From a bacterium (GTDB lineage Bacteria; Electryoneota; RPQS01), in the NCBI GenBank assembly GCA_036504735.1, contig DASXUQ010000010.1, positions 62,001-126,000 on the forward strand: a stretch of 64,000 nucleotides of DNA, given 5' to 3'. Under the pieces are notes generated by a model that did not search any database, was not told where the DNA came from, and saw only the letters and a list, made by a program, of their open reading frames with translations. A program made the translations under genes and the position numbers. Shown here one piece after another: positions 1 to 64,000 of this stretch (positions are counted from its first letter, which is position 1; each line of letters starts with the position of its first letter).

Positions 1-2
1 TA

Positions 3-1340
3 CGCGATGAGATTGAATCCCTTGAACACATGCTGAGCCAGTACGGATTTCTGTTTCATTCCAAACACGTTCAGGTGCACACCAGCAGATTGCGCTGCGC
101 ACGACTTGCCATTCAAATGACGTATGGCCTCTGGCCAAGTAAGTGGCTCCTCTCGAATGATAGAGCTGATGACGGTATCATTACGAGACGAAATCTGGAT
201 CGTCTTGATGGGCGGATGGGCGCAGAGCACTTACAGAAGATTGCGGAATCAGTGAACCAGTTGCTCGCACTTCACGAAAAGGAATTAGGCGACTTCTACC
301 ATGCGAAGGAAATTTGTTTGTTGAGGAGCTTCTTCAATTCGCTGGCACCATTCCGGAATGTCATCCAACTGAAGTTTGTCGCTGATTTTACCCTGGCTGC
401 GCATCTTAATTATTTGGTGAGAAGGTCGAAGGGGACTCTGGAAGAGTTCCTGTCGGCATATAGCGGCGATATCCGGGCCGTAAGTGAAATGCTGGCGAGC
501 ATTAGAGATGAGGATATCACGGACTTCGCACTGTACGTCGCGAACAATAAGGAATCTGTGGGCACTATGCAATTCGGAACACTGGTTGCCGTGTTGCTCC
601 GGCCCCGAATCGACGAGGAGCTTCCCTCAGCGGTTAAGTCGGCGATCAACCACTTGGCTCAAGGTCTGTCACAGACAGCAACTGCCATGCCCAAGGTTGA
701 CCTCTTGGACAACTTGCGGCGTGCCCTATGCAGTTATGTGCAGTCGCACCTCGCAAATAGAGGTTATTGGGCGAAGACTAATGCGCCGATACGACAGGAC
801 AAGCAGGATTTGGATAGCTATCCGGCAGAGGCTCGCTTCAATTCGAAGGACAAGGAACGTGATTTTTTCAAAGCTGTAGCGCGGTTGCGAGAACAGTCCT
901 CGCAGAAGTGGATCGAAACAATAGAAGATGTCGTCAGGAAAGCAGAGAAGTTAGCGCAACAGCTACTTGACCTTCATCGAGGAGCCGAGGAGAAGGGTTG
1001 GGACACCAAGAAGGTAGTAATCACAATGCGGAAGTCAGTTCTTAACGGGCACAAGACCGTGCGCGATTATATTGATAAGGAGCTGACCGAGTCATCCCCG
1101 CATGAGAAGAAGGGATTCTCCTATCTCGTTGGGCGGTACGCTGTGCTGAAGCTAGCTACCGTCATTAACAACGACTCGTCGCTCGCGGTCTACTTTGGGC
1201 TCGTGGACGAGTTTTGTGAACCGGAAGGACTGTTCAAGTATCTAAACCTCCTCGGCCTACTACGGGACGACATCTTCGGTGATCATCGGTTCCAGCGGCT
1301 GAGTCAGCGCGAAAAGAAGTTCTTGGGGCTTGAAGTTTGA
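3..1340 (+). CDS. Hypothetical protein, 5' end outside the window
   Basis: No family is recognised. The frame is open from the first complete codon of the window, and the first internal Met (position 30) has no ribosome binding site, so the gene very probably starts upstream and this is a C-terminal part of about 445 residues. The protein is soluble-looking, rich in charged helices, without signal peptide or membrane segment; the middle (Lys/Glu/Gln-rich, about residues 270-320) may be coiled coil. A T-rich hairpin follows at 1374. It lies in the low-G+C island ending at tRNA-Lys. Real gene by codon pattern and length; function unknown. Confidence 0.6.
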   Translation, partial: RDEIESLEHMLSQYGFLFHSKHVQVHTSRLRCARLAIQMTYGLWPSKWLLSNDRADDGIITRRNLDRLDGRMGAEHLQKIAESVNQLLALHEKELGDFYHAKEICLLRSFFNSLAPFRNVIQLKFVADFTLAAHLNYLVRRSKGTLEEFLSAYSGDIRAVSEMLASIRDEDITDFALYVANNKESVGTMQFGTLVAVLLRPRIDEELPSAVKSAINHLAQGLSQTATAMPKVDLLDNLRRALCSYVQSHLANRGYWAKTNAPIRQDKQDLDSYPAEARFNSKDKERDFFKAVARLREQSSQKWIETIEDVVRKAEKLAQQLLDLHRGAEEKGWDTKKVVITMRKSVLNGHKTVRDYIDKELTESSPHEKKGFSYLVGRYAVLKLATVINNDSSLAVYFGLVDEFCEPEGLFKYLNLLGLLRDDIFGDHRFQRLSQREKKFLGLEV

Positions 1341-1373
1341 CCTAACTCCTGCCTCATCCCGATTCTCACACTG

Positions 1374-1400
1374 TCCCAGGCAATGGCCTGGGATTTTTTT
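1374..1400 (+). terminator. Rho-independent terminator
   Basis: Stem TCCCAGG / CCTGGGA with a six-base loop, followed directly by seven T. It ends the first gene of the island. Confidence 0.85.
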
Positions 1401-1542
1401 GTCTCTGGATCGGCCAAATCATTCTCGTTCCCTGGGGTGGCAAAGGAATGGGATAGCCCTATCTTAGTGGTTACAAATTGCACACGTAGGGCATAACATC
1501 GGCAACGCAGCGTTTCTGCGGACACAAGCGAAGGAGAACAAT

Positions 1543-2118
1543 ATGAGAAAGGCTGACGATGCACCTAGGCGTTGGTGTCTGCTTGCAGACGGTGCCAAGG
1601 CGCTGGGTCTGAAACTTACGGACGAAGCTCAAGACTTGGCAACACAACATAAAGCCATTAAGATGGTAGATGGCGTGTTCCTCGTAAACGTTGAGAAGAT
1701 CCGCAAGGCGCTGGAAAAAGCGGCGAGCAGCCGAGGGGCTAAGGGAGGGCGACGTGGCGGGGGCTTCAATCCCTTCCGGAAGCATGTTGGGCGGATCGAA
1801 GGCACCATGCGGCGTAATAAATCCGCACTGGCAACTGCTGAGGCGAAGATTTCGGGTTTACAGGCTCGGCTGGCTGACCGCTCTCTGACCTTTTATGATC
1901 AGGAGACGGTGCTCTTGGCTATCAAGAAGCTTGAAACTGAAGTTGTGCATCGTCGCAAGCGTGTCGACGAGGACCAAGCCGAGATCTCGACGCTAAAGAA
2001 CCTCGATACTGCGGGTCGGCAAGCGTGGCTCGCTGAGAATGCCAAATCGAAGGGCGCGGCAGCCGACGCCGATAAGGCTACCAATATCTCTTCGGAAGAT
2101 TCTTCGGTCAGCAAGTGA
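1543..2118 (+). CDS. Hypothetical coiled-coil protein
   Basis: A 191-residue protein of no recognised family. The ATG is preceded by AAGGAGAA at good distance. The N-terminal 60 residues are compact and could be a small DNA-binding or adaptor domain; a Gly/Arg-rich linker (about 62-75) follows, then a long heptad-like helical region (about 80-160, with regularly spaced Leu, Ala, Ile, Arg and Glu) and an acidic/Ser tail. It sits between two hypothetical genes in the tRNA-Lys island. A coiled-coil oligomer is an inference from composition only. Confidence 0.6.
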   Translation: MRKADDAPRRWCLLADGAKALGLKLTDEAQDLATQHKAIKMVDGVFLVNVEKIRKALEKAASSRGAKGGRRGGGFNPFRKHVGRIEGTMRRNKSALATAEAKISGLQARLADRSLTFYDQETVLLAIKKLETEVVHRRKRVDEDQAEISTLKNLDTAGRQAWLAENAKSKGAAADADKATNISSEDSSVSK

Positions 2119-2292
2119 ATGGACAACCTCCTATGCAAGTGTCGCGTTCTCCGCCCTGATGAACGTGGCTTTTGTGACAACTCAAGCCCCAGCGCCACCG
2201 CGTGCACGACACGAACGTGGACGGAAGACAGGGTGGCGCGGGGCAATCCTTCACGAGCAGAAGCCCAAAACTTAACCTTGAGGAAGTTACAC

Positions 2293-3012
2293 ATGACAGA
2301 CCTTCTCACTCCTTCTGATTCCGACGATACCGAGAACATTGGTATCTTTCCGCTCAACATCGACGATGAGGACGAGTTGGCGACCATATTTGACCGCCCA
2401 GCACCTAACGACTATATGGTGGTATTGACGTTACTCTGCCTTGATCCTGATGCCGAAGGCTTTGCCCGTGATTGGTTAAAACGTGTTCTGGACGATTCGA
2501 AGAGCAACGTACCGAAAGTCCAGCTTCCTGCTGGAACTCATACTCTGATGGCCGTCGAAAAGGTGCCGAGTTACCTCGATGATGTGATGAGCGAGGGACA
2601 GAAGAAATGGATTTTCAAGGGGGTCTATGTCCAGTGTGGGTTCGTCAGACACGCGCTGATTTATGAACCGCATCTGGTGCGGGGAATCATGGTGGCGATG
2701 TCCTGGTACGATGCTCGCGTCGAATTACTTGGATCGTTAGATCCCAGTGAGATGAAGCCCACCGGATTCCTGGGCGAATACGAAGGCGACCCCATTCCTC
2801 GCACGATTGCGCGGACATTTCGGCTTACGGTGAATGACCTCTACCGCGAGGGCGTGGGCGTCTGGTGCCGTGACTTGATTAACATCAGAAATGAGATTCT
2901 CATCAAGTACCGCGCATCTCTTACGGGAACTGATCCGGAAACCGAATGGAAGCGTTTCCAGTCGGCGCGTATGAAGTACTTCCTCGACACCGCTTATCTC
3001 GATCTTCCGTAG
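2293..3012 (+). CDS. Hypothetical island protein, paralogue of the gene at 3271
   Basis: A 239-residue protein starting at the ATG at 2293, which has AGGAAG 6-7 bases upstream; the longer open frame back to 2119 has no supporting start and is rejected. No known family is recognised. The C-terminal 60 residues align by eye with those of the next gene: both show V.D.Y..G.GVW, then R..LIK.RA.L, then DP..E..RF, and a weaker match (W...G.Y) lies about 60 residues before. The two are diverged tandem paralogues. No signal peptide or membrane segment. Function unknown; the island setting makes a phage-related or defence role possible but unproven. Confidence 0.6.
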   Translation: MTDLLTPSDSDDTENIGIFPLNIDDEDELATIFDRPAPNDYMVVLTLLCLDPDAEGFARDWLKRVLDDSKSNVPKVQLPAGTHTLMAVEKVPSYLDDVMSEGQKKWIFKGVYVQCGFVRHALIYEPHLVRGIMVAMSWYDARVELLGSLDPSEMKPTGFLGEYEGDPIPRTIARTFRLTVNDLYREGVGVWCRDLINIRNEILIKYRASLTGTDPETEWKRFQSARMKYFLDTAYLDLP

Positions 3013-3270
3013 GCAACGGATTGCGTGGTGCCGGATCGGGATGACATTTGTGCGAGAGGTCAAACCTATTCACATAGTCGAATCCCTTCCCCGATAGAAA
3101 CTACGATGTTTTTCCCGTCCGGTGCAGCGCTTAATCTCATAACGCATGACTGAATCGACTATGATGAACGAAGAGTCGGCGGGGCTGATTCAGCCGTTCT
3201 ACACGGCGTCGACTAAAGAGCGCGAACCGAATCACTTCAAACCATAAACCACTAACAGAAGGAACTCCCT

Positions 3271-3957
3271 TTGAAGAAACTCTCACCGAAGAACGGGCTG
3301 CTGATGCCCTTAAACTTGCCAACCATGGCCGACTATGCAACCGAATACCGTCGGCTGTTGCCTGATCCGCTGCACGTTTCGCTTATCTTTTGCCGCATGC
3401 CTGACAAATGCGCGCACTGCGCTATCGAACAGTACGAGAAGGTCCATGACGGGCTCCTCGCACTGGCGACTGATGTGCCGACCATGGCACAAAGTCGAGG
3501 GATCACTGCCGCCGTCATCGTGGATCACGGACTCGACCAAGATTCTGATTGTGGATGGCTTATGGATATTCCTTGGGGACGGGACTGGGCGGTGGATGGC
3601 CTTTACGCCCAGGTCGTCACTCGCAAATACCGGGATGACGCCCCTGAGTCAGAGATTGCTGGGGGACTCGCAGCCATGCACAACATTGACATGCATATGG
3701 CAGCAACCAGCTCCTACGAACCCAACGCGCACAAGCCCTTTCCTGCGGATTCTGAACTCGTTGTCGAGTTCTCCACCACAGTTGGGGATATGTATCTCAA
3801 TGGTCGTGGGGTGTGGTCGGAAAGTCTCGTCGGCTTTCGCACCGCAACCCTGATAAAGATGCGCGCCCTCCTACTCGACCTTGACCCTGATAGCGAGTAT
3901 GATCGCTTCGTGAAGGTCGGCGGAGGATTGCCTGTGGATTATCTGACGATGAAATAG
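3271..3957 (+). CDS. Hypothetical island protein, paralogue of the gene at 2293
   Basis: A 228-residue protein with a TTG start preceded by AGAAGGAA. It shares with the 2293 gene the C-terminal pattern GD.Y..G.GVW...L..R...LIK.RALL..DP.SE..RF and a matching W..DGLY segment in the middle. The N-terminal third carries an unpaired CAHC motif (about residues 47-50) absent from its partner. No known family is recognised. A GU-containing hairpin without a T run (3989-4020) follows. A second copy beside the first suggests either duplication inside the element or two subunits of one assembly. Confidence 0.6.
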   Translation: MKKLSPKNGLLMPLNLPTMADYATEYRRLLPDPLHVSLIFCRMPDKCAHCAIEQYEKVHDGLLALATDVPTMAQSRGITAAVIVDHGLDQDSDCGWLMDIPWGRDWAVDGLYAQVVTRKYRDDAPESEIAGGLAAMHNIDMHMAATSSYEPNAHKPFPADSELVVEFSTTVGDMYLNGRGVWSESLVGFRTATLIKMRALLLDLDPDSEYDRFVKVGGGLPVDYLTMK

Positions 3958-4080
3958 CATTTGACACCGATTTGGTCGATAGCGATTGCAGTGGTGCCGA
4001 GGTGCACATCGGCACTGCTGGGTCCTCGTGACAATCTATCCCCCAAGAATCCTCACCTTAGTATCGGGTATAAGTAAGTA

Positions 4081-4368
4081 GTGGAAGACGAAGACGGAAT
4101 CTTGAGAGAAATCATGTCAATACTGCAAGAGATTCGTAACGGCCAGAACACTGTGCGGAAAGTGTGGCTGTCGCCGGACAATGCCGCCCTGTACTTAGGT
4201 GTGTCAGTTACTCGGATCTACCAATACATTCGCGCTGATGGGATTCCGTTTCATCGGTTGCCAGACTCGAACTTAGTCCGGATTCACGTCGACGAGCTAG
4301 ATGAATGGGTGCGAAAGTCAGAAAAGTCAACGCGAGGCGCAGCAATGGAAGCGCTCAGGAGGTTGTGA
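4081..4368 (+). CDS. Excisionase-like helix-turn-helix DNA-binding protein
   Basis: A 95-residue protein with an MerR/Xis-type winged helix (HTH_17): the stretch LSPDNAALYLGVS at about residue 30, IYQYIRADGIPFHRL and the closing VDELDEWV are typical of excisionase-family DNA-binding domains. The GTG at 4081 gives the longest form; ATG at 4114, with GAGAGAA upstream, is an alternative start. The stop lies 7 bases before the integrase start, so the two are co-transcribed. The likely role is directionality factor (excision) or transcriptional regulator for the adjacent recombinase; this is inferred from family and context. Confidence 0.75.
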   Translation: MEDEDGILREIMSILQEIRNGQNTVRKVWLSPDNAALYLGVSVTRIYQYIRADGIPFHRLPDSNLVRIHVDELDEWVRKSEKSTRGAAMEALRRL

Positions 4369-4375
4369 GAACAGG

Positions 4376-5407
4376 ATGTCAGTAATTATTCGCTCAAGGA
4401 AGGGACGAAAGGGCGAGACCATCATCTACTTGGACATTTACCACGCGGGGAAGCGCAGGCGAATGAACCTCAAGACGAAAGACATGCGTGAGGCAAGGCG
4501 AGTAAGAGCTGAAGTAGAACAGAAATTGATGGCGGAAGGGTGGAGCAAAGAGAAGAGTTCGTCGGTCATGCTGGATGATCTGGCTCGGAACTACGTCGAA
4601 TACGCCGAAGCCACGAAAGCACCTAAAACGGCGAAGATGGACCGCGACACGCTGAGAGACTTCATGCGGGTCATCGGGAACATGAAGCTCGGTTCCGTTA
4701 CGTCAGAGCATGTCGAGAAGTTCCGGCTCGAACGGCTGAAAGAAGTCTCGCCTGTTTCGGTCAACATTGGGCTTCGACACCTCAAGGCGGCATTTAACTG
4801 GGCAGTCGAACACAAGCTGCTTAGAATCAGCCCTGCGGCCAAAGTGCGCCTGAACCGCGTTCCGAAGAACATGCATCCCCGGTTTCTCACCGAGGAAGAG
4901 ATTCAACGGTTGCGGGAGGAAATCGAGGGGGATATTGCTCTTTCCCAAGTAGTAGATGCAGCTCTTTGGACTGGAATGCGGCGGAACGAAATCGTAACGC
5001 TGCAATGGTCCGACGTGGACTTGGTCAGGAACGTGCTCACGGTGCAGAACAAGGTTGGCTTTCGGACGAAGTCCAGAAGATCGAGAAGTATCCCTATTAA
5101 TGGACCGTTGCGGGAAATGTTGCTGGCGATGAAGCCTGCCACGTCGAGACCCGACGACAACGTGTTCAGTGTTACCTATTGGACCCTAGGCAAGAAGTTC
5201 TTGCGGGCTACAAGGGCGGCGAAACTACACGGCGATGTTACCTTTCATACCCTGCGGCATACTTTTGCAAGCCATCTGGTGATGCAGGGCGTGGATCTTC
5301 GTTCAATTCAAGAGATCTTGGGTCACTTCGATGTAACTGTCACGCAAATATACACCCATTTATCCCCAGAACACCTTGCGAAGACCACAGGGAAGCTGCC
5401 TTACTGA
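4376..5407 (+). CDS. Tyrosine recombinase / site-specific integrase
   Basis: A 343-residue phage-type integrase. The ATG at 4376 has AGGAGG 13 bases upstream; the longer frame from 4301 overlaps the previous gene and is not used. An AP2-like arm-binding N-terminus (basic, residues 1-60) is followed by a SAM-like core-binding domain (about 65-160) and the catalytic domain. Catalytic residues visible: R202 (TGMRRNE), H291 and R294 (HTLRHTFAS), GH before the nucleophile, and Y326 (IYTHLS). It reads toward tRNA-Lys, whose 3' end lies 260 bases away, the classical arrangement of an element integrated into a tRNA gene. It should catalyse integration and excision of the island. Confidence 0.95.
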   Translation: MSVIIRSRKGRKGETIIYLDIYHAGKRRRMNLKTKDMREARRVRAEVEQKLMAEGWSKEKSSSVMLDDLARNYVEYAEATKAPKTAKMDRDTLRDFMRVIGNMKLGSVTSEHVEKFRLERLKEVSPVSVNIGLRHLKAAFNWAVEHKLLRISPAAKVRLNRVPKNMHPRFLTEEEIQRLREEIEGDIALSQVVDAALWTGMRRNEIVTLQWSDVDLVRNVLTVQNKVGFRTKSRRSRSIPINGPLREMLLAMKPATSRPDDNVFSVTYWTLGKKFLRATRAAKLHGDVTFHTLRHTFASHLVMQGVDLRSIQEILGHFDVTVTQIYTHLSPEHLAKTTGKLPY

Positions 5408-5408
5408 C

Positions 5409-5440
5409 AGGGAGCCCGGAATGTCCGGCTCCCTTTCTTT
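5409..5440 (+). terminator. Rho-independent terminator after the integrase
   Basis: AGGGAGCCCGGA pairs with TCCGGCTCCCT (one bulged C, ATG loop) followed by a T-rich stretch. Confidence 0.75.
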
Positions 5441-5527
5441 TGCATAGATTCCTGATGTAGAGGCTGTCCAGGCCACTGCGTCTGGTACTACTTCCAGAAC
5501 AGTGAATCAGTGGGATGAGATATTGGG

Positions 5528-5562
5528 ATGTGCGACAAAATGTGCGACAAATGAGCGACAAA
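5528..5562. repeat. Three tandem 12-base direct repeats between integrase and tRNA-Lys
   Basis: ATGTGCGACAAA occurs at 5528-5539 and 5540-5551, followed by a third copy with one change and one base shorter (TGAGCGACAAA, 5552-5562). Closely spaced direct repeats between a tyrosine recombinase gene and the attachment site are what integrase arm-type binding sites look like; that role is inferred. Confidence 0.6.
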
Positions 5563-5623
5563 ATTGGTGCAGCAACTTGCAGAAATCTACACTTACATCG
5601 GAACATCAGTTCAAAGTCAGGCC

Positions 5624-5659
5624 AAAGAAAATCCCCGTAAACCAAGTGTTTACAGGGAT
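5624..5659 (-). terminator. Terminator of tRNA-Lys
   Basis: On the minus strand ATCCCTGTAAAC pairs with GTTTACGGGGAT (one GU) and is followed by a T-rich tail; it lies just past the tRNA 3' end. Confidence 0.7.
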
Positions 5660-5665
5660 CTTAAG

Positions 5666-5741
<76 letters not shown>

Positions 5742-5843
5742 TCGTGTCGCGTGGAAACCTTAATAAAAGGCTTTTGAACAACTTTGTCAAGCCGACCCGC
5801 CAAGTCCGCCAGCGGTGGCAAAGTGTTCATGCTGCCTTACATA

Positions 5844-7166
5844 TCATAATATAATGTGATAATCATCCATTTTTTTGCGCAACGTGGGGCGGGTAATGCC
5901 CAGGACCTCACAGGCTTTGCCGAGGTTTCCTCCAACGGCGGCCAGCACGGAGATGATATGCTCCTTCTCGACCTCATCTAAGGAGCGCAAATCATGGCGG
6001 GCGGGCTCAAGCGAGGGGCTATCCTGCACGAAATCCAGATTGAGGGTATCGCCTGCGGCTCGCAGCACGGCCTGAGTCAGCACATTCTCCAGTTCGCGCA
6101 CATTGCCCGGCCAGGGGTTTTGCGTGAGCCGCTTCATCACGCGATCCGGAACGCGCGTCACATTGCGGTGCAGTTCGCGGTTGATTTTCTCCAGAAGATA
6201 ATGCACCAGGTCGGGAAGATCCTCGCGCCGTTCCCGCAGTGGCGGCAGGGTGATGCCCAGCACAGCCAGGCGGAAGTACAGATCCTCGCGGAACTGCCCG
6301 GCTTTGATCATTTCGCCCAGGCCGCGATTGGTGGCGGCAATCACCCGCGCTTCAAAGGGGATGGACGCCGTACCGCCCACGCGTTCGAAGCAGCGCTCCT
6401 GCAGCACACGCAGCAGCCGGGTTTGCAGATCGAGACTCATGTCGCCGATCTCATCGAGAAACAGCGTGCCCCTTCCTGCGACCTCGAGTTTGCCGATCTT
6501 CCGCTGATGCGCGCCGGTAAACGAGCCGCGCTCATGGCCGAACATCTCCGATTCCATCAGCGTGGAAACGATGGCCGAGCAATTGACCGCCACAAACGGC
6601 TCCCCCGGCGTGGTGTTTTCATGGATCGCCCGCGCCACCAGTTCCTTGCCTGTGCCGCTCTCACCTGTGATCAGCACATTGACGCGCGATTTGGACGCGA
6701 GCCCGATCTGCTTATGGATCTCCAGAATGGCGCGGCTCTTTCCCGCAATGCGCCCCGGTTTCCAGTCGTCGATGACCGGCGTCGCGTCCGACCGCCGCCG
6801 GGCGCGCACCTGCTCGGCGGCCTTCTGCACGATGATATCCAGCTCATCGATATCCAGCGGCTTATGGATATAGTTCAGCGCGCCGCTTTTCATAGCGGCA
6901 ATCGCGTACTCCATGTCATGATGTCCCGTGATCATGATCACCAGCGCCTGCGAACCGCTCGTGATCTGTTCATCGAGCAGCTTGGTGCCGTCGCCATCGG
7001 GCAGTTTCAGATCGAGAATCACCATGTCCGGATCATGCCGGTTCCACAGCGTCCGCCCCGAGGCAATGGTGTCCGCGCTGAACAGTTCGAAATGCTGCTC
7101 AGAAAGATGCAACTCCAGCGTCCGCCGGATAGCATCGTCGTCGTCAATGATGAGAATAGATTCCAT
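5844..7166 (-). CDS. Sigma-54-dependent response regulator, NtrC/AtoC family
   Basis: A 440-residue activator with three domains. Receiver domain (1-120) with acidic pocket IIDDDD, phospho-acceptor D52 (MVILDLKLPDGDG) and K102. AAA+ sigma-54 interaction domain (about 137-370) with Walker A GESGTGKE (168-175), loop GSFTGA (214-219, Ser in place of the commoner Ala), Walker B GTLFLDEIGD (233-242) and the arginine-finger region FREDLYFRL. Fis-type HTH at the C-terminus (about 405-437, GNLGKACEVLGITRPTL). It should bind enhancer sites and drive open-complex formation by sigma-54 RNA polymerase after phosphorylation. The likely partner kinase is at 9773-11551 on the same strand, separated by two other genes. 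Confidence 0.93.
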   Translation of the reverse strand: MESILIIDDDDAIRRTLELHLSEQHFELFSADTIASGRTLWNRHDPDMVILDLKLPDGDGTKLLDEQITSGSQALVIMITGHHDMEYAIAAMKSGALNYIHKPLDIDELDIIVQKAAEQVRARRRSDATPVIDDWKPGRIAGKSRAILEIHKQIGLASKSRVNVLITGESGTGKELVARAIHENTTPGEPFVAVNCSAIVSTLMESEMFGHERGSFTGAHQRKIGKLEVAGRGTLFLDEIGDMSLDLQTRLLRVLQERCFERVGGTASIPFEARVIAATNRGLGEMIKAGQFREDLYFRLAVLGITLPPLRERREDLPDLVHYLLEKINRELHRNVTRVPDRVMKRLTQNPWPGNVRELENVLTQAVLRAAGDTLNLDFVQDSPSLEPARHDLRSLDEVEKEHIISVLAAVGGNLGKACEVLGITRPTLRKKMDDYHIIL

Positions 7167-7217
7167 GCTCTTAAAAAATTGCTGAAAATCTGCAAGGCTG
7201 AAATTGGATGGTAGACG

Positions 7218-7233
7218 CGCGATTTATCGCGCC
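7218..7233. promoter_or_regulatory. Inverted repeat upstream of the response regulator
   Basis: GCGCGAT-TT-ATCGCGC, a perfect 7-bp inverted repeat 52 bases before the regulator's start. It could be an operator for autoregulation or a hairpin. The 482-base gap from 7167 to 7648 shows nothing else definite apart from an optional N-terminal extension of the TIR gene (ATG at 7436, no Shine-Dalgarno). Confidence 0.35.
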
Positions 7234-7648
7234 AGCTTAACAGAAAAATGTATTTTGACCAAACGAACTGGCTTACCCGCTAAAAATATTCGGCTTGGAC
7301 CATGGGCGACGTGATGGTGCAAGCGTAACGGCCACTGCAAACCGTCTTATGTTGGATGATGCGGTGGTTGTGTTGATGTTTCACTTGAAGGGGTCAGTTA
7401 GGTTCGCCTGTTTGCTCCCGGACCACTTCTAATATATGAACGAATGTACAGGAAATCAAGAGCAAAGGAAATCACAAAAACAACATCTTGCGACAAAGGA
7501 TACAGTTGAGAGGAGCGGTAGTCGCCAGCAGTTTACCTCAACGTTCGAGCCCTATTCGTCGGCACATCATGAAATGTGTTGCATGTATGACGTTCAATGG
7601 GTAAATTCCACCACAAATTCTCCCGGCATCGCTTTGCAAAGGTGGCTT

Positions 7649-9025
7649 ATGGATCAACTGTTCGCGTACGATGTCTTCATCAGTTATAGTCACTTGGACA
7701 AGGACATCGTTCACCCACTGGTGTTTCGACTAAAGCAGGATGGAGTACGCGTGTGGATGGACGATTTGGAGATTCAACCAGGCGACTCGATTCCCAGCCG
7801 TGTTCAGGAAGGCATCCAGACCTCCCGTGTGCTACTGCTTTTTATGTCGAGGAATGCTCTGGAATCCAAATACGTTGAGATGGAGCGGGCGTCTGCGCAA
7901 TTCCGGGACCCGATCAATAACGACCGCCGCTTTGTTCCGGTTCGCCTTGATAATTGCACCATCCCGGACACTCTTAGTCACTACTTGTATGTTGACTGGC
8001 GTTTGAATTCAGAAGAGCAGTACGGTAAGTTACTCGCGGCTTCCCGTTGCGCGCCCGACCTTGACTTGGATGGTGAGGAACGCGCACCGGTTGCAGAATC
8101 AGTCCTGACTGGACACAAAGGTACCGTGCTGTGCGTATCGATGACTCCAAATGGGAGATGGGCTGTTTCTGGTGGCAAGGACAGAACTGTCCGAAGTTGG
8201 GATCTTGTCCACCGTATCTCTACAGGAGTTTTGCAAGGACATGCCGATGACATCTTGTCGGTCGTGATTACGAAGGATGGGCGTCGCGCAGTATCCGGAT
8301 CGGCAGACGGAACGGTTCGCGTGTGGGATCTCGAGTCCAGGCGGTCTCAAGTATTGTATAAGGGGCAATGCCCAGTGTCATCTATAAGCGCGACGCCGAG
8401 TGGTGACCGGGTATTGACGGGTGACGCGGAAGGCATGATACGGCTATGGCATCTCGATGCAGATCCGCCGAAAGCGATGCTCAATCTCGGCCCCTGCAAA
8501 TCATGGGTGTGGACGCTCGCGATGTCGGCTGACGCTTGTTGGGCTGTGTCCGGAGGACGCGAGCGAGACGCTCACGTCTGGGATTTGAGGAAGGCCAAAC
8601 ATATGAAAGTGCTCAAAGGTCATTCGTCCTGGATATGGTCCGTCGCGTTGACTGCCAATGGGGGAACTGCTGTGACGGGATCGGCCGACCGCTTGATCCG
8701 CTGCTGGGACATGAGAACCGGGACATGCGTCAAAGCCTTGAAGGAACATACCAGTGACGTTTTGGGCGTCGCTACGACAGCCAGTGGTTCAGGCGTGGTT
8801 TCAGGGAGTGCGGACCGTACCGTTCGATTTTGGAATCCCCAAGGGAGCTTGGGTCCGAAGTCGAGAGTGGGCCATACGGCCGAAATCACGTCGGTTGCCT
8901 TGGCAGAGAGACAAGGTGCGCACTTGGCCGTAAGCGCATCGCGAGATGGAACCTTGCGCGTTTGGAATGCGAACACAACCGGAATGTCAACTCCGGATCC
9001 ACAAGGAACAGACCTTGAAAGGTGA
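7649..9025 (+). CDS. TIR domain protein with seven WD40 repeats
   Basis: A 458-residue protein. I chose the ATG at 7649 because AAAGGTGG precedes it and the TIR domain begins at once; a longer form from 7436 would add 71 residues with no recognisable domain. The TIR domain (about 5-120) opens with YDVFISYSHLDKD, carries VWMDDLEIQPGDS, and has E79 in KYVEMER at the place of the conserved TIR catalytic Glu. Seven WD40 blades follow (about 148-450; GH...V..V...P.G...VSGS.D.TVR.WD), enough for one complete propeller. TIR domains act as NAD+ hydrolases/cyclases or adaptors; the propeller would be the sensing or scaffold part. It interrupts the presumed kinase-regulator pair and is less G+C rich than they are. 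Acquired defence or signalling gene is an inference. Confidence 0.85.
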   Translation: MDQLFAYDVFISYSHLDKDIVHPLVFRLKQDGVRVWMDDLEIQPGDSIPSRVQEGIQTSRVLLLFMSRNALESKYVEMERASAQFRDPINNDRRFVPVRLDNCTIPDTLSHYLYVDWRLNSEEQYGKLLAASRCAPDLDLDGEERAPVAESVLTGHKGTVLCVSMTPNGRWAVSGGKDRTVRSWDLVHRISTGVLQGHADDILSVVITKDGRRAVSGSADGTVRVWDLESRRSQVLYKGQCPVSSISATPSGDRVLTGDAEGMIRLWHLDADPPKAMLNLGPCKSWVWTLAMSADACWAVSGGRERDAHVWDLRKAKHMKVLKGHSSWIWSVALTANGGTAVTGSADRLIRCWDMRTGTCVKALKEHTSDVLGVATTASGSGVVSGSADRTVRFWNPQGSLGPKSRVGHTAEITSVALAERQGAHLAVSASRDGTLRVWNANTTGMSTPDPQGTDLER

Positions 9026-9034
9026 ACTTGTGCG

Positions 9035-9712
9035 TTACGCGTATTTCACCCGCAAGCGCTTGCGCAAGACGTAATAAGGCAACTCCAGCACGACCCACCC
9101 CCACACCAGCACATGGGAAGCAATCACATATCGGTTTTCGTAGACGGTCATCGGTAAGTATGCCACTAGCGCACTAAATAGCGGCAGTATTACTGCCCAC
9201 GCGCCAATCGGAAGCAAAAATCGCTTCTTAGGATTCGAAAGAATATCGATGTGATATCCCCGCAGTTTCGCCAGTAACGTACTGCGTACGGCCATCGATG
9301 CTACCAATACGAAGATCGAAATCTGACACATCTCGTAGATCCCTACGCTCATTATGTTCCAGAACGCCCAGCCGGTGCCACTCATCTGAATCTCCGGCAT
9401 GATCCGGTAAATCATCGTCGTCACGACCATGATGAGGATCGTCATAATTGTTGCCTTGTTGAGTTCCCCAGAAAGTGCGAGAACCCACGCCACTACGGCA
9501 AACCCATGCGTCACCATCAACCAACGAGCGTCCCATCCCGAAAAGAGTCCACACATGAGGCAAATGTCGAACGTCATGTCCGCCAACATCGGAAAGCATG
9601 CCATTCGCCCAACCTTCGGGGCGAGAGCTATATGCGACCTCGGTCTGCAAGGCCATTGAAGGGCTATAGCCAAGACGAATGCTATGTAGTAAATGAAATC
9701 TAATGTGTGCAT
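9035..9712 (-). CDS. Polytopic membrane protein of unknown function
   Basis: A 225-residue integral membrane protein with about seven hydrophobic helices and short loops; no family recognised. The longest frame starts at 9772, directly after the kinase stop, but its first codons lie across a perfect hairpin (GGTGGC-TTTT-GCCACC, 9753-9768); the ATG at 9712, where the first membrane helix begins (MHTLDFIYYIAF), is preferred though its ribosome site is weak. It follows the histidine kinase on the same strand and may be co-transcribed with it; it converges with the TIR-WD40 gene, with only 9 bases between their ends. Confidence 0.7.
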   Translation of the reverse strand: MHTLDFIYYIAFVLAIALQWPCRPRSHIALAPKVGRMACFPMLADMTFDICLMCGLFSGWDARWLMVTHGFAVVAWVLALSGELNKATIMTILIMVVTTMIYRIMPEIQMSGTGWAFWNIMSVGIYEMCQISIFVLVASMAVRSTLLAKLRGYHIDILSNPKKRFLLPIGAWAVILPLFSALVAYLPMTVYENRYVIASHVLVWGWVVLELPYYVLRKRLRVKYA

Positions 9713-9772
9713 CTGTGCATTTGCGGGTAAGGATTGAGGTAGGGTGAGTGCTGGTGGCTTTTGCCACCTCAT

Positions 9773-11551
9773 TCATTTTTGCCTATCAGATTCTACATTT
9801 GGCAGCGGAGTTTCAATCCAAGCATCCGTACCATTGTTCAGCCTGCTTCTAATCTGGATTCTGCCGCCGTGGGACTCGACGATTTTGCGGGCGTTGGGGA
9901 GGCCGAGGCCGGTGCCGTTTTTGCGGGTGGTGAAGAAGGGTTCGAAGATGTGTTTCAGGTTTTCTTCGGAAATGCCCTGGCCATTGTCGCGCACCGAGAT
10001 GCGCAGTGCATGATCGGCTTGCTCGGCGGTGATGGTAATGGTGCCGCCGCCGTTCACGGCCTGACGAGCATTCAGGAGCAGATTCAAAAGCACTTGGGCC
10101 AGACGCTCGCGGTCGGCATTCATGGGGGGAAGATTGGGCGGCAGTTCGGTGGTGACGCTTATGCCGTCGGGTAAGTCAGACTTGAAATGGGCGAGAGCAT
10201 CCTCGATGACGGCCTGCGCACTCACGGGGCGGCGATTGAGGGTGACAGGCTTGGAATAGTCGAGCAGCTCGGTGAGCATGGACTCAAGGCGCTCGGTCTG
10301 GGTGCGGGCGAGGGCGAAATGCTCGGCAACGATGGGATCGGTGGCGCACTTGGATTCGAGGATCCGCAGATTCATCTTGATGGCCGAGAGCGGATTGCGG
10401 ACCTCATGCACCACACTGGCGACGAGTTCTCCGATGGCGGCGAGCCGCGCCGACTGCACCAGTTGCCGCTGCGATTCGCGCAGGGAGTTGACCATCAGAT
10501 TGAACCGCTGCGCCAGATCTCCCAGCTCATTGTTGAGACGCACGGCGACGGTGCGGTCGAAGTTGCCACGGGAGACATCGAGGCTGGCATCGGCCAGCTT
10601 TTGAATGGGCAGACTGATGGAGCGCGAGACCCACGCCACCACAATCAGAATCGCGCCCATGGTGAGCAGCGCGACGATAATCGCATTGCGGCGCAGTGCG
10701 GCGAGAGGGGCAAAGGCTTCATCGGCATTCATCTCGGCGATGAGCGCCCAGTCCTGCCTGGGCAAATAGGCCCACGCGCCCAGCACCTGCTGGCCCTCGA
10801 AACTGCCGTGGGCGCTGTGGCCTTCAAAGCCCTTGTAGACTCCCGCACCGCTGGCTCCGGCAAGGGCGCGGCGAATGCCTTCGGTGTCCATCGTATGCGA
10901 GAGCGGGGCGGGATGATTCATGAACCGCGAGGGCGTGAGCATGACCTTGTTCCTGTCCACAAGGTACGCCTGGCCTGTCTGCCCGAGGCCGGTGGTGTCG
11001 AGGATGATGGGATTCAGAGAATTGGAGAGGGCAACCGTAGCGTATAGACGTCCAATTCGACGTCCATCGGAGTCGTGTATGAAGCGAGCGAGTTCCACAA
11101 CGGCGCCATAAGGTGCTCTAAGGTGAATATGGCTAATCCAGAATTCGACGTCCGGTAATGCTCGCGTCATCTCCTGTTTGGAATCTTGTGTGTCATCACC
11201 CGGTGGAACCATGAACCACCTGCGATTTACATCCGCCCGGATCCATACGTACGACGGCGACTTTTCATGTACCGCCTTGAGCAGAGCAACGACGGCGGCG
11301 CTGTCAACGGGAAGCGTGGTGAGCAGAGGGTCCGCGGCGAGGATGTTCATGTCTTGCTCGCGCTCCTCAAACCACTGTTCGATGGCAAGCTGCTTGGAAT
11401 GCGCGACGGTCTCCATGTGGCGCATGACCTCCTGCTCCACCGCGCGGCGCGCAAAGTAGTAGCCCTGATAGCCCATGAAGAGCAGCGGAATAAGGGCGAC
11501 GAGCAGAAACCAGCCCAACAGCCGCCGTCCGATTTTGCCGAAAAGCCTCAT
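9773..11551 (-). CDS. Membrane sensor histidine kinase (HAMP, HisKA, HATPase)
   Basis: A 592-residue kinase: N-terminal membrane helix (about 12-32), periplasmic sensor of about 250 residues resembling Cache-type domains, second membrane helix (about 285-310), HAMP domain (about 310-362), HisKA with phospho-accepting H382 (VVHEVRNPLSAIK), and HATPase_c with N box (LLNLLLNARQAV), G1 (DNGQGI) and G2 (GTGLGL). The H box is of the type found in NtrB/AtoS/ZraS kinases that partner sigma-54 activators, so the regulator at 5844-7166 is the probable partner. A TTGACA-17-TACCTT promoter sits upstream. Confidence 0.93.
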   Translation of the reverse strand: MRLFGKIGRRLLGWFLLVALIPLLFMGYQGYYFARRAVEQEVMRHMETVAHSKQLAIEQWFEEREQDMNILAADPLLTTLPVDSAAVVALLKAVHEKSPSYVWIRADVNRRWFMVPPGDDTQDSKQEMTRALPDVEFWISHIHLRAPYGAVVELARFIHDSDGRRIGRLYATVALSNSLNPIILDTTGLGQTGQAYLVDRNKVMLTPSRFMNHPAPLSHTMDTEGIRRALAGASGAGVYKGFEGHSAHGSFEGQQVLGAWAYLPRQDWALIAEMNADEAFAPLAALRRNAIIVALLTMGAILIVVAWVSRSISLPIQKLADASLDVSRGNFDRTVAVRLNNELGDLAQRFNLMVNSLRESQRQLVQSARLAAIGELVASVVHEVRNPLSAIKMNLRILESKCATDPIVAEHFALARTQTERLESMLTELLDYSKPVTLNRRPVSAQAVIEDALAHFKSDLPDGISVTTELPPNLPPMNADRERLAQVLLNLLLNARQAVNGGGTITITAEQADHALRISVRDNGQGISEENLKHIFEPFFTTRKNGTGLGLPNARKIVESHGGRIQIRSRLNNGTDAWIETPLPNVESDRQK

Positions 11552-11592
11552 GCCTCTCGCCTGTAGTGTCTTGGATAGTGTATCATCGCATC

Positions 11593-11621
11593 AAGGTACC
11601 ATAGTTTGACTTAAATGTCAA
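11593..11621 (-). promoter_or_regulatory. Sigma-70-type promoter of the histidine kinase
   Basis: On the minus strand TTGACA, a 17-base spacer, then TACCTT, 42 bases before the kinase ATG. It fits the promoter pattern seen elsewhere in the window. The -35 also forms part of the palindrome TTGAC-TTAAAT-GTCAA. Confidence 0.55.
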
Positions 11622-11798
11622 GCCGCTGTATTTCATGTTAATAGGCTGAGAGCGGCAGAAAATGAAGTTCCCGGGAGTTATACTCACCGTATCATCGAAA
11701 GGTGCCCATGTGCGATAATGCGCGGTTGTTTTTGTTGAATCTCCGCCTATATTACTCTTCATTCATCCGCAGAGTAGTTACCGCGAAAGGACACGCAC

Positions 11799-12884
11799 GT
11801 GCCACGCATATTATCGATTGGGACTTTCGACCCGCCCCATCTGATCTCACAGGAAATTGCCGTTGCCAAGGCCAAGGAGCATTTTCAGGCGGGCTTTACG
11901 GATGTGGCGCGGCTGCTCTCCATCTTTCGCAATACGGAAATTGCCTCGCGGCATTTTTCGGTGCCGCTGGAGTGGTTTCTGGTGGATCACTCGCTGCAGG
12001 ACCGCAATGATACCTATATCAGGCTGGCCACCGACTTCAGTATCGAAGCGATCCACGCCTGCTTGCAGAGCGAATTTTTTCTAAGGGAGGAGATTCCCTG
12101 CCAGGCAATAGATGCCATCTTCTTTATGTCGACGACGGGGATGTCGACGCCGAGCATTGAGGCGCGGGTGATGAACCGGCTGCCGTTCTCTTCTCATACC
12201 AAGCGGATCCCGGTGTGGGGGCTGGGCTGTGCGGGGGGAGTGGCGGGGCTGGCGCGAGCCAATGAGTACTGCACGGCCTTTCCGAAAGCGCGGGTGCTGG
12301 TGATCAATCTGGAACTGTGCAGCCTGACCTTTCAGAAGCAGGACCTGTCCAAGAGTAATCTTGTGGGGGCATCCATCTTTGCCGATGGAGTGGCATGCAC
12401 GCTGGTGACGGGAGATGAGGCAAGAGTGGAGAGCAGACTGGATGCCGTGCCGGTGATGATGGCCCATCAGACCACCTTGATGCCCGATTCAGAGCAGGTG
12501 ATGGGGTGGGATGTGAAGGACGGCGGGCTGTTTGTGGTGTTCTCGAAGGATATTCCTACCATCATCCGCACGTGGCTGCGGGGGAACGTGGAAGAATTTC
12601 TGGCGGAGAACGGCATGGCGCTGTCGGCCATGCAGCACTTCATTGCGCATCCGGGAGGGCGGAAGGTGCTGGAAGCTTACCGCGACGCTTTGGGGATCTC
12701 CGAAGAGATGACCGCTATTCCGCACCGGGTCTTGCAGGAGCATGGCAATATGTCGTCGCCGTCGGTGATCTACGTGCTGAAGGAGTTCCTGCAGAAGCCT
12801 GTCGGAGCGGGGGAGACGGGGTTGCTGACGGCATTGGGTCCGGGGTTCAGCTCGGAACTGATGCTGCTGCGGTGGGTAGCGTGA
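11799..12884 (+). CDS. Type III polyketide synthase (chalcone/stilbene synthase family)
   Basis: A 361-residue homodimeric-type ketosynthase that extends an acyl-CoA starter with malonyl-CoA and cyclises the chain, usually to alkylpyrones or alkylresorcinols in bacteria. The Cys-His-Asn triad is visible: C144 (WGLGCAGGVAG), H284 (FIAHPGGRKVL) and N317 (EHGNMSSPSV); the closing GLLTALGPGFSSELMLLRW is the family's GFGPG-like loop. Start is GTG at 11799 with GAAAGGA upstream. The stop overlaps the start of the methyltransferase-like gene by four bases (GTGA), so the two work together, as in bpsA-bpsB of Bacillus and the srs/ars-type loci. The product cannot be told from sequence. Confidence 0.92.
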   Translation: MPRILSIGTFDPPHLISQEIAVAKAKEHFQAGFTDVARLLSIFRNTEIASRHFSVPLEWFLVDHSLQDRNDTYIRLATDFSIEAIHACLQSEFFLREEIPCQAIDAIFFMSTTGMSTPSIEARVMNRLPFSSHTKRIPVWGLGCAGGVAGLARANEYCTAFPKARVLVINLELCSLTFQKQDLSKSNLVGASIFADGVACTLVTGDEARVESRLDAVPVMMAHQTTLMPDSEQVMGWDVKDGGLFVVFSKDIPTIIRTWLRGNVEEFLAENGMALSAMQHFIAHPGGRKVLEAYRDALGISEEMTAIPHRVLQEHGNMSSPSVIYVLKEFLQKPVGAGETGLLTALGPGFSSELMLLRWVA

Positions 12885-13414
12885 GCGGCTTCTGGTGGCT
12901 GCTGGGCTTTGTGGTCTGCCAGCGGCTGGCGGAGCTGTGGATTGCCCGGCGCAACGCGGCGTGGATGAAAGAGCGTGGCGCCGTGGAATCGGGACAACGG
13001 CACTATCCGTTGGCTGTGGCCTTGCACACGGCCTTTTTTGTGTCCCTGACCCTTGAGGTCCTGGCACTGCACCGCCAGCCGGCGTGGTGGTGGCCGGCGC
13101 CGTTTGCGCTGTTTGTGCTGGCTCAGGCGCTACGCTATTGGTGCATCCTGACGTTGGGCCGGTTCTGGAATACCCGCATCCTCGTTTTACCGGGAGCCCC
13201 GCTCATCCGGCGGGGGCCATATCGCCTGTTGCGTCATCCGAATTATCTGGCGGTGGCTCTCGAACTTCTCACCATCCCGCTGATTTTCCACGCCTATTTC
13301 ACAGCCCTCCTGTTTTCTCTCCTGAATCTGGTGTTTTTGGCCATACGTATCTCGCGTGAAGAACAGGCACTTTCTGCCGGGGTCAATAATTCCGAATTTA
13401 TTCATCTCAAATAG
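12881..13414 (+). CDS. Isoprenylcysteine carboxyl methyltransferase-family protein
   Basis: A 177-residue membrane methyltransferase of the ICMT/BpsB type. GTG at 12881 overlaps the polyketide synthase stop by four bases; the longer open frame into the synthase gene is a shadow. About four to five membrane helices are visible, and the C-terminal half has the SAM-binding signature RGPYRLLRHPNYLAV (about 110-124) with following acidic E (ELLTIP) and REEQAL. In Bacillus the equivalent enzyme O-methylates the pyrone made by its type III synthase; the same job is inferred here from coupling. Ends with no clear terminator. Confidence 0.88.
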   Translation: MSGFWWLLGFVVCQRLAELWIARRNAAWMKERGAVESGQRHYPLAVALHTAFFVSLTLEVLALHRQPAWWWPAPFALFVLAQALRYWCILTLGRFWNTRILVLPGAPLIRRGPYRLLRHPNYLAVALELLTIPLIFHAYFTALLFSLLNLVFLAIRISREEQALSAGVNNSEFIHLK

Positions 13415-13579
13415 AACAGTTTAGACAGCTTCTCCAGTTCTTTCCTAAACGCAGTGTTCTACTTGGGATAAAATTCGTGACCTCCGTAGGAGAACTGCCT
13501 CGGTGTGCACAGTGCATAGTGGCAGTGCGCACCATTTGCTTTAAGTCTATCTAACTATATCAAACAGGACCTTTGTGTA

Positions 13580-13685
13580 AAAAGGTGCAGAATTGTGCTA
13601 AAGTTGATCCAACTCCATGACGATATGGACGGGGATCGAATCAGAGGAAATGCCTCGGATCAAGCTGCGTGGGTATGCACCTTTT
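13580..13685 (+). promoter_or_regulatory. Candidate structured RNA leader before the giant subtilisin gene
   Basis: AAAAGGTGCA (13580-13589) and TGCACCTTTT (13676-13685) are perfect complements enclosing about 86 bases that contain further small hairpins (GTTGATCCAAC; GAGG-AAATG-CCTC). This closed, multi-hairpin layout resembles a riboswitch or regulatory leader, but matches no class I know. It lies 193 bases before the gene start. The rest of the 464-base gap (13415-13878) shows no gene; no convincing promoter was found. Confidence 0.3.
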
Positions 13686-13878
13686 GCGCGCGAGAATGTT
13701 ACAGATTCTTAAAAACAAGGAGATAAATCCTTCATATCGATTTTGACTTGTTTTAAAAAGAGCCAGCGCAGTCTTGCGCCGGTCAATCGTAAAGATATAC
13801 ATTAATGCCTGTGCGGTTAATTACGTATATGCGAGTCTATCAGGTCAAGGGAACAGTCAAAGATGAGGTGACTTGTCC

Positions 13879-16800
13879 ATGAAAGCAAGGATCAGTATTC
13901 TGTTGGTCATGTTGCTCCTCGGGGCGGGATTATTCGGGCCGAAGCTTATGGCGGCCGAATTCTCGCCGACGTTGGAGTATGAGCTGTCCAAAGCCCATAA
14001 TACGGACTTTGTCAGCGCGATTGTGATTTTGGAGAGCCCGATTGACATTCGTGCGCTGGATGAGCGGTTGCACGTGGAGAAGGCGAGCAAGCTGAAGCGG
14101 CACACGGACGTGCTGGCGGCGTTGCATTATAATGCCGAATCCACGCAGCCGAAGATCCGCGCGGAGTTCGACCAGGCGATCAGTGACGGCGTCATGCAAG
14201 GGTACACGCCGTACTGGATTGAGAACGCCTTTATTGTTTATGCGACCCGGGACTTCATTGAAGGCCTGCGGACCCGTGGCGACATCAAATATGTCACGGA
14301 GAACTTCCGCCCCGTCCTGATCGATCCCATTCGTCCGGCCCCGAACGCCAAGCAGGATGACAGCCAGCGCCACGGGCGCAATCCGCTGGACACCCGTACG
14401 TTGGCGGTGGGTATTCAGGAAGTCGGCGCCCTTCGTGTGAACGAAGAATTGGGCATCACCGGTAACGGCGTGCTCATCGGCGACTGCGATACCGGCACGG
14501 ATGGCACGCACCCGGCGCTCGCGTCGCGGTGGCGCGGTAACTTCGCTCCCTGGTGGCAGTGCTGGAAGGACAATATCAACCACAACACGACGTTCCCGAC
14601 CGATAACGGCAGCCACGGTACGCACACGATGGGTACCATGACCGGCCGCGGCGTTGTGGGTACGGACACGACGTGGGTGGGTTGCGCGCCGAATGCGCGG
14701 TGGATTTCCAACAACGCCATCAATATGAGCGTTGGCCGGACGCTGGACAACGAAATTTTCGCCAGCTTCCAGTGGTTTACCGATCCCGATACCGTCGCCC
14801 ATTCGCTGGCCGCGGTTCCGGACGTGATCAACAATAGCTGGGGCGTCTACGCCAACATCGGCGGCGACCCTGTCTATACGCAGTGCTTTGATTACTGGAA
14901 TACGGTGATTCTGAACGCGGAAGCGGCTGGCATCGTTGTGATCTTCGCCGCCGGCAACGAGGCCTCCAGTGGTCTTCGCAGCCCGGCGATCTATTCGATG
15001 AACGCCACGCAGATCTTCTCGGTGGCGGCTGTCGACGGCACCACCAATCCGGTGGCTCCGTATCCGCTGGCCAGCTTCTCCAGCACGGGCCCGACGCCCT
15101 GTACGCCGGCCAATCCGAACAACATCAAGCCGGAAATTGCCGGGCCTGGTGTCAACGTATTGTCCTCGGTCCCCGGTGGCACCTATCAGAACACGTGGAG
15201 CGGCACGTCGATGGCCACGCCGCACATTTCGGGTATCGTTGCCCTGATGCGTGAAGCGTGCCCCAATTGCGATCCGCAGACCATTAAGCAGGCGCTCCTC
15301 AACACGGCCATCCGCACGGGCTATGTGACGCCGCCGGCCACGGAGAACAATCAGTTCGGTAACGGTTTCGTGGACGGCTACGCCGCCGTCGTCTCCGTGT
15401 CCAACCTCGGACACGTGGTCGGCTTGGTGCGCGACGCGTCCAACAACCCGATCGTGGGTGCGACGGTCAGCAACGCCAACGGCGTGCAGAGCGTCCAGAC
15501 CGATGCGACGGGCCATTATGACCTGCCGCTGTCGGCCGGCACGTATACCCTGCACTTCGCCAAGTTTGCGTATGTCGCGCAGAACATCCCCGGCGTGGTG
15601 GTGGTGACGGGCCAGAATACGACCCAGAACGCCACGCTGCAGCTTGCCCCCGCGGGCATCGTGCAGGGTACGGTCACCAGTTGCAACGGCGGCCCGGCTG
15701 TCGGCGCCACGGTGACGATTCTGAACACCCCGATTACTCCTGCCACCACCGACGCTGCCGGTCACTATTCGATCAGCGCGGTTCCGCAGGGCACGTATGA
15801 CATGAGCGCGGCGGGCGCCGGTTGCGGCCCGCAGACGGTGAACGGCGTCGTGATTGGCGCGAACACCACCCAGAACTTCACGCTCACGGTCGATCCGATG
15901 TATATGTGCAGCACCCCGGATGCGGACAACTATATCGCCTGTGAAAACGGCGATCAGAACGGTCCGACCTACAACTGGGTTGAAATTTCCCCGAATGCGG
16001 CCGGTCCCGGTACGCTGGTCACCGGGTTGTCGGATGACAACTTCGTCGGCCCGTTCACCCTGCCGTTCACGTTCCGCTTCTACGATCGTAACTTCACGCA
16101 GTTCTATATTGGCTCGAACGGTTATCTGACCTTTGACTTCGGCTACGGCGGTATCGGCCCGTTCACGCTGCCCTCGGCGTTCCTTGGCCATTCGATTCAG
16201 ATGTTCTCGCGCGACCTTTATCCGCCGATTGGTGGAGACGTCAGCACGTATTATCTGGCGGCGCAGAATGCCTTCATCATCGAGTATCACCAGATTCAGC
16301 ACTACTCGAGCGGCAGTCCCGAGACGTTCCAGGTGTGGCTGTACAACTTTGCCACCAACCCGGCTCCCAACGGCAACAGCCAGCTCCTGTTGCAGTACAA
16401 CACGGTATCCGACGCCTCCAACTGCGGCGTGGGTATCCAGGACAGCACGCGTGCCTATGTGCACAAGTACAACACGACGTATGATCCTCATGCTCAGCCG
16501 CTCGTGAGCGGCCGCGCGATCTGCTTCGGCGGTTGCACGCCTCCGGTGACCGGCACGATGGCCGGCACGATTACGAACTGCACGGGCGGCCCGGCGGCCA
16601 ACGCCACGGTGTCCTTCCCCGGTTCGTTCTATCCGTCCATCACGGCGGATGCCAATGGCCATTATTCGATCAACATGGTCGCGGGAACGTACAACGTCCG
16701 CGGCGACAAGGTGGGTTGCACGTTTGCCGAGCAGGACAACAACGTGGTCAATAACAACCAGACCACCACGGTGAACCTGACGCTGCGCGCTCCGACAGGC

Positions 16801-19281
16801 CTCCAGGGTACAGTGACCAATTGCACAGGCGGCCCGGCTGTCGGCGCGATTGTGACCTTCCCGACGTCGACGCTGGCTCCGTGCACGACGGATGCGTCCG
16901 GCCATTATCTGCGCTACAGCGATGCCGGCACCTTCACGGTGCATGCGGCCAGCAGCAGCTGCTCGGATGTCGATTCCCCGAACCACGTGGTGGCTCTGCT
17001 TCAGATGGTCACGGTCAACGTGACCCTGAACGCGGCCGGCACGCTGTCCGGCACGGTGACGTCCTGCAACGGCGGCCCGGCAGTAGGCGCCGTCCTTACA
17101 CTTATCGGTACCGGCCGTCCGACCGCCACGACCAACGCGTCGGGCTTCTACTCCTTCACGGGTCTTCCGGCTGCCACGTACAACGTCGCGACGGCGTTTA
17201 CCGGCTGCTGGCCTGACACCGGTCTGGGGATCGTGGTCACGTCCGGAAACACGACTACGCGTAACATCACGTTGATCAGCAATCCGGCTCTGCAGTGCTC
17301 GCCCGCCGACGCCTATGGCTATGTGGCTTGCGAAAACGTAGATCCCAACGGTCCCGTCTACAACTGGCGCGGAATTTCCCCGTCAGAAGGCGGCCCCGGC
17401 ACACAGGTTACGGGTCTGGCCGATGACAACTTCGTCGGTCCGTTTACGGCTCCGTTTACGATGCGAGTGTACGGCGTGGACTACACGCAGTATTTCGTCG
17501 GTTCCAACGGCTACATGACCTTCGGCACGGGCTACGGCAGCATTCCGGGCGGCACGATCCCTGTGCCCGGCTATCCGGCGGGTTACTATCCGTTCGGCGC
17601 TGACATGTATCCTCCGGGTGGCGGCCAGGTGGCGACGTATTACGATGCCGCCCAGCACGTCTTCATCCTCGAGTACTATCAGACCAACCATTGCTGCAAC
17701 TCGACGACTCCGGAGACTTTCGAAATCATCGTCTATGATCCGCTGTACTATCCGACGGCCACCGGCGACTGCGATGTGGTCTTCCAGTACAATGCTCTGA
17801 CTCAGCCGACGTTCCCGAGCCAGGTTGGTGTCCAGAACAGCACCGGCACTGTTGGTAACAACTACCAGCATTTGTCGACGCTGCCGACTACCAGCATGGG
17901 TATCGCTACGGGCCGCGCGGTGCGCTTCAGCACGGGTGTCGGCTGCCAGGGTTCGCCCACGGCAGTGATCACGCCGAGCAGCATCACCAAGAGCGTTCCG
18001 TTGAATGGAACGGCTACGGATTCGGTGCACATTTGCAACACGGGCATCTGCCCGCTCAACTGGACGATGGCCTACCACCAGATTACCCCCGCCTTGACCC
18101 TGTTGGACGTTCAGCCGAACGCTTCGCCCAACATGTCGAAGGATATGGCGGAAGGCCGCTTCACGATGGCTGTGAAGGCCGACAAGACCCACGTTTCCGA
18201 GGGTGCTCGCGGCCGTAATCAGCTCGATGCACAGGGTGGACCGGACGTCTTCGGTTATCGCTGGATCGACTCCGCCGAGCCGGGTGGACCGACCTTCAAC
18301 TGGGTGGAAATCAATGCCACCGGTATCAACACCGGTCTGCATGCGGATGACGCCGGAACGGCCCTAACCCTGCCGTGGCAGTTCAACTTCTACGGCACGG
18401 CGTACAGCTCGGTCTGGGTATGCACCAATGGCTTCCTTCAGATGGGAACCACGGGCGTAACGCCATGGGGCAACACAACCATCCCCAGTGCGTCGGCCCC
18501 GCTGACCATGCTTGCCCCGTTCTGGGAAGACCTGAATTCTTCCACCTCGGGTAACATCTGGTACTACAATGACGTCGCCAACAACCGCTTCATCGTGGAG
18601 TGGGACGCGGTCCCGCACTATGACGGAACCGGCAACGTGACGTTCGAAGCCATCCTCTATCCGGACGGCCATTGGGTTGTGCAGTTTATGTCGATGAACG
18701 GCACCAACAATGGTTGCACCGTTGGTCAGCAGAACGCGACCGGTACGGACGGCTTGCAGGTTGTCTACAATGCGGCGTATGTTCAGAACAACCTCGCGGT
18801 TCGGTTCGCGGCTGTGCCGCCGGTTCCGCAGTGGCTGAGCATCACTCCGCCGACCGCCGGTCAGGTCATGCCGAACACCTGCGCGTGGGTTCACCTGAAC
18901 TTCAACTCTGCAGGTCTGACGGCCGGCCAGTACTTGGGCACCTTGACGGTCGCCTCCAACGACGTCGCTCACAATCCTGTGACGATTCCGTTGACCTTCA
19001 TCGTGGGCGTGTTGAATCCGCCGACGCAGTTGACCCTGGCGTACGATCCCGCTCTCAACCAGCTCATCCTCCGTTGGGCCGGCACGGGCGCTCCGTCGTA
19101 CAGAGTCTACTCTCGATCCGTATGGGGCGGTGCGACTACCCTCGTGGGTTCGACCGCCAACGGCACCTTGAGCATTCCGTTCAATACGGCAAATGCCAAG
19201 TTGTTCTACGAAGTCACGTCCTGGGACGGCACGTTGGCAGAGTCTGCCCCGTCTCAGCCGGTTCGTCTCGGCGCCCGCTGA
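13879..19281 (+). CDS. Giant secreted subtilisin-like serine protease (S8) with repeated modules
   Basis: An 1800-residue exported protein. ATG at 13879 has GAGGTG eight bases upstream (a TTG six bases earlier is too close). Signal peptide 1-25; propeptide-like region to about 150; peptidase S8 domain (about 165-505) with the intact triad D204 (GDCDTG), H246 (GSHGTHT) and S444 (SGTSMATPH). Then five carboxypeptidase-regulatory-like repeats, three copies of a roughly 190-residue module (YNWVEISP..., SNGYLTF), an ASPM/Sec-like Ig domain, and a C-terminal fibronectin-III-like domain. Cys-rich outside the catalytic part. No T9SS sorting sequence is seen at the C-terminus. Extracellular proteolysis and surface adhesion are the likely roles. 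Followed by a strong terminator. Confidence 0.9.
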   Translation: MKARISILLVMLLLGAGLFGPKLMAAEFSPTLEYELSKAHNTDFVSAIVILESPIDIRALDERLHVEKASKLKRHTDVLAALHYNAESTQPKIRAEFDQAISDGVMQGYTPYWIENAFIVYATRDFIEGLRTRGDIKYVTENFRPVLIDPIRPAPNAKQDDSQRHGRNPLDTRTLAVGIQEVGALRVNEELGITGNGVLIGDCDTGTDGTHPALASRWRGNFAPWWQCWKDNINHNTTFPTDNGSHGTHTMGTMTGRGVVGTDTTWVGCAPNARWISNNAINMSVGRTLDNEIFASFQWFTDPDTVAHSLAAVPDVINNSWGVYANIGGDPVYTQCFDYWNTVILNAEAAGIVVIFAAGNEASSGLRSPAIYSMNATQIFSVAAVDGTTNPVAPYPLASFSSTGPTPCTPANPNNIKPEIAGPGVNVLSSVPGGTYQNTWSGTSMATPHISGIVALMREACPNCDPQTIKQALLNTAIRTGYVTPPATENNQFGNGFVDGYAAVVSVSNLGHVVGLVRDASNNPIVGATVSNANGVQSVQTDATGHYDLPLSAGTYTLHFAKFAYVAQNIPGVVVVTGQNTTQNATLQLAPAGIVQGTVTSCNGGPAVGATVTILNTPITPATTDAAGHYSISAVPQGTYDMSAAGAGCGPQTVNGVVIGANTTQNFTLTVDPMYMCSTPDADNYIACENGDQNGPTYNWVEISPNAAGPGTLVTGLSDDNFVGPFTLPFTFRFYDRNFTQFYIGSNGYLTFDFGYGGIGPFTLPSAFLGHSIQMFSRDLYPPIGGDVSTYYLAAQNAFIIEYHQIQHYSSGSPETFQVWLYNFATNPAPNGNSQLLLQYNTVSDASNCGVGIQDSTRAYVHKYNTTYDPHAQPLVSGRAICFGGCTPPVTGTMAGTITNCTGGPAANATVSFPGSFYPSITADANGHYSINMVAGTYNVRGDKVGCTFAEQDNNVVNNNQTTTVNLTLRAPTGLQGTVTNCTGGPAVGAIVTFPTSTLAPCTTDASGHYLRYSDAGTFTVHAASSSCSDVDSPNHVVALLQMVTVNVTLNAAGTLSGTVTSCNGGPAVGAVLTLIGTGRPTATTNASGFYSFTGLPAATYNVATAFTGCWPDTGLGIVVTSGNTTTRNITLISNPALQCSPADAYGYVACENVDPNGPVYNWRGISPSEGGPGTQVTGLADDNFVGPFTAPFTMRVYGVDYTQYFVGSNGYMTFGTGYGSIPGGTIPVPGYPAGYYPFGADMYPPGGGQVATYYDAAQHVFILEYYQTNHCCNSTTPETFEIIVYDPLYYPTATGDCDVVFQYNALTQPTFPSQVGVQNSTGTVGNNYQHLSTLPTTSMGIATGRAVRFSTGVGCQGSPTAVITPSSITKSVPLNGTATDSVHICNTGICPLNWTMAYHQITPALTLLDVQPNASPNMSKDMAEGRFTMAVKADKTHVSEGARGRNQLDAQGGPDVFGYRWIDSAEPGGPTFNWVEINATGINTGLHADDAGTALTLPWQFNFYGTAYSSVWVCTNGFLQMGTTGVTPWGNTTIPSASAPLTMLAPFWEDLNSSTSGNIWYYNDVANNRFIVEWDAVPHYDGTGNVTFEAILYPDGHWVVQFMSMNGTNNGCTVGQQNATGTDGLQVVYNAAYVQNNLAVRFAAVPPVPQWLSITPPTAGQVMPNTCAWVHLNFNSAGLTAGQYLGTLTVASNDVAHNPVTIPLTFIVGVLNPPTQLTLAYDPALNQLILRWAGTGAPSYRVYSRSVWGGATTLVGSTANGTLSIPFNTANAKLFYEVTSWDGTLAESAPSQPVRLGAR
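15418..17286 (+). repeat. Carboxypeptidase-regulatory-like repeats in the subtilisin gene
   Basis: Five copies of a roughly 78-residue beta-sandwich repeat begin near 15418, 15660, 16555, 16804 and 17041. Four start with the nearly identical GT(V/I)T.C.GGPA..A and continue with TTDA.GHYS..... GTY.V. The DNA is also repetitive (ggcggcccggc in each). The second and third copies are separated by one 190-residue YNWVEI module. Confidence 0.75.
15952..18816 (+). repeat. Three copies of a 190-residue SNGYL module in the subtilisin gene
   Basis: Modules near 15952-16530, 17335-17935 and 18245-18816 each run: YNW..I or FNWVEI, a GL.DD or GLHADD step, (F/W)..PF.F.FYG..., SNGY(L/M)TF, a P.A..P..D(L/M) step, FI(V/I)E(Y/W) and GVQ.ST or GQQNATG. 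A fourth copy lies in the C25-like protein at about 58010-59070. The fold is unknown to me; it resembles nidogen/PA14-neighbouring beta modules in layout. Confidence 0.7.
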
Positions 19282-19305
19282 GCCGAGAGCTATCCATTTG
19301 GATGC

Positions 19306-19335
19306 AGAACGCCCCGCGAAAGCGGGGCGTTCTGT
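19306..19335 (+). terminator. Rho-independent terminator after the subtilisin gene
   Basis: A 12-bp stem AGAACGCCCCGC / GCGGGGCGTTCT with a GAAA tetraloop followed by a short T-containing tail, 24 bases past the stop. Confidence 0.85.
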
Positions 19336-19528
19336 TATCCGGCCTGACCTGTCTTACTCCAACACCCTGCGCGCGAAGGAACGCTGGAAACGCGAGCATC
19401 GACACGGGAACATGAAGCGGGCGGTTCGCGTCCTCAGAACGGATGCTGGTTTACAGGAAGGCGGGGCCGGACTTGCGATCCGTTTTGCTATCTATGTCTA
19501 TCCTGCGCCCCGGTTGAATGGGACTCAG

Positions 19529-19557
19529 TTGACAAGTACGAACGAATTTGTTATCTA
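19529..19557 (+). promoter_or_regulatory. Candidate sigma-70 promoter for the small ORF and cytochrome
   Basis: TTGACA, 17-base spacer, TATCTA. The -35 is perfect and the spacing matches other promoters here; the -10 is weaker. Apart from this, the preceding terminator and the small ORF at 19629, the 514-base gap before the cytochrome holds nothing recognisable. Confidence 0.45.
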
Positions 19558-19628
19558 TAGTCCGACATCCGGCCCGTCGGCCATGCGCACCTCTCTTATG
19601 CCAACGTCTACTCCTCAAGAGGGTCACC

Positions 19629-19736
19629 ATGCCAAACGGTCTCGATGCCAGCCGCCGGGCAAAGAAGCGGAAACTGCGCACTATCCTCCGCGAAGGGCGG
19701 CGATCCCAAACCGCGCAATACACATCTTACGGATAA
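19629..19736 (+). CDS. Possible small basic protein (35 residues)
   Basis: An ATG with AAGAGGG upstream opens a 35-residue frame rich in Arg and Lys (RRAKKRKLRTILREGRR) with stop TAA. It lies between a promoter-like sequence and the cytochrome gene. Its start MPNG and basic character recall very small RNA-binding or ribosome-associated proteins, but no family is recognised and it could be chance. Confidence 0.3.
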   Translation: MPNGLDASRRAKKRKLRTILREGRRSQTAQYTSYG

Positions 19737-19795
19737 TCGTGGCCGAATAGCCGTCGGGGCTTGCCTGTCATTCGGCCTTTCCACATGGAAGACTT

Positions 19796-20365
19796 ATGAG
19801 AACATTTATTGTCGTGCTCGTGGTGGTGGTGGCTGCCGCAGCGGTGGCGTTTTACGCGCTGCATTCGGGACTTTACGATGTATCGGCCCTGCGCCCGCAC
19901 AGCCGGATGTTTGTAAGGATGGCGCACATTGCCGCGGACAACTCTGTCCGGCGTCAAGCCAAACAGATCACGGTGCCGCCGCTGGGCAGCACGGCGCAGC
20001 TTGCCAACGGGTTTCTGCACTTCCATGAGATGTGCGTGGTTTGCCACGGCGCGCCGGGAATTATGCGGTCGGAAATCGGAGAAGGGCTCTATCCGCCGCC
20101 GCCGGACTTGAAAGAAGCCATTGCCGACTGGACGCCGGCGGAACTCTACTGGATCATCAAGACGGGTTTCAAGGACACGGGAATGCCGGCCTTTGGACCC
20201 ACCCATTCGGATCAGGATTTGTGGGCGATGACCGCCTTCGCGCTGCGGCTGCCGAATATGACTCCTTCGCAATATGATTCTCTGCGGGTGCTGGCGGGAC
20301 TTCCCAAGCCCGGCGAGCATGAAGACGACGACCACGGCGATGGCGGCCACGGCGAGCATGAATAG
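19796..20365 (+). CDS. Membrane-anchored c-type cytochrome with His-rich tail
   Basis: A 189-residue monohaem cytochrome c. The ATG has GGAAG upstream. An uncleaved-looking N-terminal helix (3-22) anchors it with the rest in the periplasm. Haem-binding CVVCH is at residues 80-84 and the likely axial Met is M130 (DTGMPAFGPTHSD), both in the usual cytochrome-c class I order. The C-terminal 20 residues are almost all His, Asp, Glu and Gly, suggestive of metal binding. No oxidase or reductase partner is adjacent, so the electron-transfer partner is unknown. It converges with ftsX across a shared terminator. Confidence 0.88.
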   Translation: MRTFIVVLVVVVAAAAVAFYALHSGLYDVSALRPHSRMFVRMAHIAADNSVRRQAKQITVPPLGSTAQLANGFLHFHEMCVVCHGAPGIMRSEIGEGLYPPPPDLKEAIADWTPAELYWIIKTGFKDTGMPAFGPTHSDQDLWAMTAFALRLPNMTPSQYDSLRVLAGLPKPGEHEDDDHGDGGHGEHE

Positions 20366-20394
20366 CGGTGGATGGAAGGATTGTGAAATAAGCG

Positions 20395-20420
20395 AAAGGG
20401 CGCCGTTGTGGCGCCCTTTT
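20395..20420. terminator. Bidirectional terminator between cytochrome and ftsX-like gene
   Basis: AAAGGGCGCC / GGCGCCCTTT with loop GTTGT; T-rich on one strand and matching A-rich on the other, lying between two convergent genes. Confidence 0.85.
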
Positions 20421-20443
20421 CGCATAGTTCTGTGTGTCGCCGC

Positions 20444-21280
20444 TTACACGCGGCGCACGGAGAAGATTCCGGCCAGGAGACCTGAAAGCACGGCGGCCAG
20501 CCAAGCCATGCCATAGAAGCTCAAGGGCAAACTTACCTCCCGCAGAAACAGCCAGCCATAGATTGCGGTCAGGCCGTAGAGCAGGGCGGAGGCGGCAATT
20601 CCGGCAAGGGCTCCGGCCAGCGCGCCCTGCACGAAGACCGACAGCCGCAGCGTGCTGCCGGATGCTCCGGACAGGCGCAGGAATTCCCACGTAGCGGCGC
20701 GGTTGCGCACCTGAGCATGCAGACAGAGCCCGACAAGGCCGATGGCGGCAAGAATGAAGCCCATTGCGGCCAGTCCCAGCCCGCCCTGAAAACGTTCGAT
20801 GAAGCGGTCCACATCCTGCCACAGGCTGCGGGGATAGACCACCTGCGAGACTTCCGGCCAACGCCTGGCGGCCTCGGTGAGGCTGTCTACCTGCGCCAGC
20901 GTGATGCGGCCAAAACGCACGCGGACCATCGGCGGAAACGGATTGCCGCCGAAGAGCGAGACCAGATCCTCGCCGGTCTCTTTCTGAACATCATGCAGCG
21001 TCTGCTCGGCAGGAATGTACTGTACGAATTCCGAGGACGGCCAGGCGTCGGCGCGGGACATCACGGCATCGCGCATGGCGTCGGAATCGCTCACCAGATC
21101 CAGTTCCACCGACAGGGCGGAGAGAAAGTCCCGCTGCAGGCCGTGCAGCAGATAGACCGTGCCCCACAGTCCGGCGGCCACCGCCGCACCGAGGGAGATC
21201 AGAATCACCGCGAGCATGGTGAGGGCCAGGCGCGAACGCAGGGTGCCCCAGCCCAATTGAAAGGCGAGCCGCAGGTTCAT
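20444..21280 (-). CDS. ftsX: FtsX-like ABC transporter permease
   Basis: A 278-residue permease of the FtsX class: a membrane helix near 20-45, a periplasmic domain of about 110 residues, and three further helices in the C-terminal half (about 165-190, 215-240, 250-275). The basic N-terminus and single-large-loop layout match FtsX, which with FtsE couples ATP hydrolysis to activation of cell-wall hydrolases at the division site. ATG overlaps the FtsE stop by four bases (ATGA). The motif VRNRAATWEFLRLSGAS before helix three is the typical FtsX intracellular coupling segment. The amidase or EnvC-like partner is not in the window. Confidence 0.85.
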   Translation of the reverse strand: MNLRLAFQLGWGTLRSRLALTMLAVILISLGAAVAAGLWGTVYLLHGLQRDFLSALSVELDLVSDSDAMRDAVMSRADAWPSSEFVQYIPAEQTLHDVQKETGEDLVSLFGGNPFPPMVRVRFGRITLAQVDSLTEAARRWPEVSQVVYPRSLWQDVDRFIERFQGGLGLAAMGFILAAIGLVGLCLHAQVRNRAATWEFLRLSGASGSTLRLSVFVQGALAGALAGIAASALLYGLTAIYGWLFLREVSLPLSFYGMAWLAAVLSGLLAGIFSVRRV

Positions 21281-21939
21281 ACTAAAATGCCGCCTTCCAG
21301 CCGCACGCGGCGGGCGTGTTCGGCCAGCCGTGTAGGACGGTGAGTGGTGATCACCAGCGTCGCGCCGCGGCGGTGCGCGGTTTCCAAAAGGTCCTCGGCG
21401 GCTTCGGCGGAATCGGGATCGAGATGGGCGAACGGTTCGTCGGCCAGCAGCAGATAGGGACGGTGAATCAGGGCGCGGGCAATCTGCAACCGGGCCTGTT
21501 CTCCGCCCGAAAGCTGCGCGGGCCGTTTGCGCGCGCTGTTGTGCAGGGCGGTATCGAGCAGCGCGCGCGCGCCGTCCGTGCGGCAGCGCCGCGCCCTTTC
21601 TCCGGCAATAGCCAGCGGCAGCGAGACGTTGGTGAGCACGGTCTCCTGATCGAGAAAGCGGGGAATCTGAAACACGACGCCGATTTTGCGCCGCAGGGCG
21701 GTGAGATCATCCTTGGCGGCGCGGGCGAGGTCGGTATTCAGCACGTGGGCATAGCCGGAGCGCACGGGCAGCGCACCCAGCAGCAAGCGGATGAGCGTGG
21801 TTTTGCCCGCGCCGGTGGCGCCTTCGATAATCACGGCTTCGCCCTTGGTGACCTTGAGCGTCACCCCTTGCAGCACGGCCCGCTCGTCGAACCCCGTAAA
21901 CACATTGACCAGATCTATGACTGGCGACTGATCATCCAT
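21277..21939 (-). CDS. ftsE: FtsE-like ABC transporter ATP-binding protein
   Basis: A 220-residue ABC ATPase with Walker A GATGAGKTT, Q loop (VVFQIPRFL), signature LSGGEQARLQIARAL, Walker B YLLLADEP and H loop TTHRP. Length and sequence are typical of FtsE. It is the upstream partner of the ftsX-like gene (4-base overlap). It starts seven bases after the end of a T9SS-protein gene on the same strand, so it may be read through from there. FtsEX identity rests on the paired permease layout; a LolD-type transporter is less likely given the 278-residue FtsX-shaped partner. Confidence 0.88.
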   Translation of the reverse strand: MDDQSPVIDLVNVFTGFDERAVLQGVTLKVTKGEAVIIEGATGAGKTTLIRLLLGALPVRSGYAHVLNTDLARAAKDDLTALRRKIGVVFQIPRFLDQETVLTNVSLPLAIAGERARRCRTDGARALLDTALHNSARKRPAQLSGGEQARLQIARALIHRPYLLLADEPFAHLDPDSAEAAEDLLETAHRRGATLVITTHRPTRLAEHARRVRLEGGILV

Positions 21940-21946
21940 TCGAAAC

Positions 21947-24505
21947 TCATTTCAGCAACATGATTTTCTGCGTCTGCGTTTGGCGGGCAGAGCGCAGCGT
22001 AACAAAATAAATTCCGGAGGCCATTCCCTGCGCGTCCCAGCGAACCGAGTGCGCGCCCGCTTCCGTCATTCCATCGTGCAGCACCGCCACTTCCCGACCT
22101 AAAAGATCGAACACCTTCACCTCAACATGGCCGCTCGTGGGCAGTTCGTACGTCAGCATGACGGTGCTGTTGAAGGGATTCGGGAAACAGGAAAGGCTAA
22201 GCGCTAAGGGATAAGGGCTAACTGAGCGTCTCGCATTATCAGGAATCGTATCGCCGGGAAGGGCATAGCAGAGGATGAAGCCATATTCCTCATCATCGCC
22301 GGGCCAAGGGTACTGTCGAATCAACGCATTCGGAGTGGTTGGCAAGTCATTGCTTTTGGTGACTCCGCAGAGCCAGACTCCCCGCCCCGGTTCCCACAAA
22401 AAGCCGCAGGGACGGGTGTGGTTGCTGCCGCCAAGGAAGGTGCTGTATTCAAGACGGCGCAGATCGCGGCTCATGCGGCTGACGGAGATCTCGCGGAAGC
22501 TGCGGACCTCGGCATCGGGCGTGACCGGAAAGTTCGCGTCTTCCGGGCGTCCGGCTACCAGCACCGAGCCGTGCCGATCCAGTGCGAACCCGTGGGGCGT
22601 TGTCCAATCGCCTCCAAGGAAGGTCGAGCGGACCAAGGTGTTCGGCAGCGCGAGCATCGTCAAGAAGATTTTGGGATGGTCTGACACCGGGGCAACGGTA
22701 TCAAAAGCGTCGGACGTGAACGGAAAATCGGCACAGGAGGTCATGCCGCCCACGATGATCGTGTCCCCGCCTAAAGGCAGTACTCTGCACGCCAGCTCGT
22801 TGCCATAGCTGGGTGATGATCCACCGAGGTAAGAGCTGTAGACGAGGCTATCTGCCTGCAGGTCGATCAGGGCAACGAAGGCATCCTGATCTCCGACCAA
22901 CTCTCCTTGAAAGGCGTTATCCGTAATCGGGATGCCACCGTGCCACGAATTACCGCAGAGCCACACCCGACGATTGTTCCCCAAAGTTAGCCCGCTTGCA
23001 GACGCTGAACCATCCGGACCTGCGGGGAAAAGGGTAGAGTAACGCAGCGTCGAACTCCGGGGGTCAAAGACCGCCAAGAAGCCATTTCCCCCGCCCAAGC
23101 CCTGAGGATAAAGAGCGTCGGGCGTCACCGGAAAGCCTGTTGGGCTGGCATTCCCGCAGAGGTAAACGTCTCCTGTGGAGTCCATCGCCAAGTCCCGGAC
23201 ATAATCGCGGTCTGAACCACCGATGTACGAACTGAACTCGAGAGACGTGCCGTCGGCAGAAAAACGGGAGAAGAATCCTTCCCCCAGACCGACGGCCGTG
23301 GTGTCAAAGGCATCTGCGGTCAGGGGCACGGAACCGCCGTAGGAAAGATCGGCATCACCCGCCACGTAAACCGACCCTTGAGCATCGCCGATCACACAAT
23401 AGCTCCATTGCTCTACACCGCCCAGGAAGGTGGAAAACAGCAGACTATCCCCGGCGGCATTGAATTTGGAAAGGGCTCCCACGCCGTATTCTCCGGCGAT
23501 GGTCTGGTAGGCTCCGGGAGTGATCGGATAGCCATCATTGCCAAAATACAGATACACTGCTACCAGCTTATGATGCTGAGGGTCCTCGCCGATGGCATAG
23601 ACCTCGTCTAAGCTCCCTCCACCCCAATAGCTGCAATACACCAGTGGATCAATCACCACCTCCCGTGTCATATCATACGAGCCCAAAACGAAGTGATAGC
23701 CGCCCTCAGCGGTCAGTTCGTAGCGGCAAGGGATTTCGATTTGGGCGTGGTTGATGTTCTGGTAGGCAAAGGGCGCCTGTTCCTTGACGGTGCCCAGCGA
23801 GGTAGACAAGAGCAAACTGCCGTTTGCATCTACGGTGATTGCGCCATCCTGCCCTTCGTAGCGCAGTTGAATCAGGGATGCATCGGCACTGGGGTGGACG
23901 TGGTAGACGGTTTCGACCCCTTGGGCGGCGATGCGGTATTGGACGTCAATCCCCGGCCAGACATCCTGGGCGGTGACGGTGCGGTAGTGGCCCACACGGG
24001 ATCGCCAACGGCAGCTATCCTTGGACAGGAAGTAGTTGCTGTAGCTGGGGAGTTTGTCTTCGCCGGTTAAGATGGGGGTGGGGTTGGCGCTGACATACGA
24101 GAGCTTCAGGACGTGGCCTTTTACTGTGCGTGGTAGCGGCGAGTCCCCGAGAGATCCTGCATCTCGCAGACGGGCTGCAGGATGACAAGTGAAAGGGTAA
24201 CGGGCTGCAGGTCGTAGACTCCGGTGGAGTCCACGGACTCTAACGAGATGACAATCTAAGGGGGCGGTGCGGGGCTCGGGGGAATGCAGGTCCAGCGTCA
24301 GGCCGGATGAGTTCAGGAAGTAGGTGGCGCCGGGGGCGTCGTATTTGAAAGAGAATGCGCCGTCCCACTGGCCTTCATTTTGGACAAAGAAAGCTGTCTG
24401 CGTCAGGGGTGTGGTTGCCCACACGGGAAGCGTGGCAACGATGATTGCAGCACACCCAATGGCCCATGCTCTGATCCACGTGCTCGCTATGCGTGACAGT
24501 CTCAT
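21947..24505 (-). CDS. T9SS-sorted secreted beta-propeller protein (SBBP-like repeats)
   Basis: About 852 residues from ATG at 24505 (signal peptide begins there; a longer form from 24538 starts directly after the neighbour's stop). Repeats of the SBBP type run through the middle: phrases such as YSTFLGGS, YSSYLGGSS, STFLGG and DA.G.VYV.G followed by FP.T.(D/G)A recur about eight times at 60-residue spacing, implying a propeller. The last 85 residues form a type A T9SS sorting domain (SCFPNPFNSTVMLTYELP, VFDLLGREV, GIYFVTL, QKIMLLK). Exported to the cell surface via T9SS. A short repeat-rich segment at 24151-24231 is translated in frame near the N-terminus. Confidence 0.85.
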   Translation of the reverse strand: MRLSRIASTWIRAWAIGCAAIIVATLPVWATTPLTQTAFFVQNEGQWDGAFSFKYDAPGATYFLNSSGLTLDLHSPEPRTAPLDCHLVRVRGLHRSLRPAARYPFTCHPAARLRDAGSLGDSPLPRTVKGHVLKLSYVSANPTPILTGEDKLPSYSNYFLSKDSCRWRSRVGHYRTVTAQDVWPGIDVQYRIAAQGVETVYHVHPSADASLIQLRYEGQDGAITVDANGSLLLSTSLGTVKEQAPFAYQNINHAQIEIPCRYELTAEGGYHFVLGSYDMTREVVIDPLVYCSYWGGGSLDEVYAIGEDPQHHKLVAVYLYFGNDGYPITPGAYQTIAGEYGVGALSKFNAAGDSLLFSTFLGGVEQWSYCVIGDAQGSVYVAGDADLSYGGSVPLTADAFDTTAVGLGEGFFSRFSADGTSLEFSSYIGGSDRDYVRDLAMDSTGDVYLCGNASPTGFPVTPDALYPQGLGGGNGFLAVFDPRSSTLRYSTLFPAGPDGSASASGLTLGNNRRVWLCGNSWHGGIPITDNAFQGELVGDQDAFVALIDLQADSLVYSSYLGGSSPSYGNELACRVLPLGGDTIIVGGMTSCADFPFTSDAFDTVAPVSDHPKIFLTMLALPNTLVRSTFLGGDWTTPHGFALDRHGSVLVAGRPEDANFPVTPDAEVRSFREISVSRMSRDLRRLEYSTFLGGSNHTRPCGFLWEPGRGVWLCGVTKSNDLPTTPNALIRQYPWPGDDEEYGFILCYALPGDTIPDNARRSVSPYPLALSLSCFPNPFNSTVMLTYELPTSGHVEVKVFDLLGREVAVLHDGMTEAGAHSVRWDAQGMASGIYFVTLRSARQTQTQKIMLLK
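24151..24231. repeat. Palindromic/direct-repeat cluster inside the SBBP-protein gene
   Basis: Within 80 bases: GAGAT-cctgc-ATCTC (24151-24165), a direct repeat ACGGGCTGCAGG at 24170-24181 and 24200-24211, and GACTCC-GGT-GGAGTC (24217-24231). It reads through in the coding frame as an Arg/Ala/Pro-rich stretch unlike the rest of the protein, and looks like an intergenic-type repeat unit inserted in frame. Confidence 0.55.
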
Positions 24506-24538
24506 GTAAGTTGCTGGCCTATGTCTGTTCACGATCAT

Positions 24539-26377
24539 TTACTTTAAGAGCATCATCTTCTGCACCCGCGTGGCCGATTCAGTCCACAGTGCGGCAAAGT
24601 ACACGCCCGAGGACAGATCCGAACCGTCAAACCGCTGCCGGTGTTCTCCGGCAATCATTCGCCCCAAGTTCTGGCGATAGACACTACGGCCCAGCACATC
24701 AAACACTTCCACGGTGACCACCGAAGCCGCCGGCAATTCAAAGCGCAGCGTAGCCGTGCTATTGAAAGGATTCGGAAATGCCGAAAGACTGAAGGCTGAA
24801 GGATGAGGGATGAAGGAACCCTTCTGGGCTGCAAGGAAACCGCTGGAATCCCAGTGCAGGGGATAGCGCGGCATAAGGGGTGTGGTGGCGATGGAATCCA
24901 CCGGGACGCGCTGATAGATGAAATCATTCAGCGTGGCCACGCCTTCGCTGTATGACACGGCACCTGCATCCCGGTCCAGCACATAGGACAGATGCAAAGC
25001 CCCATCGCTCACGGTTTCGGCCACAGTCGGCTCGCGTTCGGACAAGCATTCTCCGGACGGAGTGGGAATGAGTGCGGGCCGTGTGCGGGTGACGTTGGTG
25101 CCGGTGCTCCATGCGATGCCGTTATCGGTGGAGACGGAGATCCAAACATCGGAGTTGAAGTATCCGCCTTCGGAGACCTGCGCGGTGTCATAGCGCGCGT
25201 ACGAGCAGTAAAGATAACCGTTGGAAGGATCAACGGCTAACGATGGACGGCAGACCATCCTTTGCCATGCACCGGGAAGGTTCGGAGCGGCGGCGATCCA
25301 CCCATCCGCCACGAGGCTGAATTGGCCGGTGGCTTCGGACCAGTGCCAGATAAGGCCTTCACTGGCGCTGTAGCGCCCCTGCGAATGCCCTGACGCCCAT
25401 GTCCAGTAGCCCGTCGTGGTGAACGCCGCGTGCAGGCCGTTGGTGCGGTCGAACAGCAGGCTCAGATCCGCATGTGCCCAGAGAGTGTCCCGATTGCAGT
25501 GAAGGGTATCGTGAGTCGCCGCGAGACACGCCGTATCGCCGGGCGTAAACTGGGTGATATTCAGACGCGGCCCCCATGTCTCTCCACCGTCGCCGGACAA
25601 GCTCAGTTCCACATCTTTCCATTCTGTCTGATAGTCTGCCGCCGGATCTCGATAGTAGGCGCGCAGCCATCCCATTGCCACGCGCGGTGACGTGCGGGAT
25701 GCGGCAATAACATAGGATGCCACGCCGAGCGTGTCTATGGACTGCAACACGGAACCGCCATTCACCGGTTGCCATGTGTACTCGCAGAATGAACTGTCAG
25801 GAGCGGGCGCACCCTGTGCATAATAGAATTCGTAATTGAATCCGAGGAAGCTGTCATCCCGGTTGGCAAGCACATGGACATGGTTGTTTACATCCACCAC
25901 GACCTTGGGCCATACCAGCCAGCCATTCCGGGGGTTGGGAAGCAGGGTTATATCATCGCAGCCGATCCGGCACAGGGCCACGTGAAAAGCTGTGCCGCTG
26001 GAGTCCGTCATCACGCCGTGAAAGGCGGCGAGGGGATAGCCTTCGCGATCCAATGTCAGGTTCACGTAGCCACCACGGCGGAACGTATCCACCTGCAGGC
26101 CGGAATCGTAGGCGAAGCGGGTAAATTGCGGCCCCCAACGATTGTAGTAAACATGCCGCGGGCCGTAATAGTCAGACGTCAGACCGTTCGTCCAGACAAC
26201 GTGGACATTACCGCTGTCATCCACGGCAATCATTCTGCCGCAGGAAGCATTTTGCTGAGTGTCCCACCATGTGGTCCCCGCCACGTGGGTTTCGCCAATG
26301 GGCTGCGCCTGCGAAGGGCCGCTTTTTGCAAGCAGGAGGACAAGGGCGCAGATGGCATAGCATATGCGGTAATTCAC
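24539..26377 (-). CDS. T9SS-sorted secreted protein with sialidase-like propeller
   Basis: A 612-residue secreted protein. GTG at 26377 is chosen because AAGGAGG lies six bases upstream and the signal peptide (residues 1-24, ending GPSQA) starts there; the ORF from 26437 adds a non-signal N-terminus. The body has repeated Asp-box-like phrases (SGDGGETWGPR, SVDNSGNVHVVW-like, STDNGIAWSTGT), as in sialidase/neuraminidase-type beta-propellers and BNR repeat proteins. The last 85 residues form a T9SS sorting domain (FPNPFNSTATLRFELP ... GVYFAALW ... KMMLLK). Surface or extracellular; no active-site Arg triad could be assigned, so enzyme activity is not claimed. Likely co-transcribed with the T9SS gene after it. 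Confidence 0.83.
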   Translation of the reverse strand: MNYRICYAICALVLLLAKSGPSQAQPIGETHVAGTTWWDTQQNASCGRMIAVDDSGNVHVVWTNGLTSDYYGPRHVYYNRWGPQFTRFAYDSGLQVDTFRRGGYVNLTLDREGYPLAAFHGVMTDSSGTAFHVALCRIGCDDITLLPNPRNGWLVWPKVVVDVNNHVHVLANRDDSFLGFNYEFYYAQGAPAPDSSFCEYTWQPVNGGSVLQSIDTLGVASYVIAASRTSPRVAMGWLRAYYRDPAADYQTEWKDVELSLSGDGGETWGPRLNITQFTPGDTACLAATHDTLHCNRDTLWAHADLSLLFDRTNGLHAAFTTTGYWTWASGHSQGRYSASEGLIWHWSEATGQFSLVADGWIAAAPNLPGAWQRMVCRPSLAVDPSNGYLYCSYARYDTAQVSEGGYFNSDVWISVSTDNGIAWSTGTNVTRTRPALIPTPSGECLSEREPTVAETVSDGALHLSYVLDRDAGAVSYSEGVATLNDFIYQRVPVDSIATTPLMPRYPLHWDSSGFLAAQKGSFIPHPSAFSLSAFPNPFNSTATLRFELPAASVVTVEVFDVLGRSVYRQNLGRMIAGEHRQRFDGSDLSSGVYFAALWTESATRVQKMMLLK

Positions 26378-26520
26378 GGATGGCCTCCTTGACGAAGGGG
26401 TGAAAAATGTGCGATGAGGGATGAATGGAACATCCAAATCAGCAATCCCGTTGAAAGAAGATCGGCACCGTGAAAGCCAAAGTGAGCCCTTTGACCCTCA
26501 CCCGCTTGAAGGCCATTATG

Positions 26521-26560
26521 TGTGATTGTTGTAAATTATGCTTTTGTGAAAACAATCACA
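26521..26560. promoter_or_regulatory. 10-bp inverted repeat directly upstream of the hppA promoter
   Basis: TGTGATTGTT (26521-26530) and AACAATCACA (26551-26560) are perfect complements separated by 20 bases; the right arm ends one base before the -35. The half sites (TGTGA/TCACA) resemble those of CRP/FNR-type regulators but the spacing is too wide for one dimer. The 320-base gap between divergent genes (26378-26697) is otherwise taken by the promoter and leader. Confidence 0.5.
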
Positions 26561-26561
26561 C

Positions 26562-26590
26562 TTGACCTTCAGGGAGAGATTGCTTATATT
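26562..26590 (+). promoter_or_regulatory. Sigma-70-type promoter of hppA
   Basis: TTGACC, 17-base spacer, TATATT. Transcription should begin near 26597, leaving a leader of about 100 bases. Confidence 0.75.
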
Positions 26591-26623
26591 CTAAGCTTGT
26601 CAGACGTCAATATATTGTAAAAC

Positions 26624-26681
26624 GTGGGTATCCGAACTCGGATCGGCAGAATCCGGTTACAAGTAACCGAATTTGCCCCAC
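26624..26681 (+). promoter_or_regulatory. Possible three-way-junction leader RNA of hppA
   Basis: GTGGG (26624-26628) pairs with CCCAC (26677-26681) and encloses two perfect hairpins: ATCCGA-AC-TCGGAT (26630-26643) and CGGTTAC-AA-GTAACCG (26654-26669, extendable by AAT/ATT). The structure ends about nine bases before the GGAGGAG ribosome site. It could control translation; no known riboswitch class is recognised. Confidence 0.4.
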
Positions 26682-26697
26682 AAAATCAAGGAGGAGT

Positions 26698-29316
26698 ATG
26701 CGCACAGCCAAATCTGCCTTCCGTGCCGGCCGCGCGAAGCGGAAAGTTAAGACTTGGTTTCTCAGCCTGATGGTCATCGCTCTGGCCGGTCTCATGTTTG
26801 CCGGACCGCGCCTGTTTGCGCAGGCCCCCAGCACCACCACACCGCCGCAGGCAACGGCCGCTGTGGGTGGTGAGCATGGTGGAGAGGCGATTCAACTTCC
26901 CTTTGGCGATGAAGCCTGGCTGCCGCTGTTCATTGTGCTCGGTGGCGCGCTTGTGGCCCTGGCCTTTGGTGCCTACTGGTGGCAGAAGACCATGAAGGCC
27001 AGTCCCGGCAGCGACCGCATGCAGGGTGTCGCCTCCGCTGTTCAGGAAGGCGCAATGGCCTATCTTGCCCGTCAGGTCAAGACCATGGCTCCCGTGGTGG
27101 CAGTGCTGGGCATCGGACTGTTCTTCCTTTACAAGAATCAGTATGCCTTTATGGAGGCGGCGGAACCGGGGATCTCGACGACCCTCGGTCTCGGCGTCGC
27201 CATCGCCTTTTTGCTGGGCGTCACGGCCTCCTATCTGGCCGGTTACGTGGGCATGGGTGTGGCCGTGCGCGGTAACGTGCGCGTTGCCAACGCCGCTCTT
27301 TCCAGCTTCAAGAATGCCCTCGAAATTGCCTTTCAGGCCGGCGCGGTGAGCGGTATGTTCACCGTGGGTCTGGGTCTTTTGGGTGCGACGATTACCTTTA
27401 TGGTCTTCCAGCAGAACGCGATGTTCGTGCTGGTGGGCTTCGGCTTCGGCGGGTCGCTGGCCGCGCTCTTTATGCGCGTCGGCGGCGGTATCTTCACCAA
27501 GGCCGCGGACGTAGGCGCCGACCTTGTAGGCAAGGTGGAAGCCGGTATTCCCGAAGATGATCCCCGCAACGCCGCGACCATTGCCGACAACGTCGGTGAT
27601 AACGTGGGCGACTGCGCCGGTATGGCCGCGGACGTGTTCGAGTCCTATGAAGTGACTCTGGTGGCCGCGATCATTCTGGCGGCGGCGGTGGGCAAGACCC
27701 TCAGCAACGCCGGGTTCGGCGGAGTGCTGGCGGCGGGCTCCTTCACCAGCATCTTTACGCTGAAGCTTGTCATTTACGCGCTGCTCGTGCGCGCCGTGGG
27801 CGTGGTGGCTTCGATTATCGGCGTGATGGCCGTGCGTGGCAAGGACGATCCCAATATGAACCCGATGACGCCAATCAACACCGGCTTCTATGTGTCGGCA
27901 ATTATTGCCTCGCTGGGTTTCCTGGCGGTGTCCTACTGGGTCTTCGCCGGGCAGCCGGTGCCGATGTCGCCGCCCGATCCGTCCGCGTCCAACATCAGAG
28001 ATTTCTCGTTGATTCGCGGCGTCATTGAAAACTTCTGGATTCTGGCGTTCTTCGCAACCTTCTTCGGCATCGTGCTGACGCAGATCATCGGCAAGATCAC
28101 CGAATATTTTACGGCGGTGGAGCACAAGCCCGTTACCGAAATTGCGTCCTCGGCCCGCACAGGCCCGGCGACGCTGATTCTGGCAGGTCTGTCCGAAGGT
28201 CTGGAATCGTCCGTGTGGGGCATCTGTGCCATTGCGGCCACCATTTACGGCGCCTTTATTCTCTTTCCCGAACCGGCGATGGCGGCCTATGCCATTGCGC
28301 TGGCGGGTCTCGGTCTGCTGGCGACGACCGGCTATGTGCTGGCGATGGACACCTACGGTCCGATTTCCGATAACGCCAACGGCATTTTCGAAATGTCGGG
28401 CGCGCTGAAGAATAAGGACGGCAGCGAAAACAAGGCCGCGCACAATATCGTCTCGCGCCTCGACATGGTGGGCAACACCACAAAAGCTCTTACAAAGGGC
28501 TTTGCGATTGCCACGGCGGTGATTGCGGCGGTGTCGCTCTACCGTTCGTTCCTCGATACCGTGGCGGTCAAGGATCCGGATATTCTCTTCAAGAATATTC
28601 AGGTCAATTTGCCCGACGTGTTCATCGGCCTGCTGATCGGCGGCGCAGTGCCGTTCCTGTTCTCCAGCTTTGCCATCCGCGCGGTCTCCCGTGCGGCGGT
28701 GCAGCTTGTGGAAGAGGTGCGCCACCAGTTCCGCACCATTCCCGGCATCTGGGAATATACCGGAGTAGGGGAGAAGGGCAAGCCCAACTATGCCAAGTGT
28801 GTGGAAATTTCCACCGCCGCGGCGCAGAAGGAACTGCTTGGACCCGGCCTGCTGGCGGTGTTCTCGCCGATTTTGGTCGGCTTCTGGCTTGGCCCGTACG
28901 CGCTGGGTGGTTTCCTGGCGGGTGCAATTCTGGCCGGACAGCTTATGGCTGTGTTCATGTCCAACACCGGCGGCGCGTGGGACAATGCCAAGAAGAAGAT
29001 CGAAGACGGTTTCCTCGGCGGCAAGGGCAGTGAAGCCCACAAGGCCGGTGTGATCGGCGACACGGTGGGCGATCCGCTGAAGGATACCGCCGGTCCCGCC
29101 TTGAACCCGATGATCAAGGTGATGAACCTCGTCGCGATTCTGGTGGCCCCGAGCACCGTGATGCTTCACGGCACGGCGGGCGGCTGGGTGATGACCTTCA
29201 TCGCGCTGGCCATCTTAGCCGGTGCGGTCCTGTTCTCCAAGCGCGGCGGCGTCCAAGCCGGCAGCGACGCGGAAAGCTCGACCGTGCAGCGCGCACCGCA
29301 AAAGACGGCGATGTGA
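26698..29316 (+). CDS. hppA: Membrane-bound H+-translocating pyrophosphatase (K+-independent type)
   Basis: An 872-residue polytopic enzyme that couples PPi hydrolysis to H+ pumping across the cytoplasmic membrane. ATG follows GGAGGAG. A signal-like N-terminal extension (to about 60) precedes the roughly 16 membrane helices. PPi/Mg-binding motifs are present: DVGADLVGKVEAGIPEDDPRNAATIADNVGDNVGD (given here by its ends only: DVGADLVGKVE ... DNVGDNVGD, near 270-305) and the C-terminal DTVGDPLKDTAGPALNP region. K596 in GNTTKALTKG occupies the position where Lys replaces Ala in K+-independent H+-PPases; K+-dependent and Na+-pumping forms have Ala. H+ specificity is thus inferred from family rules. 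Own promoter and terminator. Confidence 0.96.
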   Translation: MRTAKSAFRAGRAKRKVKTWFLSLMVIALAGLMFAGPRLFAQAPSTTTPPQATAAVGGEHGGEAIQLPFGDEAWLPLFIVLGGALVALAFGAYWWQKTMKASPGSDRMQGVASAVQEGAMAYLARQVKTMAPVVAVLGIGLFFLYKNQYAFMEAAEPGISTTLGLGVAIAFLLGVTASYLAGYVGMGVAVRGNVRVANAALSSFKNALEIAFQAGAVSGMFTVGLGLLGATITFMVFQQNAMFVLVGFGFGGSLAALFMRVGGGIFTKAADVGADLVGKVEAGIPEDDPRNAATIADNVGDNVGDCAGMAADVFESYEVTLVAAIILAAAVGKTLSNAGFGGVLAAGSFTSIFTLKLVIYALLVRAVGVVASIIGVMAVRGKDDPNMNPMTPINTGFYVSAIIASLGFLAVSYWVFAGQPVPMSPPDPSASNIRDFSLIRGVIENFWILAFFATFFGIVLTQIIGKITEYFTAVEHKPVTEIASSARTGPATLILAGLSEGLESSVWGICAIAATIYGAFILFPEPAMAAYAIALAGLGLLATTGYVLAMDTYGPISDNANGIFEMSGALKNKDGSENKAAHNIVSRLDMVGNTTKALTKGFAIATAVIAAVSLYRSFLDTVAVKDPDILFKNIQVNLPDVFIGLLIGGAVPFLFSSFAIRAVSRAAVQLVEEVRHQFRTIPGIWEYTGVGEKGKPNYAKCVEISTAAAQKELLGPGLLAVFSPILVGFWLGPYALGGFLAGAILAGQLMAVFMSNTGGAWDNAKKKIEDGFLGGKGSEAHKAGVIGDTVGDPLKDTAGPALNPMIKVMNLVAILVAPSTVMLHGTAGGWVMTFIALAILAGAVLFSKRGGVQAGSDAESSTVQRAPQKTAM

Positions 29317-29392
29317 AGCAAGGATGAAGGCGGAAGGATGAAGCACAGACCTCATCCCGCTCTTAGATCGGAATGACTAACGACGACGAAAG

Positions 29393-29420
29393 AAGGCGGC
29401 TCCGTTTGGGGCCGCCTTTT
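29393..29420 (+). terminator. Rho-independent terminator of hppA
   Basis: AAGGCGGC / GCCGCCTT with a ten-base loop, followed by T residues. Confidence 0.85.
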
Positions 29421-29512
29421 CTTGATGGCCGCGACCACCAATTCTGAGGTGAGAACCACGCCCCCCCCAATTATCCGGTAGTCGAGTAACTTGTTGAAAG
29501 ATGCATGAGGTA

Positions 29513-29541
29513 TTGACTCTGAACACATAGATTATTATACT
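29513..29541 (+). promoter_or_regulatory. Sigma-70-type promoter of the three-gene set
   Basis: TTGACT, 17-base spacer, TATACT, about 60 bases before the ATG at 29601. Confidence 0.65.
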
Positions 29542-29600
29542 TATCCTTTGTGGTTCTCGGGTCATCTATGAACCTTACCTTGAAACACTTTGGTTGACTT

Positions 29601-30959
29601 ATGACTTTGGTACGGCCTCGCCTCACAGACTGCTTTAAGATTCCAATCACTCAAGACGAGGCCGATTTTGCTATCCCGTTCCTTGACGAGGACATTCCGC
29701 TTTGCGTTGATCCATTCTTGCTCTACAAATCACCGTCGCAGCAGGAAAACGCTTTGCATTCACTCATCGTTAATTCATTCAATCACCTTGGGCACACGTT
29801 CAGCACTGATAGCAAGGACAAAGCAATTGACCTTCTGATCAATTGCTCTGAGTGCGATGAAGCCGGTCTCGGCAACTCAAAGACTCGTCGAGGTGTACGA
29901 ATTGGACGTGATCTTGCAATAGATATTCTTTCACTTTTCAAGATCATTCCTCAAATCAAGAAGTTCGGATTTGTGCATGTGGAAGAGATTCAGCTTCTCG
30001 TTGACCAAGTCTCGCGTGATCGCATAAGTGACATTACATGTAACCTTGCGAAATCTTTCTTGGTCGATTACACGCTGTACCAGTCTACCAAGGTAGGATT
30101 ACCGGACCAAAAGGCGAAGGTGCAAGTTTATGACGACAGGACACTCAGCTTTAAGGAAGAGGAAATCAACCTTCCATATAACCCGGAATCCAACCAACCT
30201 GTAATTCTTGTCCCCAAACGATGGCTGCGGCGGCTTCCGTGGATCAACCCGGAAGAATACCGGATACGCCTGCCAGAAGATATCCGCGTGTCGAATCCGG
30301 CCCGCCTTGCGATTCTGAACTACAGTCGATTAAACTATGGTGCGGTAAAAAATTATGTTGAAGTCAAAGAACGTAGGCAGGCTGACTGCGTAAACGACCC
30401 GCTATTCGAGCCCATCCCGGTGCTGTCGGCCAAGCGCAAACTAGCGACTATTCAAAAAATACCTTCTGGAAAGGCCGGAAATGCCGACAAGATCTATGAG
30501 GACGCGATTTGTCAATTGATGGCGTCGCTACTGTATCCCCACTTAGACTTTGCAGCGGAACAGGTTCGCACGGATTCTGGCGCTCAGATTCGAGACCTTA
30601 TGTTCTACAACAATAGATCATACGATTTTCTTAGAGATATGTATGACACATACGAGTGCCGACAAGTCGTCTTCGAATTGAAGAACGTGGCCGCCTTGGA
30701 GCGCGAGCACATTAATCAGATCAATCGATACTTAGCTGACCAGTTCGGCCGTTTCGGAGTGATCGTTACCAGGAATCCGCCGCCCAAGCCGATAGTTCGA
30801 AACATCATTGATCTGTGGGCTGGTCAGCGAAAGTGTATCTTGGTTCTGGATGACTCCGATATTGCTCTCATGTGTCAAGTATTCGATAACAAGCAGAGGT
30901 TGCCCATCGAGGTCATCAAGAAGAAGCATGCTGAATTTGTCAGGGCTTGCCCCTCATAA
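29601..30959 (+). CDS. Putative PD-(D/E)XK-fold nuclease-like protein
   Basis: A 452-residue soluble protein of no named family that I recognise. The N-terminal 280 residues are alpha/beta without known motif. The C-terminal part carries a restriction-endonuclease-like pattern: acidic residue in a helix (KIYEDAICQLM), D332 (QIRDLMFYN), then E359-x-K361 in a hydrophobic strand (QVVFELKNV) and a following helix with Q/N (INQINRYLADQFG) and a strand (FGVIVTRNPP), which together are the order of core elements of a PD-(D/E)XK domain. The ATG has no clear Shine-Dalgarno but sits just behind a good promoter. It is visibly A+T-richer than its neighbours and heads a three-gene set. Nuclease activity and a defence role are inferences. 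Confidence 0.7.
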   Translation: MTLVRPRLTDCFKIPITQDEADFAIPFLDEDIPLCVDPFLLYKSPSQQENALHSLIVNSFNHLGHTFSTDSKDKAIDLLINCSECDEAGLGNSKTRRGVRIGRDLAIDILSLFKIIPQIKKFGFVHVEEIQLLVDQVSRDRISDITCNLAKSFLVDYTLYQSTKVGLPDQKAKVQVYDDRTLSFKEEEINLPYNPESNQPVILVPKRWLRRLPWINPEEYRIRLPEDIRVSNPARLAILNYSRLNYGAVKNYVEVKERRQADCVNDPLFEPIPVLSAKRKLATIQKIPSGKAGNADKIYEDAICQLMASLLYPHLDFAAEQVRTDSGAQIRDLMFYNNRSYDFLRDMYDTYECRQVVFELKNVAALEREHINQINRYLADQFGRFGVIVTRNPPPKPIVRNIIDLWAGQRKCILVLDDSDIALMCQVFDNKQRLPIEVIKKKHAEFVRACPS

Positions 30960-30971
30960 GAGGTGAACATC

Positions 30972-31349
30972 ATGAATCCGAACGATGCGGAGTGTTTCAA
31001 TGCGGCACATGCGCAACTGCATGCGCTTCACGACGAGATATCGATACTTGCCAAGAAGTCGCCTAATGACTTGATGAACAAGTTCAAGATCTCGTATGTC
31101 AATCAGGTGCTTTCTACCTGCAACGAGATCCTTGGCGCGGAGCAAAGACCATTTGTAGGCTTCACATCATTTGACGCGGACGTATTACCATCTACTAGCG
31201 ATGTCGTAATGATGCTGTCTCAGTATTGCGCTGCCATGGACAGGATTCACACGGAGAACGTCAAGTGGAACGAGACTCAGCAGAGTTGGGTGTGGTTGGT
31301 GGATGGCAAACTGTCCAAAATCAAAACTCATCGACCAAAACGGAAATGA
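30972..31349 (+). CDS. Small hypothetical protein, paralogue of the next gene
   Basis: A 125-residue protein starting at ATG 30972 with AGAGGTGA upstream, 12 bases after the nuclease-like gene. No family recognised. Its middle, FK..YVNQVLS......L.. ..F......D..LP..SDVV..L.QY..A, aligns with the following gene (LK..MINRVLS...), showing that the two are tandem paralogues. Mostly helical, charged, with a basic tail (KTHRPKRK). As one of two small partners behind a putative nuclease it may be a cofactor or antidote; this is inference from position. Confidence 0.65.
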   Translation: MNPNDAECFNAAHAQLHALHDEISILAKKSPNDLMNKFKISYVNQVLSTCNEILGAEQRPFVGFTSFDADVLPSTSDVVMMLSQYCAAMDRIHTENVKWNETQQSWVWLVDGKLSKIKTHRPKRK

Positions 31350-31350
31350 A

Positions 31351-31764
31351 ATGCCATCCAAAAAAAGCATAAAGGCGGCGCTGCCATCGAACCACGATAC
31401 CGAGAGGTTTGATGTTCTCTACCCTTTGCTGCAGCAGCAGCTTTTGGAGATTCGTGAACTGTCGAAACGGAAACAAGATGTGCAACTGAACAAGCTAAAG
31501 GTTGACATGATCAACCGTGTATTATCAGAGTTGAAAACTTTGCTGGCAGGACAGCCGATGGATGAGTTTCTCGCCCTTCTTGATTCGGAAACGCTTCCGA
31601 CTAATAGCGATGCTGTGCTAGTGCTGGCACAATTCCTGACCGCATCGCAGCAGTGTAAGAGCACTTATTACAGATTCGACGAAGAACAACACGAGTGGCG
31701 ATGGTCTACCAAAGAGAATCCAATTAGAAAGCTCGGCAACGCATGGTCACCTTCCGATGATTGA
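31351..31764 (+). CDS. Small hypothetical protein, paralogue of the previous gene
   Basis: A 137-residue protein from ATG 31351, one base past the previous stop; the frame from 31303 overlaps that gene and lacks a ribosome site. Shared pattern with the upstream paralogue: (F/L)K...(V/I)N.VLS, D...LP..SD.V..L.Q(Y/F), then W.W.... near the C-terminus (QQSWVWLVDG versus QHEWRWSTKE). N-terminal basic stretch MPSKKSIKAALP and a helical middle. Tight spacing implies translation coupling. Function unknown. A terminator at 31868 closes the set. Confidence 0.65.
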   Translation: MPSKKSIKAALPSNHDTERFDVLYPLLQQQLLEIRELSKRKQDVQLNKLKVDMINRVLSELKTLLAGQPMDEFLALLDSETLPTNSDAVLVLAQFLTASQQCKSTYYRFDEEQHEWRWSTKENPIRKLGNAWSPSDD

Positions 31765-31867
31765 CTCTTTTGAACGCTCCTACATCGGTAGAAGCTAATC
31801 TGGAAATAAACCGCTTCGATTTTTTGATTGCAGCACTGTAAGTGGGCTACCAAGATACGAACACACA

Positions 31868-31893
31868 AAAGGGCGACCGTAAGGCCGCCCTTT
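31868..31893. terminator. Bidirectional terminator
   Basis: AAAGGGCG / CGCCCTTT with an inner ACCGTAAGGC loop; A-rich before and T-rich after, between the three-gene set and the convergent lipoprotein gene. Confidence 0.7.
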
Positions 31894-31913
31894 GCTATGG
31901 GACAAATTGTACT

Positions 31914-33212
31914 CTATTGGACGAATTGCCGCGTGTGCGGTAGCGGGGAAGACACTTCCGCGCGGCTCAAGGGCAGGTCTGCGGTCACGGCGCGCGCGTA
32001 GCTGTAAGATCCATACTCGGTGCGCGACGCATCGCCCGAAAGGCTGTAAAGCGCAGGAAGATAATTCTCCCAGCCACTCACGTCATCGTAGTTGATGATG
32101 CCGATCTGGCCGGAGAAATGAGCCGCAGAGTCCGATCCCACCAGAGAGCGCAGCGATGAAGGCAATACGGGCCGGCGGATAGTGGCGGATGCGGGATCAC
32201 AGTACACGGTCCACTGACTGGTCTTCCCTTCAGAAGTGATCCATCGCCAACTCCCCCACAACACATCCGCCTCGCCGTTGACGGTCACTGCCCGGTAGTC
32301 ACTCGGCGTATAAAACGTGGCGCTGACGAAACTGGAAGGGATCTCCACCTGTGCAGGCACCTGAGAATAGGCCTTGTAGAACTGGAACTGCTCGTCCTGG
32401 CCATAGTAAGCGGCTTCAATGTTCCAGTTCGACACGGGGAAACCGGCCCACGGCATGGAGAATGCCGTGCGCCCGTCGCGGTCATACGCTTCCGATAGCG
32501 GATACCACGAACCGGACTGTGCGCGGTAGCCACGCAGATTCAGAATCTGAACCGGGCGTGACGTGGTGATCGCGCGCGGATTATATCCACCGTAGACGGA
32601 GACCGTATAGGAATTGTTCTGCTGCAACTGGAATGACTGGCGCGTGAGCCAGCCAAAAGCGGTTCCACTCTCGCCGGAGACTCTCACCAGCAGGCTGAAG
32701 CGATTGTCCCGCTCAAGATTGTAAACGTTGCGGAGCACGCGAGTCTGGGCCGTGTCCTGCGGCGAGAGGATGCCGCTCCACGTGGAGCCCGGCCAACTGA
32801 TCCGGATCTGCGTGTAGTCTCCCCATTGGCGGGGCACCGTGACTTCGACCGTGCCCAGGGAGCTGCTTGCAGGCGCATGACTGAACTTCCACTTGCCGCC
32901 GCGCGTGTTGATGTAGGACGAGATGTGCCAGCCGTCACCGAGCGAATCCAGAAAGGTCACCGTGACATGGTCGCTGCTCACCGCGCCGAAGTCATACGAT
33001 CCCTCATGGGTCACCTGCTGCACCCCCAACACGGAGTCACCGCTGAGGGTATGCAGCACAATCCAACGGTTCATCTGGTCCCAGCCACTGCCGGAATAAT
33101 GCACGATGAAGGTATAGTTTCCGGTGCTGGAACTTGTCTCATCGGTTGAGCAGCCTGCAAGGATGAACAGCAAAGGCAGCAGCAAGGTGAGCAAAATGCG
33201 GGGAGATTTCAT
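31914..33212 (-). CDS. Lipoprotein of unknown function, paralogue of the next gene
   Basis: A 432-residue lipoprotein. ATG at 33212 begins the signal peptide (MKSPRILLTLLLPLLFILAGC) with lipobox LAGC, Cys at 21; a longer frame from 33242 is not used. The body is beta-rich with many Ser, Thr, Tyr and Trp residues. It is paralogous to the 439-residue lipoprotein encoded just upstream on the same strand: both share a late segment VNGEAD or VEGEAD, ...W......(R/F)RP.LP.S...L, a GWE(N/D)(Y/F) step and a Y.YAR end. No catalytic motif. Likely exposed on the periplasmic or outer face of the outer membrane. Confidence 0.75.
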   Translation of the reverse strand: MKSPRILLTLLLPLLFILAGCSTDETSSSTGNYTFIVHYSGSGWDQMNRWIVLHTLSGDSVLGVQQVTHEGSYDFGAVSSDHVTVTFLDSLGDGWHISSYINTRGGKWKFSHAPASSSLGTVEVTVPRQWGDYTQIRISWPGSTWSGILSPQDTAQTRVLRNVYNLERDNRFSLLVRVSGESGTAFGWLTRQSFQLQQNNSYTVSVYGGYNPRAITTSRPVQILNLRGYRAQSGSWYPLSEAYDRDGRTAFSMPWAGFPVSNWNIEAAYYGQDEQFQFYKAYSQVPAQVEIPSSFVSATFYTPSDYRAVTVNGEADVLWGSWRWITSEGKTSQWTVYCDPASATIRRPVLPSSLRSLVGSDSAAHFSGQIGIINYDDVSGWENYLPALYSLSGDASRTEYGSYSYARAVTADLPLSRAEVSSPLPHTRQFVQ

Positions 33213-33293
33213 GTATCGTCCCGTGAATATACGGCTGGGCACGGCGCTGTGCCGCGTCTCGCAGCCTCTGTAGTTGCGTTTCTAATCAGTGGC

Positions 33294-34613
33294 CTATCCT
33301 CTGCCGGGCAGACTCCGGCGAACGGTATTGGGAGGAGCGGTCTGCTCGAAGCCCTGATACTGGCGCGCATAGCGGTACAGCCGGTTGCAGTCATACTTGC
33401 CCCACTCGGCGATCCGCGCGGAGCGCACAAAATCCTCCCAGCCATGCGCCTGATCTGAGTCTTCCAGTTCCAGCCAGTCTCCCGACAGAATACTTGAATC
33501 GTAATGCAGAGCCGACACGACCGAGTCCGGCAGGGTGGGGCGGAAGACCGCTCGATATTGTGGCGCCGCAAACACCGCCCAGTCGAAGAAGTTCCAGCCA
33601 TTGTCGCCGCTCCACACCATAGCAATACAGTCAGCCTCGCCTTCCACGCTCAGGTGGGTAAAGCCGGGGAGCGCGCTGTCGTATATGCCGTTAACGCTGG
33701 CATCCGGAACCGCAAGGTCCGCCTGCAAATCGTTCATCCACCAGTCCACGTTGAAGTTCTCCGGGTACCATCCCCCCATTCCCGAGACATGATATTCCTC
33801 CTTGGGGAATCCCATAGCCTTCCACAGGGAGAAGGACAAACGCGGATAGATTCCGCCCGGATTATCGCGTTCCACTATCGGATAGGCGTCAGCGCGATTA
33901 TTCCGCAGCACTTCTACGGTCTGCAACTGAATGGGTAACGATACGTGCAGTTCCGCCTTCTCGTCGCGGTGGTCCAGACTTATCGAGTAGCGGTTGACAG
34001 CGCCGGGTTCATAGGGCTGATCGAGGGTCCAGCCCACATAGCGCACGGTATCGCTCTGCAAAAAACTCAGGATGCTGACCTTCCGGTTATCATCCAGCCA
34101 GCGCGAGTCCAGATTCCACAGGTGAGTCGTCGGCACGGAATCGGAGTCGTACGTGAGCCACAGATTCCGCTGGTCCGAGCCGATCAGTTGATACCAACTC
34201 AAATCCGGCGGCACGGCGGGAAAGGTAACGGTGAGTTCAATCCTTCCGGTCGAGTCTGTCGCGGCCACCGTCCCGTTCCCCGCATCGAACACCCAATCCC
34301 CCACCGCCACGTCCATGTAGCTGACCATATAGCCGGTGTTGCTGGCAAAGGTGAGGGTGATCCTGTCCCGGCCCGGATCGGCAAACTCGAGGGTGCCTTC
34401 TCCCACCCGCCACTGGTAACTGATCGGCGCGCCGGTGTTGCGTTCGTGTACAATCACATAGGTGGTATGACCGCGCAGCGCCGTGCCTTTCAGCGTTACC
34501 GTGAAGGCGCGATCCGGCGGTGCCAGGCTGGAGTTGTGCCGTGCACATCCCGCCAGAGTCAAAGCGGCAACCATGATCAGCAGGGCTCGTGATGATAACT
34601 TTGGGAAAATCAT
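33294..34613 (-). CDS. Lipoprotein of unknown function, paralogue of the previous gene
   Basis: A 439-residue lipoprotein; ATG at 34613 opens MIFPKLSSRALLIMVAALTLAGC with lipobox LAGC (Cys 23). Beta-rich body, no recognised domain. Shares with its neighbour the segment VEGEADC...W, FRPTLPDSVVSAL, SG......D...GWEDFV and the closing YRYARQY. The two stand 81 bases apart on the same strand and probably form an operon arising by duplication. They sit between two terminators, so they are expressed independently of the zinc-type transporter genes. Confidence 0.75.
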   Translation of the reverse strand: MIFPKLSSRALLIMVAALTLAGCARHNSSLAPPDRAFTVTLKGTALRGHTTYVIVHERNTGAPISYQWRVGEGTLEFADPGRDRITLTFASNTGYMVSYMDVAVGDWVFDAGNGTVAATDSTGRIELTVTFPAVPPDLSWYQLIGSDQRNLWLTYDSDSVPTTHLWNLDSRWLDDNRKVSILSFLQSDTVRYVGWTLDQPYEPGAVNRYSISLDHRDEKAELHVSLPIQLQTVEVLRNNRADAYPIVERDNPGGIYPRLSFSLWKAMGFPKEEYHVSGMGGWYPENFNVDWWMNDLQADLAVPDASVNGIYDSALPGFTHLSVEGEADCIAMVWSGDNGWNFFDWAVFAAPQYRAVFRPTLPDSVVSALHYDSSILSGDWLELEDSDQAHGWEDFVRSARIAEWGKYDCNRLYRYARQYQGFEQTAPPNTVRRSLPGRG

Positions 34614-34737
34614 GGATCTGCGGTCTGCCATCGGTGAACGTTCGTCAATTCATTCAAGGTAATACGGCTTCCCGACAAATGCAAGGGTCACACACCGATC
34701 TTCTCCAAACCGGACAACCATATCGGAATCTATCGGA

Positions 34738-34763
34738 CAAAAAAGGCGGCTAAGTAGCCGCCT
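34738..34763 (-). terminator. Rho-independent terminator of the metal-transporter operon
   Basis: On the minus strand AGGCGGCT / AGCCGCCT with loop ACTT and a run of T after it. Confidence 0.85.
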
Positions 34764-34786
34764 CTATCAGAGTCATTCTGCCGTGT

Positions 34787-35596
34787 CTATTTCCTGTACG
34801 GCCCCGCGATGCGTCCCACTAAGAAGATTACCATCAGGGCCAGAACAATCGTGGCTCCTGCCGGGGCATTCAGCATGATCGACAGCAGAATTCCCAGCAA
34901 GGCTCCCGAGAGGGCAAAGACCACGGACAGACCCGCGACGCGGCTCGGACTGGCGGACCAGAATCCGGCTGCTGTGGCCGGGATCACCAAAAAGGCTCCC
35001 ACCAGCAGAATGCCGACAATCTTCATCGACACCGCCACAATCAGTGCCAGTCCCAGCAGCAGACTGTAACGGATGACTTCCACCGGATAGCCCGCCACCG
35101 CCGCGCCTTCAGGGTCAAAGGCAAACAGCAGCAGAATTCTCCACAGGGCAATCCCCATCACACTCAAAAACACCACCAGCGCGCCCAGCCCGTACAGATC
35201 CGCCGGCAGCACCGTCACCAGACTGCCGAACAGGTAGCCTTCCAGATTGGTGATATAGCCCTGTTTCAACGACACCAGCACCAGCCCAAAGGCCAGAAAC
35301 GCCGATAGTGTGACGCCGATGGCGCTGTCTTCGGAGACCTGTCCGCGCCGCGTAATCCAACCCACACCCACACTCACAAACACGGCAATTGCCAGCGCCG
35401 GCCAGAACACGGGCCAGCCCAGCAGCACGCCGATGCCCACTCCGGCCACCATCGAGTGCGCCACGCCGTGACCCATAAAGGCCAGTTTGCGCTGCACCAC
35501 AAAAAACGAGAGAATCCCGCAGCCAATGCCCAGCAGGGCCGCAGCTAAAATTGCGCGCTGAACAAACGGTTGAGCTAAGAGTTGACTAAGGTTCAC
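34787..35596 (-). CDS. znuB: Metal ABC transporter permease (ZnuB/ABC-3 family)
   Basis: A 269-residue permease with about eight membrane helices, of the ABC-3 family that imports Zn2+, Mn2+ or Fe2+. Family features include the RKLAFMGHGVAHSMVAGVG segment near residues 31-49 (helix 2 start) and the closing hydrophobic helices. Its ATG overlaps the ATP-binding gene's stop region by four bases. No substrate-binding lipoprotein (ZnuA) gene is in the window, so the metal cannot be told; zinc is the default assignment. Confidence 0.88.
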   Translation of the reverse strand: MNLSQLLAQPFVQRAILAAALLGIGCGILSFFVVQRKLAFMGHGVAHSMVAGVGIGVLLGWPVFWPALAIAVFVSVGVGWITRRGQVSEDSAIGVTLSAFLAFGLVLVSLKQGYITNLEGYLFGSLVTVLPADLYGLGALVVFLSVMGIALWRILLLFAFDPEGAAVAGYPVEVIRYSLLLGLALIVAVSMKIVGILLVGAFLVIPATAAGFWSASPSRVAGLSVVFALSGALLGILLSIMLNAPAGATIVLALMVIFLVGRIAGPYRK

Positions 35597-36378
35597 GGGT
35601 GATGGTGTTCTCCCAGAACAATGTGCGGGAAGCCATGATTATGGAACAACACTTCCGCCGGGCAGCCATATGCAGCCTCAATTGCATCGCCGCTGAGCTT
35701 GTCCGGGCGGTCGTGGAAAAACAGCCGCGCGTTCAAACAGGCCAGCTTATCGGCCAGCGGGGCAATTACTCCCACGTCATGCGTTACCAGAATGATCGTA
35801 ATTCCGCGCTCCTTTCTCCAGCGGGCAATCCACTCCAAAAGCAGGTCCTGCCCTTCGGCATCCACTCCCACCGTCGGCTCATCTAAGAACAACAATTCCG
35901 GTCTGGACACCAGAGCCCGTGCCACCAATACCCTCTGCTTTTGTCCGCCCGAAAGCTGCCAGAGTGGTTTGGCTGCATAAGGCGTCGCGCCCACAAGGGT
36001 CAAGGCTTCATCGACACGTACGGTACGCTCGGCATGGCCCAGCTTGGGCGCGCCGATAATACTCAGCCCCAAAGCCACCACTTCCCGTGCCGTAATCGGA
36101 AACCGTGGAGCCACGTCCCGGTGCTGCGGCACCACTCCCACCCGCCGCCGCCAGGCGTTCCCCGCCGAAGGAGTCTCGCCGAATACGCTCACCTTCCCTT
36201 GGTAGCCGCGCTCGAGCCCGAGCAGAATTCGCAGCAAGGTGGTCTTACCGCCGCCGTTGGGACCGATCACCCCGAGAAACTCGCCGCTTTCTACCCCAAA
36301 GCTCACATCCTGCAAAACAGGCTGCTCCCCATAGGAGAAGGACAGATGCTCAACGTCTAAGACATGGTGATGGGACAT
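35593..36378 (-). CDS. znuC: Metal ABC transporter ATP-binding protein (ZnuC-like)
   Basis: A 261-residue ABC ATPase with Walker [10 protein letters not shown] (about 38-46), Q loop (VVPQHRD), signature [15 protein letters not shown], Walker [14 protein letters not shown] and H loop VTHDVG. ATG at 36378 with AGGA upstream is used; the frame extending to 36429 overlaps the DMT gene. The N-terminus (MSHHHVLD) and C-terminus (GEHHHP) carry His clusters often seen in zinc-transporter ATPases. It energises the permease encoded next. It begins seven bases after the DMT-family gene, suggesting one operon. Confidence 0.9.
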
Positions 36379-36385
36379 GGAAATC

Positions 36386-37303
36386 CTACGCCTCCTCCGG
36401 CACGACCGGAACGTCCCGTTCCAGTACAATCAGCAGAATGCAGCCGATAATCACCGCCCCGCCCACCAGGGTCCAGGGGGAAGGAAACTCATTTAAGAAA
36501 ATCGCCGCCAGAATGGTCGCACCCACCGGCTCGCCCAGAATCGCCGCATTGACCACAAAGGCCCGCAGATGCCCCACGGCATAGGTCAGCAAAGAGTGCC
36601 CGACAAAGGTCGGCACCAGTCCCAGCAGAATCAACCCGAACCACGTCTGCGACGAGTAATACCCGACATTGGTTCCGGTGATCGCAATGATAATTCCTAA
36701 GAAAATTGAGCCGGACAGATGCACGATGCTCATATAGGGCACCAGCGGGGTGGTCTGTCGCAGTCTGCGCGCCGCGAGGGTATACAACGATGCCAGCAGG
36801 GCCGCCAGCAATGCCAGCAGATTGCCCCACAGCGCATGCGCATGCGGAGCGCCTTCGGAGGGCCGGGACAGGGTAATGATCCCCATGCCGAGAATCGCGC
36901 CGAAAATCGCCAGCCAACTGCGGGCGCTGACCTTCTCCCGAATCAGCATCCCGCCCAGCAGCGCGGTGAAGATCGGCTGTGTGCTGGTCAGAAAGGTGCT
37001 GGCCGCAACCGAGGTCAGACTCAGACTGGTGATAAAGCAGATCTGATGGGTGGCAATCACGGTGGTTGCCGCGGCAATCAGCCAGAATTGCCCGGCGGCT
37101 ACCTCACGCAGTTGCCGGAAGTACTTGGGAATCAGAAGAATCGGCAGAAAAAGCAGCCCGGCAAGGGCTCCCCGCCAAAAGGCCGCTGCCAGCGGGGGCG
37201 CATCTCCCAGCGGAGCAATTGCAAAACGCACGAACAGCGATGCCGTCGATACCGAAATCACCGCCGGAAATAGAGATGCACGGGCACGGGCAGTGAGATT
37301 CAC
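36386..37303 (-). CDS. EamA/DMT-family transporter
   Basis: A 305-residue protein with ten hydrophobic helices in two EamA repeats of about 140 residues; the repeat signature (FLTSTQPIFTALLGGMLIREKVSARSW in part, and AAILGEPVGATILAAIFLNE) marks the ends of each half. DMT transporters export amino acids, nucleotides or other metabolites; substrate unknown. First gene of the apparent operon with znuC and znuB. Confidence 0.88.
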   Translation of the reverse strand: MNLTARARASLFPAVISVSTASLFVRFAIAPLGDAPPLAAAFWRGALAGLLFLPILLIPKYFRQLREVAAGQFWLIAAATTVIATHQICFITSLSLTSVAASTFLTSTQPIFTALLGGMLIREKVSARSWLAIFGAILGMGIITLSRPSEGAPHAHALWGNLLALLAALLASLYTLAARRLRQTTPLVPYMSIVHLSGSIFLGIIIAITGTNVGYYSSQTWFGLILLGLVPTFVGHSLLTYAVGHLRAFVVNAAILGEPVGATILAAIFLNEFPSPWTLVGGAVIIGCILLIVLERDVPVVPEEA

Positions 37304-37567
37304 GGAATGATGTGCTCCGCTGAATAGGTAAAGTCAGAACCCTGCGGGAACGGCATTTGCTTTGATTGAAGGCGCGATCCGTTGGCTGCCGGGATGTGCT
37401 GGGAAATCATGTTCAATGTGTTCATGTGGATATGCAATATACAAAAAGCCGTTCTGCCAAGCAACCCACGGCCCTTAACAGTGAGCCTGATCCTCTTGCA
37501 AATGGCTAAATATTTTAGTAGTTTGCCCTGTCTAACCGTGGTGTTGGCACCGAAAGTGAAGGTTTTC

Positions 37568-38812
37568 ATGACACGCATCGGCCTGGCCCTTTTCTGTCTG
37601 CTTCTCGCCCTTAGCCTGGCGCCGCAAACCGCGCCCGCCCAGAGTCTGTCCCTTCAAGGTTCCATTGAACTCCCAGCCTGCACAGCCGTCGATGCCGTGG
37701 GGCCGATGGTCTATACCGCATCGGCCAGCACCTTTGCCGTGATCGATGCATCCAATCCCGCCGCTCCGGTGGTGCGTGGCCAGGTTGCCAACAGCTATGG
37801 AACCTTCGCCCAGATCGCGGTCAGCGGCGGCTTTGCCTATTGCGCGGCTCATGGCAACGGTATGGTCGTCTATGACGTCTCCGATCCGGTGCATCCGACC
37901 TTTGCCACCCGGCTGGCCTACGCTAATTCCGTGGAGGGTGTCGCTGTGCGCGATACTCTGGCGGCCATGTCATCTGTCGCCAGCGTGGCGCTGCTGGGCA
38001 TTCGCTCGCCCGACCATCCGCACATTCTGGCGACGCGTCCGATGCAAGGCGCGTGGGTGGAATTCGATCCCGCCGGTGGCCGCCTGCATGTCGGCAGTCC
38101 GGCCGGGGTATCGGATCTGACCATTGGGACCAGTGTGATCAACGGCGACACCGTTTTCAGTCTGGTCAATCACCATCACTACGGCACCGGCGTGGCAACA
38201 CCCCTTGCCTTGGCAGGTGACTATCTCGATGCATCCACCGGCGCCTCCATCATCACCGTGCGTGCCAGTGATTATACTTATCTGTCGACTACGCCGGCGA
38301 CGGCCTTCATCCGCGCGGTTACCGCCGTCCCCAATTTCCTGTTTCTTGGGATCGGCACAGGGACGGTCACCATGTATTCGCAGCGCCGCGGGTTGCCGGA
38401 ATACCCCGTGTCGGTAGGAATTCCCGCCCAGCCCACCGGCCTTGCTCCCGGCCAGACAGACAGTCAGCATTTTCTGGCCGTCTCGCACAATGCCGGCCTG
38501 TCCATTGTCAACTATGACACTGCCGCGGTATCCGCCGGGCCTGTCCGGCCTTTGCCCGCGCAGTTTTCCCTGACCGTTTACCCGAATCCGTTCAATCCGG
38601 TGGCTACGCTGCAGATCATTCCGCCCGCCCCCGGACGCTATGTGCTGATGCTCTATGATGCTTTGGGCCGTGAACTGCAACGGGAAAATCTGACTCTTTC
38701 CGGCGAAATGAACCGGCGGCTGGATTTTTCGCAGCGCGCTCCCGGGCTGTATTTCGCGCGGCTCTCCCGCCCCGGTTTCTCTACCACCTCCAAACTCCTT
38801 TATTTACCCTGA
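37568..38812 (+). CDS. T9SS-sorted secreted protein with LVIVD-like propeller
   Basis: A 414-residue protein; ATG at 37568 (GAAGG upstream) opens a clear signal peptide (MTRIGLALFCLLLALSLAPQ, cleavage after APA); the long frame from 37382 is not used. The body shows LVIVD-type repeats (GGFAYCAAHGNGMVVYDVSDPVHP and relatives), as in proteins with choice-of-anchor propellers. The last 80 residues are a T9SS sorting domain (LTVYPNPFNPVATLQI, YDALGRELQ, GLYFARL, KLLYLP). Stop and the next start overlap (TGATG). Surface-exposed or secreted; function unknown. Confidence 0.82.
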   Translation: MTRIGLALFCLLLALSLAPQTAPAQSLSLQGSIELPACTAVDAVGPMVYTASASTFAVIDASNPAAPVVRGQVANSYGTFAQIAVSGGFAYCAAHGNGMVVYDVSDPVHPTFATRLAYANSVEGVAVRDTLAAMSSVASVALLGIRSPDHPHILATRPMQGAWVEFDPAGGRLHVGSPAGVSDLTIGTSVINGDTVFSLVNHHHYGTGVATPLALAGDYLDASTGASIITVRASDYTYLSTTPATAFIRAVTAVPNFLFLGIGTGTVTMYSQRRGLPEYPVSVGIPAQPTGLAPGQTDSQHFLAVSHNAGLSIVNYDTAAVSAGPVRPLPAQFSLTVYPNPFNPVATLQIIPPAPGRYVLMLYDALGRELQRENLTLSGEMNRRLDFSQRAPGLYFARLSRPGFSTTSKLLYLP

Positions 38813-39135
38813 TGTCAGCAACTATTCTTCAGCTCATCACTGAAACTTTGTTGTACTACGTTGCGTGTATGATTGTAGCACGGAGTCGCGAAATGGCGCC
38901 CGGCTTCATCCGGGTGCTCATCACCGTGCTGATTCTGTCCTTCATTGCGGGCGGTGTCCATCTCGTCATTCACGGCCTCTGGAGTTCCGGCGTTCTGCTG
39001 TTCATCCTCGGCTTCTTTGTGCTCTGGATCGGATTGGGCATCGGCTTCTTCCGTACCATCATCGCCGCTCTGATAGTCTCGCTGCTGCATACCCTTCTGG
39101 AAAGAGTCTTCGCCAACGGTTCGTCGCTGGTGTGA
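38812..39135 (+). CDS. Small integral membrane protein
   Basis: A 107-residue protein with about four hydrophobic helices (near 5-22, 31-52, 58-80, 84-102). ATG shares one base with the previous stop, so translation is coupled to the T9SS gene. Resembles phage-holin-family/4-TM small proteins (as in mycobacterial MmpS-neighbour or YqxM-type), but no family is assigned with confidence. The next gene starts 50 bases on. Confidence 0.75.
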   Translation: MSATILQLITETLLYYVACMIVARSREMAPGFIRVLITVLILSFIAGGVHLVIHGLWSSGVLLFILGFFVLWIGLGIGFFRTIIAALIVSLLHTLLERVFANGSSLV

Positions 39136-39185
39136 CGTCCGCCGCCTTCGTACCGACGGAGAAGAAGATACTCTCGGCTTTTCCT

Positions 39186-40421
39186 ATGCCCACTAAGATC
39201 CTGCTCCTGCTTCTGCTGATTCCGTTGACAGCCTTGGCCGCCGAGCCGTGGCTGTTGCCGTTTCCCGATATTTCGACCGACTCATCCCATGTCTACTTCA
39301 CCGGAGAACGCTGGACCGCGGTCTATGCTCCCCCGGCCAAGGGTCTGACCATTCGCGCGCGCGACGCTATCAAAAAACTGCCGTCGCCGCTGCGCAATGC
39401 CGACCATGTCTTCCTCGGTGGAATCAGCTATCGTGCTCAGGATAATACTCTGATCAGCAGCGTGGCGGGCGCGGGAGATACGGTGCGCACGCTTCCGGAT
39501 CCCACCAGTGATGCGATTGCCTGTCTGTCCGCAAGCGGTGGGCCACGACCCAATCCGGCAGCCGTGCGAGAAGCCATCGGGCCGATTGGGGCAGGAGGTA
39601 ACCGTGTCTGGTTCGGATTGACTCTGGGCGATGTGGGCCGGGGGTCCCTCGATGAGCATAGCACGGCGCGCGTGGTCGGCGGCATTGGCTGGTATGATCC
39701 CATCACCAACCGCTTTGGCAGAGTCTACAGCCCTGCGCTGCTCGATTACCGGCCGCAATGGGTCGGTGTCCGGCAGGACTCGGTCTATCTGCTGCTGTCC
39801 AAACCCGGTGAAGGCAAGACGTGGCACAGTAAATTCATGGCCTATGCCATTCGCGGCAGTGCGCTGGTGGAAGTCAATTTGCACCGTGCGGGTATTCCCG
39901 GTGACTATGTGCTGAATGCCGCCATGTGGGCCGACACGCTACTGCTCTCCACCAATCAATCGGTGGTGATGTGGAAGCCGCGCCGCAAGGCTCAAGTCTG
40001 GGAATCCCGTGCCTATCAGGCACCGGAGACTCAATGGCTCTATTTGAAAACATTCCCCGGCGGTGACGCTTCCGCATCGCCGCCCGTGGAGTTTATGCCG
40101 TTCAAGTCCAATTTGCCCCTTGAAGTCAAAGCCAAGGTCGGCGATTGGCTGCAGGTGGTTTCACCTATCGCGGTCGATGGGTACATCAAGCCGGAAGATT
40201 GGGAAAAGCACTCCGTGCTCTGGTCGCTGCATTCGTGGAACTGCGGCGACAATCTGTGCTTTGCCCGTGTCCGCGTGGAGATCGAGGACAAGCTGGTGGA
40301 GGCGGATTTTATGAATACCGCCTTCAAAGAGCAAGGCCGCGACCGCGACGGCGTGAAGGTTAATTTCCATGCCGGTTGGGCACGGGAAGAGGATTTGGTG
40401 CCGGTGATGCTGGCGCCCTAA
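39186..40421 (+). CDS. Secreted protein of unknown function
   Basis: A 411-residue protein. ATG at 39186 starts a clear signal peptide (MPTKILLLLLLIPLTALAAEP, cleavage after ALA); the frame from 38865 overlaps the previous gene in another phase. No recognisable domain; the composition (many Trp, Tyr, Gly, Ser-rich loops) and regular strands hint at a beta-propeller or beta-sandwich. Followed 20 bases later by the OmpA-family gene, so probably in one transcript from 37568 to 41935. Confidence 0.7.
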   Translation: MPTKILLLLLLIPLTALAAEPWLLPFPDISTDSSHVYFTGERWTAVYAPPAKGLTIRARDAIKKLPSPLRNADHVFLGGISYRAQDNTLISSVAGAGDTVRTLPDPTSDAIACLSASGGPRPNPAAVREAIGPIGAGGNRVWFGLTLGDVGRGSLDEHSTARVVGGIGWYDPITNRFGRVYSPALLDYRPQWVGVRQDSVYLLLSKPGEGKTWHSKFMAYAIRGSALVEVNLHRAGIPGDYVLNAAMWADTLLLSTNQSVVMWKPRRKAQVWESRAYQAPETQWLYLKTFPGGDASASPPVEFMPFKSNLPLEVKAKVGDWLQVVSPIAVDGYIKPEDWEKHSVLWSLHSWNCGDNLCFARVRVEIEDKLVEADFMNTAFKEQGRDRDGVKVNFHAGWAREEDLVPVMLAP

Positions 40422-40441
40422 CTTGTAGAAAGTCCGTGATC

Positions 40442-41935
40442 ATGACGAAATCTGTTTCCGCAAAACCCTCGCACATCCGCTCCGCATGTCTGTTTTCTGT
40501 TTTTTGCTTTCTGCTTTTCGCCCTGCCCGCTTTGGCCCAAACGGCCACCTCTTCGCCGGATCTGGATTCTCTGCTGGCCAAGACCGGTGCCGCACTGGCC
40601 GACGCGCGCAGTCAGGGACTGGATCTGCTCTCACCCCGCCATTTCGAGAAGGCTCAGGCCGCCTATGATGAAGCCCGCTCCCTGATTGCCAAGAAGAGTC
40701 AGGAAGACCTGACGCATATCCGCCTGAAACTGGCGCAGGATGAACTGGAAAGCGCGCGCACCACGGCGTCGTCGGCCCAGCAGAAACTGGGTGACGTGCT
40801 CGATGCGCGCTCCTCAGCACTTGCCGCCGGCGCAGATACTCTGAGTCAGGACCTGTGGCGCAAAGCTGATGACCGGTTCCGCGCCGCCGTTCGTGACTTT
40901 GAGAAGTCTCCTTCCGGCAACATCAAGGCGGGAGACCTGATCGGGTCCTATCGCAAGGCGCGGTTGGAAGCGTTGCGCAACGGAATTCTGAAGGGCGCGC
41001 GGGAAAAGCTCGCGCAGATGGACCATAAGCGCGCCGAAAAGGACGTACCCGTGATGGTGCTGCGTTCGCAGCAGGCCATGAGCCGCGCCGAAGCCGATGT
41101 GGCCAAGGACAACCTTGATGCCGCCCGCATCGATGCCCGCATCGCCGAGCGCGAAGCCACCCATGCGCTCTCTATGATCGACTATATCGAAAAGGTGCGC
41201 AAGACCAAGCAGCCGTGGGAAACCGCTGTGCTGCCCTATGATGATTTGCTGGACAGCGTTGCATCCTACCTCGGCGGCAGTATGGACTACTCTCGTGGCG
41301 TCGGGGTCTACAGTCTTTCCCAACTGATCTCACTCATCCGTTCCCGGCAGGACTCGCTTCAGGCCCTGACGACCCACCAGCAGCAGACGCTGAAGTCCCT
41401 CGAAGCATCTCTTTCCGATGCTCAGACCAAGCTGGCTGATGCCACCAACCGCATCAGCGAGATGCAGAGCCGCCTCGGTATGGCCACAACCCCCGCACAG
41501 GGAGCCGCCGCCACCGAACAGATGGCCCGGGCCCAGTCGGTTTTCCGCTCCGGGGAAGCATCCGTCCTGCAAGGGGAGAACGGCAGTGTGATTATCCGCC
41601 TGGCCGGCAGCCTGTTCCCCGCCGGTGCAACAAAGTTGGATAAGGCCCGTCAAAAGGTATTAGACAGGGCTGCGGACGCCATCAGCCTGTTCCCCGGCGC
41701 GGCTATCCGTGTCGAAGGTCATACCGATTCTGTCGGCACTGCCGAAAAGAATCAGACGGTTTCGACCGAACGCGCCCAGTCGGTGGCCAGCTATCTGGTG
41801 GCCAAACTCAAGGTGACGTCGGATCGCATCCCCGCGCAGGGCTACGGCAGCACCCGGCCCGTGGCACCCAATGCCACCCCCGAAGGCCGCGCCCGCAACC
41901 GCCGCGTCGACATCGTATTGACCGTCGCCAAATAG
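40442..41935 (+). CDS. OmpA-family outer-membrane/peptidoglycan-binding protein with helical N-terminal domain
   Basis: A 497-residue protein with signal peptide (MTKSVSAKPSHIRSACLFSV..., cleavage after ALA near 33; ATG at 40442 chosen). A DUF4398-like helical stretch and long coiled coil rich in Ala, Glu and Lys (about 45-370) is followed by the OmpA C-terminal domain (about 375-497) with the peptidoglycan-binding signature GHTDSVGTAEKNQTVSTERAQS (given in part) and the closing GYGSTRPVAPNATPEGRARNRRV. It should tether the outer envelope to peptidoglycan. No transmembrane barrel is evident. Last gene of the operon. Confidence 0.88.
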   Translation: MTKSVSAKPSHIRSACLFSVFCFLLFALPALAQTATSSPDLDSLLAKTGAALADARSQGLDLLSPRHFEKAQAAYDEARSLIAKKSQEDLTHIRLKLAQDELESARTTASSAQQKLGDVLDARSSALAAGADTLSQDLWRKADDRFRAAVRDFEKSPSGNIKAGDLIGSYRKARLEALRNGILKGAREKLAQMDHKRAEKDVPVMVLRSQQAMSRAEADVAKDNLDAARIDARIAEREATHALSMIDYIEKVRKTKQPWETAVLPYDDLLDSVASYLGGSMDYSRGVGVYSLSQLISLIRSRQDSLQALTTHQQQTLKSLEASLSDAQTKLADATNRISEMQSRLGMATTPAQGAAATEQMARAQSVFRSGEASVLQGENGSVIIRLAGSLFPAGATKLDKARQKVLDRAADAISLFPGAAIRVEGHTDSVGTAEKNQTVSTERAQSVASYLVAKLKVTSDRIPAQGYGSTRPVAPNATPEGRARNRRVDIVLTVAK

Positions 41936-41961
41936 CGCTTCCTTATCAACGACCCCCTTGG

Positions 41962-42018
41962 TCCCCCCTTATTCTAAGGGGGGAGACTCTGATCCTTCCC
42001 CCTTTGAAAAAGGGGGAA
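41962..42018. repeat. Two adjacent perfect G/C-run hairpins
   Basis: TCCCCCCTTA-TTC-TAAGGGGGGA (41962-41984) and TTCCCCCTTT-GAA-AAAGGGGGAA (41996-42018): both are 10-bp stems with 3-base loops and resemble each other, so they look like copies of a small intergenic repeat (REP-like). They also could terminate the OmpA transcript. Confidence 0.65.
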
Positions 42019-42104
42019 TAAGAAGGGAGTCGCTTTTCCCGAAGGCCTGTACCTTCTTACTATTGCTTTACCAGTTTATACCTATATGAACATGAGGTGC
42101 TCTC

Positions 42105-44693
42105 ATGCAGCGTTTCTCAGCGGTCTTGGTGGCGTGTGTACTCACGCTCGGTCTGTGCCTGACGGCACTGGCTCAAGGTAACCGTTCGGACTTTCCCAAT
42201 TACGGCGCGGGCAGTGAAGTCCTGAGCGCCACACCGTCCACACAGGGCGGTGCCGCCGCGGGGTTCTGGAATCCCGCCGCCTTTGCCGCCATGCAGAAGA
42301 TGGAAGCTGCCTTCAGTTGGAATGACCAGCACTTTGTGCGCGGCCGTTTAAACAACTGGGGCCTTTTTTTAGGGGGCAGTGGCGTCGGCTTCAGTGTGCG
42401 CCGTAACGACTTCTTCGCGCCATCCAGCACGGCGCTGACCGGCCTCAGTGCCCAGCATGTGGATGATTACCAGATCGCCGTCGGTGGCGGAGACCCCGGG
42501 CAGTATTGGGGTCTTTCCTATAACTGGGCGCGCGGCGCGGGACGCCAGTTCGAATCGCGTGACGAGTTTTTCAGCCTCGGCAACATCTATCGTCCGTTCA
42601 ATTTTTTGTCGATTGGCAATACCGGCTCCCTCGGCATTCATCACGGCGATTATCGCGGCATCAGTGACGTCGGCATCCGCCCGCTGATGAACCACCGCCT
42701 GACCGTCTTCGGCGACGCCGCCTATGCGCACCATGATACATGGAGAACCTTGCAGTGGGGCGCGGGCCTCGAACTGTGGCCGGTGAACGGCGTGCGGCTG
42801 GCCGGAAAAGTCAGCAAGCCTTTTGCCCATCAGCAGGACAAACTGTACACGCTGAGTGTCGGCCTGTCCCTGGACGGCATCGGCTTCCACGTCGTGCCCC
42901 ATTATGTCCGCCAGACCAACACGGCGGCCAACGGCACCACCAGCAAGAAGACTGAACGCGCCTCCGTCGATTACATGCTCCGCCTTGGCCAGCAGGAACC
43001 CGGCCTCAATACGCAACGTCTCTTCGAGCGCAACAAGCGTGTCGTCTCGCTGCCACTCAAGGGCCGCATGACCTATCAGAGCTTCGTGCTGTTTGACAAG
43101 GAACGCTTTCCGCTGCTTGAGATGCAGACCATGATCGAGAAGGCCAAGCATGACAAGACCGTCAGCGGCATTGCCATGAATCTTTCCGGCTTCTCCGGCC
43201 CCTCCGAGATGCTGTGGGAAGTGCGCGAAAAGCTGCAGGATTTCAAGTCCAGCGGCAAGAAGGTCTACGTCTACTTCGACCGTGCCGGCATGGCCGAATA
43301 TCAGTTTGCCTCCGTCGCCGACTATGTCTGGATGGATCCGCAGGGACAGATTGCCATCCCCGGCTACGTCGCCAGCCGCACCTACTATAAGGGCCTGCTG
43401 GAGAAGATCGGCCTCGGCGTGCAGGAATGGCGCTTTTTCGCCTACAAGTCCGCCTTCGAATCCTTCTCCCGCAAGAACATGTCCGAGAAGGACCGTGAGC
43501 AACGCCTGGCGCTGATTACCGACTTCTACAATCAGTGGCAGGGGGCCGTCGCCGAAAGCCGCCACCTGTCGCCCGAAGCTGTGCGCGCCAACGTCGATAC
43601 CATGGTGGTCTTCTCCGCTCAGACCGCGCGCACTGCAGGGCTGATCGATACGGTGGGCCGCTGGGAAGATGCGTCGGATCTGGTTGAGAAAATCAGCGGC
43701 AAGAAGCCGGAGTTCGTGACCAAAGAGCAGGTCACGATGAAGCGTTTTGCCGACCAGGCGTGGGGCGAGCCGCCCAAGGTTGCCGTGGTGTATGCCATCG
43801 GTGACTGCGACATGGATATCGGCATCCGTGGGCGGTACACGTCCACTTTGCTGCACAAGCTGGCGACTCAGAAGGACATCAAGGCCGTTGTGCTGCGCGT
43901 CGATTCCCCCGGCGGCGATGCGTTGCCGTCCGATCTGGTTGCGCAGCAGATGAAAGAAGTCTCCAAGAAGAAGCCGATGATCGTTTCGCAGGGCTCAGTG
44001 GCTGCTTCCGGTGGTTACTGGCTCAGCATGAACGGCGACCGCATCTTTGCCTCACCGCGCACCATCACCGGTTCCATCGGCGTTATTGGCGGCTGGATCT
44101 GGAATGAAAAGTTCACCGACAAGACCGGCTTCACCGAAGATCACACTCAGATCGGCGAGCATGCTGACCTGACCGCCGGCGTCACGCTGCCCCTCATCGG
44201 TGCGACCATTCCCAACCGCAATCTGACCGATTACGAATTCGCCAAGATGAAGAAACTCATCGTCGACGAATATACCGAGTTTACGCAGAAGGTTGCCGAT
44301 GGCCGCAAGCTGGAGCAGGCCTACGTGGATTCGATTGGGCAGGGGAGAGTCTGGTCCGGAACCCGCGCCCTCGATCTGAAGTTAGTGGATCAACTTGGCG
44401 GTCTGGATGATGCTCTGGTCTATGCCCGCACTCAAGCCCATCTGCCCGCGCGCGGTTCCAAGGTCAAGGTGGTGGAATTTCCCAAGCGCGGCCTGCTGAA
44501 TCCGGCGGCCTTAGGCGGCGGTTCGCCCATGCCCATGCGGCTTCTGGCCCTGATTCTGGGAAAGGAACAGGCGATTGATTTGGCGACGTCGGATGATTAT
44601 GAACTCAAAGTCCTGACCAAAATGGCTGAACACCCCGGCCAGGCCCTGTTCATGATCCCACCCGAAGACCTCCCCACCGAGTCCAAACGGTAG
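42105..44693 (+). CDS. sppA: Signal peptide peptidase SppA (S49) fused to an outer-membrane-protein-like domain
   Basis: An 862-residue exported protein; ATG with GAGGTG upstream, signal peptide 1-23. Residues about 25-310 resemble a PorV/UPF0164-type outer-membrane beta-barrel (starts GAGSEVLSATPSTQGGAAAGFWNPAAFA, given here only by its pattern: Gly-rich, W/F-NPA-A). Residues about 325-830 are a tandem S49 peptidase: Lys general base K448 (FFAYKSAFESF, in the first half) and Ser nucleophile S635 (SVAASGGYW, in the second), as in E. coli SppA. The SppA part degrades signal peptides or membrane peptides; the barrel domain is unusual and would place it in the outer membrane. Confidence 0.85.
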   Translation: MQRFSAVLVACVLTLGLCLTALAQGNRSDFPNYGAGSEVLSATPSTQGGAAAGFWNPAAFAAMQKMEAAFSWNDQHFVRGRLNNWGLFLGGSGVGFSVRRNDFFAPSSTALTGLSAQHVDDYQIAVGGGDPGQYWGLSYNWARGAGRQFESRDEFFSLGNIYRPFNFLSIGNTGSLGIHHGDYRGISDVGIRPLMNHRLTVFGDAAYAHHDTWRTLQWGAGLELWPVNGVRLAGKVSKPFAHQQDKLYTLSVGLSLDGIGFHVVPHYVRQTNTAANGTTSKKTERASVDYMLRLGQQEPGLNTQRLFERNKRVVSLPLKGRMTYQSFVLFDKERFPLLEMQTMIEKAKHDKTVSGIAMNLSGFSGPSEMLWEVREKLQDFKSSGKKVYVYFDRAGMAEYQFASVADYVWMDPQGQIAIPGYVASRTYYKGLLEKIGLGVQEWRFFAYKSAFESFSRKNMSEKDREQRLALITDFYNQWQGAVAESRHLSPEAVRANVDTMVVFSAQTARTAGLIDTVGRWEDASDLVEKISGKKPEFVTKEQVTMKRFADQAWGEPPKVAVVYAIGDCDMDIGIRGRYTSTLLHKLATQKDIKAVVLRVDSPGGDALPSDLVAQQMKEVSKKKPMIVSQGSVAASGGYWLSMNGDRIFASPRTITGSIGVIGGWIWNEKFTDKTGFTEDHTQIGEHADLTAGVTLPLIGATIPNRNLTDYEFAKMKKLIVDEYTEFTQKVADGRKLEQAYVDSIGQGRVWSGTRALDLKLVDQLGGLDDALVYARTQAHLPARGSKVKVVEFPKRGLLNPAALGGGSPMPMRLLALILGKEQAIDLATSDDYELKVLTKMAEHPGQALFMIPPEDLPTESKR

Positions 44694-44711
44694 ATCTAAA
44701 CTTGCGCCGCT

Positions 44712-44735
44712 GCGCGGGGTGTCCTTACCCCGCGC
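44712..44735. repeat. Intergenic palindrome GCGCGGGGT / ACCCCGCGC, copy 1
   Basis: GCGCGGGGT-GTCCTT-ACCCCGCGC; the same element with one changed base recurs at 51414-51437. Lies in the 304-base gap after the SppA gene, which otherwise holds only the inverted repeat at 44858. Confidence 0.6.
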
Positions 44736-44857
44736 GCATCGTGAGGCCGTCAGCCCGAAGGGCAGCGTGTGGTTGCCAAGAGACGGGAGCAGGGGCGGCA
44801 CGGAAAATCTCGCATCCTCTCGGCGAGATTAGTGCTGAATTGTTTTTATTGCACTTC

Positions 44858-44892
44858 CGAAGTGGATCACCTACCCAAGGTGATCCACTTCG
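44858..44892. repeat. Perfect 15-bp inverted repeat
   Basis: CGAAGTGGATCACCT-ACCCA-AGGTGATCCACTTCG. A very stable hairpin with no T run after it, between the SppA gene and the small membrane protein. Confidence 0.65.
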
Positions 44893-44997
44893 ATCAGCAA
44901 GACCTTGACAAGCTTACAAATAATCGGTAGATTGGGATTCTAAACCTCGCCGTGGCGGGTCGTCAGATTTGCCCGGGAACGATTCGGGGAGATTACT

Positions 44998-45309
44998 ATT
45001 TCGGTCAAGACCACACAGAAGCCTGGCCCCAAGGGGCCCGATCCGCGCGGCAGCAAACCGCGTGAGACCGCCAAGGGCCAGCGCTTTCAGATTCCGTTTA
45101 CGCGGAAGAATTACCTTGCCTTTGCCGTCGCGATTGGGGTAACGGGCTTGGGCTTTATCTGTCTGGCGCAGCCGCCCGTGGATGGCTTTCTCAGCTTGAC
45201 TTTGGCGCCGATCCTGCTGGTGATCGGGTACTGTGTTCTGTTCCCCTACGCCATCATGGCGCGGGAGCATCCCAAGCACGCGCCGGCGGCCGCACCTAAG
45301 GGCGATTAG
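44998..45309 (+). CDS. Small two-helix membrane protein with a non-canonical start, overlapping tRNA-Val
   Basis: A frame open from 44944 with no ATG, GTG or TTG; ATT at 44998 stands seven bases behind GGGGAG, so an ATT start (or a start further up) is proposed, giving 103 residues. The N-terminus is basic and Pro/Lys-rich, followed by two membrane helices (NYLAFAVAIGVTGLGFICLA and FLSLTLAPILLVIGYCVLFP, from the translation) and a His/Pro/Ala tail. The layout resembles DUF3098-type small membrane proteins of Chlorobi/Bacteroidetes. Its stop codon TAG lies inside the tRNA-Val gene (10 bases of overlap). The protein is real by codon pattern; the start is uncertain. Confidence 0.55.
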   Translation: MSVKTTQKPGPKGPDPRGSKPRETAKGQRFQIPFTRKNYLAFAVAIGVTGLGFICLAQPPVDGFLSLTLAPILLVIGYCVLFPYAIMAREHPKHAPAAAPKGD

Positions 45310-45374
45310 CTCAGCTGGTCCAGAGCGCCTGCTTTACACGCAGGATGTCGGCGGTTCGAATCCGTCATCGCCCA
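45300..45374 (+). tRNA. tRNA-Val (TAC)
   Basis: Full cloverleaf: acceptor GGGCGAT/ATCGCCC, D arm GCTC-AGCTGGTCC-AGAGC, anticodon arm CCTGC-TTTACAC-GCAGG with anticodon TAC, T arm GGCGG-TTCGAAT-CCGTC, discriminator A. CCA is not encoded. A run of A/T-rich inverted sequence (45384-45452) separates it from tRNA-Asp. Confidence 0.97.
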
Positions 45375-45464
45375 CGAAGGCGAAACTAAAAATGAAAAAT
45401 GAAAAGAACCACTCTGGTTTTCTCATTTTTAGTTTTTGATTTTTCATTTTGAATTCTTTGGCGT

Positions 45465-45541
45465 GGGGTCGTAGTTCAGTTGGTTAGAACGCCAGCCTGT
45501 CACGTTGGAGGTCGCGGGTTCGAGCCCCGTCGGCCCCGCCA
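45465..45541 (+). tRNA. tRNA-Asp (GTC)
   Basis: Cloverleaf with acceptor GGGGTCG/CGGCCCC, anticodon arm CCAGC-CTGTCAC-GTTGG with anticodon GTC, T arm CGGG-TTCGAG-CCCCG, discriminator G and encoded CCA (45539-45541). Its 3' part is duplicated at 46832. Confidence 0.97.
45520..45540 (+). repeat. Direct repeat (att-like), left copy at the tRNA-Asp 3' end
   Basis: TCGAGCCCCGTCGGCCCCGCC within the T arm and acceptor of tRNA-Asp matches 46832-46852 with two changes. The flanking sequence downstream (terminator region) is also similar in both places. Confidence 0.7.
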
Positions 45542-45548
45542 AAATTGT

Positions 45549-45584
45549 AAGCCCTTGTTGAGTAAGCTCGACAGGGGCTTTTTG
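45549..45584 (+). terminator. Terminator of tRNA-Asp
   Basis: AAGCCCTTGTTGAG / CTCGACAGGGGCTT (14-bp stem with GU pairs, loop TAAG) followed by T residues. Confidence 0.8.
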
Positions 45585-45676
45585 TAGACGACACTGTGCC
45601 CACCTTAGGGCAAGCCGATGAGATCAAGTAGGGCAACTTGACTCAGTCGCATTAAACCAGTGGTACGAGGATCTTG

Positions 45677-46606
45677 ATGTCAGCACTGCAGTTTCTACAA
45701 TCGGGTGGAGTGGCCCAAGTGGGCGGCGACCTCCCCAATCCAGAGAAGGAGCGAATCAACAAAGCACTGACTCGGTTCGCACTTCACGTTAGAGATGAGG
45801 CCCGAGCGAGAGGAATCCCAGCAGAGCAACTCCGCGTGTTAAAGGGGAATTTTCTGTTTTCGGGAAAAGATTTGACTGCTTACCACGTGGTGCTGGTCGA
45901 GTCCGGAGGAATTACCGAAATTCGCTACTTGGACTTGACGAAGTACGGGAAGGTAGATACCAAAGATCTGGCGGAACAGATCAGGCAGGAGATTGGGCGT
46001 CCCGTTTTCTCTGCCCACTGGTCAACGAGCCTGTCAGACGAGCAGATGAATTCCGCTATGCAGGATCTTGCTCTTGGCTATCTGACCGAAATCCAAGCTT
46101 CGTTAGCCAAGTCCACATCTGCCTCGAGGGCAGACGGCTTCGCCCCCAACGAGATTCACGACGGAATATCGCGATTTCTGAGTGAACACGGAGGGCATCG
46201 CACGGCGTTTTTGATGATGAAGTTCACTAAGACCAAGTCCCATGAACAAATTGCGCGCATGCTCAAGGACACGCTTGCCGAAAAGGGGATCATCGGGCTT
46301 CGGGCAGATGACAAGCAGTACATGGACGAACTCTTTCCAAATATCAAAGTCTACATGCACGGTTGCAATTTCGGCATAGCGGTGTTTGAACAGATACAGG
46401 GGGACGAGTTCAACCCGAATGTGACACTTGAAGTCGGGTACATGCTCGGGATGGGGAAAGATGTCTTGCTGTTGAAGGACAACACTCTGAAAGACATGCC
46501 ATCCGACTTGATCGGGAGATTATATCGGCCTTTTGATACGCGTGAAATCGAACAGACCTTGCCACCACAGGTCCGGTCATGGCTGTTGGACAAAGGGCTT
46601 CAATAA
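45677..46606 (+). CDS. Nucleoside 2-deoxyribosyltransferase/TIR-like effector-type protein
   Basis: A 309-residue soluble protein; ATG at 45677 has GAGGATC upstream. Residues 1-165 are unrecognised. Residues 173-300 form a nucleoside-deoxyribosyltransferase-like (TIR-superfamily) domain: opening strand RTAFLMMKF (175-183, the FV.MPF-like motif), RADDKQYMDELFPNI (in part), a CNFGIAVFE strand, NPNVTLEVGYMLGMGKDVLLLKD with probable catalytic E252, and PSDLIGRLYRPFD. Such domains cleave NAD+ or nucleosides in anti-phage and signalling proteins. It lies on a mini-island between duplicated tRNA-Asp ends. The role in defence is inferred. Confidence 0.75.
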   Translation: MSALQFLQSGGVAQVGGDLPNPEKERINKALTRFALHVRDEARARGIPAEQLRVLKGNFLFSGKDLTAYHVVLVESGGITEIRYLDLTKYGKVDTKDLAEQIRQEIGRPVFSAHWSTSLSDEQMNSAMQDLALGYLTEIQASLAKSTSASRADGFAPNEIHDGISRFLSEHGGHRTAFLMMKFTKTKSHEQIARMLKDTLAEKGIIGLRADDKQYMDELFPNIKVYMHGCNFGIAVFEQIQGDEFNPNVTLEVGYMLGMGKDVLLLKDNTLKDMPSDLIGRLYRPFDTREIEQTLPPQVRSWLLDKGLQ

Positions 46607-46636
46607 ACTCTGTACACAAATAGGACGTGCACGTGC

Positions 46637-46861
46637 CCTGTATGGTTCATGCTGGGACGCCATGATTACGAAGTGCCTTCGGTGCTGTCCGCCGTGTACT
46701 TTGACTCACTGAAGGCTCCGCAGAAGTCATTGTGTTGGTTCGAGAATTCCTCGCATCTGCCAAATACGGAGGAGCGCAACCTGTTTAATCAGATACTGAT
46801 TGAGAAGGTATTGCCCCTTGTTCGCGAAACGTCGAGCCCCGTCGGCACCGCTCAATTCTAA
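46637..46861 (+). pseudogene. C-terminal fragment of an alpha/beta-hydrolase (proline iminopeptidase-like)
   Basis: A frame without a usable start that reads PVWFMLGRHDYEVPS, then FDSLKAPQKSLCWFENSSHLPNTEE (in part), ...ILIEKVLPLVRE. This is the last 60 residues of an alpha/beta-hydrolase: the acid loop GRHDY and catalytic His region (FENSSH) are both there. The N-terminal two thirds are missing and the last codons run into the tRNA-Asp-like repeat, so it is a remnant cut at both ends, left by insertion or deletion. Confidence 0.65.
46832..46852 (+). repeat. Direct repeat (att-like), right copy
   Basis: TCGAGCCCCGTCGGCACCGCT matches the tRNA-Asp 3' end (45520-45540) in 19 of 21 bases; similarity continues into ATT.TAAG..C..TGTT, then the terminator. 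It marks the right end of the 1.3-kb insert. Confidence 0.65.
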
Positions 46862-46864
46862 GGC

Positions 46865-46900
46865 CCCTGTTAAGTTCAATCTTGACAGGGATTTTTCTTT
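46865..46900 (+). terminator. Terminator (diverged copy of the tRNA-Asp terminator)
   Basis: CCCTGTTAAG / CTTGACAGGG with loop TTCAAT, then ATTTTTCTTT. Sequence and position mirror the tRNA-Asp terminator at 45549. Confidence 0.75.
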
Positions 46901-46926
46901 GTCGGAACACTTCCCGCAAATAGCGG

Positions 46927-46955
46927 TTGACATGTTCACAGAGAACTGTTACATT
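46927..46955 (+). promoter_or_regulatory. Sigma-70-type promoter of the aldo/keto reductase
   Basis: TTGACA, 17-base spacer, TACATT, 35 bases before the ATG. Confidence 0.7.
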
Positions 46956-46989
46956 CACGGTTAATAAATCGTATTACAAGGGACATACA

Positions 46990-48024
46990 ATGCAATATCG
47001 TCAACTGGGTAAGTCCGGGCTGCTGGTGTCCGAACTCTGTTTCGGCGCTATGACCTTTGGCGGACAGGGATTTTGGAAAGTCATCGGAGAACTCGAGTAC
47101 CAGAGCGCCAAGCGCCTGATCGACATCTCCCTTGAAGGCGGCATCAATTTCTTCGACACCGCCGATGTCTATTCCTACGGCATGGCCGAAGACATGCTCG
47201 GCAGGGCGCTGGGTGAAAAGCGCAAGGATGTCATTCTGGCCACCAAAGTTCGTGGCCGTATGAGTGCCGAAATCAATGACGTTGGCCTCAGCCGTCATCA
47301 CATCCTCAACAGTTGCAACAACAGCTTGCGCCGTCTCGGCACCGACTGGATCGATCTCTACATCGTCCACAGCTTCGATTTCATCACTCCCCTCGAAGAG
47401 ACGCTGCGCGCGCTGGATGATCTCGTCCGCGTTGGCAAAGTGCGCTATCTCGGAGTCTCGAATTTCGCCGCCTGGCAACTGATGAAAGCCCTGGCCATTT
47501 CCGAGCAGCACAATCTGGAGAAGTTTGTCTCACTGCAAGCCTACTATTCTCTGGTATCCCGCGATGTCGAGACGGAACTGGTGCCGCTCTGCATGGACCA
47601 GGGCCTTGGCATCACGCCGTGGTCGCCCCTTGCCGGTGGTTTCCTCACCGGAAAATATCAGCGTGGAGAGCGCGGCCCGCAGGGTGCCCGTCGCGCTAAA
47701 GAGGAGCAGAATTTCATCCCCATCGACTATGACAAAGGCTTCCCCATTGTCGATGAATTGCGCCGCATTGCCGAAAGCCACAAGGCCACTCCCGCTCAGG
47801 CCGCGCTCAATTACCTGCTTCGCAAACCGGGTGTCAGCTCCGTTATCATCGGCGCCAACAAGACCGAGCAGCTCGAAGACAATCTGAAGGCGGTGGAATG
47901 GACAATGACCGACGAAGAGGTCGCCCGCCTCGATGATCTGAGCAAGCCCTACCGTCCCTATCCGCATTGGATGCATGACATCGTCCGCCACGACCGCACT
48001 GTGCCCAGGATGCGCGGCGAGTAA
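46990..48024 (+). CDS. Aldo/keto reductase
   Basis: A 344-residue NADPH-dependent oxidoreductase of the AKR superfamily, a (beta/alpha)8 barrel. ATG at 46990 has AAGGGA upstream; the frame from 46927 overlaps the promoter. The catalytic tetrad is visible: D in FFDTADVYSYG with Y, K in TKVRG, H in YIVHSFD. The C-terminal cofactor-binding segment SSVIIGANKTEQLEDNL is of the Tas/YajO/AKR11-13 type. Substrate unknown. A terminator follows. Confidence 0.93.
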   Translation: MQYRQLGKSGLLVSELCFGAMTFGGQGFWKVIGELEYQSAKRLIDISLEGGINFFDTADVYSYGMAEDMLGRALGEKRKDVILATKVRGRMSAEINDVGLSRHHILNSCNNSLRRLGTDWIDLYIVHSFDFITPLEETLRALDDLVRVGKVRYLGVSNFAAWQLMKALAISEQHNLEKFVSLQAYYSLVSRDVETELVPLCMDQGLGITPWSPLAGGFLTGKYQRGERGPQGARRAKEEQNFIPIDYDKGFPIVDELRRIAESHKATPAQAALNYLLRKPGVSSVIIGANKTEQLEDNLKAVEWTMTDEEVARLDDLSKPYRPYPHWMHDIVRHDRTVPRMRGE

Positions 48025-48052
48025 CGTTAATACCAGCATGGCGAGGTTGCCG

Positions 48053-48079
48053 AAAACCGGGGCATCTGCTCCGGTTTTT
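48053..48079 (+). terminator. Rho-independent terminator
   Basis: AAAACCGG / CCGGTTTT with an inner partly paired loop, then T residues. Confidence 0.85.
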
Positions 48080-48101
48080 GTGCAGCAATGGGCGGCACCC
48101 C

Positions 48102-48130
48102 TTGACTTCGGCGCTTAGGATAAGTACATT
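48102..48130 (+). promoter_or_regulatory. Sigma-70-type promoter of the ECF sigma gene
   Basis: TTGACT, 17-base spacer, TACATT. Because this -10 overlaps the TTG at 48130, that codon cannot be the start of the sigma gene. Confidence 0.7.
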
Positions 48131-48174
48131 TGTTCAGTAAAGTAATTTCGTCGGTCGTTCGTCTCTCTGCAGGT

Positions 48175-48750
48175 ATGGATCAAGCAACTATGGCGGCTTT
48201 CAGCGCACGGCGCGAACAGAGAATCTCTGAGGCCATCCGCAGCTACGGCAAGCGGCTTTCCGGCTTCATCCGCCGCCGTGTGCCCAGCGATGAAGATGCG
48301 GAAGACATCCTGCAGGATGTCTGGCTGCAACTGTCCAGCGTGGTGGACCTCGATCCCATCCAGCGCCTGAGTGCCTGGCTGTTCCGCGTCGCCCGCAACC
48401 GCATTGCCGACAAGCACCGCAAGAAGAAAGCCCTGCCCGTCAGTGCGGTCTCCCATGATGCAGACGACGACATCCCCGCCGAAGAGTCGCTTTTCATCGA
48501 TCCGCAAACACCCGAAGATGAGGTTCTGCGCCGGCTCTTCTATGAAGAACTGAACCGCGCCCTCGAAGAACTTCCCGCACCGCAGCGGCAGGTCTTCATC
48601 CTGAACGAAATCGAAGGCCTGACCTTCGAAGAAATTTCCCAGCGTACGGGCGAGAACATCAAGACCCTGATCTCCCGCAAGCGTTACGCGGTGAAGAAAC
48701 TTCGGGCGCGGCTGTCCGATCTGAACGACGACCTTTCCGGCGATTCGTAA
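48175..48750 (+). CDS. RNA polymerase ECF-type sigma factor
   Basis: A 191-residue group IV sigma factor. ATG at 48175 chosen because the upstream TTG falls in the promoter -10. Region 2 (about 12-85; SEAIRSYGKRLSGFIRRR, DAEDILQDVWLQL, RLSAWLFRVARNRIADKHR) and region 4 (about 130-185; LPAPQRQVFILNEIEGLTFEEIS, KTLISRKRYAVKKLRARL) are both clear. No anti-sigma gene of known type follows; instead a small His-rich membrane protein is encoded 26 bases downstream. Probable response to an envelope or metal signal; inferred. Confidence 0.9.
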   Translation: MDQATMAAFSARREQRISEAIRSYGKRLSGFIRRRVPSDEDAEDILQDVWLQLSSVVDLDPIQRLSAWLFRVARNRIADKHRKKKALPVSAVSHDADDDIPAEESLFIDPQTPEDEVLRRLFYEELNRALEELPAPQRQVFILNEIEGLTFEEISQRTGENIKTLISRKRYAVKKLRARLSDLNDDLSGDS

Positions 48751-48776
48751 AACAACACACTCTTGAGGTATAACTC

Positions 48777-49115
48777 ATGCGCAGACGTTTCTTCTTCTTT
48801 CCACTCATCGGCATCGCCATCGTCGCGCTGGCCAGCGCCGCCGTGATGCTGCTGTGGAATGCCCTGCTGCCGCCGCTGCTGAACGCCGGCCCGGTAACCT
48901 ATTGGCAGGCGCTCGGTCTGCTTGTGCTTGCCCGGCTGCTTTTCGGCGGCATGCACCACGGCTGGCGCCATCATCACCGCCACCCGCACATGTCCCGCGA
49001 GCGCTGGATGCAGCTCTCCGAGGAGGAGCGGCAACATCTCCGCGAGCATTGGCACAACCGCTGTGGCTGCGGCTGGCACAAGGCTCCCACCGAGCCGCCC
49101 ACTACCCCCGCCTGA
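48777..49115 (+). CDS. Small membrane protein with His/Cys-rich soluble tail
   Basis: A 112-residue protein with ATG behind GAGGTA. Two hydrophobic helices (about 5-27 and 36-57) precede a tail rich in His (HHGWRHHHRHPHMSRERW) and ending with HNRCGCGWH, a likely metal-binding patch. It shares the transcript with the ECF sigma gene, so it could be the sensing partner, though it has no known anti-sigma domain. A strong terminator follows. Function unknown. Confidence 0.75.
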   Translation: MRRRFFFFPLIGIAIVALASAAVMLLWNALLPPLLNAGPVTYWQALGLLVLARLLFGGMHHGWRHHHRHPHMSRERWMQLSEEERQHLREHWHNRCGCGWHKAPTEPPTTPA

Positions 49116-49142
49116 CCGCACTTCGCGCCTCATCGCATCATC

Positions 49143-49172
49143 AAAAAGCCGGGCTTCACGTCCGGCTTTTTT
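49143..49172 (+). terminator. Rho-independent terminator
   Basis: AAAAAGCCGG / CCGGCTTTTT with nine-base loop. Confidence 0.87.
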
Positions 49173-49224
49173 GTGCGACCGTGGGTCCTAACGCGTGAGT
49201 CGTTAGGAATTCTTCCCGGAGCCC

Positions 49225-49260
49225 TTGACTTCGGTGTTTTTTGTAACTATATTTAGTTAC
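49225..49260 (+). promoter_or_regulatory. hicAB promoter with overlapping palindromic operator
   Basis: TTGACT, 17-base spacer, TATATT (49248-49253). The palindrome GTAACTA-TATT-TAGTTAC (49243-49260) covers the -10, as expected for an operator bound by the HicB antitoxin ribbon-helix-helix domain. Operator role inferred. Confidence 0.65.
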
Positions 49261-49281
49261 ATTATAGGGAAGGGTAGGTCC

Positions 49282-49536
49282 ATGCCTCAAAAGGATAAGC
49301 TTCTTAAGAAGCTCTGCGGGAATCCCCGGGATTTCACCTGGGATGAACTGGAATCACTGCTGCGGTTGCTAGGATATAAGAAAGAGAAACCGGGAAAGAC
49401 CGCAGGCTCGCGCCGGCGGTTCACTCATGCGCAGTATGCTCCGATCATTCTGCATCAGCCGCATCCGCAGAACAGTCTGAAGAAGTATCAGGTAGACATG
49501 GTTATCGAAGCTCTTGAGAAGGAGAACGCAGTATGA
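49282..49536 (+). CDS. hicA: HicA-family toxin (mRNA interferase)
   Basis: An 84-residue dsRBD-like toxin of a type II toxin-antitoxin pair that cleaves mRNA. ATG behind AGGGTAGG. The HicA core is visible: WDELESLLRLLGYKK, then AGSRRRFTH and a H.PHPQN..KKYQV..VIEAL end. The usual catalytic GSH is GSR here, as in a common subgroup of HicA-like proteins of this length. Its stop overlaps the hicB start by four bases. Confidence 0.87.
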   Translation: MPQKDKLLKKLCGNPRDFTWDELESLLRLLGYKKEKPGKTAGSRRRFTHAQYAPIILHQPHPQNSLKKYQVDMVIEALEKENAV

Positions 49537-49919
49537 AATCCGCAAAGCCGCCTCTCGAATACAAGGGGTATACAGGAACCGTCGAGTACAGCCCGGAAGA
49601 CAAAGTGTTCTGGGGCAAGTTGGACGGTATACGGGCTACAGTAACCTATGAAGGACACGATCCGGAATCGTTAGAGTCTGCCTTTCGAGAGTCTGTAGAA
49701 GACTATCTTGATCTATGCGCGACCAAAGGCATATCACCCGAGAAGCCATACAAAGGTACGTTCAATGTAAGGATTTCGCCAGACTTGCATCGAGCCCTTG
49801 TGCACTATGCGCAGACGGAGGACACCAATCTAAACAGTGTGGCCAAACAAGCCTTTGAACATTTCCTGCAATCTCAACATCTACACAGATCAGCCACAAG
49901 AAAGCGGCCACCCCATTGA
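49533..49919 (+). CDS. hicB: HicB-family antitoxin
   Basis: A 128-residue antitoxin with degenerate RNase-H-like domain (about 8-70; GYTGTVEYSPEDKVFWGKL, ESVEDYLDLCATKG) and a ribbon-helix-helix DNA-binding C-terminus (about 75-110; GTFNVRISPDLHRALVHYA, NSVAKQAFEHFL). It should bind HicA and repress the operon through the palindrome at 49243. Start overlaps hicA's stop (ATGA). Block is visibly lower in G+C than neighbours, consistent with transfer. Confidence 0.9.
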   Translation: MKSAKPPLEYKGYTGTVEYSPEDKVFWGKLDGIRATVTYEGHDPESLESAFRESVEDYLDLCATKGISPEKPYKGTFNVRISPDLHRALVHYAQTEDTNLNSVAKQAFEHFLQSQHLHRSATRKRPPH

Positions 49920-50029
49920 TGAGTAGAGTCATAAGAGCGTCTTAGGACTTTTTGTTCGTGGCAATTCTGCAAGTCATTCGCATTATGAATCGGCGAGTCC
50001 AGTCGTAATAGAAACATGGCCGTCAAGAC

Positions 50030-50058
50030 TTGACAGGAAGGGCGTCCGTGCATATATT
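50030..50058 (+). promoter_or_regulatory. Sigma-70-type promoter of the patatin gene
   Basis: TTGACA, 17-base spacer, TATATT, the best match to consensus in the window. GTCAA-GAC-TTGAC (50022-50034) forms a small palindrome over the -35. Confidence 0.8.
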
Positions 50059-50132
50059 GACCATCTCAAGCACGGTCGGAAGTTTGCCCGAAAGGCATTC
50101 AACACTAAGTGACTCAGGAAGGCGACAACCGG

Positions 50133-51377
50133 ATGGCAATTCTCCCCCTTCCCCAACCAAACGTTGACATGGTCGAGCAGCCGGGCGCAGCGCAGCGGCG
50201 CATTGGGCTTGCGCTCTCGGGGGGTGGTGTTCGCGCCGCCGCCTTTCATCTCGGCGTTCTGGAAAAACTGCATGAGTTCGGAATTCTTGATAACCTCGAT
50301 ATCGTGTCGTCCGTATCCGGTGGATCCATCATTGCCGCCAAATACGCGCTCGATGGCACGCGTGACTTCCCGAAGTTTTTCGACGAGATGAAATCCGCCC
50401 TCGGCAAATCGCTGGAACTTCGCACCATCAGCCACTGGACATTCCTTGCCGCGGTGGTCCTGCCCTTCTACAGCCGCACGGATGCTCTGGCGGCCACCTA
50501 CGACCGGCTCTATTACCACAAACGCACCCTTGGGGACCTTCCCGCCAGGCCGGAATTCGTCATCAATGCCACCAATGTGAACACCGGGAAGAACTGGAAA
50601 TTCCGGCGCGAAGACATGGGCGATTATGTCACGGGAATGTCGAAGAAGGCCAGCAGCTTTCCGGTGTCGCGCGCCGTTGCGGCATCCAGCGCGGCTCCGC
50701 CGCTGCTGTACCCCGTCCGCCTGCGCGCTCATAAGTATTTCGCGAAGCCTCGCTATCCGGTGACGACCATCTCCCTCAGTGACGGCGGCCTCTATGACAA
50801 TCAGGGCACTTTCGCCCTGCTTCCCAGCGGCGCAAAGGCGGCCAAGTGCACTCACATTATCTGTAGTGACGCGGCGTTCCCCTTCGACAAACAGAAGAAG
50901 TGTGTCTGGAGCTTCCTGCCCATCGCCGCGCTCCGCAATGTCGACATCCTGATGAGCCAGATTCGCAACCTGCAATATCGCAATCTGCTGTACGGGCAGT
51001 ATGCCGAGTCGATCAAGACCGCGTTCTTTGCCATCAACTGGACTCTTCCCGAAATCCTGCTGAGCATCAAGCGGAACACGCCGTCAGGGGCCGACCCGCA
51101 ACTGCTGGGCATGCTCGACACGATCCCCAAAGACCTGCTGGAGTCCCTGGACCAGACCGACTGCGAGGCCGAACTGATTCGCATTCGCGAGCAGCTTGCC
51201 AAAGATCTGAACATTCCCGAACTGGCCAACACTCTCACCAAACGCGAAATCGCCAAAGTTGCCGCCATCGGCACTCGGCTGCGCTCTCTGAGCAATGAGG
51301 AGCGGACCCGCCTCTGCCAGCATGGCGCCTCGCTCTGTGCCATGCAAGTCCGCGCCTACTGCAACGACTTGCTGTAA
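50133..51377 (+). CDS. Patatin-like phospholipase
   Basis: A 414-residue lipolytic enzyme. ATG at 50133 has AGGAAGG upstream; the GTG at 50109 is less supported. Patatin signatures: oxyanion loop SGGGVRAAAFHLGVL (about 28-42), nucleophile elbow S62 in SVSGGS, and the dyad Asp D217 in SDGGLYDNQG. It should hydrolyse phospholipid or other acyl esters via a Ser-Asp dyad. No signal peptide, so probably cytoplasmic; some patatins act as CBASS effectors, but no cyclase partner is here. Ends in a palindrome-rich gap. Confidence 0.92.
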   Translation: MAILPLPQPNVDMVEQPGAAQRRIGLALSGGGVRAAAFHLGVLEKLHEFGILDNLDIVSSVSGGSIIAAKYALDGTRDFPKFFDEMKSALGKSLELRTISHWTFLAAVVLPFYSRTDALAATYDRLYYHKRTLGDLPARPEFVINATNVNTGKNWKFRREDMGDYVTGMSKKASSFPVSRAVAASSAAPPLLYPVRLRAHKYFAKPRYPVTTISLSDGGLYDNQGTFALLPSGAKAAKCTHIICSDAAFPFDKQKKCVWSFLPIAALRNVDILMSQIRNLQYRNLLYGQYAESIKTAFFAINWTLPEILLSIKRNTPSGADPQLLGMLDTIPKDLLESLDQTDCEAELIRIREQLAKDLNIPELANTLTKREIAKVAAIGTRLRSLSNEERTRLCQHGASLCAMQVRAYCNDLL

Positions 51378-51413
51378 ACGCCGCGCCGCATCTCGCCACC
51401 CCCACCCATCGCC

Positions 51414-51437
51414 GCGCGGGGTGTCCCTACCCCGCGC
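51414..51437. repeat. Intergenic palindrome, copy 2 (as at 44712)
   Basis: GCGCGGGGT-GTCCCT-ACCCCGCGC, one base different from the copy at 44712. Confidence 0.6.
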
Positions 51438-51483
51438 GCTTCTTAACCTTTCTTCTTGTACCCTTCATGCCGACTACTATCCT

Positions 51484-51526
51484 GACGCCGCAGGCGTCGT
51501 CGGAGGGGCCGATCTAAGATCGGCCC
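51484..51526. repeat. Two adjacent palindromes
   Basis: GACGCC-GCA-GGCGTC (51484-51498) and GGGCCGATC-TAA-GATCGGCCC (51506-51526). With 51414 they make a cluster of stem-loops in the 390-base gap between the patatin gene and egtB, which otherwise holds no gene. Confidence 0.6.
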
Positions 51527-51767
51527 GCCCATCCCCAACCGCCCATCCCCGACCCACAACGCCTCGCATTCCCCATGTTCTTTGTGCATTTGTGCCGTCC
51601 TCGCCTTCAAATGAAAAGGAATAAGCCCGGTTCGTTTGGTCAAAAGTTCGTCTCGCCTCTTCAAGAGCCACCCCCAAGGTGGAACTTTCTCTTTAGGCAT
51701 GACGTAGAATTAAACATGATAAGATTAGTCATATTTTGTATGGAATTCATATAGGAAGAGATGAGTG

Positions 51768-53099
51768 ATGTCCATAACCGTGATCACTGATGCACCGCGA
51801 CGCGAGGCCGTCCAGTCCCAGGGAGTGGAGCGGCAGACCCTGCTCGAGGCCTACCGCGACACCCGCGCCCAGACCGAGAGGCTCTGTGCCCCGCTGGAGA
51901 TTGAGGACTTTGTCATCCAGACCAGTCCCGATGTCAGCCCCGCCAAGTGGCATCTGGCCCATACCACCTGGTTCTTCGAGACCTTTTTGCTCTCCAGCTT
52001 TGTGCCGGCTTACCGGCCTGTCCGCGAGGAGTACCGCTATCTCTTCAATTCCTATTATCAGGCCGTAGGACCGCGCCACGCGCGCCCGCAGCGGGGCTTC
52101 ATCTCGAGGCCTACGGTCAAGGAAATCTTCACCTACCGCGCCGAAATCGACCAGCGAATGCCCGACCTGCTGAACAGCATTCCCGAGGCGAAATGGGGCG
52201 ACGTCGCCGCCTTGACCACGCTGGGCATTCACCACGAGCAGCAGCATCAGGAGTTGCTTCTTACCGATCTAAAACATAACTTCTGGACTAACCCGCTGAA
52301 GCCCGCCTATCGCACCTCGGCAGAGGGCGCGGAGCAGAGCGCAGGAGCGGCGGGGATCATGGGCTGGATTCCGTTTGCGGGGGGAGTGCACGCGGTAGGG
52401 CATCATGGGTCCGGCTTCTGCTTCGACAATGAGCTGCCCCAGCACCGCGTATACCTTGAAGACTTTGAGCTGGCCGACAGGCTTGTCACCAACGGCGAGT
52501 ACCTCGAGTTCATGGACGCGGGAGGCTACCGCGAACCGAAGTACTGGCTCTCCGACGGTTGGGACTGGGTGCAGCGGGAGATGATCAGTGCGCCCCTGCA
52601 CTGGACCGATGAGCGCGGAAGTTGGCACGTGTTCACGCTGGACGGATTGAAGGAACTGAATCCATCCGAGCCCGTGTGCCATGTGAGCTACTACGAGGCA
52701 GAGGCCTATGCCGCATGGCGCAGCCGCCGTCTGCCCACCGAAGCGGAGTGGGAAGTGGCCGCGCTGACCGTGGAGCAATCGCGCGCGCAGGGCAATCTGC
52801 TGGAGAGCAGCGCACTGCATCCGCTGCCCATGAGCCATCCAAGCGGCGCGGTGGGACCGTTTCAGATGTTCGGCGATGTGTGGGAATGGACCAACAGCGC
52901 CTATCTGCCGTATCCCGGTTACAAAGCGGCGCCGGGCGCGCTGGGCGAATACAACGGCAAGTTCATGTCGGGGCAGATGGTGCTGAAGGGCGGGTCCTGC
53001 GCAACGCCGCGCGAACACATCCGCGCCAGCTACCGCAACTTCTTTCAGCCTGACAAAAGATGGCAGTTCACCGGAATCCGCCTCGCGGCAGATCTATAA
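51768..53099 (+). CDS. egtB: Ergothioneine biosynthesis protein EgtB (sulfoxide synthase)
   Basis: A 443-residue non-haem iron enzyme that joins cysteine or gamma-glutamylcysteine to hercynine with O2. ATG at 51768 with AGGAAGAG upstream. N-terminal DinB_2-like domain (about 25-175) supplies the iron-binding His triad: HLAHTTWFFE and HHEQQHQELLLTD. The C-terminal formylglycine-generating-enzyme-type domain (about 190-443) has the typical RLPTEAEWE and GDVWEW.NSAY and closing KGGSCATPREHIR.SYRNFF. Pair with egtD 19 bases on. Confidence 0.93.
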   Translation: MSITVITDAPRREAVQSQGVERQTLLEAYRDTRAQTERLCAPLEIEDFVIQTSPDVSPAKWHLAHTTWFFETFLLSSFVPAYRPVREEYRYLFNSYYQAVGPRHARPQRGFISRPTVKEIFTYRAEIDQRMPDLLNSIPEAKWGDVAALTTLGIHHEQQHQELLLTDLKHNFWTNPLKPAYRTSAEGAEQSAGAAGIMGWIPFAGGVHAVGHHGSGFCFDNELPQHRVYLEDFELADRLVTNGEYLEFMDAGGYREPKYWLSDGWDWVQREMISAPLHWTDERGSWHVFTLDGLKELNPSEPVCHVSYYEAEAYAAWRSRRLPTEAEWEVAALTVEQSRAQGNLLESSALHPLPMSHPSGAVGPFQMFGDVWEWTNSAYLPYPGYKAAPGALGEYNGKFMSGQMVLKGGSCATPREHIRASYRNFFQPDKRWQFTGIRLAADL

Positions 53100-53118
53100 C
53101 GCGAAGGGGGAAATTCCA

Positions 53119-54114
53119 GTGGCCGCTGTACTGCATATTCTGACGGATGGACACGTCGCGCCTGTGCTGGCTCCCGAAGAGGAGTTTGCGCGCGATATCC
53201 GCGAAGGCCTGACGCGCACGCACAAGCGGATTCCTTCCAAATACTTTTATGATGAGCGCGGGAGCCGGCTCTTTCAGCAGATCATGGCGCTCGATGAGTA
53301 CTATCTCACCCGCTGCGAGTATGAGATTCTCAAGACCCATGCGGCGGACATCAGCGCGGCGATAGGCAGCGCACCGTTCAACCTGATGGAGCTGGGCGCG
53401 GGCGACGGGTACAAGACCGATCTGCTGATTCGAGCATTGCAGAAAGACAAGCGCACCTTCCGCTATGTGCCGGTGGATATTTCGGAAAGCGCGCTGCGGG
53501 AATTGACGGAGAAGCTCGAGCGGGAATACCCGCGGCTCGAAGTGCAGGGGATTGTGGCCGATTACTTCCACGCGTTGCGCTGGCATGCGGAGCAGGGAGC
53601 ATGGCGGAACGTGGTGCTGTTTTTGGGGTCGAGCATCGGCAACATGAATCAGACCGAGACGCGGCTCTTTTTGAAGGCTCTGCGCGCGAGACTGAAGCCA
53701 AATGACCTGGCGCTGATTGGCTTCGATCTGAAGAAAGATCCCGCCATTCTGCTGCCGGCGTACAGCGATTCCAAGGGCATCACGGCTCAGTTCAATCTGA
53801 ATGTGTTGCGGAGAATCAACCGCGAACTGGAGGCGGACTTCGATCTGAACCAGTTCTTCCACTATGAAACGTGGGCGCCGGTGCGCGGCGCGATGGAGAG
53901 CTATCTGCTCAGTCGCAGAGCGCAAACCGTAACCATCGGCGCGCTGGGCATACAGGTTGCATTCGAGCCGTACGAAGCGATTCACACGGAGTATTCTTTC
54001 AAGTACACCCCGGGCGAGATCCGGCACTATGCCGCTGAAGCCGGATTTGCCGCAGCCCATGAGTATTTCGATACGCGGCACTATTTCGAGGATTCCCTCT
54101 GGCGCGCGATCTGA
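53119..54114 (+). CDS. egtD: Histidine N-alpha-methyltransferase EgtD
   Basis: A 331-residue SAM-dependent methyltransferase that trimethylates histidine to hercynine, the first step of ergothioneine synthesis. GTG at 53119 has AGGGGG upstream. Typical EgtD features: IPSKYFYDERGSRLFQ (about 38-53), LMELGAGDG SAM-binding motif (about 86-94) and FLGSSIGN (about 172-179), and the late FSFKYTPGEI step. Expressed with egtB. No EgtC/EgtE gene nearby; the C-S lyase may be encoded elsewhere. Confidence 0.94.
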   Translation: MAAVLHILTDGHVAPVLAPEEEFARDIREGLTRTHKRIPSKYFYDERGSRLFQQIMALDEYYLTRCEYEILKTHAADISAAIGSAPFNLMELGAGDGYKTDLLIRALQKDKRTFRYVPVDISESALRELTEKLEREYPRLEVQGIVADYFHALRWHAEQGAWRNVVLFLGSSIGNMNQTETRLFLKALRARLKPNDLALIGFDLKKDPAILLPAYSDSKGITAQFNLNVLRRINRELEADFDLNQFFHYETWAPVRGAMESYLLSRRAQTVTIGALGIQVAFEPYEAIHTEYSFKYTPGEIRHYAAEAGFAAAHEYFDTRHYFEDSLWRAI

Positions 54115-54165
54115 GGCGTGCCGGCGAAGGATGTCTGACTACGGAAACATAAAGGTATAGGGACG

Positions 54166-54915
54166 ATGACGCAACTGGTTCTGCTCCGGCATGGAGAGAG
54201 TATCTGGAACAAGGAAAACCTGTTTACCGGCTGGATAGATGTGGATTTGAGTGAGGACGGCAAGGCTCAGGCGAAAAAGGCCGGGCAGCTCTTGCTGGAA
54301 GGTGGTTTCAATTTCGACCTGGCCTTTACCTCAGTGCTCAAGCGGGCGATCCGCACCCTGTGGATTACCCTCGATGAGATGGATCTGATGTGGATTCCGG
54401 TAGAGAAGAGCTGGCGGCTGAATGAACGGCACTACGGCGCGCTGCAAGGGCTGAACAAGAAGGAGACCGCCGAGCGTTACGGCGATGATCAGGTGACCAT
54501 CTGGCGGCGCAGCTACGATATTCGACCGCCTGCACTGGATATGATGAGCAAGCTGTACCCGGGCAATGATCCCCGCTATGCCGGTCTGCGCACGGATGAA
54601 GTTCCCTTAACCGAATGTCTGAAGGACACCCTCGAGCGGTTCCTGCCGTACTGGCATCAGGCGATTGTGCCGCAAATCAAGGCCGGGAAGAAGGTGCTGA
54701 TCGCCGCGCACGGCAACAGCCTGCGCGCACTGGTCAAACACCTCGACCATGTGCCCGATCAGGAAATCGTCAAAATGAACATCCCCACCGGCATTCCGCT
54801 GGTCTATGAATTGGACGACAAGCTGAATCCGCTCAAGAACTACTATCTGGGTGATCCCGAAGAGGTCCGCAAAGCCACGGAGGCGGTGGCGAACCAGACG
54901 AAAGTGAAGGGATAG
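54166..54915 (+). CDS. gpmA: 2,3-bisphosphoglycerate-dependent phosphoglycerate mutase
   Basis: A 249-residue glycolytic enzyme, usual length for the dPGM family. Catalytic H9 ([10 protein letters not shown]) and H182 ([10 protein letters not shown]), with [25 protein letters not shown] and substrate-binding Arg residues all present. ATG at 54166. It interconverts 3- and 2-phosphoglycerate in the cytoplasm. Ends at a strong terminator. Confidence 0.96.
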
Positions 54916-54951
54916 GCAGAAGACTCGAGACCTGATGGCAATAGCAATTAG

Positions 54952-54978
54952 GGCTGGCACGACGTGCTGGCCTTTTTT
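54952..54978 (+). terminator. Rho-independent terminator of gpmA
   Basis: GGCTGGCAC / GTGCTGGCC (two GU pairs) with loop GAC and six T. Confidence 0.85.
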
Positions 54979-55194
54979 GTTGGGTAAACCGTGCGCACCA
55001 ATTGCGCATCGTTGAGCATGAGTGCAACATATTCACACTTGGGCAGAGTGTAAGTGCAATGGTAATATGATATAACATGCTGGTGCGGTGCTTGCAATAG
55101 AATTCACAGGGCGTGCTCTTTGCGGAGCAATCATAATTGGATAAGATGACCGACAGTGGATAGAGGATCCGGTCACCCGGACTTTGGAGGGATT

Positions 55195-58100
55195 ATGCGC
55201 ATATGGATCTTAGTGTTAGTTTTGACGTGTATTTCGGCGGCCTGGGCAGCAGATGTATGGATTCCCGTGAATGCGACGGCAAGGGGCGAAGAAAGCCGCG
55301 TAGTTGTACAGAGCACGAGCAATCAGACGTGGCAGCTCGATGTGTCTGTGGCGGGACTGACCGCGAGTCCGGTATTCCGCAACGGGCAGACCTGCTCTGA
55401 TTTAGAGCTTCCCGGCGAAACCCTTACGGATATTCGGGACCTGGCCGCACTTCCGGCGATTTCCCGGCTGATGGGCCTGCGCACTCAGGGTAATCCGATG
55501 CTGGAGGTTGTGTCCGAAGAGTGGTCGGATGTGGAAGGGACCTACACGTTAGCGGCAGCAGAGGAGAGCGCGAGCACGAATTTCCGGACCGCGCAGGATG
55601 CTTATCTTCCCGAAACCGCCGTCGCGCTGTCTGCGCGGCAGGTGATGGGTGGTGTTCCTCTGGCGAATGTACAGATTACGGCGGTCAAGTATAATGCGGC
55701 CCAGCACAAGATTCGGGTGCTGAGACGGATGACGGTGCAGGTGCACGAGAATGGCGCTCCCGCAGCCTATCCGCGCGGGATTACGGAGACGATTGCCGAG
55801 GTGCTGAGGCCTGCATTGTCCAACTGGGCCGAGATGGCGCTGGATGAACTCGTGGTGCGCGGGACGTTGCTGTACATTACGGCGGACGGAACTGTGGCGC
55901 CGCAGCAGATTGCGCCGCTGATTCAATGGCGGACGCGCAAGGGATACCGGGTGGAAGTGGCGGGACCGGCGCAGATCGGCACTCCAATGTCCACCTCGAA
56001 TGTGAAAGCCTATATTCAGTCGCGATACAACAACGCCGACCCGCCGCTGGAATTTGTGTGTATGGTCGGCGACGGGAACGGTACGTATCTGGTGCCCTCT
56101 TATGTCTATCACGCGCCGGACGAAGCGGGCGTGTTTGGCGTAGGGGACTTCGGATTTACACAGCTTGACGGCACGGATTTGCTGCCTGACGTCGCGATTG
56201 GCCGCCTGTTTTTCACATCGAGCCCCGAATTGCTGACTCAGGTGAACAAAACGCTGCGTTATGAGATGACTCCCGCTCCGCGCGCGACGGGTTCACACCC
56301 GAATTGGTTCAAGGCGGCGGCTGTGGTGGGCGATTACGACAATCAGGCGCTCTCGGTATCGCATATCCAGACAATGCGCTGGGTGCGGGAGCGGATGCTG
56401 GATGCGGGCTACACCGGTTCGAGCATCGATACTCTTTACTGGACCGACTACAGCGCGCGGATTCCGACGTCGACGATTATTGCGAGCATCAATTCCGGAG
56501 CATCGCTGTGGTGTTACCGCGGCTGGAACCGGATGAACAACTTCCCTGTGGCCGATCTGGGCGGACTGAATAACATCGGCGACTGGCCGTTCATGTTGAA
56601 CATGACCTGCAACACGAACGACTACAATCAAAGTGACGTTCCCTGTCTGGGAGAGGCCTTTATGGTGCCCACGGCTACGCCATCGAATCCTGCGGGAGCG
56701 ATTGGTTTTGTGGGCATGTCGTCGGGTGGCACGCATTCGCGATACAATAATATCCAGATGGGCGGCGCGGTACAGGGCCTCTTGAGGGAAGGAGTCCGCA
56801 CAACGGGCGCCACCCTGATGCGGGCCAAATTGGAAATGTACCGCAACTTTCCGCTCACGTCTGATTCAGCCGAAGTGAACTTCTTCTGCGGGATCACGAC
56901 GTTGCTGGGCGATCCGGCGGTGGACGTTTATACGAATACACCGGATACGCTGCTGGTTACTACTCCGGCCAGTGTACCCGCTGGAACCAACAGTCTGACC
57001 TTGACGGTGACGCGGCAGGGCGGAGTGGCGGTGGACAGCGCCTATGTGAATGTGGTGAAGGGCACGGAAGTCTTTGCCGGCGGCTATACGGCGGCGAACG
57101 GCGGGATCACGTTGAATTTTGCGACCACCACAGCGGACTCGATGTTTGTGGTGGTGTCGAAGCATAACTGCGTGGCCGCGTATCGAAGTGTAATGGTGAC
57201 GGCGTCGTCGCAGTATGTCTCCCCCGCGTCGGCAACGGTGGCACTGGACGATGATAACAACGGCACCAGCCACGGCAACGGTGATGGTCTGGCGAATCCG
57301 GGCGAGACGATTGAGGTTGCTCCGTCGCTGAAGAACTGGGGCAGCACGGCAGTCAGTGGCGTGACGGCGGTGCTTAGCACGAACGACCCGTATATCACGA
57401 GCGTCGTGGACAATACCGAAACGTACGGTACGATTGCGGCCGGCGCGACGGCCAGCCCAACGGATGATTTCGATTTCGCAGTGGCGGCGTATGCGCCAAG
57501 CGGGCATGTGGTGCAGTTTACCCTGACGGTGACCGACGGGGCATCGCACACCTGGACAAGCACGATTCCGGTGACCCTGTCCAACGCACAACTCAGCCAT
57601 GTGAGTTCGACCCTGACGGGTTCGGGGAACGGGATCCTCGATCCGGGCGAGAGTGCGCAACTCGCGGTTACGCTGCTGAACAGCGGCACTCGAGCATTGG
57701 CAGCGGGGCGGATCGGTTATCTGCACACGGACAACCGGGATGTAACGATTACGGACAGCATTGGCACCTTTGCGGCGCTGGGGGCGAACGGGCAGGGAAG
57801 CAACTCGGCGAACACCTTTGGAATCAGTGCGACCGCGCACAGTCTGCCGGGCGAGCGTATTCCGCTGACGTGCATCTTCCCCATAGCGGACGGGTTTGCG
57901 GACACGGTGAGATTCTCGCTGACGATCGGCACGGTAGCGGCCAACACGCCGACGCCGGCGGACGGCTACGGCTACTGGGCATTCGACAATACGGATACGG
58001 CTTACGAAAAGCACCCGACGTACAATTGGGTGGAAGTGGATCCGGATTCGGGAGGCTTGGGAACGCAGCAGCCGCTGGTGGATGCCGCGGATGGAAACGA

Positions 58101-59385
58101 TGCGAGCATGGTGGTGGATCTTCCGTTTTCCTTCCGCTATTACGGCCAGACCTTCAACCAGATTACGGTGTGCAGCAACGGCTGGCTGGCGATGGGTGGC
58201 GACCAGGTCTCACATACGGATTTTCGCAACTATGACATTCCGAGTGCGATCTGCGCGACGGGATTGATTGCGCCGTTCTGGGATGATCTGCGGACGTCAC
58301 AGCCCGAAGGCGCGCTGGCGGCACAGGGGCACCGTCCGGACCATGCGCTGGATGAAGGCGGAGCGAGCTGTGCGGCTTCGGTGGTCATCAACAGTTTGCC
58401 CTACACCGATACCGGATTTACCTGTGATAACCACAACGTCTGCGGGCGCAACGGGCCGGATGTGTTCTACCGTTACGATGTTCCGGCAGGCGGACAGGAA
58501 TTGACTATCAGTCTCTGCGGATCGCAGTTTGACACCTACCTGTCGGTGGCCAGTGTCTGCTGCAGCACGGCGATTGCGACCAATCATTCGGGATGCGGCG
58601 GCGGATTCGGATCGGCGATTACGCGGGTCTTCGACGGCGGTCCGATCTATATTCGGGTAGACGGGTACCAGGGGCAGTCGTGCGGCAACTACGAAATCAG
58701 CGTGACCACGCCGACGCCGGAGACGGGTCCGGGCCATCTCTGCACCTATTATGATGCGGCCAATCATCGCTTCATCGTGGAGTGGAGCGGTGTTTACAAG
58801 TACAACGCCATGGACAACCCCCGGGAGACTTTCGAGTGTATCCTGTATCAGCCGGGGTATCCGGCAACGCCCACGGGTGACGGCGAGATTCTGTTCCAGT
58901 ACCGAGACATCTCGAACGTGGCGGATGTGGCGGCGTCGAACGACTATTGCACGGTAGGCATCGAGAATCTCGATCAGACCGATGGCGTGCTTTACAGCTT
59001 CTTCAACCGGGTGAGCCCGATCATTGCGGGTGCTGCACCACTGACGAGTGGCCGGGCGATCCTGTTTACGACGAGTTCGCAGCCGCCGGCGGCGCCGCAG
59101 GCACCGGCGGGCTTGGCCGCCTTTGGCACACCGAGCAGCGTGATTCTGCGCTGGCGGGCGGTAACGGCGGATGTGACGGGCAATCCGCTGCAGAATGTTC
59201 AGTACAACATCTACCGGGGCACGGTGGGAGAATTTACTCCGGCAACGGGGACGCTGATCGCGACGGTCAGTGACACGACGTACACGGATAACGTGGGCAC
59301 GGCGGTGAAGTACTACTACATTGTGCAGACGGTGGCGAACGGGGCAAGCTCGGAGATTGTTCAACCGCACTTATTGTCGAAATAA
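55195..59385 (+). CDS. Secreted gingipain-like (C25) protein with additional modules
   Basis: A 1396-residue exported protein. ATG at 55195 (GGAGGG upstream) begins the signal peptide MRIWILVLVLTCISAAWA. Propeptide-like region to about 200; peptidase C25-like region (about 215-590) with MVGDGNGTYLVPSYVYH and DVAIGRL. Nucleophile-type C472 (NMTCNTND) is present, but the family's catalytic His (Y.GHG) is replaced: the motif reads YRGW, with W444 at the His position. After it come Ig-like/CARDB-like domains with the EF-hand-like DDDNNGTSHGNGDG, one SNGYL module related to the subtilisin gene with a PPC-like domain inserted (about 1060-1185), and a C-terminal FN3-like domain. No T9SS sorting sequence seen. 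Adhesion or a non-canonical protease. Confidence 0.82.
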   Translation: MRIWILVLVLTCISAAWAADVWIPVNATARGEESRVVVQSTSNQTWQLDVSVAGLTASPVFRNGQTCSDLELPGETLTDIRDLAALPAISRLMGLRTQGNPMLEVVSEEWSDVEGTYTLAAAEESASTNFRTAQDAYLPETAVALSARQVMGGVPLANVQITAVKYNAAQHKIRVLRRMTVQVHENGAPAAYPRGITETIAEVLRPALSNWAEMALDELVVRGTLLYITADGTVAPQQIAPLIQWRTRKGYRVEVAGPAQIGTPMSTSNVKAYIQSRYNNADPPLEFVCMVGDGNGTYLVPSYVYHAPDEAGVFGVGDFGFTQLDGTDLLPDVAIGRLFFTSSPELLTQVNKTLRYEMTPAPRATGSHPNWFKAAAVVGDYDNQALSVSHIQTMRWVRERMLDAGYTGSSIDTLYWTDYSARIPTSTIIASINSGASLWCYRGWNRMNNFPVADLGGLNNIGDWPFMLNMTCNTNDYNQSDVPCLGEAFMVPTATPSNPAGAIGFVGMSSGGTHSRYNNIQMGGAVQGLLREGVRTTGATLMRAKLEMYRNFPLTSDSAEVNFFCGITTLLGDPAVDVYTNTPDTLLVTTPASVPAGTNSLTLTVTRQGGVAVDSAYVNVVKGTEVFAGGYTAANGGITLNFATTTADSMFVVVSKHNCVAAYRSVMVTASSQYVSPASATVALDDDNNGTSHGNGDGLANPGETIEVAPSLKNWGSTAVSGVTAVLSTNDPYITSVVDNTETYGTIAAGATASPTDDFDFAVAAYAPSGHVVQFTLTVTDGASHTWTSTIPVTLSNAQLSHVSSTLTGSGNGILDPGESAQLAVTLLNSGTRALAAGRIGYLHTDNRDVTITDSIGTFAALGANGQGSNSANTFGISATAHSLPGERIPLTCIFPIADGFADTVRFSLTIGTVAANTPTPADGYGYWAFDNTDTAYEKHPTYNWVEVDPDSGGLGTQQPLVDAADGNDASMVVDLPFSFRYYGQTFNQITVCSNGWLAMGGDQVSHTDFRNYDIPSAICATGLIAPFWDDLRTSQPEGALAAQGHRPDHALDEGGASCAASVVINSLPYTDTGFTCDNHNVCGRNGPDVFYRYDVPAGGQELTISLCGSQFDTYLSVASVCCSTAIATNHSGCGGGFGSAITRVFDGGPIYIRVDGYQGQSCGNYEISVTTPTPETGPGHLCTYYDAANHRFIVEWSGVYKYNAMDNPRETFECILYQPGYPATPTGDGEILFQYRDISNVADVAASNDYCTVGIENLDQTDGVLYSFFNRVSPIIAGAAPLTSGRAILFTTSSQPPAAPQAPAGLAAFGTPSSVILRWRAVTADVTGNPLQNVQYNIYRGTVGEFTPATGTLIATVSDTTYTDNVGTAVKYYYIVQTVANGASSEIVQPHLLSK

Positions 59386-59410
59386 GATCGCTCGCGTGTG
59401 AAAATAGGCG

Positions 59411-59444
59411 AAACCGGCTCGGGAGGTCCCGAGCCGGTTTTTGT
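59411..59444 (+). terminator. Rho-independent terminator
   Basis: AAACCGGCTCGGG / CCCGAGCCGGTTT with loop AGGT and T residues after. Confidence 0.88.
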
Positions 59445-59474
59445 TTGAGGAGGAAATGGCCAGAGCTTCGCGGT

Positions 59475-59501
59475 GGCAGGGCTCTTGGGTTTTGCCCTGC
59501 C
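59475..59501. repeat. Inverted repeat in the 470-base gap before the ammonia-lyase
   Basis: GGCAGGGC / GCCCTGCC separated by 11 bases. The rest of 59445-59704 shows no real gene; ORFs there have no ribosome site or coding pattern. Confidence 0.4.
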
Positions 59502-59704
59502 CCGCTTGGCGACCCCTAAAAAGAGCGAACGCCGTCAGGCCTTACACCTTGAAGAACCGTGCACCTTCCTGCTTTAGCCGGGCACACGAAAACCCAAGAC
59601 GCATGCCGCGACGATGCTTAGGTGGCGTTGCAGGGGAAGGCATATTAGGAACATATTGTATATGTGTTAGTTGACACGGCAGGGAAGGAGGGGAGAAGGT
59701 GGGG

Positions 59705-59733
59705 TTGAGTTTTGTGAAGAAGAGTGCTAAATT
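59705..59733 (+). promoter_or_regulatory. Sigma-70-type promoter of the ammonia-lyase
   Basis: TTGAGT, 17-base spacer, TAAATT; leader of about 115 bases to the ATG. Confidence 0.55.
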
Positions 59734-59856
59734 ATGGGTCTGGCTCGGGCCGGGGAAGGACGGGTTTTGGGGCTCGAGGAATAAAGAAGACCCATTGCAC
59801 ATGCACTGCATACAGGAGCCGCGAAGGCGGCCAAGGAACTGTAAGGAGACGGACTG

Positions 59857-61386
59857 ATGGCCATCGTTGTTGACGGCAAAAAGCTGACGGTAGAAGACGT
59901 GGTTCACGTGGCGCGAGAGTATGAGACCGTAGAACTCTCCGCGGCGGCGCTGGGCCGGATCAAGGTTTGTCGGGCGTTTTTGGAAAGAAAAGTGGCCGCC
60001 AAGGAAATCATGTACGGTGTGAACACCGGCATCGGCGAACTTTCCGAGGTGGTTTTGTCGGAAGATCAGACGAAGGAATTTCAGAAGTACCTGGTGTTCA
60101 ATCACGCGGCGGGAATCGGCGATCCGATGCCGCTGGAATATGTCCGGGCGGCGATGCTGAGCCGGATTAACGTGCACGCCAATGGCTATTCGGCATGCCG
60201 TCCCGAGATCACGCTGACCTATGTGGAGATGTTGAACAAGGGCGTGACGCCGGTGGTGTGCAACAAGGGCAGCGTGGGCGCGTGCGGCGATTTGTCGCCG
60301 ATGTCGCAGATTGCCTTGTCGCTGATGGGAGAAGGCGAAGCCTTCTACAAGGGCGAGCGGATGAGCACGGCGAAGGCCTTTGAACTGGCGGGAATTACCG
60401 CTCCGGGCCTTGAGGTGCGCGATGGTCTGGCGGCGATCAACGGCAGCAATTTCATCACGGGCGTCGGCTGTCTTCTGGTATATGACATCGAGCGCTGGCT
60501 GAAGCAGGCGGAAATTGCGGCGGCGATGACACTGGAAGCGTTGCTGGCAAATATGAAGCCGTATGACACGCGGCTGCATCAACTGCGCGGCTTCAAGGGT
60601 GCGGTGACAAGCGCGTGGAATATCCGTAAGCTCGTAGAAGGATCGGACCTGACGACGGGCAAGATGAAGGTCAAGGTGCAGGATGCGTACAGCATGCGGT
60701 CCACACCGCAGGTGGTCGGCGCGGCTCGCGACCAGCTCCGCTGGACCCGCGAACAGTTCGAAACCGAACTGAACGGCATTGGCGACAATCCGATTTTCTG
60801 CGCCGAGGATAACGTGGTGCTGTCCGGGGCAAACTTCCAAGGGTGTCCGGTCAGCGTTCCGCTGGATATGCTCGGTGCGACCGTGACGATGGTGAGCGTG
60901 CTTTCCGAGCGGCGGCTGAACCGTCTGCTGCATCCGGCGCTGAGCGTGGGACTGCCCGCCTTTCTGACCAAGGGCGCGGGCATGTACTCCGGCCACATGC
61001 TGAGCCAGTACACGGCAGATATGTTGATTGTGGAGCAGCGGATTCTGTCGGCTCCGGCGTGCGTACAGTCGATTCCGGCGGCGGCGGACCAGGAAGACTT
61101 TGTAAGCATGGGCTGGAATACGGCGCTGAAGACGCAGCAGATTCTGGACAATGCGTACGGCGTGCTGGCCATTGAGTTCATCGCGGCGGCGCAGGCGCTG
61201 GATTTCCGCGAGTTTTCGCCGGGTAAGGGCACGCAGACGGCGCAGAAGGCGGTGCGCGAGGTGGTGGCGCATCTGGATGTGGACCGGCCGTTGTTCAACG
61301 ACCATAACCATATGAAGGATGCCGTGAAGTCGCTGCATGTGCTGAAAGCCGTGGAAAGCGCTATTGGTGAACTAAAGGCCTACTAA
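59857..61386 (+). CDS. Histidine/aromatic amino acid ammonia-lyase with Ala-Cys-Gly MIO triad
   Basis: A 509-residue lyase of the MIO family (HAL/PAL/TAL), which removes ammonia from an aromatic or histidine substrate. ATG behind AAGGAG. Family features: YGVNTGIGEL (from Y53), HAAGIG (His as in HAL), GSVGACGDLSP, NGIGDNP and QEDFVSMG. The MIO-forming triad reads Ala142-Cys143-Gly144 instead of Ala-Ser-Gly; a Ser143Cys change in Pseudomonas histidase is known to keep activity, so MIO formation is plausible. FNHAAG near residue 85 favours histidine or a histidine-like substrate over Phe/Tyr. No other hut gene is adjacent; substrate not proven, so no symbol is given. Confidence 0.9.
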   Translation: MAIVVDGKKLTVEDVVHVAREYETVELSAAALGRIKVCRAFLERKVAAKEIMYGVNTGIGELSEVVLSEDQTKEFQKYLVFNHAAGIGDPMPLEYVRAAMLSRINVHANGYSACRPEITLTYVEMLNKGVTPVVCNKGSVGACGDLSPMSQIALSLMGEGEAFYKGERMSTAKAFELAGITAPGLEVRDGLAAINGSNFITGVGCLLVYDIERWLKQAEIAAAMTLEALLANMKPYDTRLHQLRGFKGAVTSAWNIRKLVEGSDLTTGKMKVKVQDAYSMRSTPQVVGAARDQLRWTREQFETELNGIGDNPIFCAEDNVVLSGANFQGCPVSVPLDMLGATVTMVSVLSERRLNRLLHPALSVGLPAFLTKGAGMYSGHMLSQYTADMLIVEQRILSAPACVQSIPAAADQEDFVSMGWNTALKTQQILDNAYGVLAIEFIAAAQALDFREFSPGKGTQTAQKAVREVVAHLDVDRPLFNDHNHMKDAVKSLHVLKAVESAIGELKAY

Positions 61387-61406
61387 CCGGCTTCACTGGA
61401 ACGAGA

Positions 61407-61453
61407 GACGGGCACGCAGAAGAGAGGAATCTTCCGCGTGCCCGTCTTGTTTT
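61407..61453 (+). terminator. Rho-independent terminator of the ammonia-lyase
   Basis: GACGGGCACGC / GCGTGCCCGTC with an inner GAAGAG..CTTC hairpin, then TTGTTTTTAT. The remaining gap to 61815 has a weak TTGCAT-17-TAACTT promoter-like sequence (61723-61751) and no gene. Confidence 0.83.
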
Positions 61454-61815
61454 TATACGAATTCATACGAAATTACGCATTATGTTCGATAAAAGCGAGA
61501 TGTTTATTGTTGATGTAAACTATGCGCGGGGTGGGAAGGGCGGATGCGGGTTACGTCAGGCGATAGAGTTTACGCTATGAAACGAGGCCGTCGTGTGGGC
61601 ACGGCAGGGAGTCGTCAAACTCTTTATGATTTATAAAGCTATGTGATCAAGATAATTGTTTGTCGTGGGCCGGAGCATGTGCAGGCTTTATGGGAAGACA
61701 ATGAGATTCAGAGGATTATCTATTGCATAGGGCGGAAACAATCCGTAACTTTCAAGTTGGGTTATTTGGCACCTCTTGTCTACTGTAGGAATACGGCAAC
61801 CAAAGGAGAAGCTTC

Positions 61816-64000
61816 ATGAGACGTTCTTTAGGACTGCTGCTTTGTACTTGCATGCTGCTCACAGTAACGTCCACCTTTGCCACTGGGACAGACGCCCTTC
61901 CGCTTGGCGTTCAGGATTTTTCCCGATCACAAGCTCACCTGAATGTGACCAAGGGGTCCCCCGAACTGACGACGATTGCTTTGGAATCGCCCGCGGTGGA
62001 GACCCAGGAACAGTTGTGGAATTACCAGACATACCAGACCTTCAGCATTGCGGGAGAGTATCCCGTGATGACGACGGGCGGTCCGTCGGTTCCGCAGGTG
62101 AGCCGCTTTTACCGGATTCCGAATACGGGCGGCGCGGATCTCGTGATCAACGAAGCCGACTATGAGGTGGTAGACAATGTCAATGCTTTCCCGGTGCAGC
62201 CGGAAGAAGCGGGCTTCAATGCCCTCGTGCGCAATGAAGCAGTCTACAGCAAGGATGGCTGGTATCCGGAAAACGTGGCGGTGATGAGCGATCCCATGAT
62301 CATGCGCGACTTCCGCGTGGTCACGGTCACGCTCTACCCCGTGCAGGTCAATCCGGTCACCCATCAGGCCCGCATCTACCGCAACCTCAGCGTCGATGTG
62401 GTCGCCAATAATCATCCCGGCGTCAATGAACTGCTGAATCCCCGCCGCCCTTCGAGCGCGTGGGCGAGTATCTACCGCAATCTGATTCCCAATCTGGACG
62501 ATATGGCGCTGGATGATGTGACAACGGATCCGGGAAGCTATCTGATTCTGACCAGCAACAATGCGCAGGTCCGGCCGTGGGCGGACACGCTGGCGGAGTG
62601 GAAGACGCGCAGGGGATTCAAGGTTACCGTAGACTCCCGTGGGACATGGTCCGCACAGGATGCGATCACGCGGATTCGCACCGCATACACGCAGTTCGAT
62701 CCTCCTTTGGAGTTTGTCACGTTGATGGGAGATCCGGGCTGGAACGGCGTGGGTATTCCATCGGACGGCGGAAATTATGATCACTCCTTTGCCTTGGGGA
62801 ATACACAGGACGAACTTGAAGACATCGGCGTGGGCCGGTTGAGTTGCGGCACAGGCAATGCACTGGGACAAGCCATTGCCAAAATCATGGCGTATGAGCG
62901 CGAGCCGCATATGCAGAATGCTCAGCAGCAGCCGGACACGATGTGGTTCCGCAAGTCTTACCTGCTGGCGGGTATCGGGAATTCCTGCGCTGGCAATTAC
63001 CTGGTGATGCGCTGGGCGAAGGATCAGTTCCTGCACAATACAGGTGTGGACAGCAGCACGATTGCTACACACGATGGGGTGATGACGGGGCAGCAGGTGA
63101 CCGCCTTGCAGACGGCGGTGAACAACGGCATTGGCTACATGCTGTGGCGTGGCAGTTGGCAATTCCAGATGCCGAACACGATTGCGGACGGAACCAGCCC
63201 GGCGGGCCGGTTTCCGATCTGCATGTGCGTAACCTGCAATGCCGGCGATTTCACGGGCTCGGGCAATGCCGACAGCCCGGCGGAAGACTGGCTTAGCCCC
63301 ACGGGCTCTACCTATACGAATCCCAAGGGCGGCGTGGCGGGCATGGGCACGTCGTCAGCGGGAACCATGAACGGCGCGAACGTCGTTCTGGCCGCGGGCC
63401 TGATTTACAATATGGCGGATGTGCAGGTGCCGAATCTGGGAACGGCAGTAAACGGAGCGAAGGCACAGCTTTACCTGTCCTTCGGGCCGAGCCACTCCGA
63501 TCCGCACGGCGGAAACGTGGCACAGAATTTTTCGCGGCTGTTCAATCTGTTCGGCGACCCCGGACTTGAGATGTGGACAGACGTGCCGAAGGTGATGGAC
63601 GTGACGCATCCGGCAGTCCTGAATGTGGGGGATCGCGCGGTGAGCGTGTCGGTGGTCAATCACGCGACGGGCGCCGCCTTGGATGAAGCGCTGGTGGTGT
63701 TGTGGAAGCGAGGCGCGGATTCCACATGGGTAAAGGGGCTGACCGACGGTCAGGGCCGAATCACGCTGCCGGTGGCGGTGGGAACGGCGGGCAACATGTA
63801 TCTGACGGTGACCAAACGCGGGTATAAACCCTATCTGTTTACGATCCCCTGTGGCCAGGTAGATGCGATGCCCATGAACTGCAGCGTGGTGCTGGATGAC
63901 GACAACAGCGGCGGCACGCAGGGCAACGGGGACCATTTGATGAACCCCGGCGAGACGATTGACCTGCCGGTATACATCAAGAATTTCGGCAGCACCCTGA
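61816..64000 (+). CDS. Secreted gingipain-like (C25) protein, 3' end outside the window
   Basis: Open from ATG 61816 (AAAGGAGAA upstream) to the window edge, at least 728 residues. Signal peptide MRRSLGLLLCTCMLLTVTSTFA. It is a paralogue of the 55195 protein: propeptide-like region, C25 region (about 240-600; SYLILTSNNAQVRPWADTL, FVTLMGDPGW, IGVGRL), C474 (VTCNAGDF), and a late DDDNSGGTQGNGDHLMNPGETI matching its DDDNNGTSHGNGDGLANPGETI (each quoted in part). Like its relative it lacks the GHG His: the motif is WRGSW with S447 where His is expected. Ig-like domains follow and the gene continues right. Two such genes flank the ammonia-lyase. Confidence 0.82.
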   Translation, partial: MRRSLGLLLCTCMLLTVTSTFATGTDALPLGVQDFSRSQAHLNVTKGSPELTTIALESPAVETQEQLWNYQTYQTFSIAGEYPVMTTGGPSVPQVSRFYRIPNTGGADLVINEADYEVVDNVNAFPVQPEEAGFNALVRNEAVYSKDGWYPENVAVMSDPMIMRDFRVVTVTLYPVQVNPVTHQARIYRNLSVDVVANNHPGVNELLNPRRPSSAWASIYRNLIPNLDDMALDDVTTDPGSYLILTSNNAQVRPWADTLAEWKTRRGFKVTVDSRGTWSAQDAITRIRTAYTQFDPPLEFVTLMGDPGWNGVGIPSDGGNYDHSFALGNTQDELEDIGVGRLSCGTGNALGQAIAKIMAYEREPHMQNAQQQPDTMWFRKSYLLAGIGNSCAGNYLVMRWAKDQFLHNTGVDSSTIATHDGVMTGQQVTALQTAVNNGIGYMLWRGSWQFQMPNTIADGTSPAGRFPICMCVTCNAGDFTGSGNADSPAEDWLSPTGSTYTNPKGGVAGMGTSSAGTMNGANVVLAAGLIYNMADVQVPNLGTAVNGAKAQLYLSFGPSHSDPHGGNVAQNFSRLFNLFGDPGLEMWTDVPKVMDVTHPAVLNVGDRAVSVSVVNHATGAALDEALVVLWKRGADSTWVKGLTDGQGRITLPVAVGTAGNMYLTVTKRGYKPYLFTIPCGQVDAMPMNCSVVLDDDNSGGTQGNGDHLMNPGETIDLPVYIKNFGSTL

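Follow-up and report, generated by a model that had tools for sequence, protein, structure and literature searches.

A block of low G+C content within 64,000 nucleotides of Electryoneota DNA (the window, whose numbering is used throughout) carries three closely spaced genes. Its composition and its two paralogous small genes raise the question of whether the three form a functional unit and, if so, what such a unit would do. The genes, here A, B1 and B2, are adjacent on the plus strand and together span 29601-31764: A (29601-30959) encodes 452 residues; B1 (30972-31349) encodes 125 residues from its ATG; and B2 (31351-31764) encodes 137 residues. A gap of 12 bp separates A from B1, and a single base pair separates B1 from B2. 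The sequence AGAGGTG, which resembles a ribosome-binding site, lies 6 nt before the B1 ATG, and an alternative GTG start at 30963 would give a B1 of 128 residues. The mechanically derived B2 reading frame begins at 31303; the ATG at 31351 is preferred because homologous B2 proteins start there.

The block (29513-31893) has a G+C content of 47.2%, as compared to a window mean of 57.6%. This makes it the lowest-G+C block of the window, with values as low found in only 0.16% of equal-sized windows. Third-position G+C is also low, at 54-60% in the block genes as compared to 66-77% in seven other genes of the window. The original prediction of a low-G+C block is therefore borne out, and the two measures together make the block look acquired. 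The trio is flanked by genes for an H+-pyrophosphatase, secreted proteins and an ABC transporter; these flanks contain no defence genes, and no methyltransferase gene lies beside the trio in the window. In an empty-site comparison, genomes of the same family keep the pyrophosphatase, and neither the trio nor the downstream genes of the window follow it. The proposal that the block has its own promoter and terminator stands only in part. A promoter-like site (TTGACT-17-TATACT, 10/12 matches in a consensus scan) does exist on the plus strand at 29513-29541, 59 nt upstream of A, but such sites are at chance level in this region (3 seen versus 2.7 expected in shuffles), making it suggestive only. 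Similarly, the scan finds a real hairpin with an 11-bp stem after B2 (31868-31893), but it is terminator-like only on the minus strand and is weak on the plus strand, where it has no T-run. Elsewhere in the window, the plus strand at 7436-9025 encodes a 529-residue protein in which a TIR domain (residues 80-200; TIR_2, E 2.2e-27) is followed by a WD40 beta-propeller; this is possibly a TIR-WD40 immune-type protein, and the G+C content is lower in this part of the window.

The trio had been thought to match no system that could be named. This is incorrect, as all three proteins match models of PDC-M36 in PADLOC-DB v2.0.0. A matches PDC-M36A (PDLC04597) over residues 1-452 with an E-value of 3.6e-213 and 706 bits, the model having 457 positions. 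The small proteins each match a PDC-M36B model: PDLC04599 for B1 (E 2.2e-42) and PDLC04600 for B2 (E 2.3e-35). The locus has the arrangement that defines membership, with a full-length M36A homologue and M36B homologues directly downstream on the same strand. The same search relates B1 to BrxL and B2 to BrxA at E-values of about 0.01, which are taken as chance. Pfam gives a single match for A, PDDEXK_3, which is below threshold (E 0.0034; 18.2 versus a cut-off of 22 bits), and no match for B1 or B2; NCBIfam gives nothing significant for any of the three.

A guilt-by-embedding screen is the source of the PDC candidates, which are incorporated in PADLOC-DB v2.0.0 (PMC12988326; PMC10855318) and are mostly described as lacking validation (PMC12988326). 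Two of them, PDC-M63AB and PDC-S04, have been tested in their native host, with no defence seen (PMC12409345). The catalogue entry for PDC-M36 carries no description of function, and a literature search covering openly available main texts turned up neither a paper naming it nor a test of it. PDC-M36 is accordingly a computationally predicted, catalogued defence candidate, and the window copy is a new, intact member with added anatomy, not a new kind of system.

A, B1 and B2 are a real unit. An intact A is followed by B1 and then B2 in 11/11 loci where the following sequence is readable: the window, L004, L010, L011, L014, L021-L024, L026 and L035, the last retaining only the C-terminal end of A. 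A further locus, L025, ends inside A. Rare joint occurrence would have counted against the original prediction; the opposite is found. The 11 loci cover bacterial chromosomes, plasmids and prophage-like contigs. In most, the B2 start lies at or a few bases from the B1 stop, with ATGA-type overlaps in several. Full-length relatives of A, 49-67% identical to one another, come from two genomes, one of the same phylum (L014) and one from the Spirochaetia (L004); from plasmids carried by Leptolyngbya boryana (L010) and Methylobacterium phyllosphaerae (L011); and from IMG/VR contigs (L021-L024 and L026).

The trio is also a rare, sporadic and mobile gene set. Among 386 sampled genomes there are two intact copies and one broken copy, and the B models match only where A or a remnant of A is present (the window genome, G037 and, as a remnant, G132). 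In the plasmid collection, B is found only in three records with full-length A, two of which are Leptolyngbya boryana strains. No homologues were found in phage records. Two copies are broken: in G132 (L015), A stops near residue 105 and is followed by reading frames that look transposase-like from sequence alone, and then by a B2 remnant; in Falsihalocynthiibacter (L012), a fragment of A lies beside a PaeR7I restriction-modification system.

By its sequence, the C-terminal domain of A (30453-30956, plus strand) is PD-(D/E)XK-like. The nuclease-like core D332...E359-x-K361 originally read in this 452-residue protein is present, and in the alignment E300, D332, E359, K361, Q373 and Y377 are invariant in 11/11 homologues. 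PDDEXK_3 is matched by 10 of the 11, weakly (best E 7e-5), with the G037 copy scoring above the Pfam cut-off. When a C-domain profile that includes three added distant members is compared by hhalign with 11 PDDEXK_3 proteins, the probability is 89.7% (E 1.9e-6, score 42.8). None of 100 column-shuffled controls reaches this score, the best being 19.5, under half of it, and the reversed control scores 13.5. An earlier comparison using full-length A alone gave 11%; inclusion of the distant C-domain members raised this figure. A and PDDEXK_3 have identical motif spacing (E-x-K-x-V-x2-L-x3-H-x2-Q-x3-Y-L), and PDDEXK_3 (PF13366, the GxxExxY proteins) is the nearest Pfam family to this domain. Differences are also evident: the window A falls below the Pfam cut-off; it carries an additional N-terminal domain, and its D332-E359 stretch is longer; and no GxxExxY signature is seen in it. 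A is probably a DNA-cutting enzyme.

Structure prediction adds little for A. The AlphaFold2 model made with eight homologues is too poor for an alpha-beta-beta-beta-alpha-beta core to be read from it (pLDDT 52, pTM 0.35), and a Foldseek search of this model against the PDB returns low-probability matches only, the top ones being to the Nt.BspD6I nickase; these are not counted. Sequence searches of the PDB with A and with its C-domain find nothing significant.

The distant members of the C-domain differ at the active site. A conjugative Citrobacter freundii plasmid (NZ_OQ821188.1), which also carries a beta-lactamase gene, encodes a 280-residue hypothetical protein with this domain and no Pfam family (L033:3936-4778, plus strand). 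Here, D-x-K occupies the position of E359-x-K361, a substitution that the PD-(D/E)XK superfamily allows. Two further members have degenerate sites: an Mrr_cat fusion (L019) and a 464-residue fusion ordered TIR, Mrr_cat and PDC-M36A C-domain (L016:3459-4853, minus strand). In the latter, E-x-N replaces E-x-K, which suggests that the domain may act there as a sensor.

The N-terminal domain of A (about residues 1-230; 29601-30290, plus strand) has a separate distribution. It is common to proteins of about 490 residues from Roseomonas, Paenarthrobacter, Sinorhizobium, Janthinobacterium and others, and the relatives checked (L013, L017 and L018) carry a different PD-(D/E)XK-like sequence at the C-terminus. 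Invariant or nearly invariant positions in the alignment include D31, D37-P-F39, E84, H126-x-E128 and D140-x-I-S-D144, and the domain also carries an LG-S motif. A sequence search of the PDB finds no relative of the domain. Because this domain persists when the nuclease end is replaced, it is likely to sense or regulate, and the arrangement fits a sensor plus effector design.

The surroundings of these N-domain proteins are varied. The L018 relative sits behind the Mod and Res genes of a type III restriction-modification system, and the L070 relative behind genes for a methyltransferase, a helicase and a GIY-YIG protein. At L017:9772-12308, the N-domain gene is directly followed by one for a Fic protein (PADLOC SoFic, 1.3e-34), with a ResIII helicase gene upstream. 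On a Corynebacterium glyciniphilum plasmid (L073:3813-4712 and 4927-6643), a 300-residue N-domain protein adjoins macro-domain and DUF4433 genes, by annotation a DarT/DarG-like pair. A Calothrix plasmid (AP025020.1) encodes a 695-residue protein with the N-domain (L034:4935-7022). The C-terminus of this protein (NFGTNHGKQTGNEHN) and the N-terminus of the adjacent 131-residue protein at 7062-7457 (NFGENRGTQIGIQHN) have a common motif, which we take to resemble paired amyloid-signalling motifs.

The small proteins B1 and B2 were originally described as tandem paralogues, and this holds: BLASTP aligns them at 29.5% identity with an E-value of about 1e-13. In a tree of 22 B proteins, a B1 clade is separated from a B2 clade by a long branch with support of 1.0, and each locus contributes one protein to each. 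The duplication is thus ancient and took place before the system spread. Whereas PADLOC uses a single name for both small proteins, they resolve here into two ancient orthologous groups. As both copies are kept in 11/11 loci, they are unlikely to be interchangeable. The AlphaFold2 model of B1 is of high confidence (pLDDT 94.6) and predicts three helices and a C-terminal beta hairpin. This predicted fold has no significant match in the PDB (best E 0.52) or BFVD (best E 0.32), and the B profiles find nothing significant in the PDB by sequence. B1 and B2 diverge faster than A, with median identities of 0.42 and 0.36 as compared to 0.54. Co-divergence is clear between A and B2 (r 0.59, p 0.0003), weak between A and B1 (r 0.39, p 0.04) and not significant between B1 and B2 (r 0.23, p 0.088).

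Together, these data lead us to propose, with a probability of roughly 60%, that the block represents a PDC-M36 operon, intact and gained by horizontal transfer, that encodes a gated nuclease. The proposed sequence of events involves: expression of A, B1 and B2 from a single transcript; binding of B1 and B2 to A as non-interchangeable partner subunits; restraint or aiming of the nuclease by these partners; and release of A when phage infection or the entry of foreign or plasmid DNA triggers the complex. A would combine an N-terminal regulatory or sensing domain with a C-terminal PD-(D/E)XK DNase domain. Once triggered, it would cut DNA, either that of the phage or that of the host as a form of abortive infection, and so could protect against phage.

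A different assignment of roles would make the trio a toxin-antitoxin or addiction module. In this case A would be a DNase toxin and B1 and B2 its antitoxins; the module would mainly maintain its carrier plasmid or prophage, and any phage protection would be secondary. The presence of the trio on plasmids and prophage-like contigs is consistent with this, as are the small partners, closely linked at gaps of 1-12 bp, such partners being a feature of type II systems. The faster divergence of the partners fits an antitoxin or a sensor. Other features of the trio are atypical of such modules. It would be unusual for there to be two different conserved partners, neither of them with a recognisable DNA-binding antitoxin domain; A is first in order and, with 452 residues and a large conserved N-terminal domain, is unlike typical type II toxins; and B1 is predicted to be ordered rather than partly disordered. 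Searches of Pfam and NCBIfam also find no significant match of A, B1 or B2 to a known toxin or antitoxin family. We therefore regard an addiction module as unlikely, while still the most credible competitor of the gated nuclease.

The genes near the trio in relatives bear on a second alternative. In the Spirochaetia genome (L004), the trio precedes genes for a KAP ATPase (PDC-S20) and for a type III methyltransferase, two small reading frames that look toxin-antitoxin-like from their sequence alone, and a gene for a Res-like helicase protein. At L022, the trio follows a BpuJI-type restriction-modification set and a NERD protein. Phage-type genes accompany other copies: an adjacent integrase gene at L024; terminase and minor-tail genes at L026; and a nearby tail gene at L021. 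The expectation that the trio lies beside known defence genes is thus realised in some relatives (restriction-modification genes at L004, L022 and L012), but not in the window, and L010 and L014 have no clear defence neighbours. On the plasmids of Leptolyngbya (L010:10163-13377) and Methylobacterium (L011:10928-13368), same-strand umuC/DUF4113-type genes precede the trio, an arrangement that possibly marks an insertion hotspot or a link to the SOS response.

Adjacency to type II or type III restriction-modification genes, together with the PD-(D/E)XK core of A, would suit a stand-alone restriction system. Here, B1 and B2 would recognise the target and A would cut unmodified or specially modified foreign DNA with no induced state, either in a type IV-like manner or with a methyltransferase encoded next door. 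The conserved unit contains no methyltransferase in any of the 11 loci, the restriction-modification genes of L004, L022 and L012 being mere neighbours, and this makes classical restriction-modification unlikely. Likewise, in none of the three proteins do Pfam and NCBIfam recognise a domain for target recognition or for reading modified bases, and stand-alone restriction is accordingly considered improbable. Least probable is that the trio supplies a nuclease and accessory subunits for the DNA metabolism or repair of plasmids and prophages with no role in defence: several carriers are such elements and umuC/DUF4113-type genes precede two copies, but the sporadic distribution, the different element types, the broken copies and the restriction-modification neighbours fit defence better.

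The gated nuclease can be placed beside two known systems. Shedu is a single-gene system in which SduA (DUF4263/SduA_C, PF14082) has a PD-(D/E)XK-type C-terminal nuclease behind an N-terminal domain. A has a similar layout; the trio differs in having B1 and B2, and A has no match to PF14082 at E-values up to 10. In Hachiman, the HamA nuclease is restrained by the adjacently encoded HamB (PMC12278908). The likeness to the trio is one of analogy only, in that an effector nuclease is thought to be held by the product of a neighbouring gene. Unlike Hachiman, the trio has no helicase or ATPase, and PADLOC finds no HamA or HamB match. The unit as a whole has neither a helicase nor a recognised ATPase domain, which argues against motor-driven sensing of the Hachiman type. 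A bolder proposal is that PDC-M36 constitutes a class of nuclease defence with a new mechanism, in which a previously undescribed N-terminal sensor common to several nuclease-tipped proteins is gated by a heterodimer of B1 and B2 paralogues, with a fold unmatched in the PDB and with no helicase, ATPase, nucleotide signal or methyltransferase. This is offered tentatively, as a doubtful extension of the gated-nuclease model.

For the family, the analysis replaces a catalogue listing that is silent on function with a three-subunit model that can be tested, in which catalytic residues are named and two distinct partners are told apart. The model also brings in a conserved N-terminal domain found in combination with other nuclease ends, as well as the compact copies present on plasmids and prophage-like contigs. 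If PDC-M36 were to fail in tests, this would itself help to gauge guilt-by-embedding predictions, the screen behind the PDC candidates reportedly being that of Payne et al. 2024 (doi 10.1101/2024.01.29.577857). If A is indeed held by B1 and B2, PDC-M36 would be a small nuclease defence that works with neither a motor nor a second messenger.
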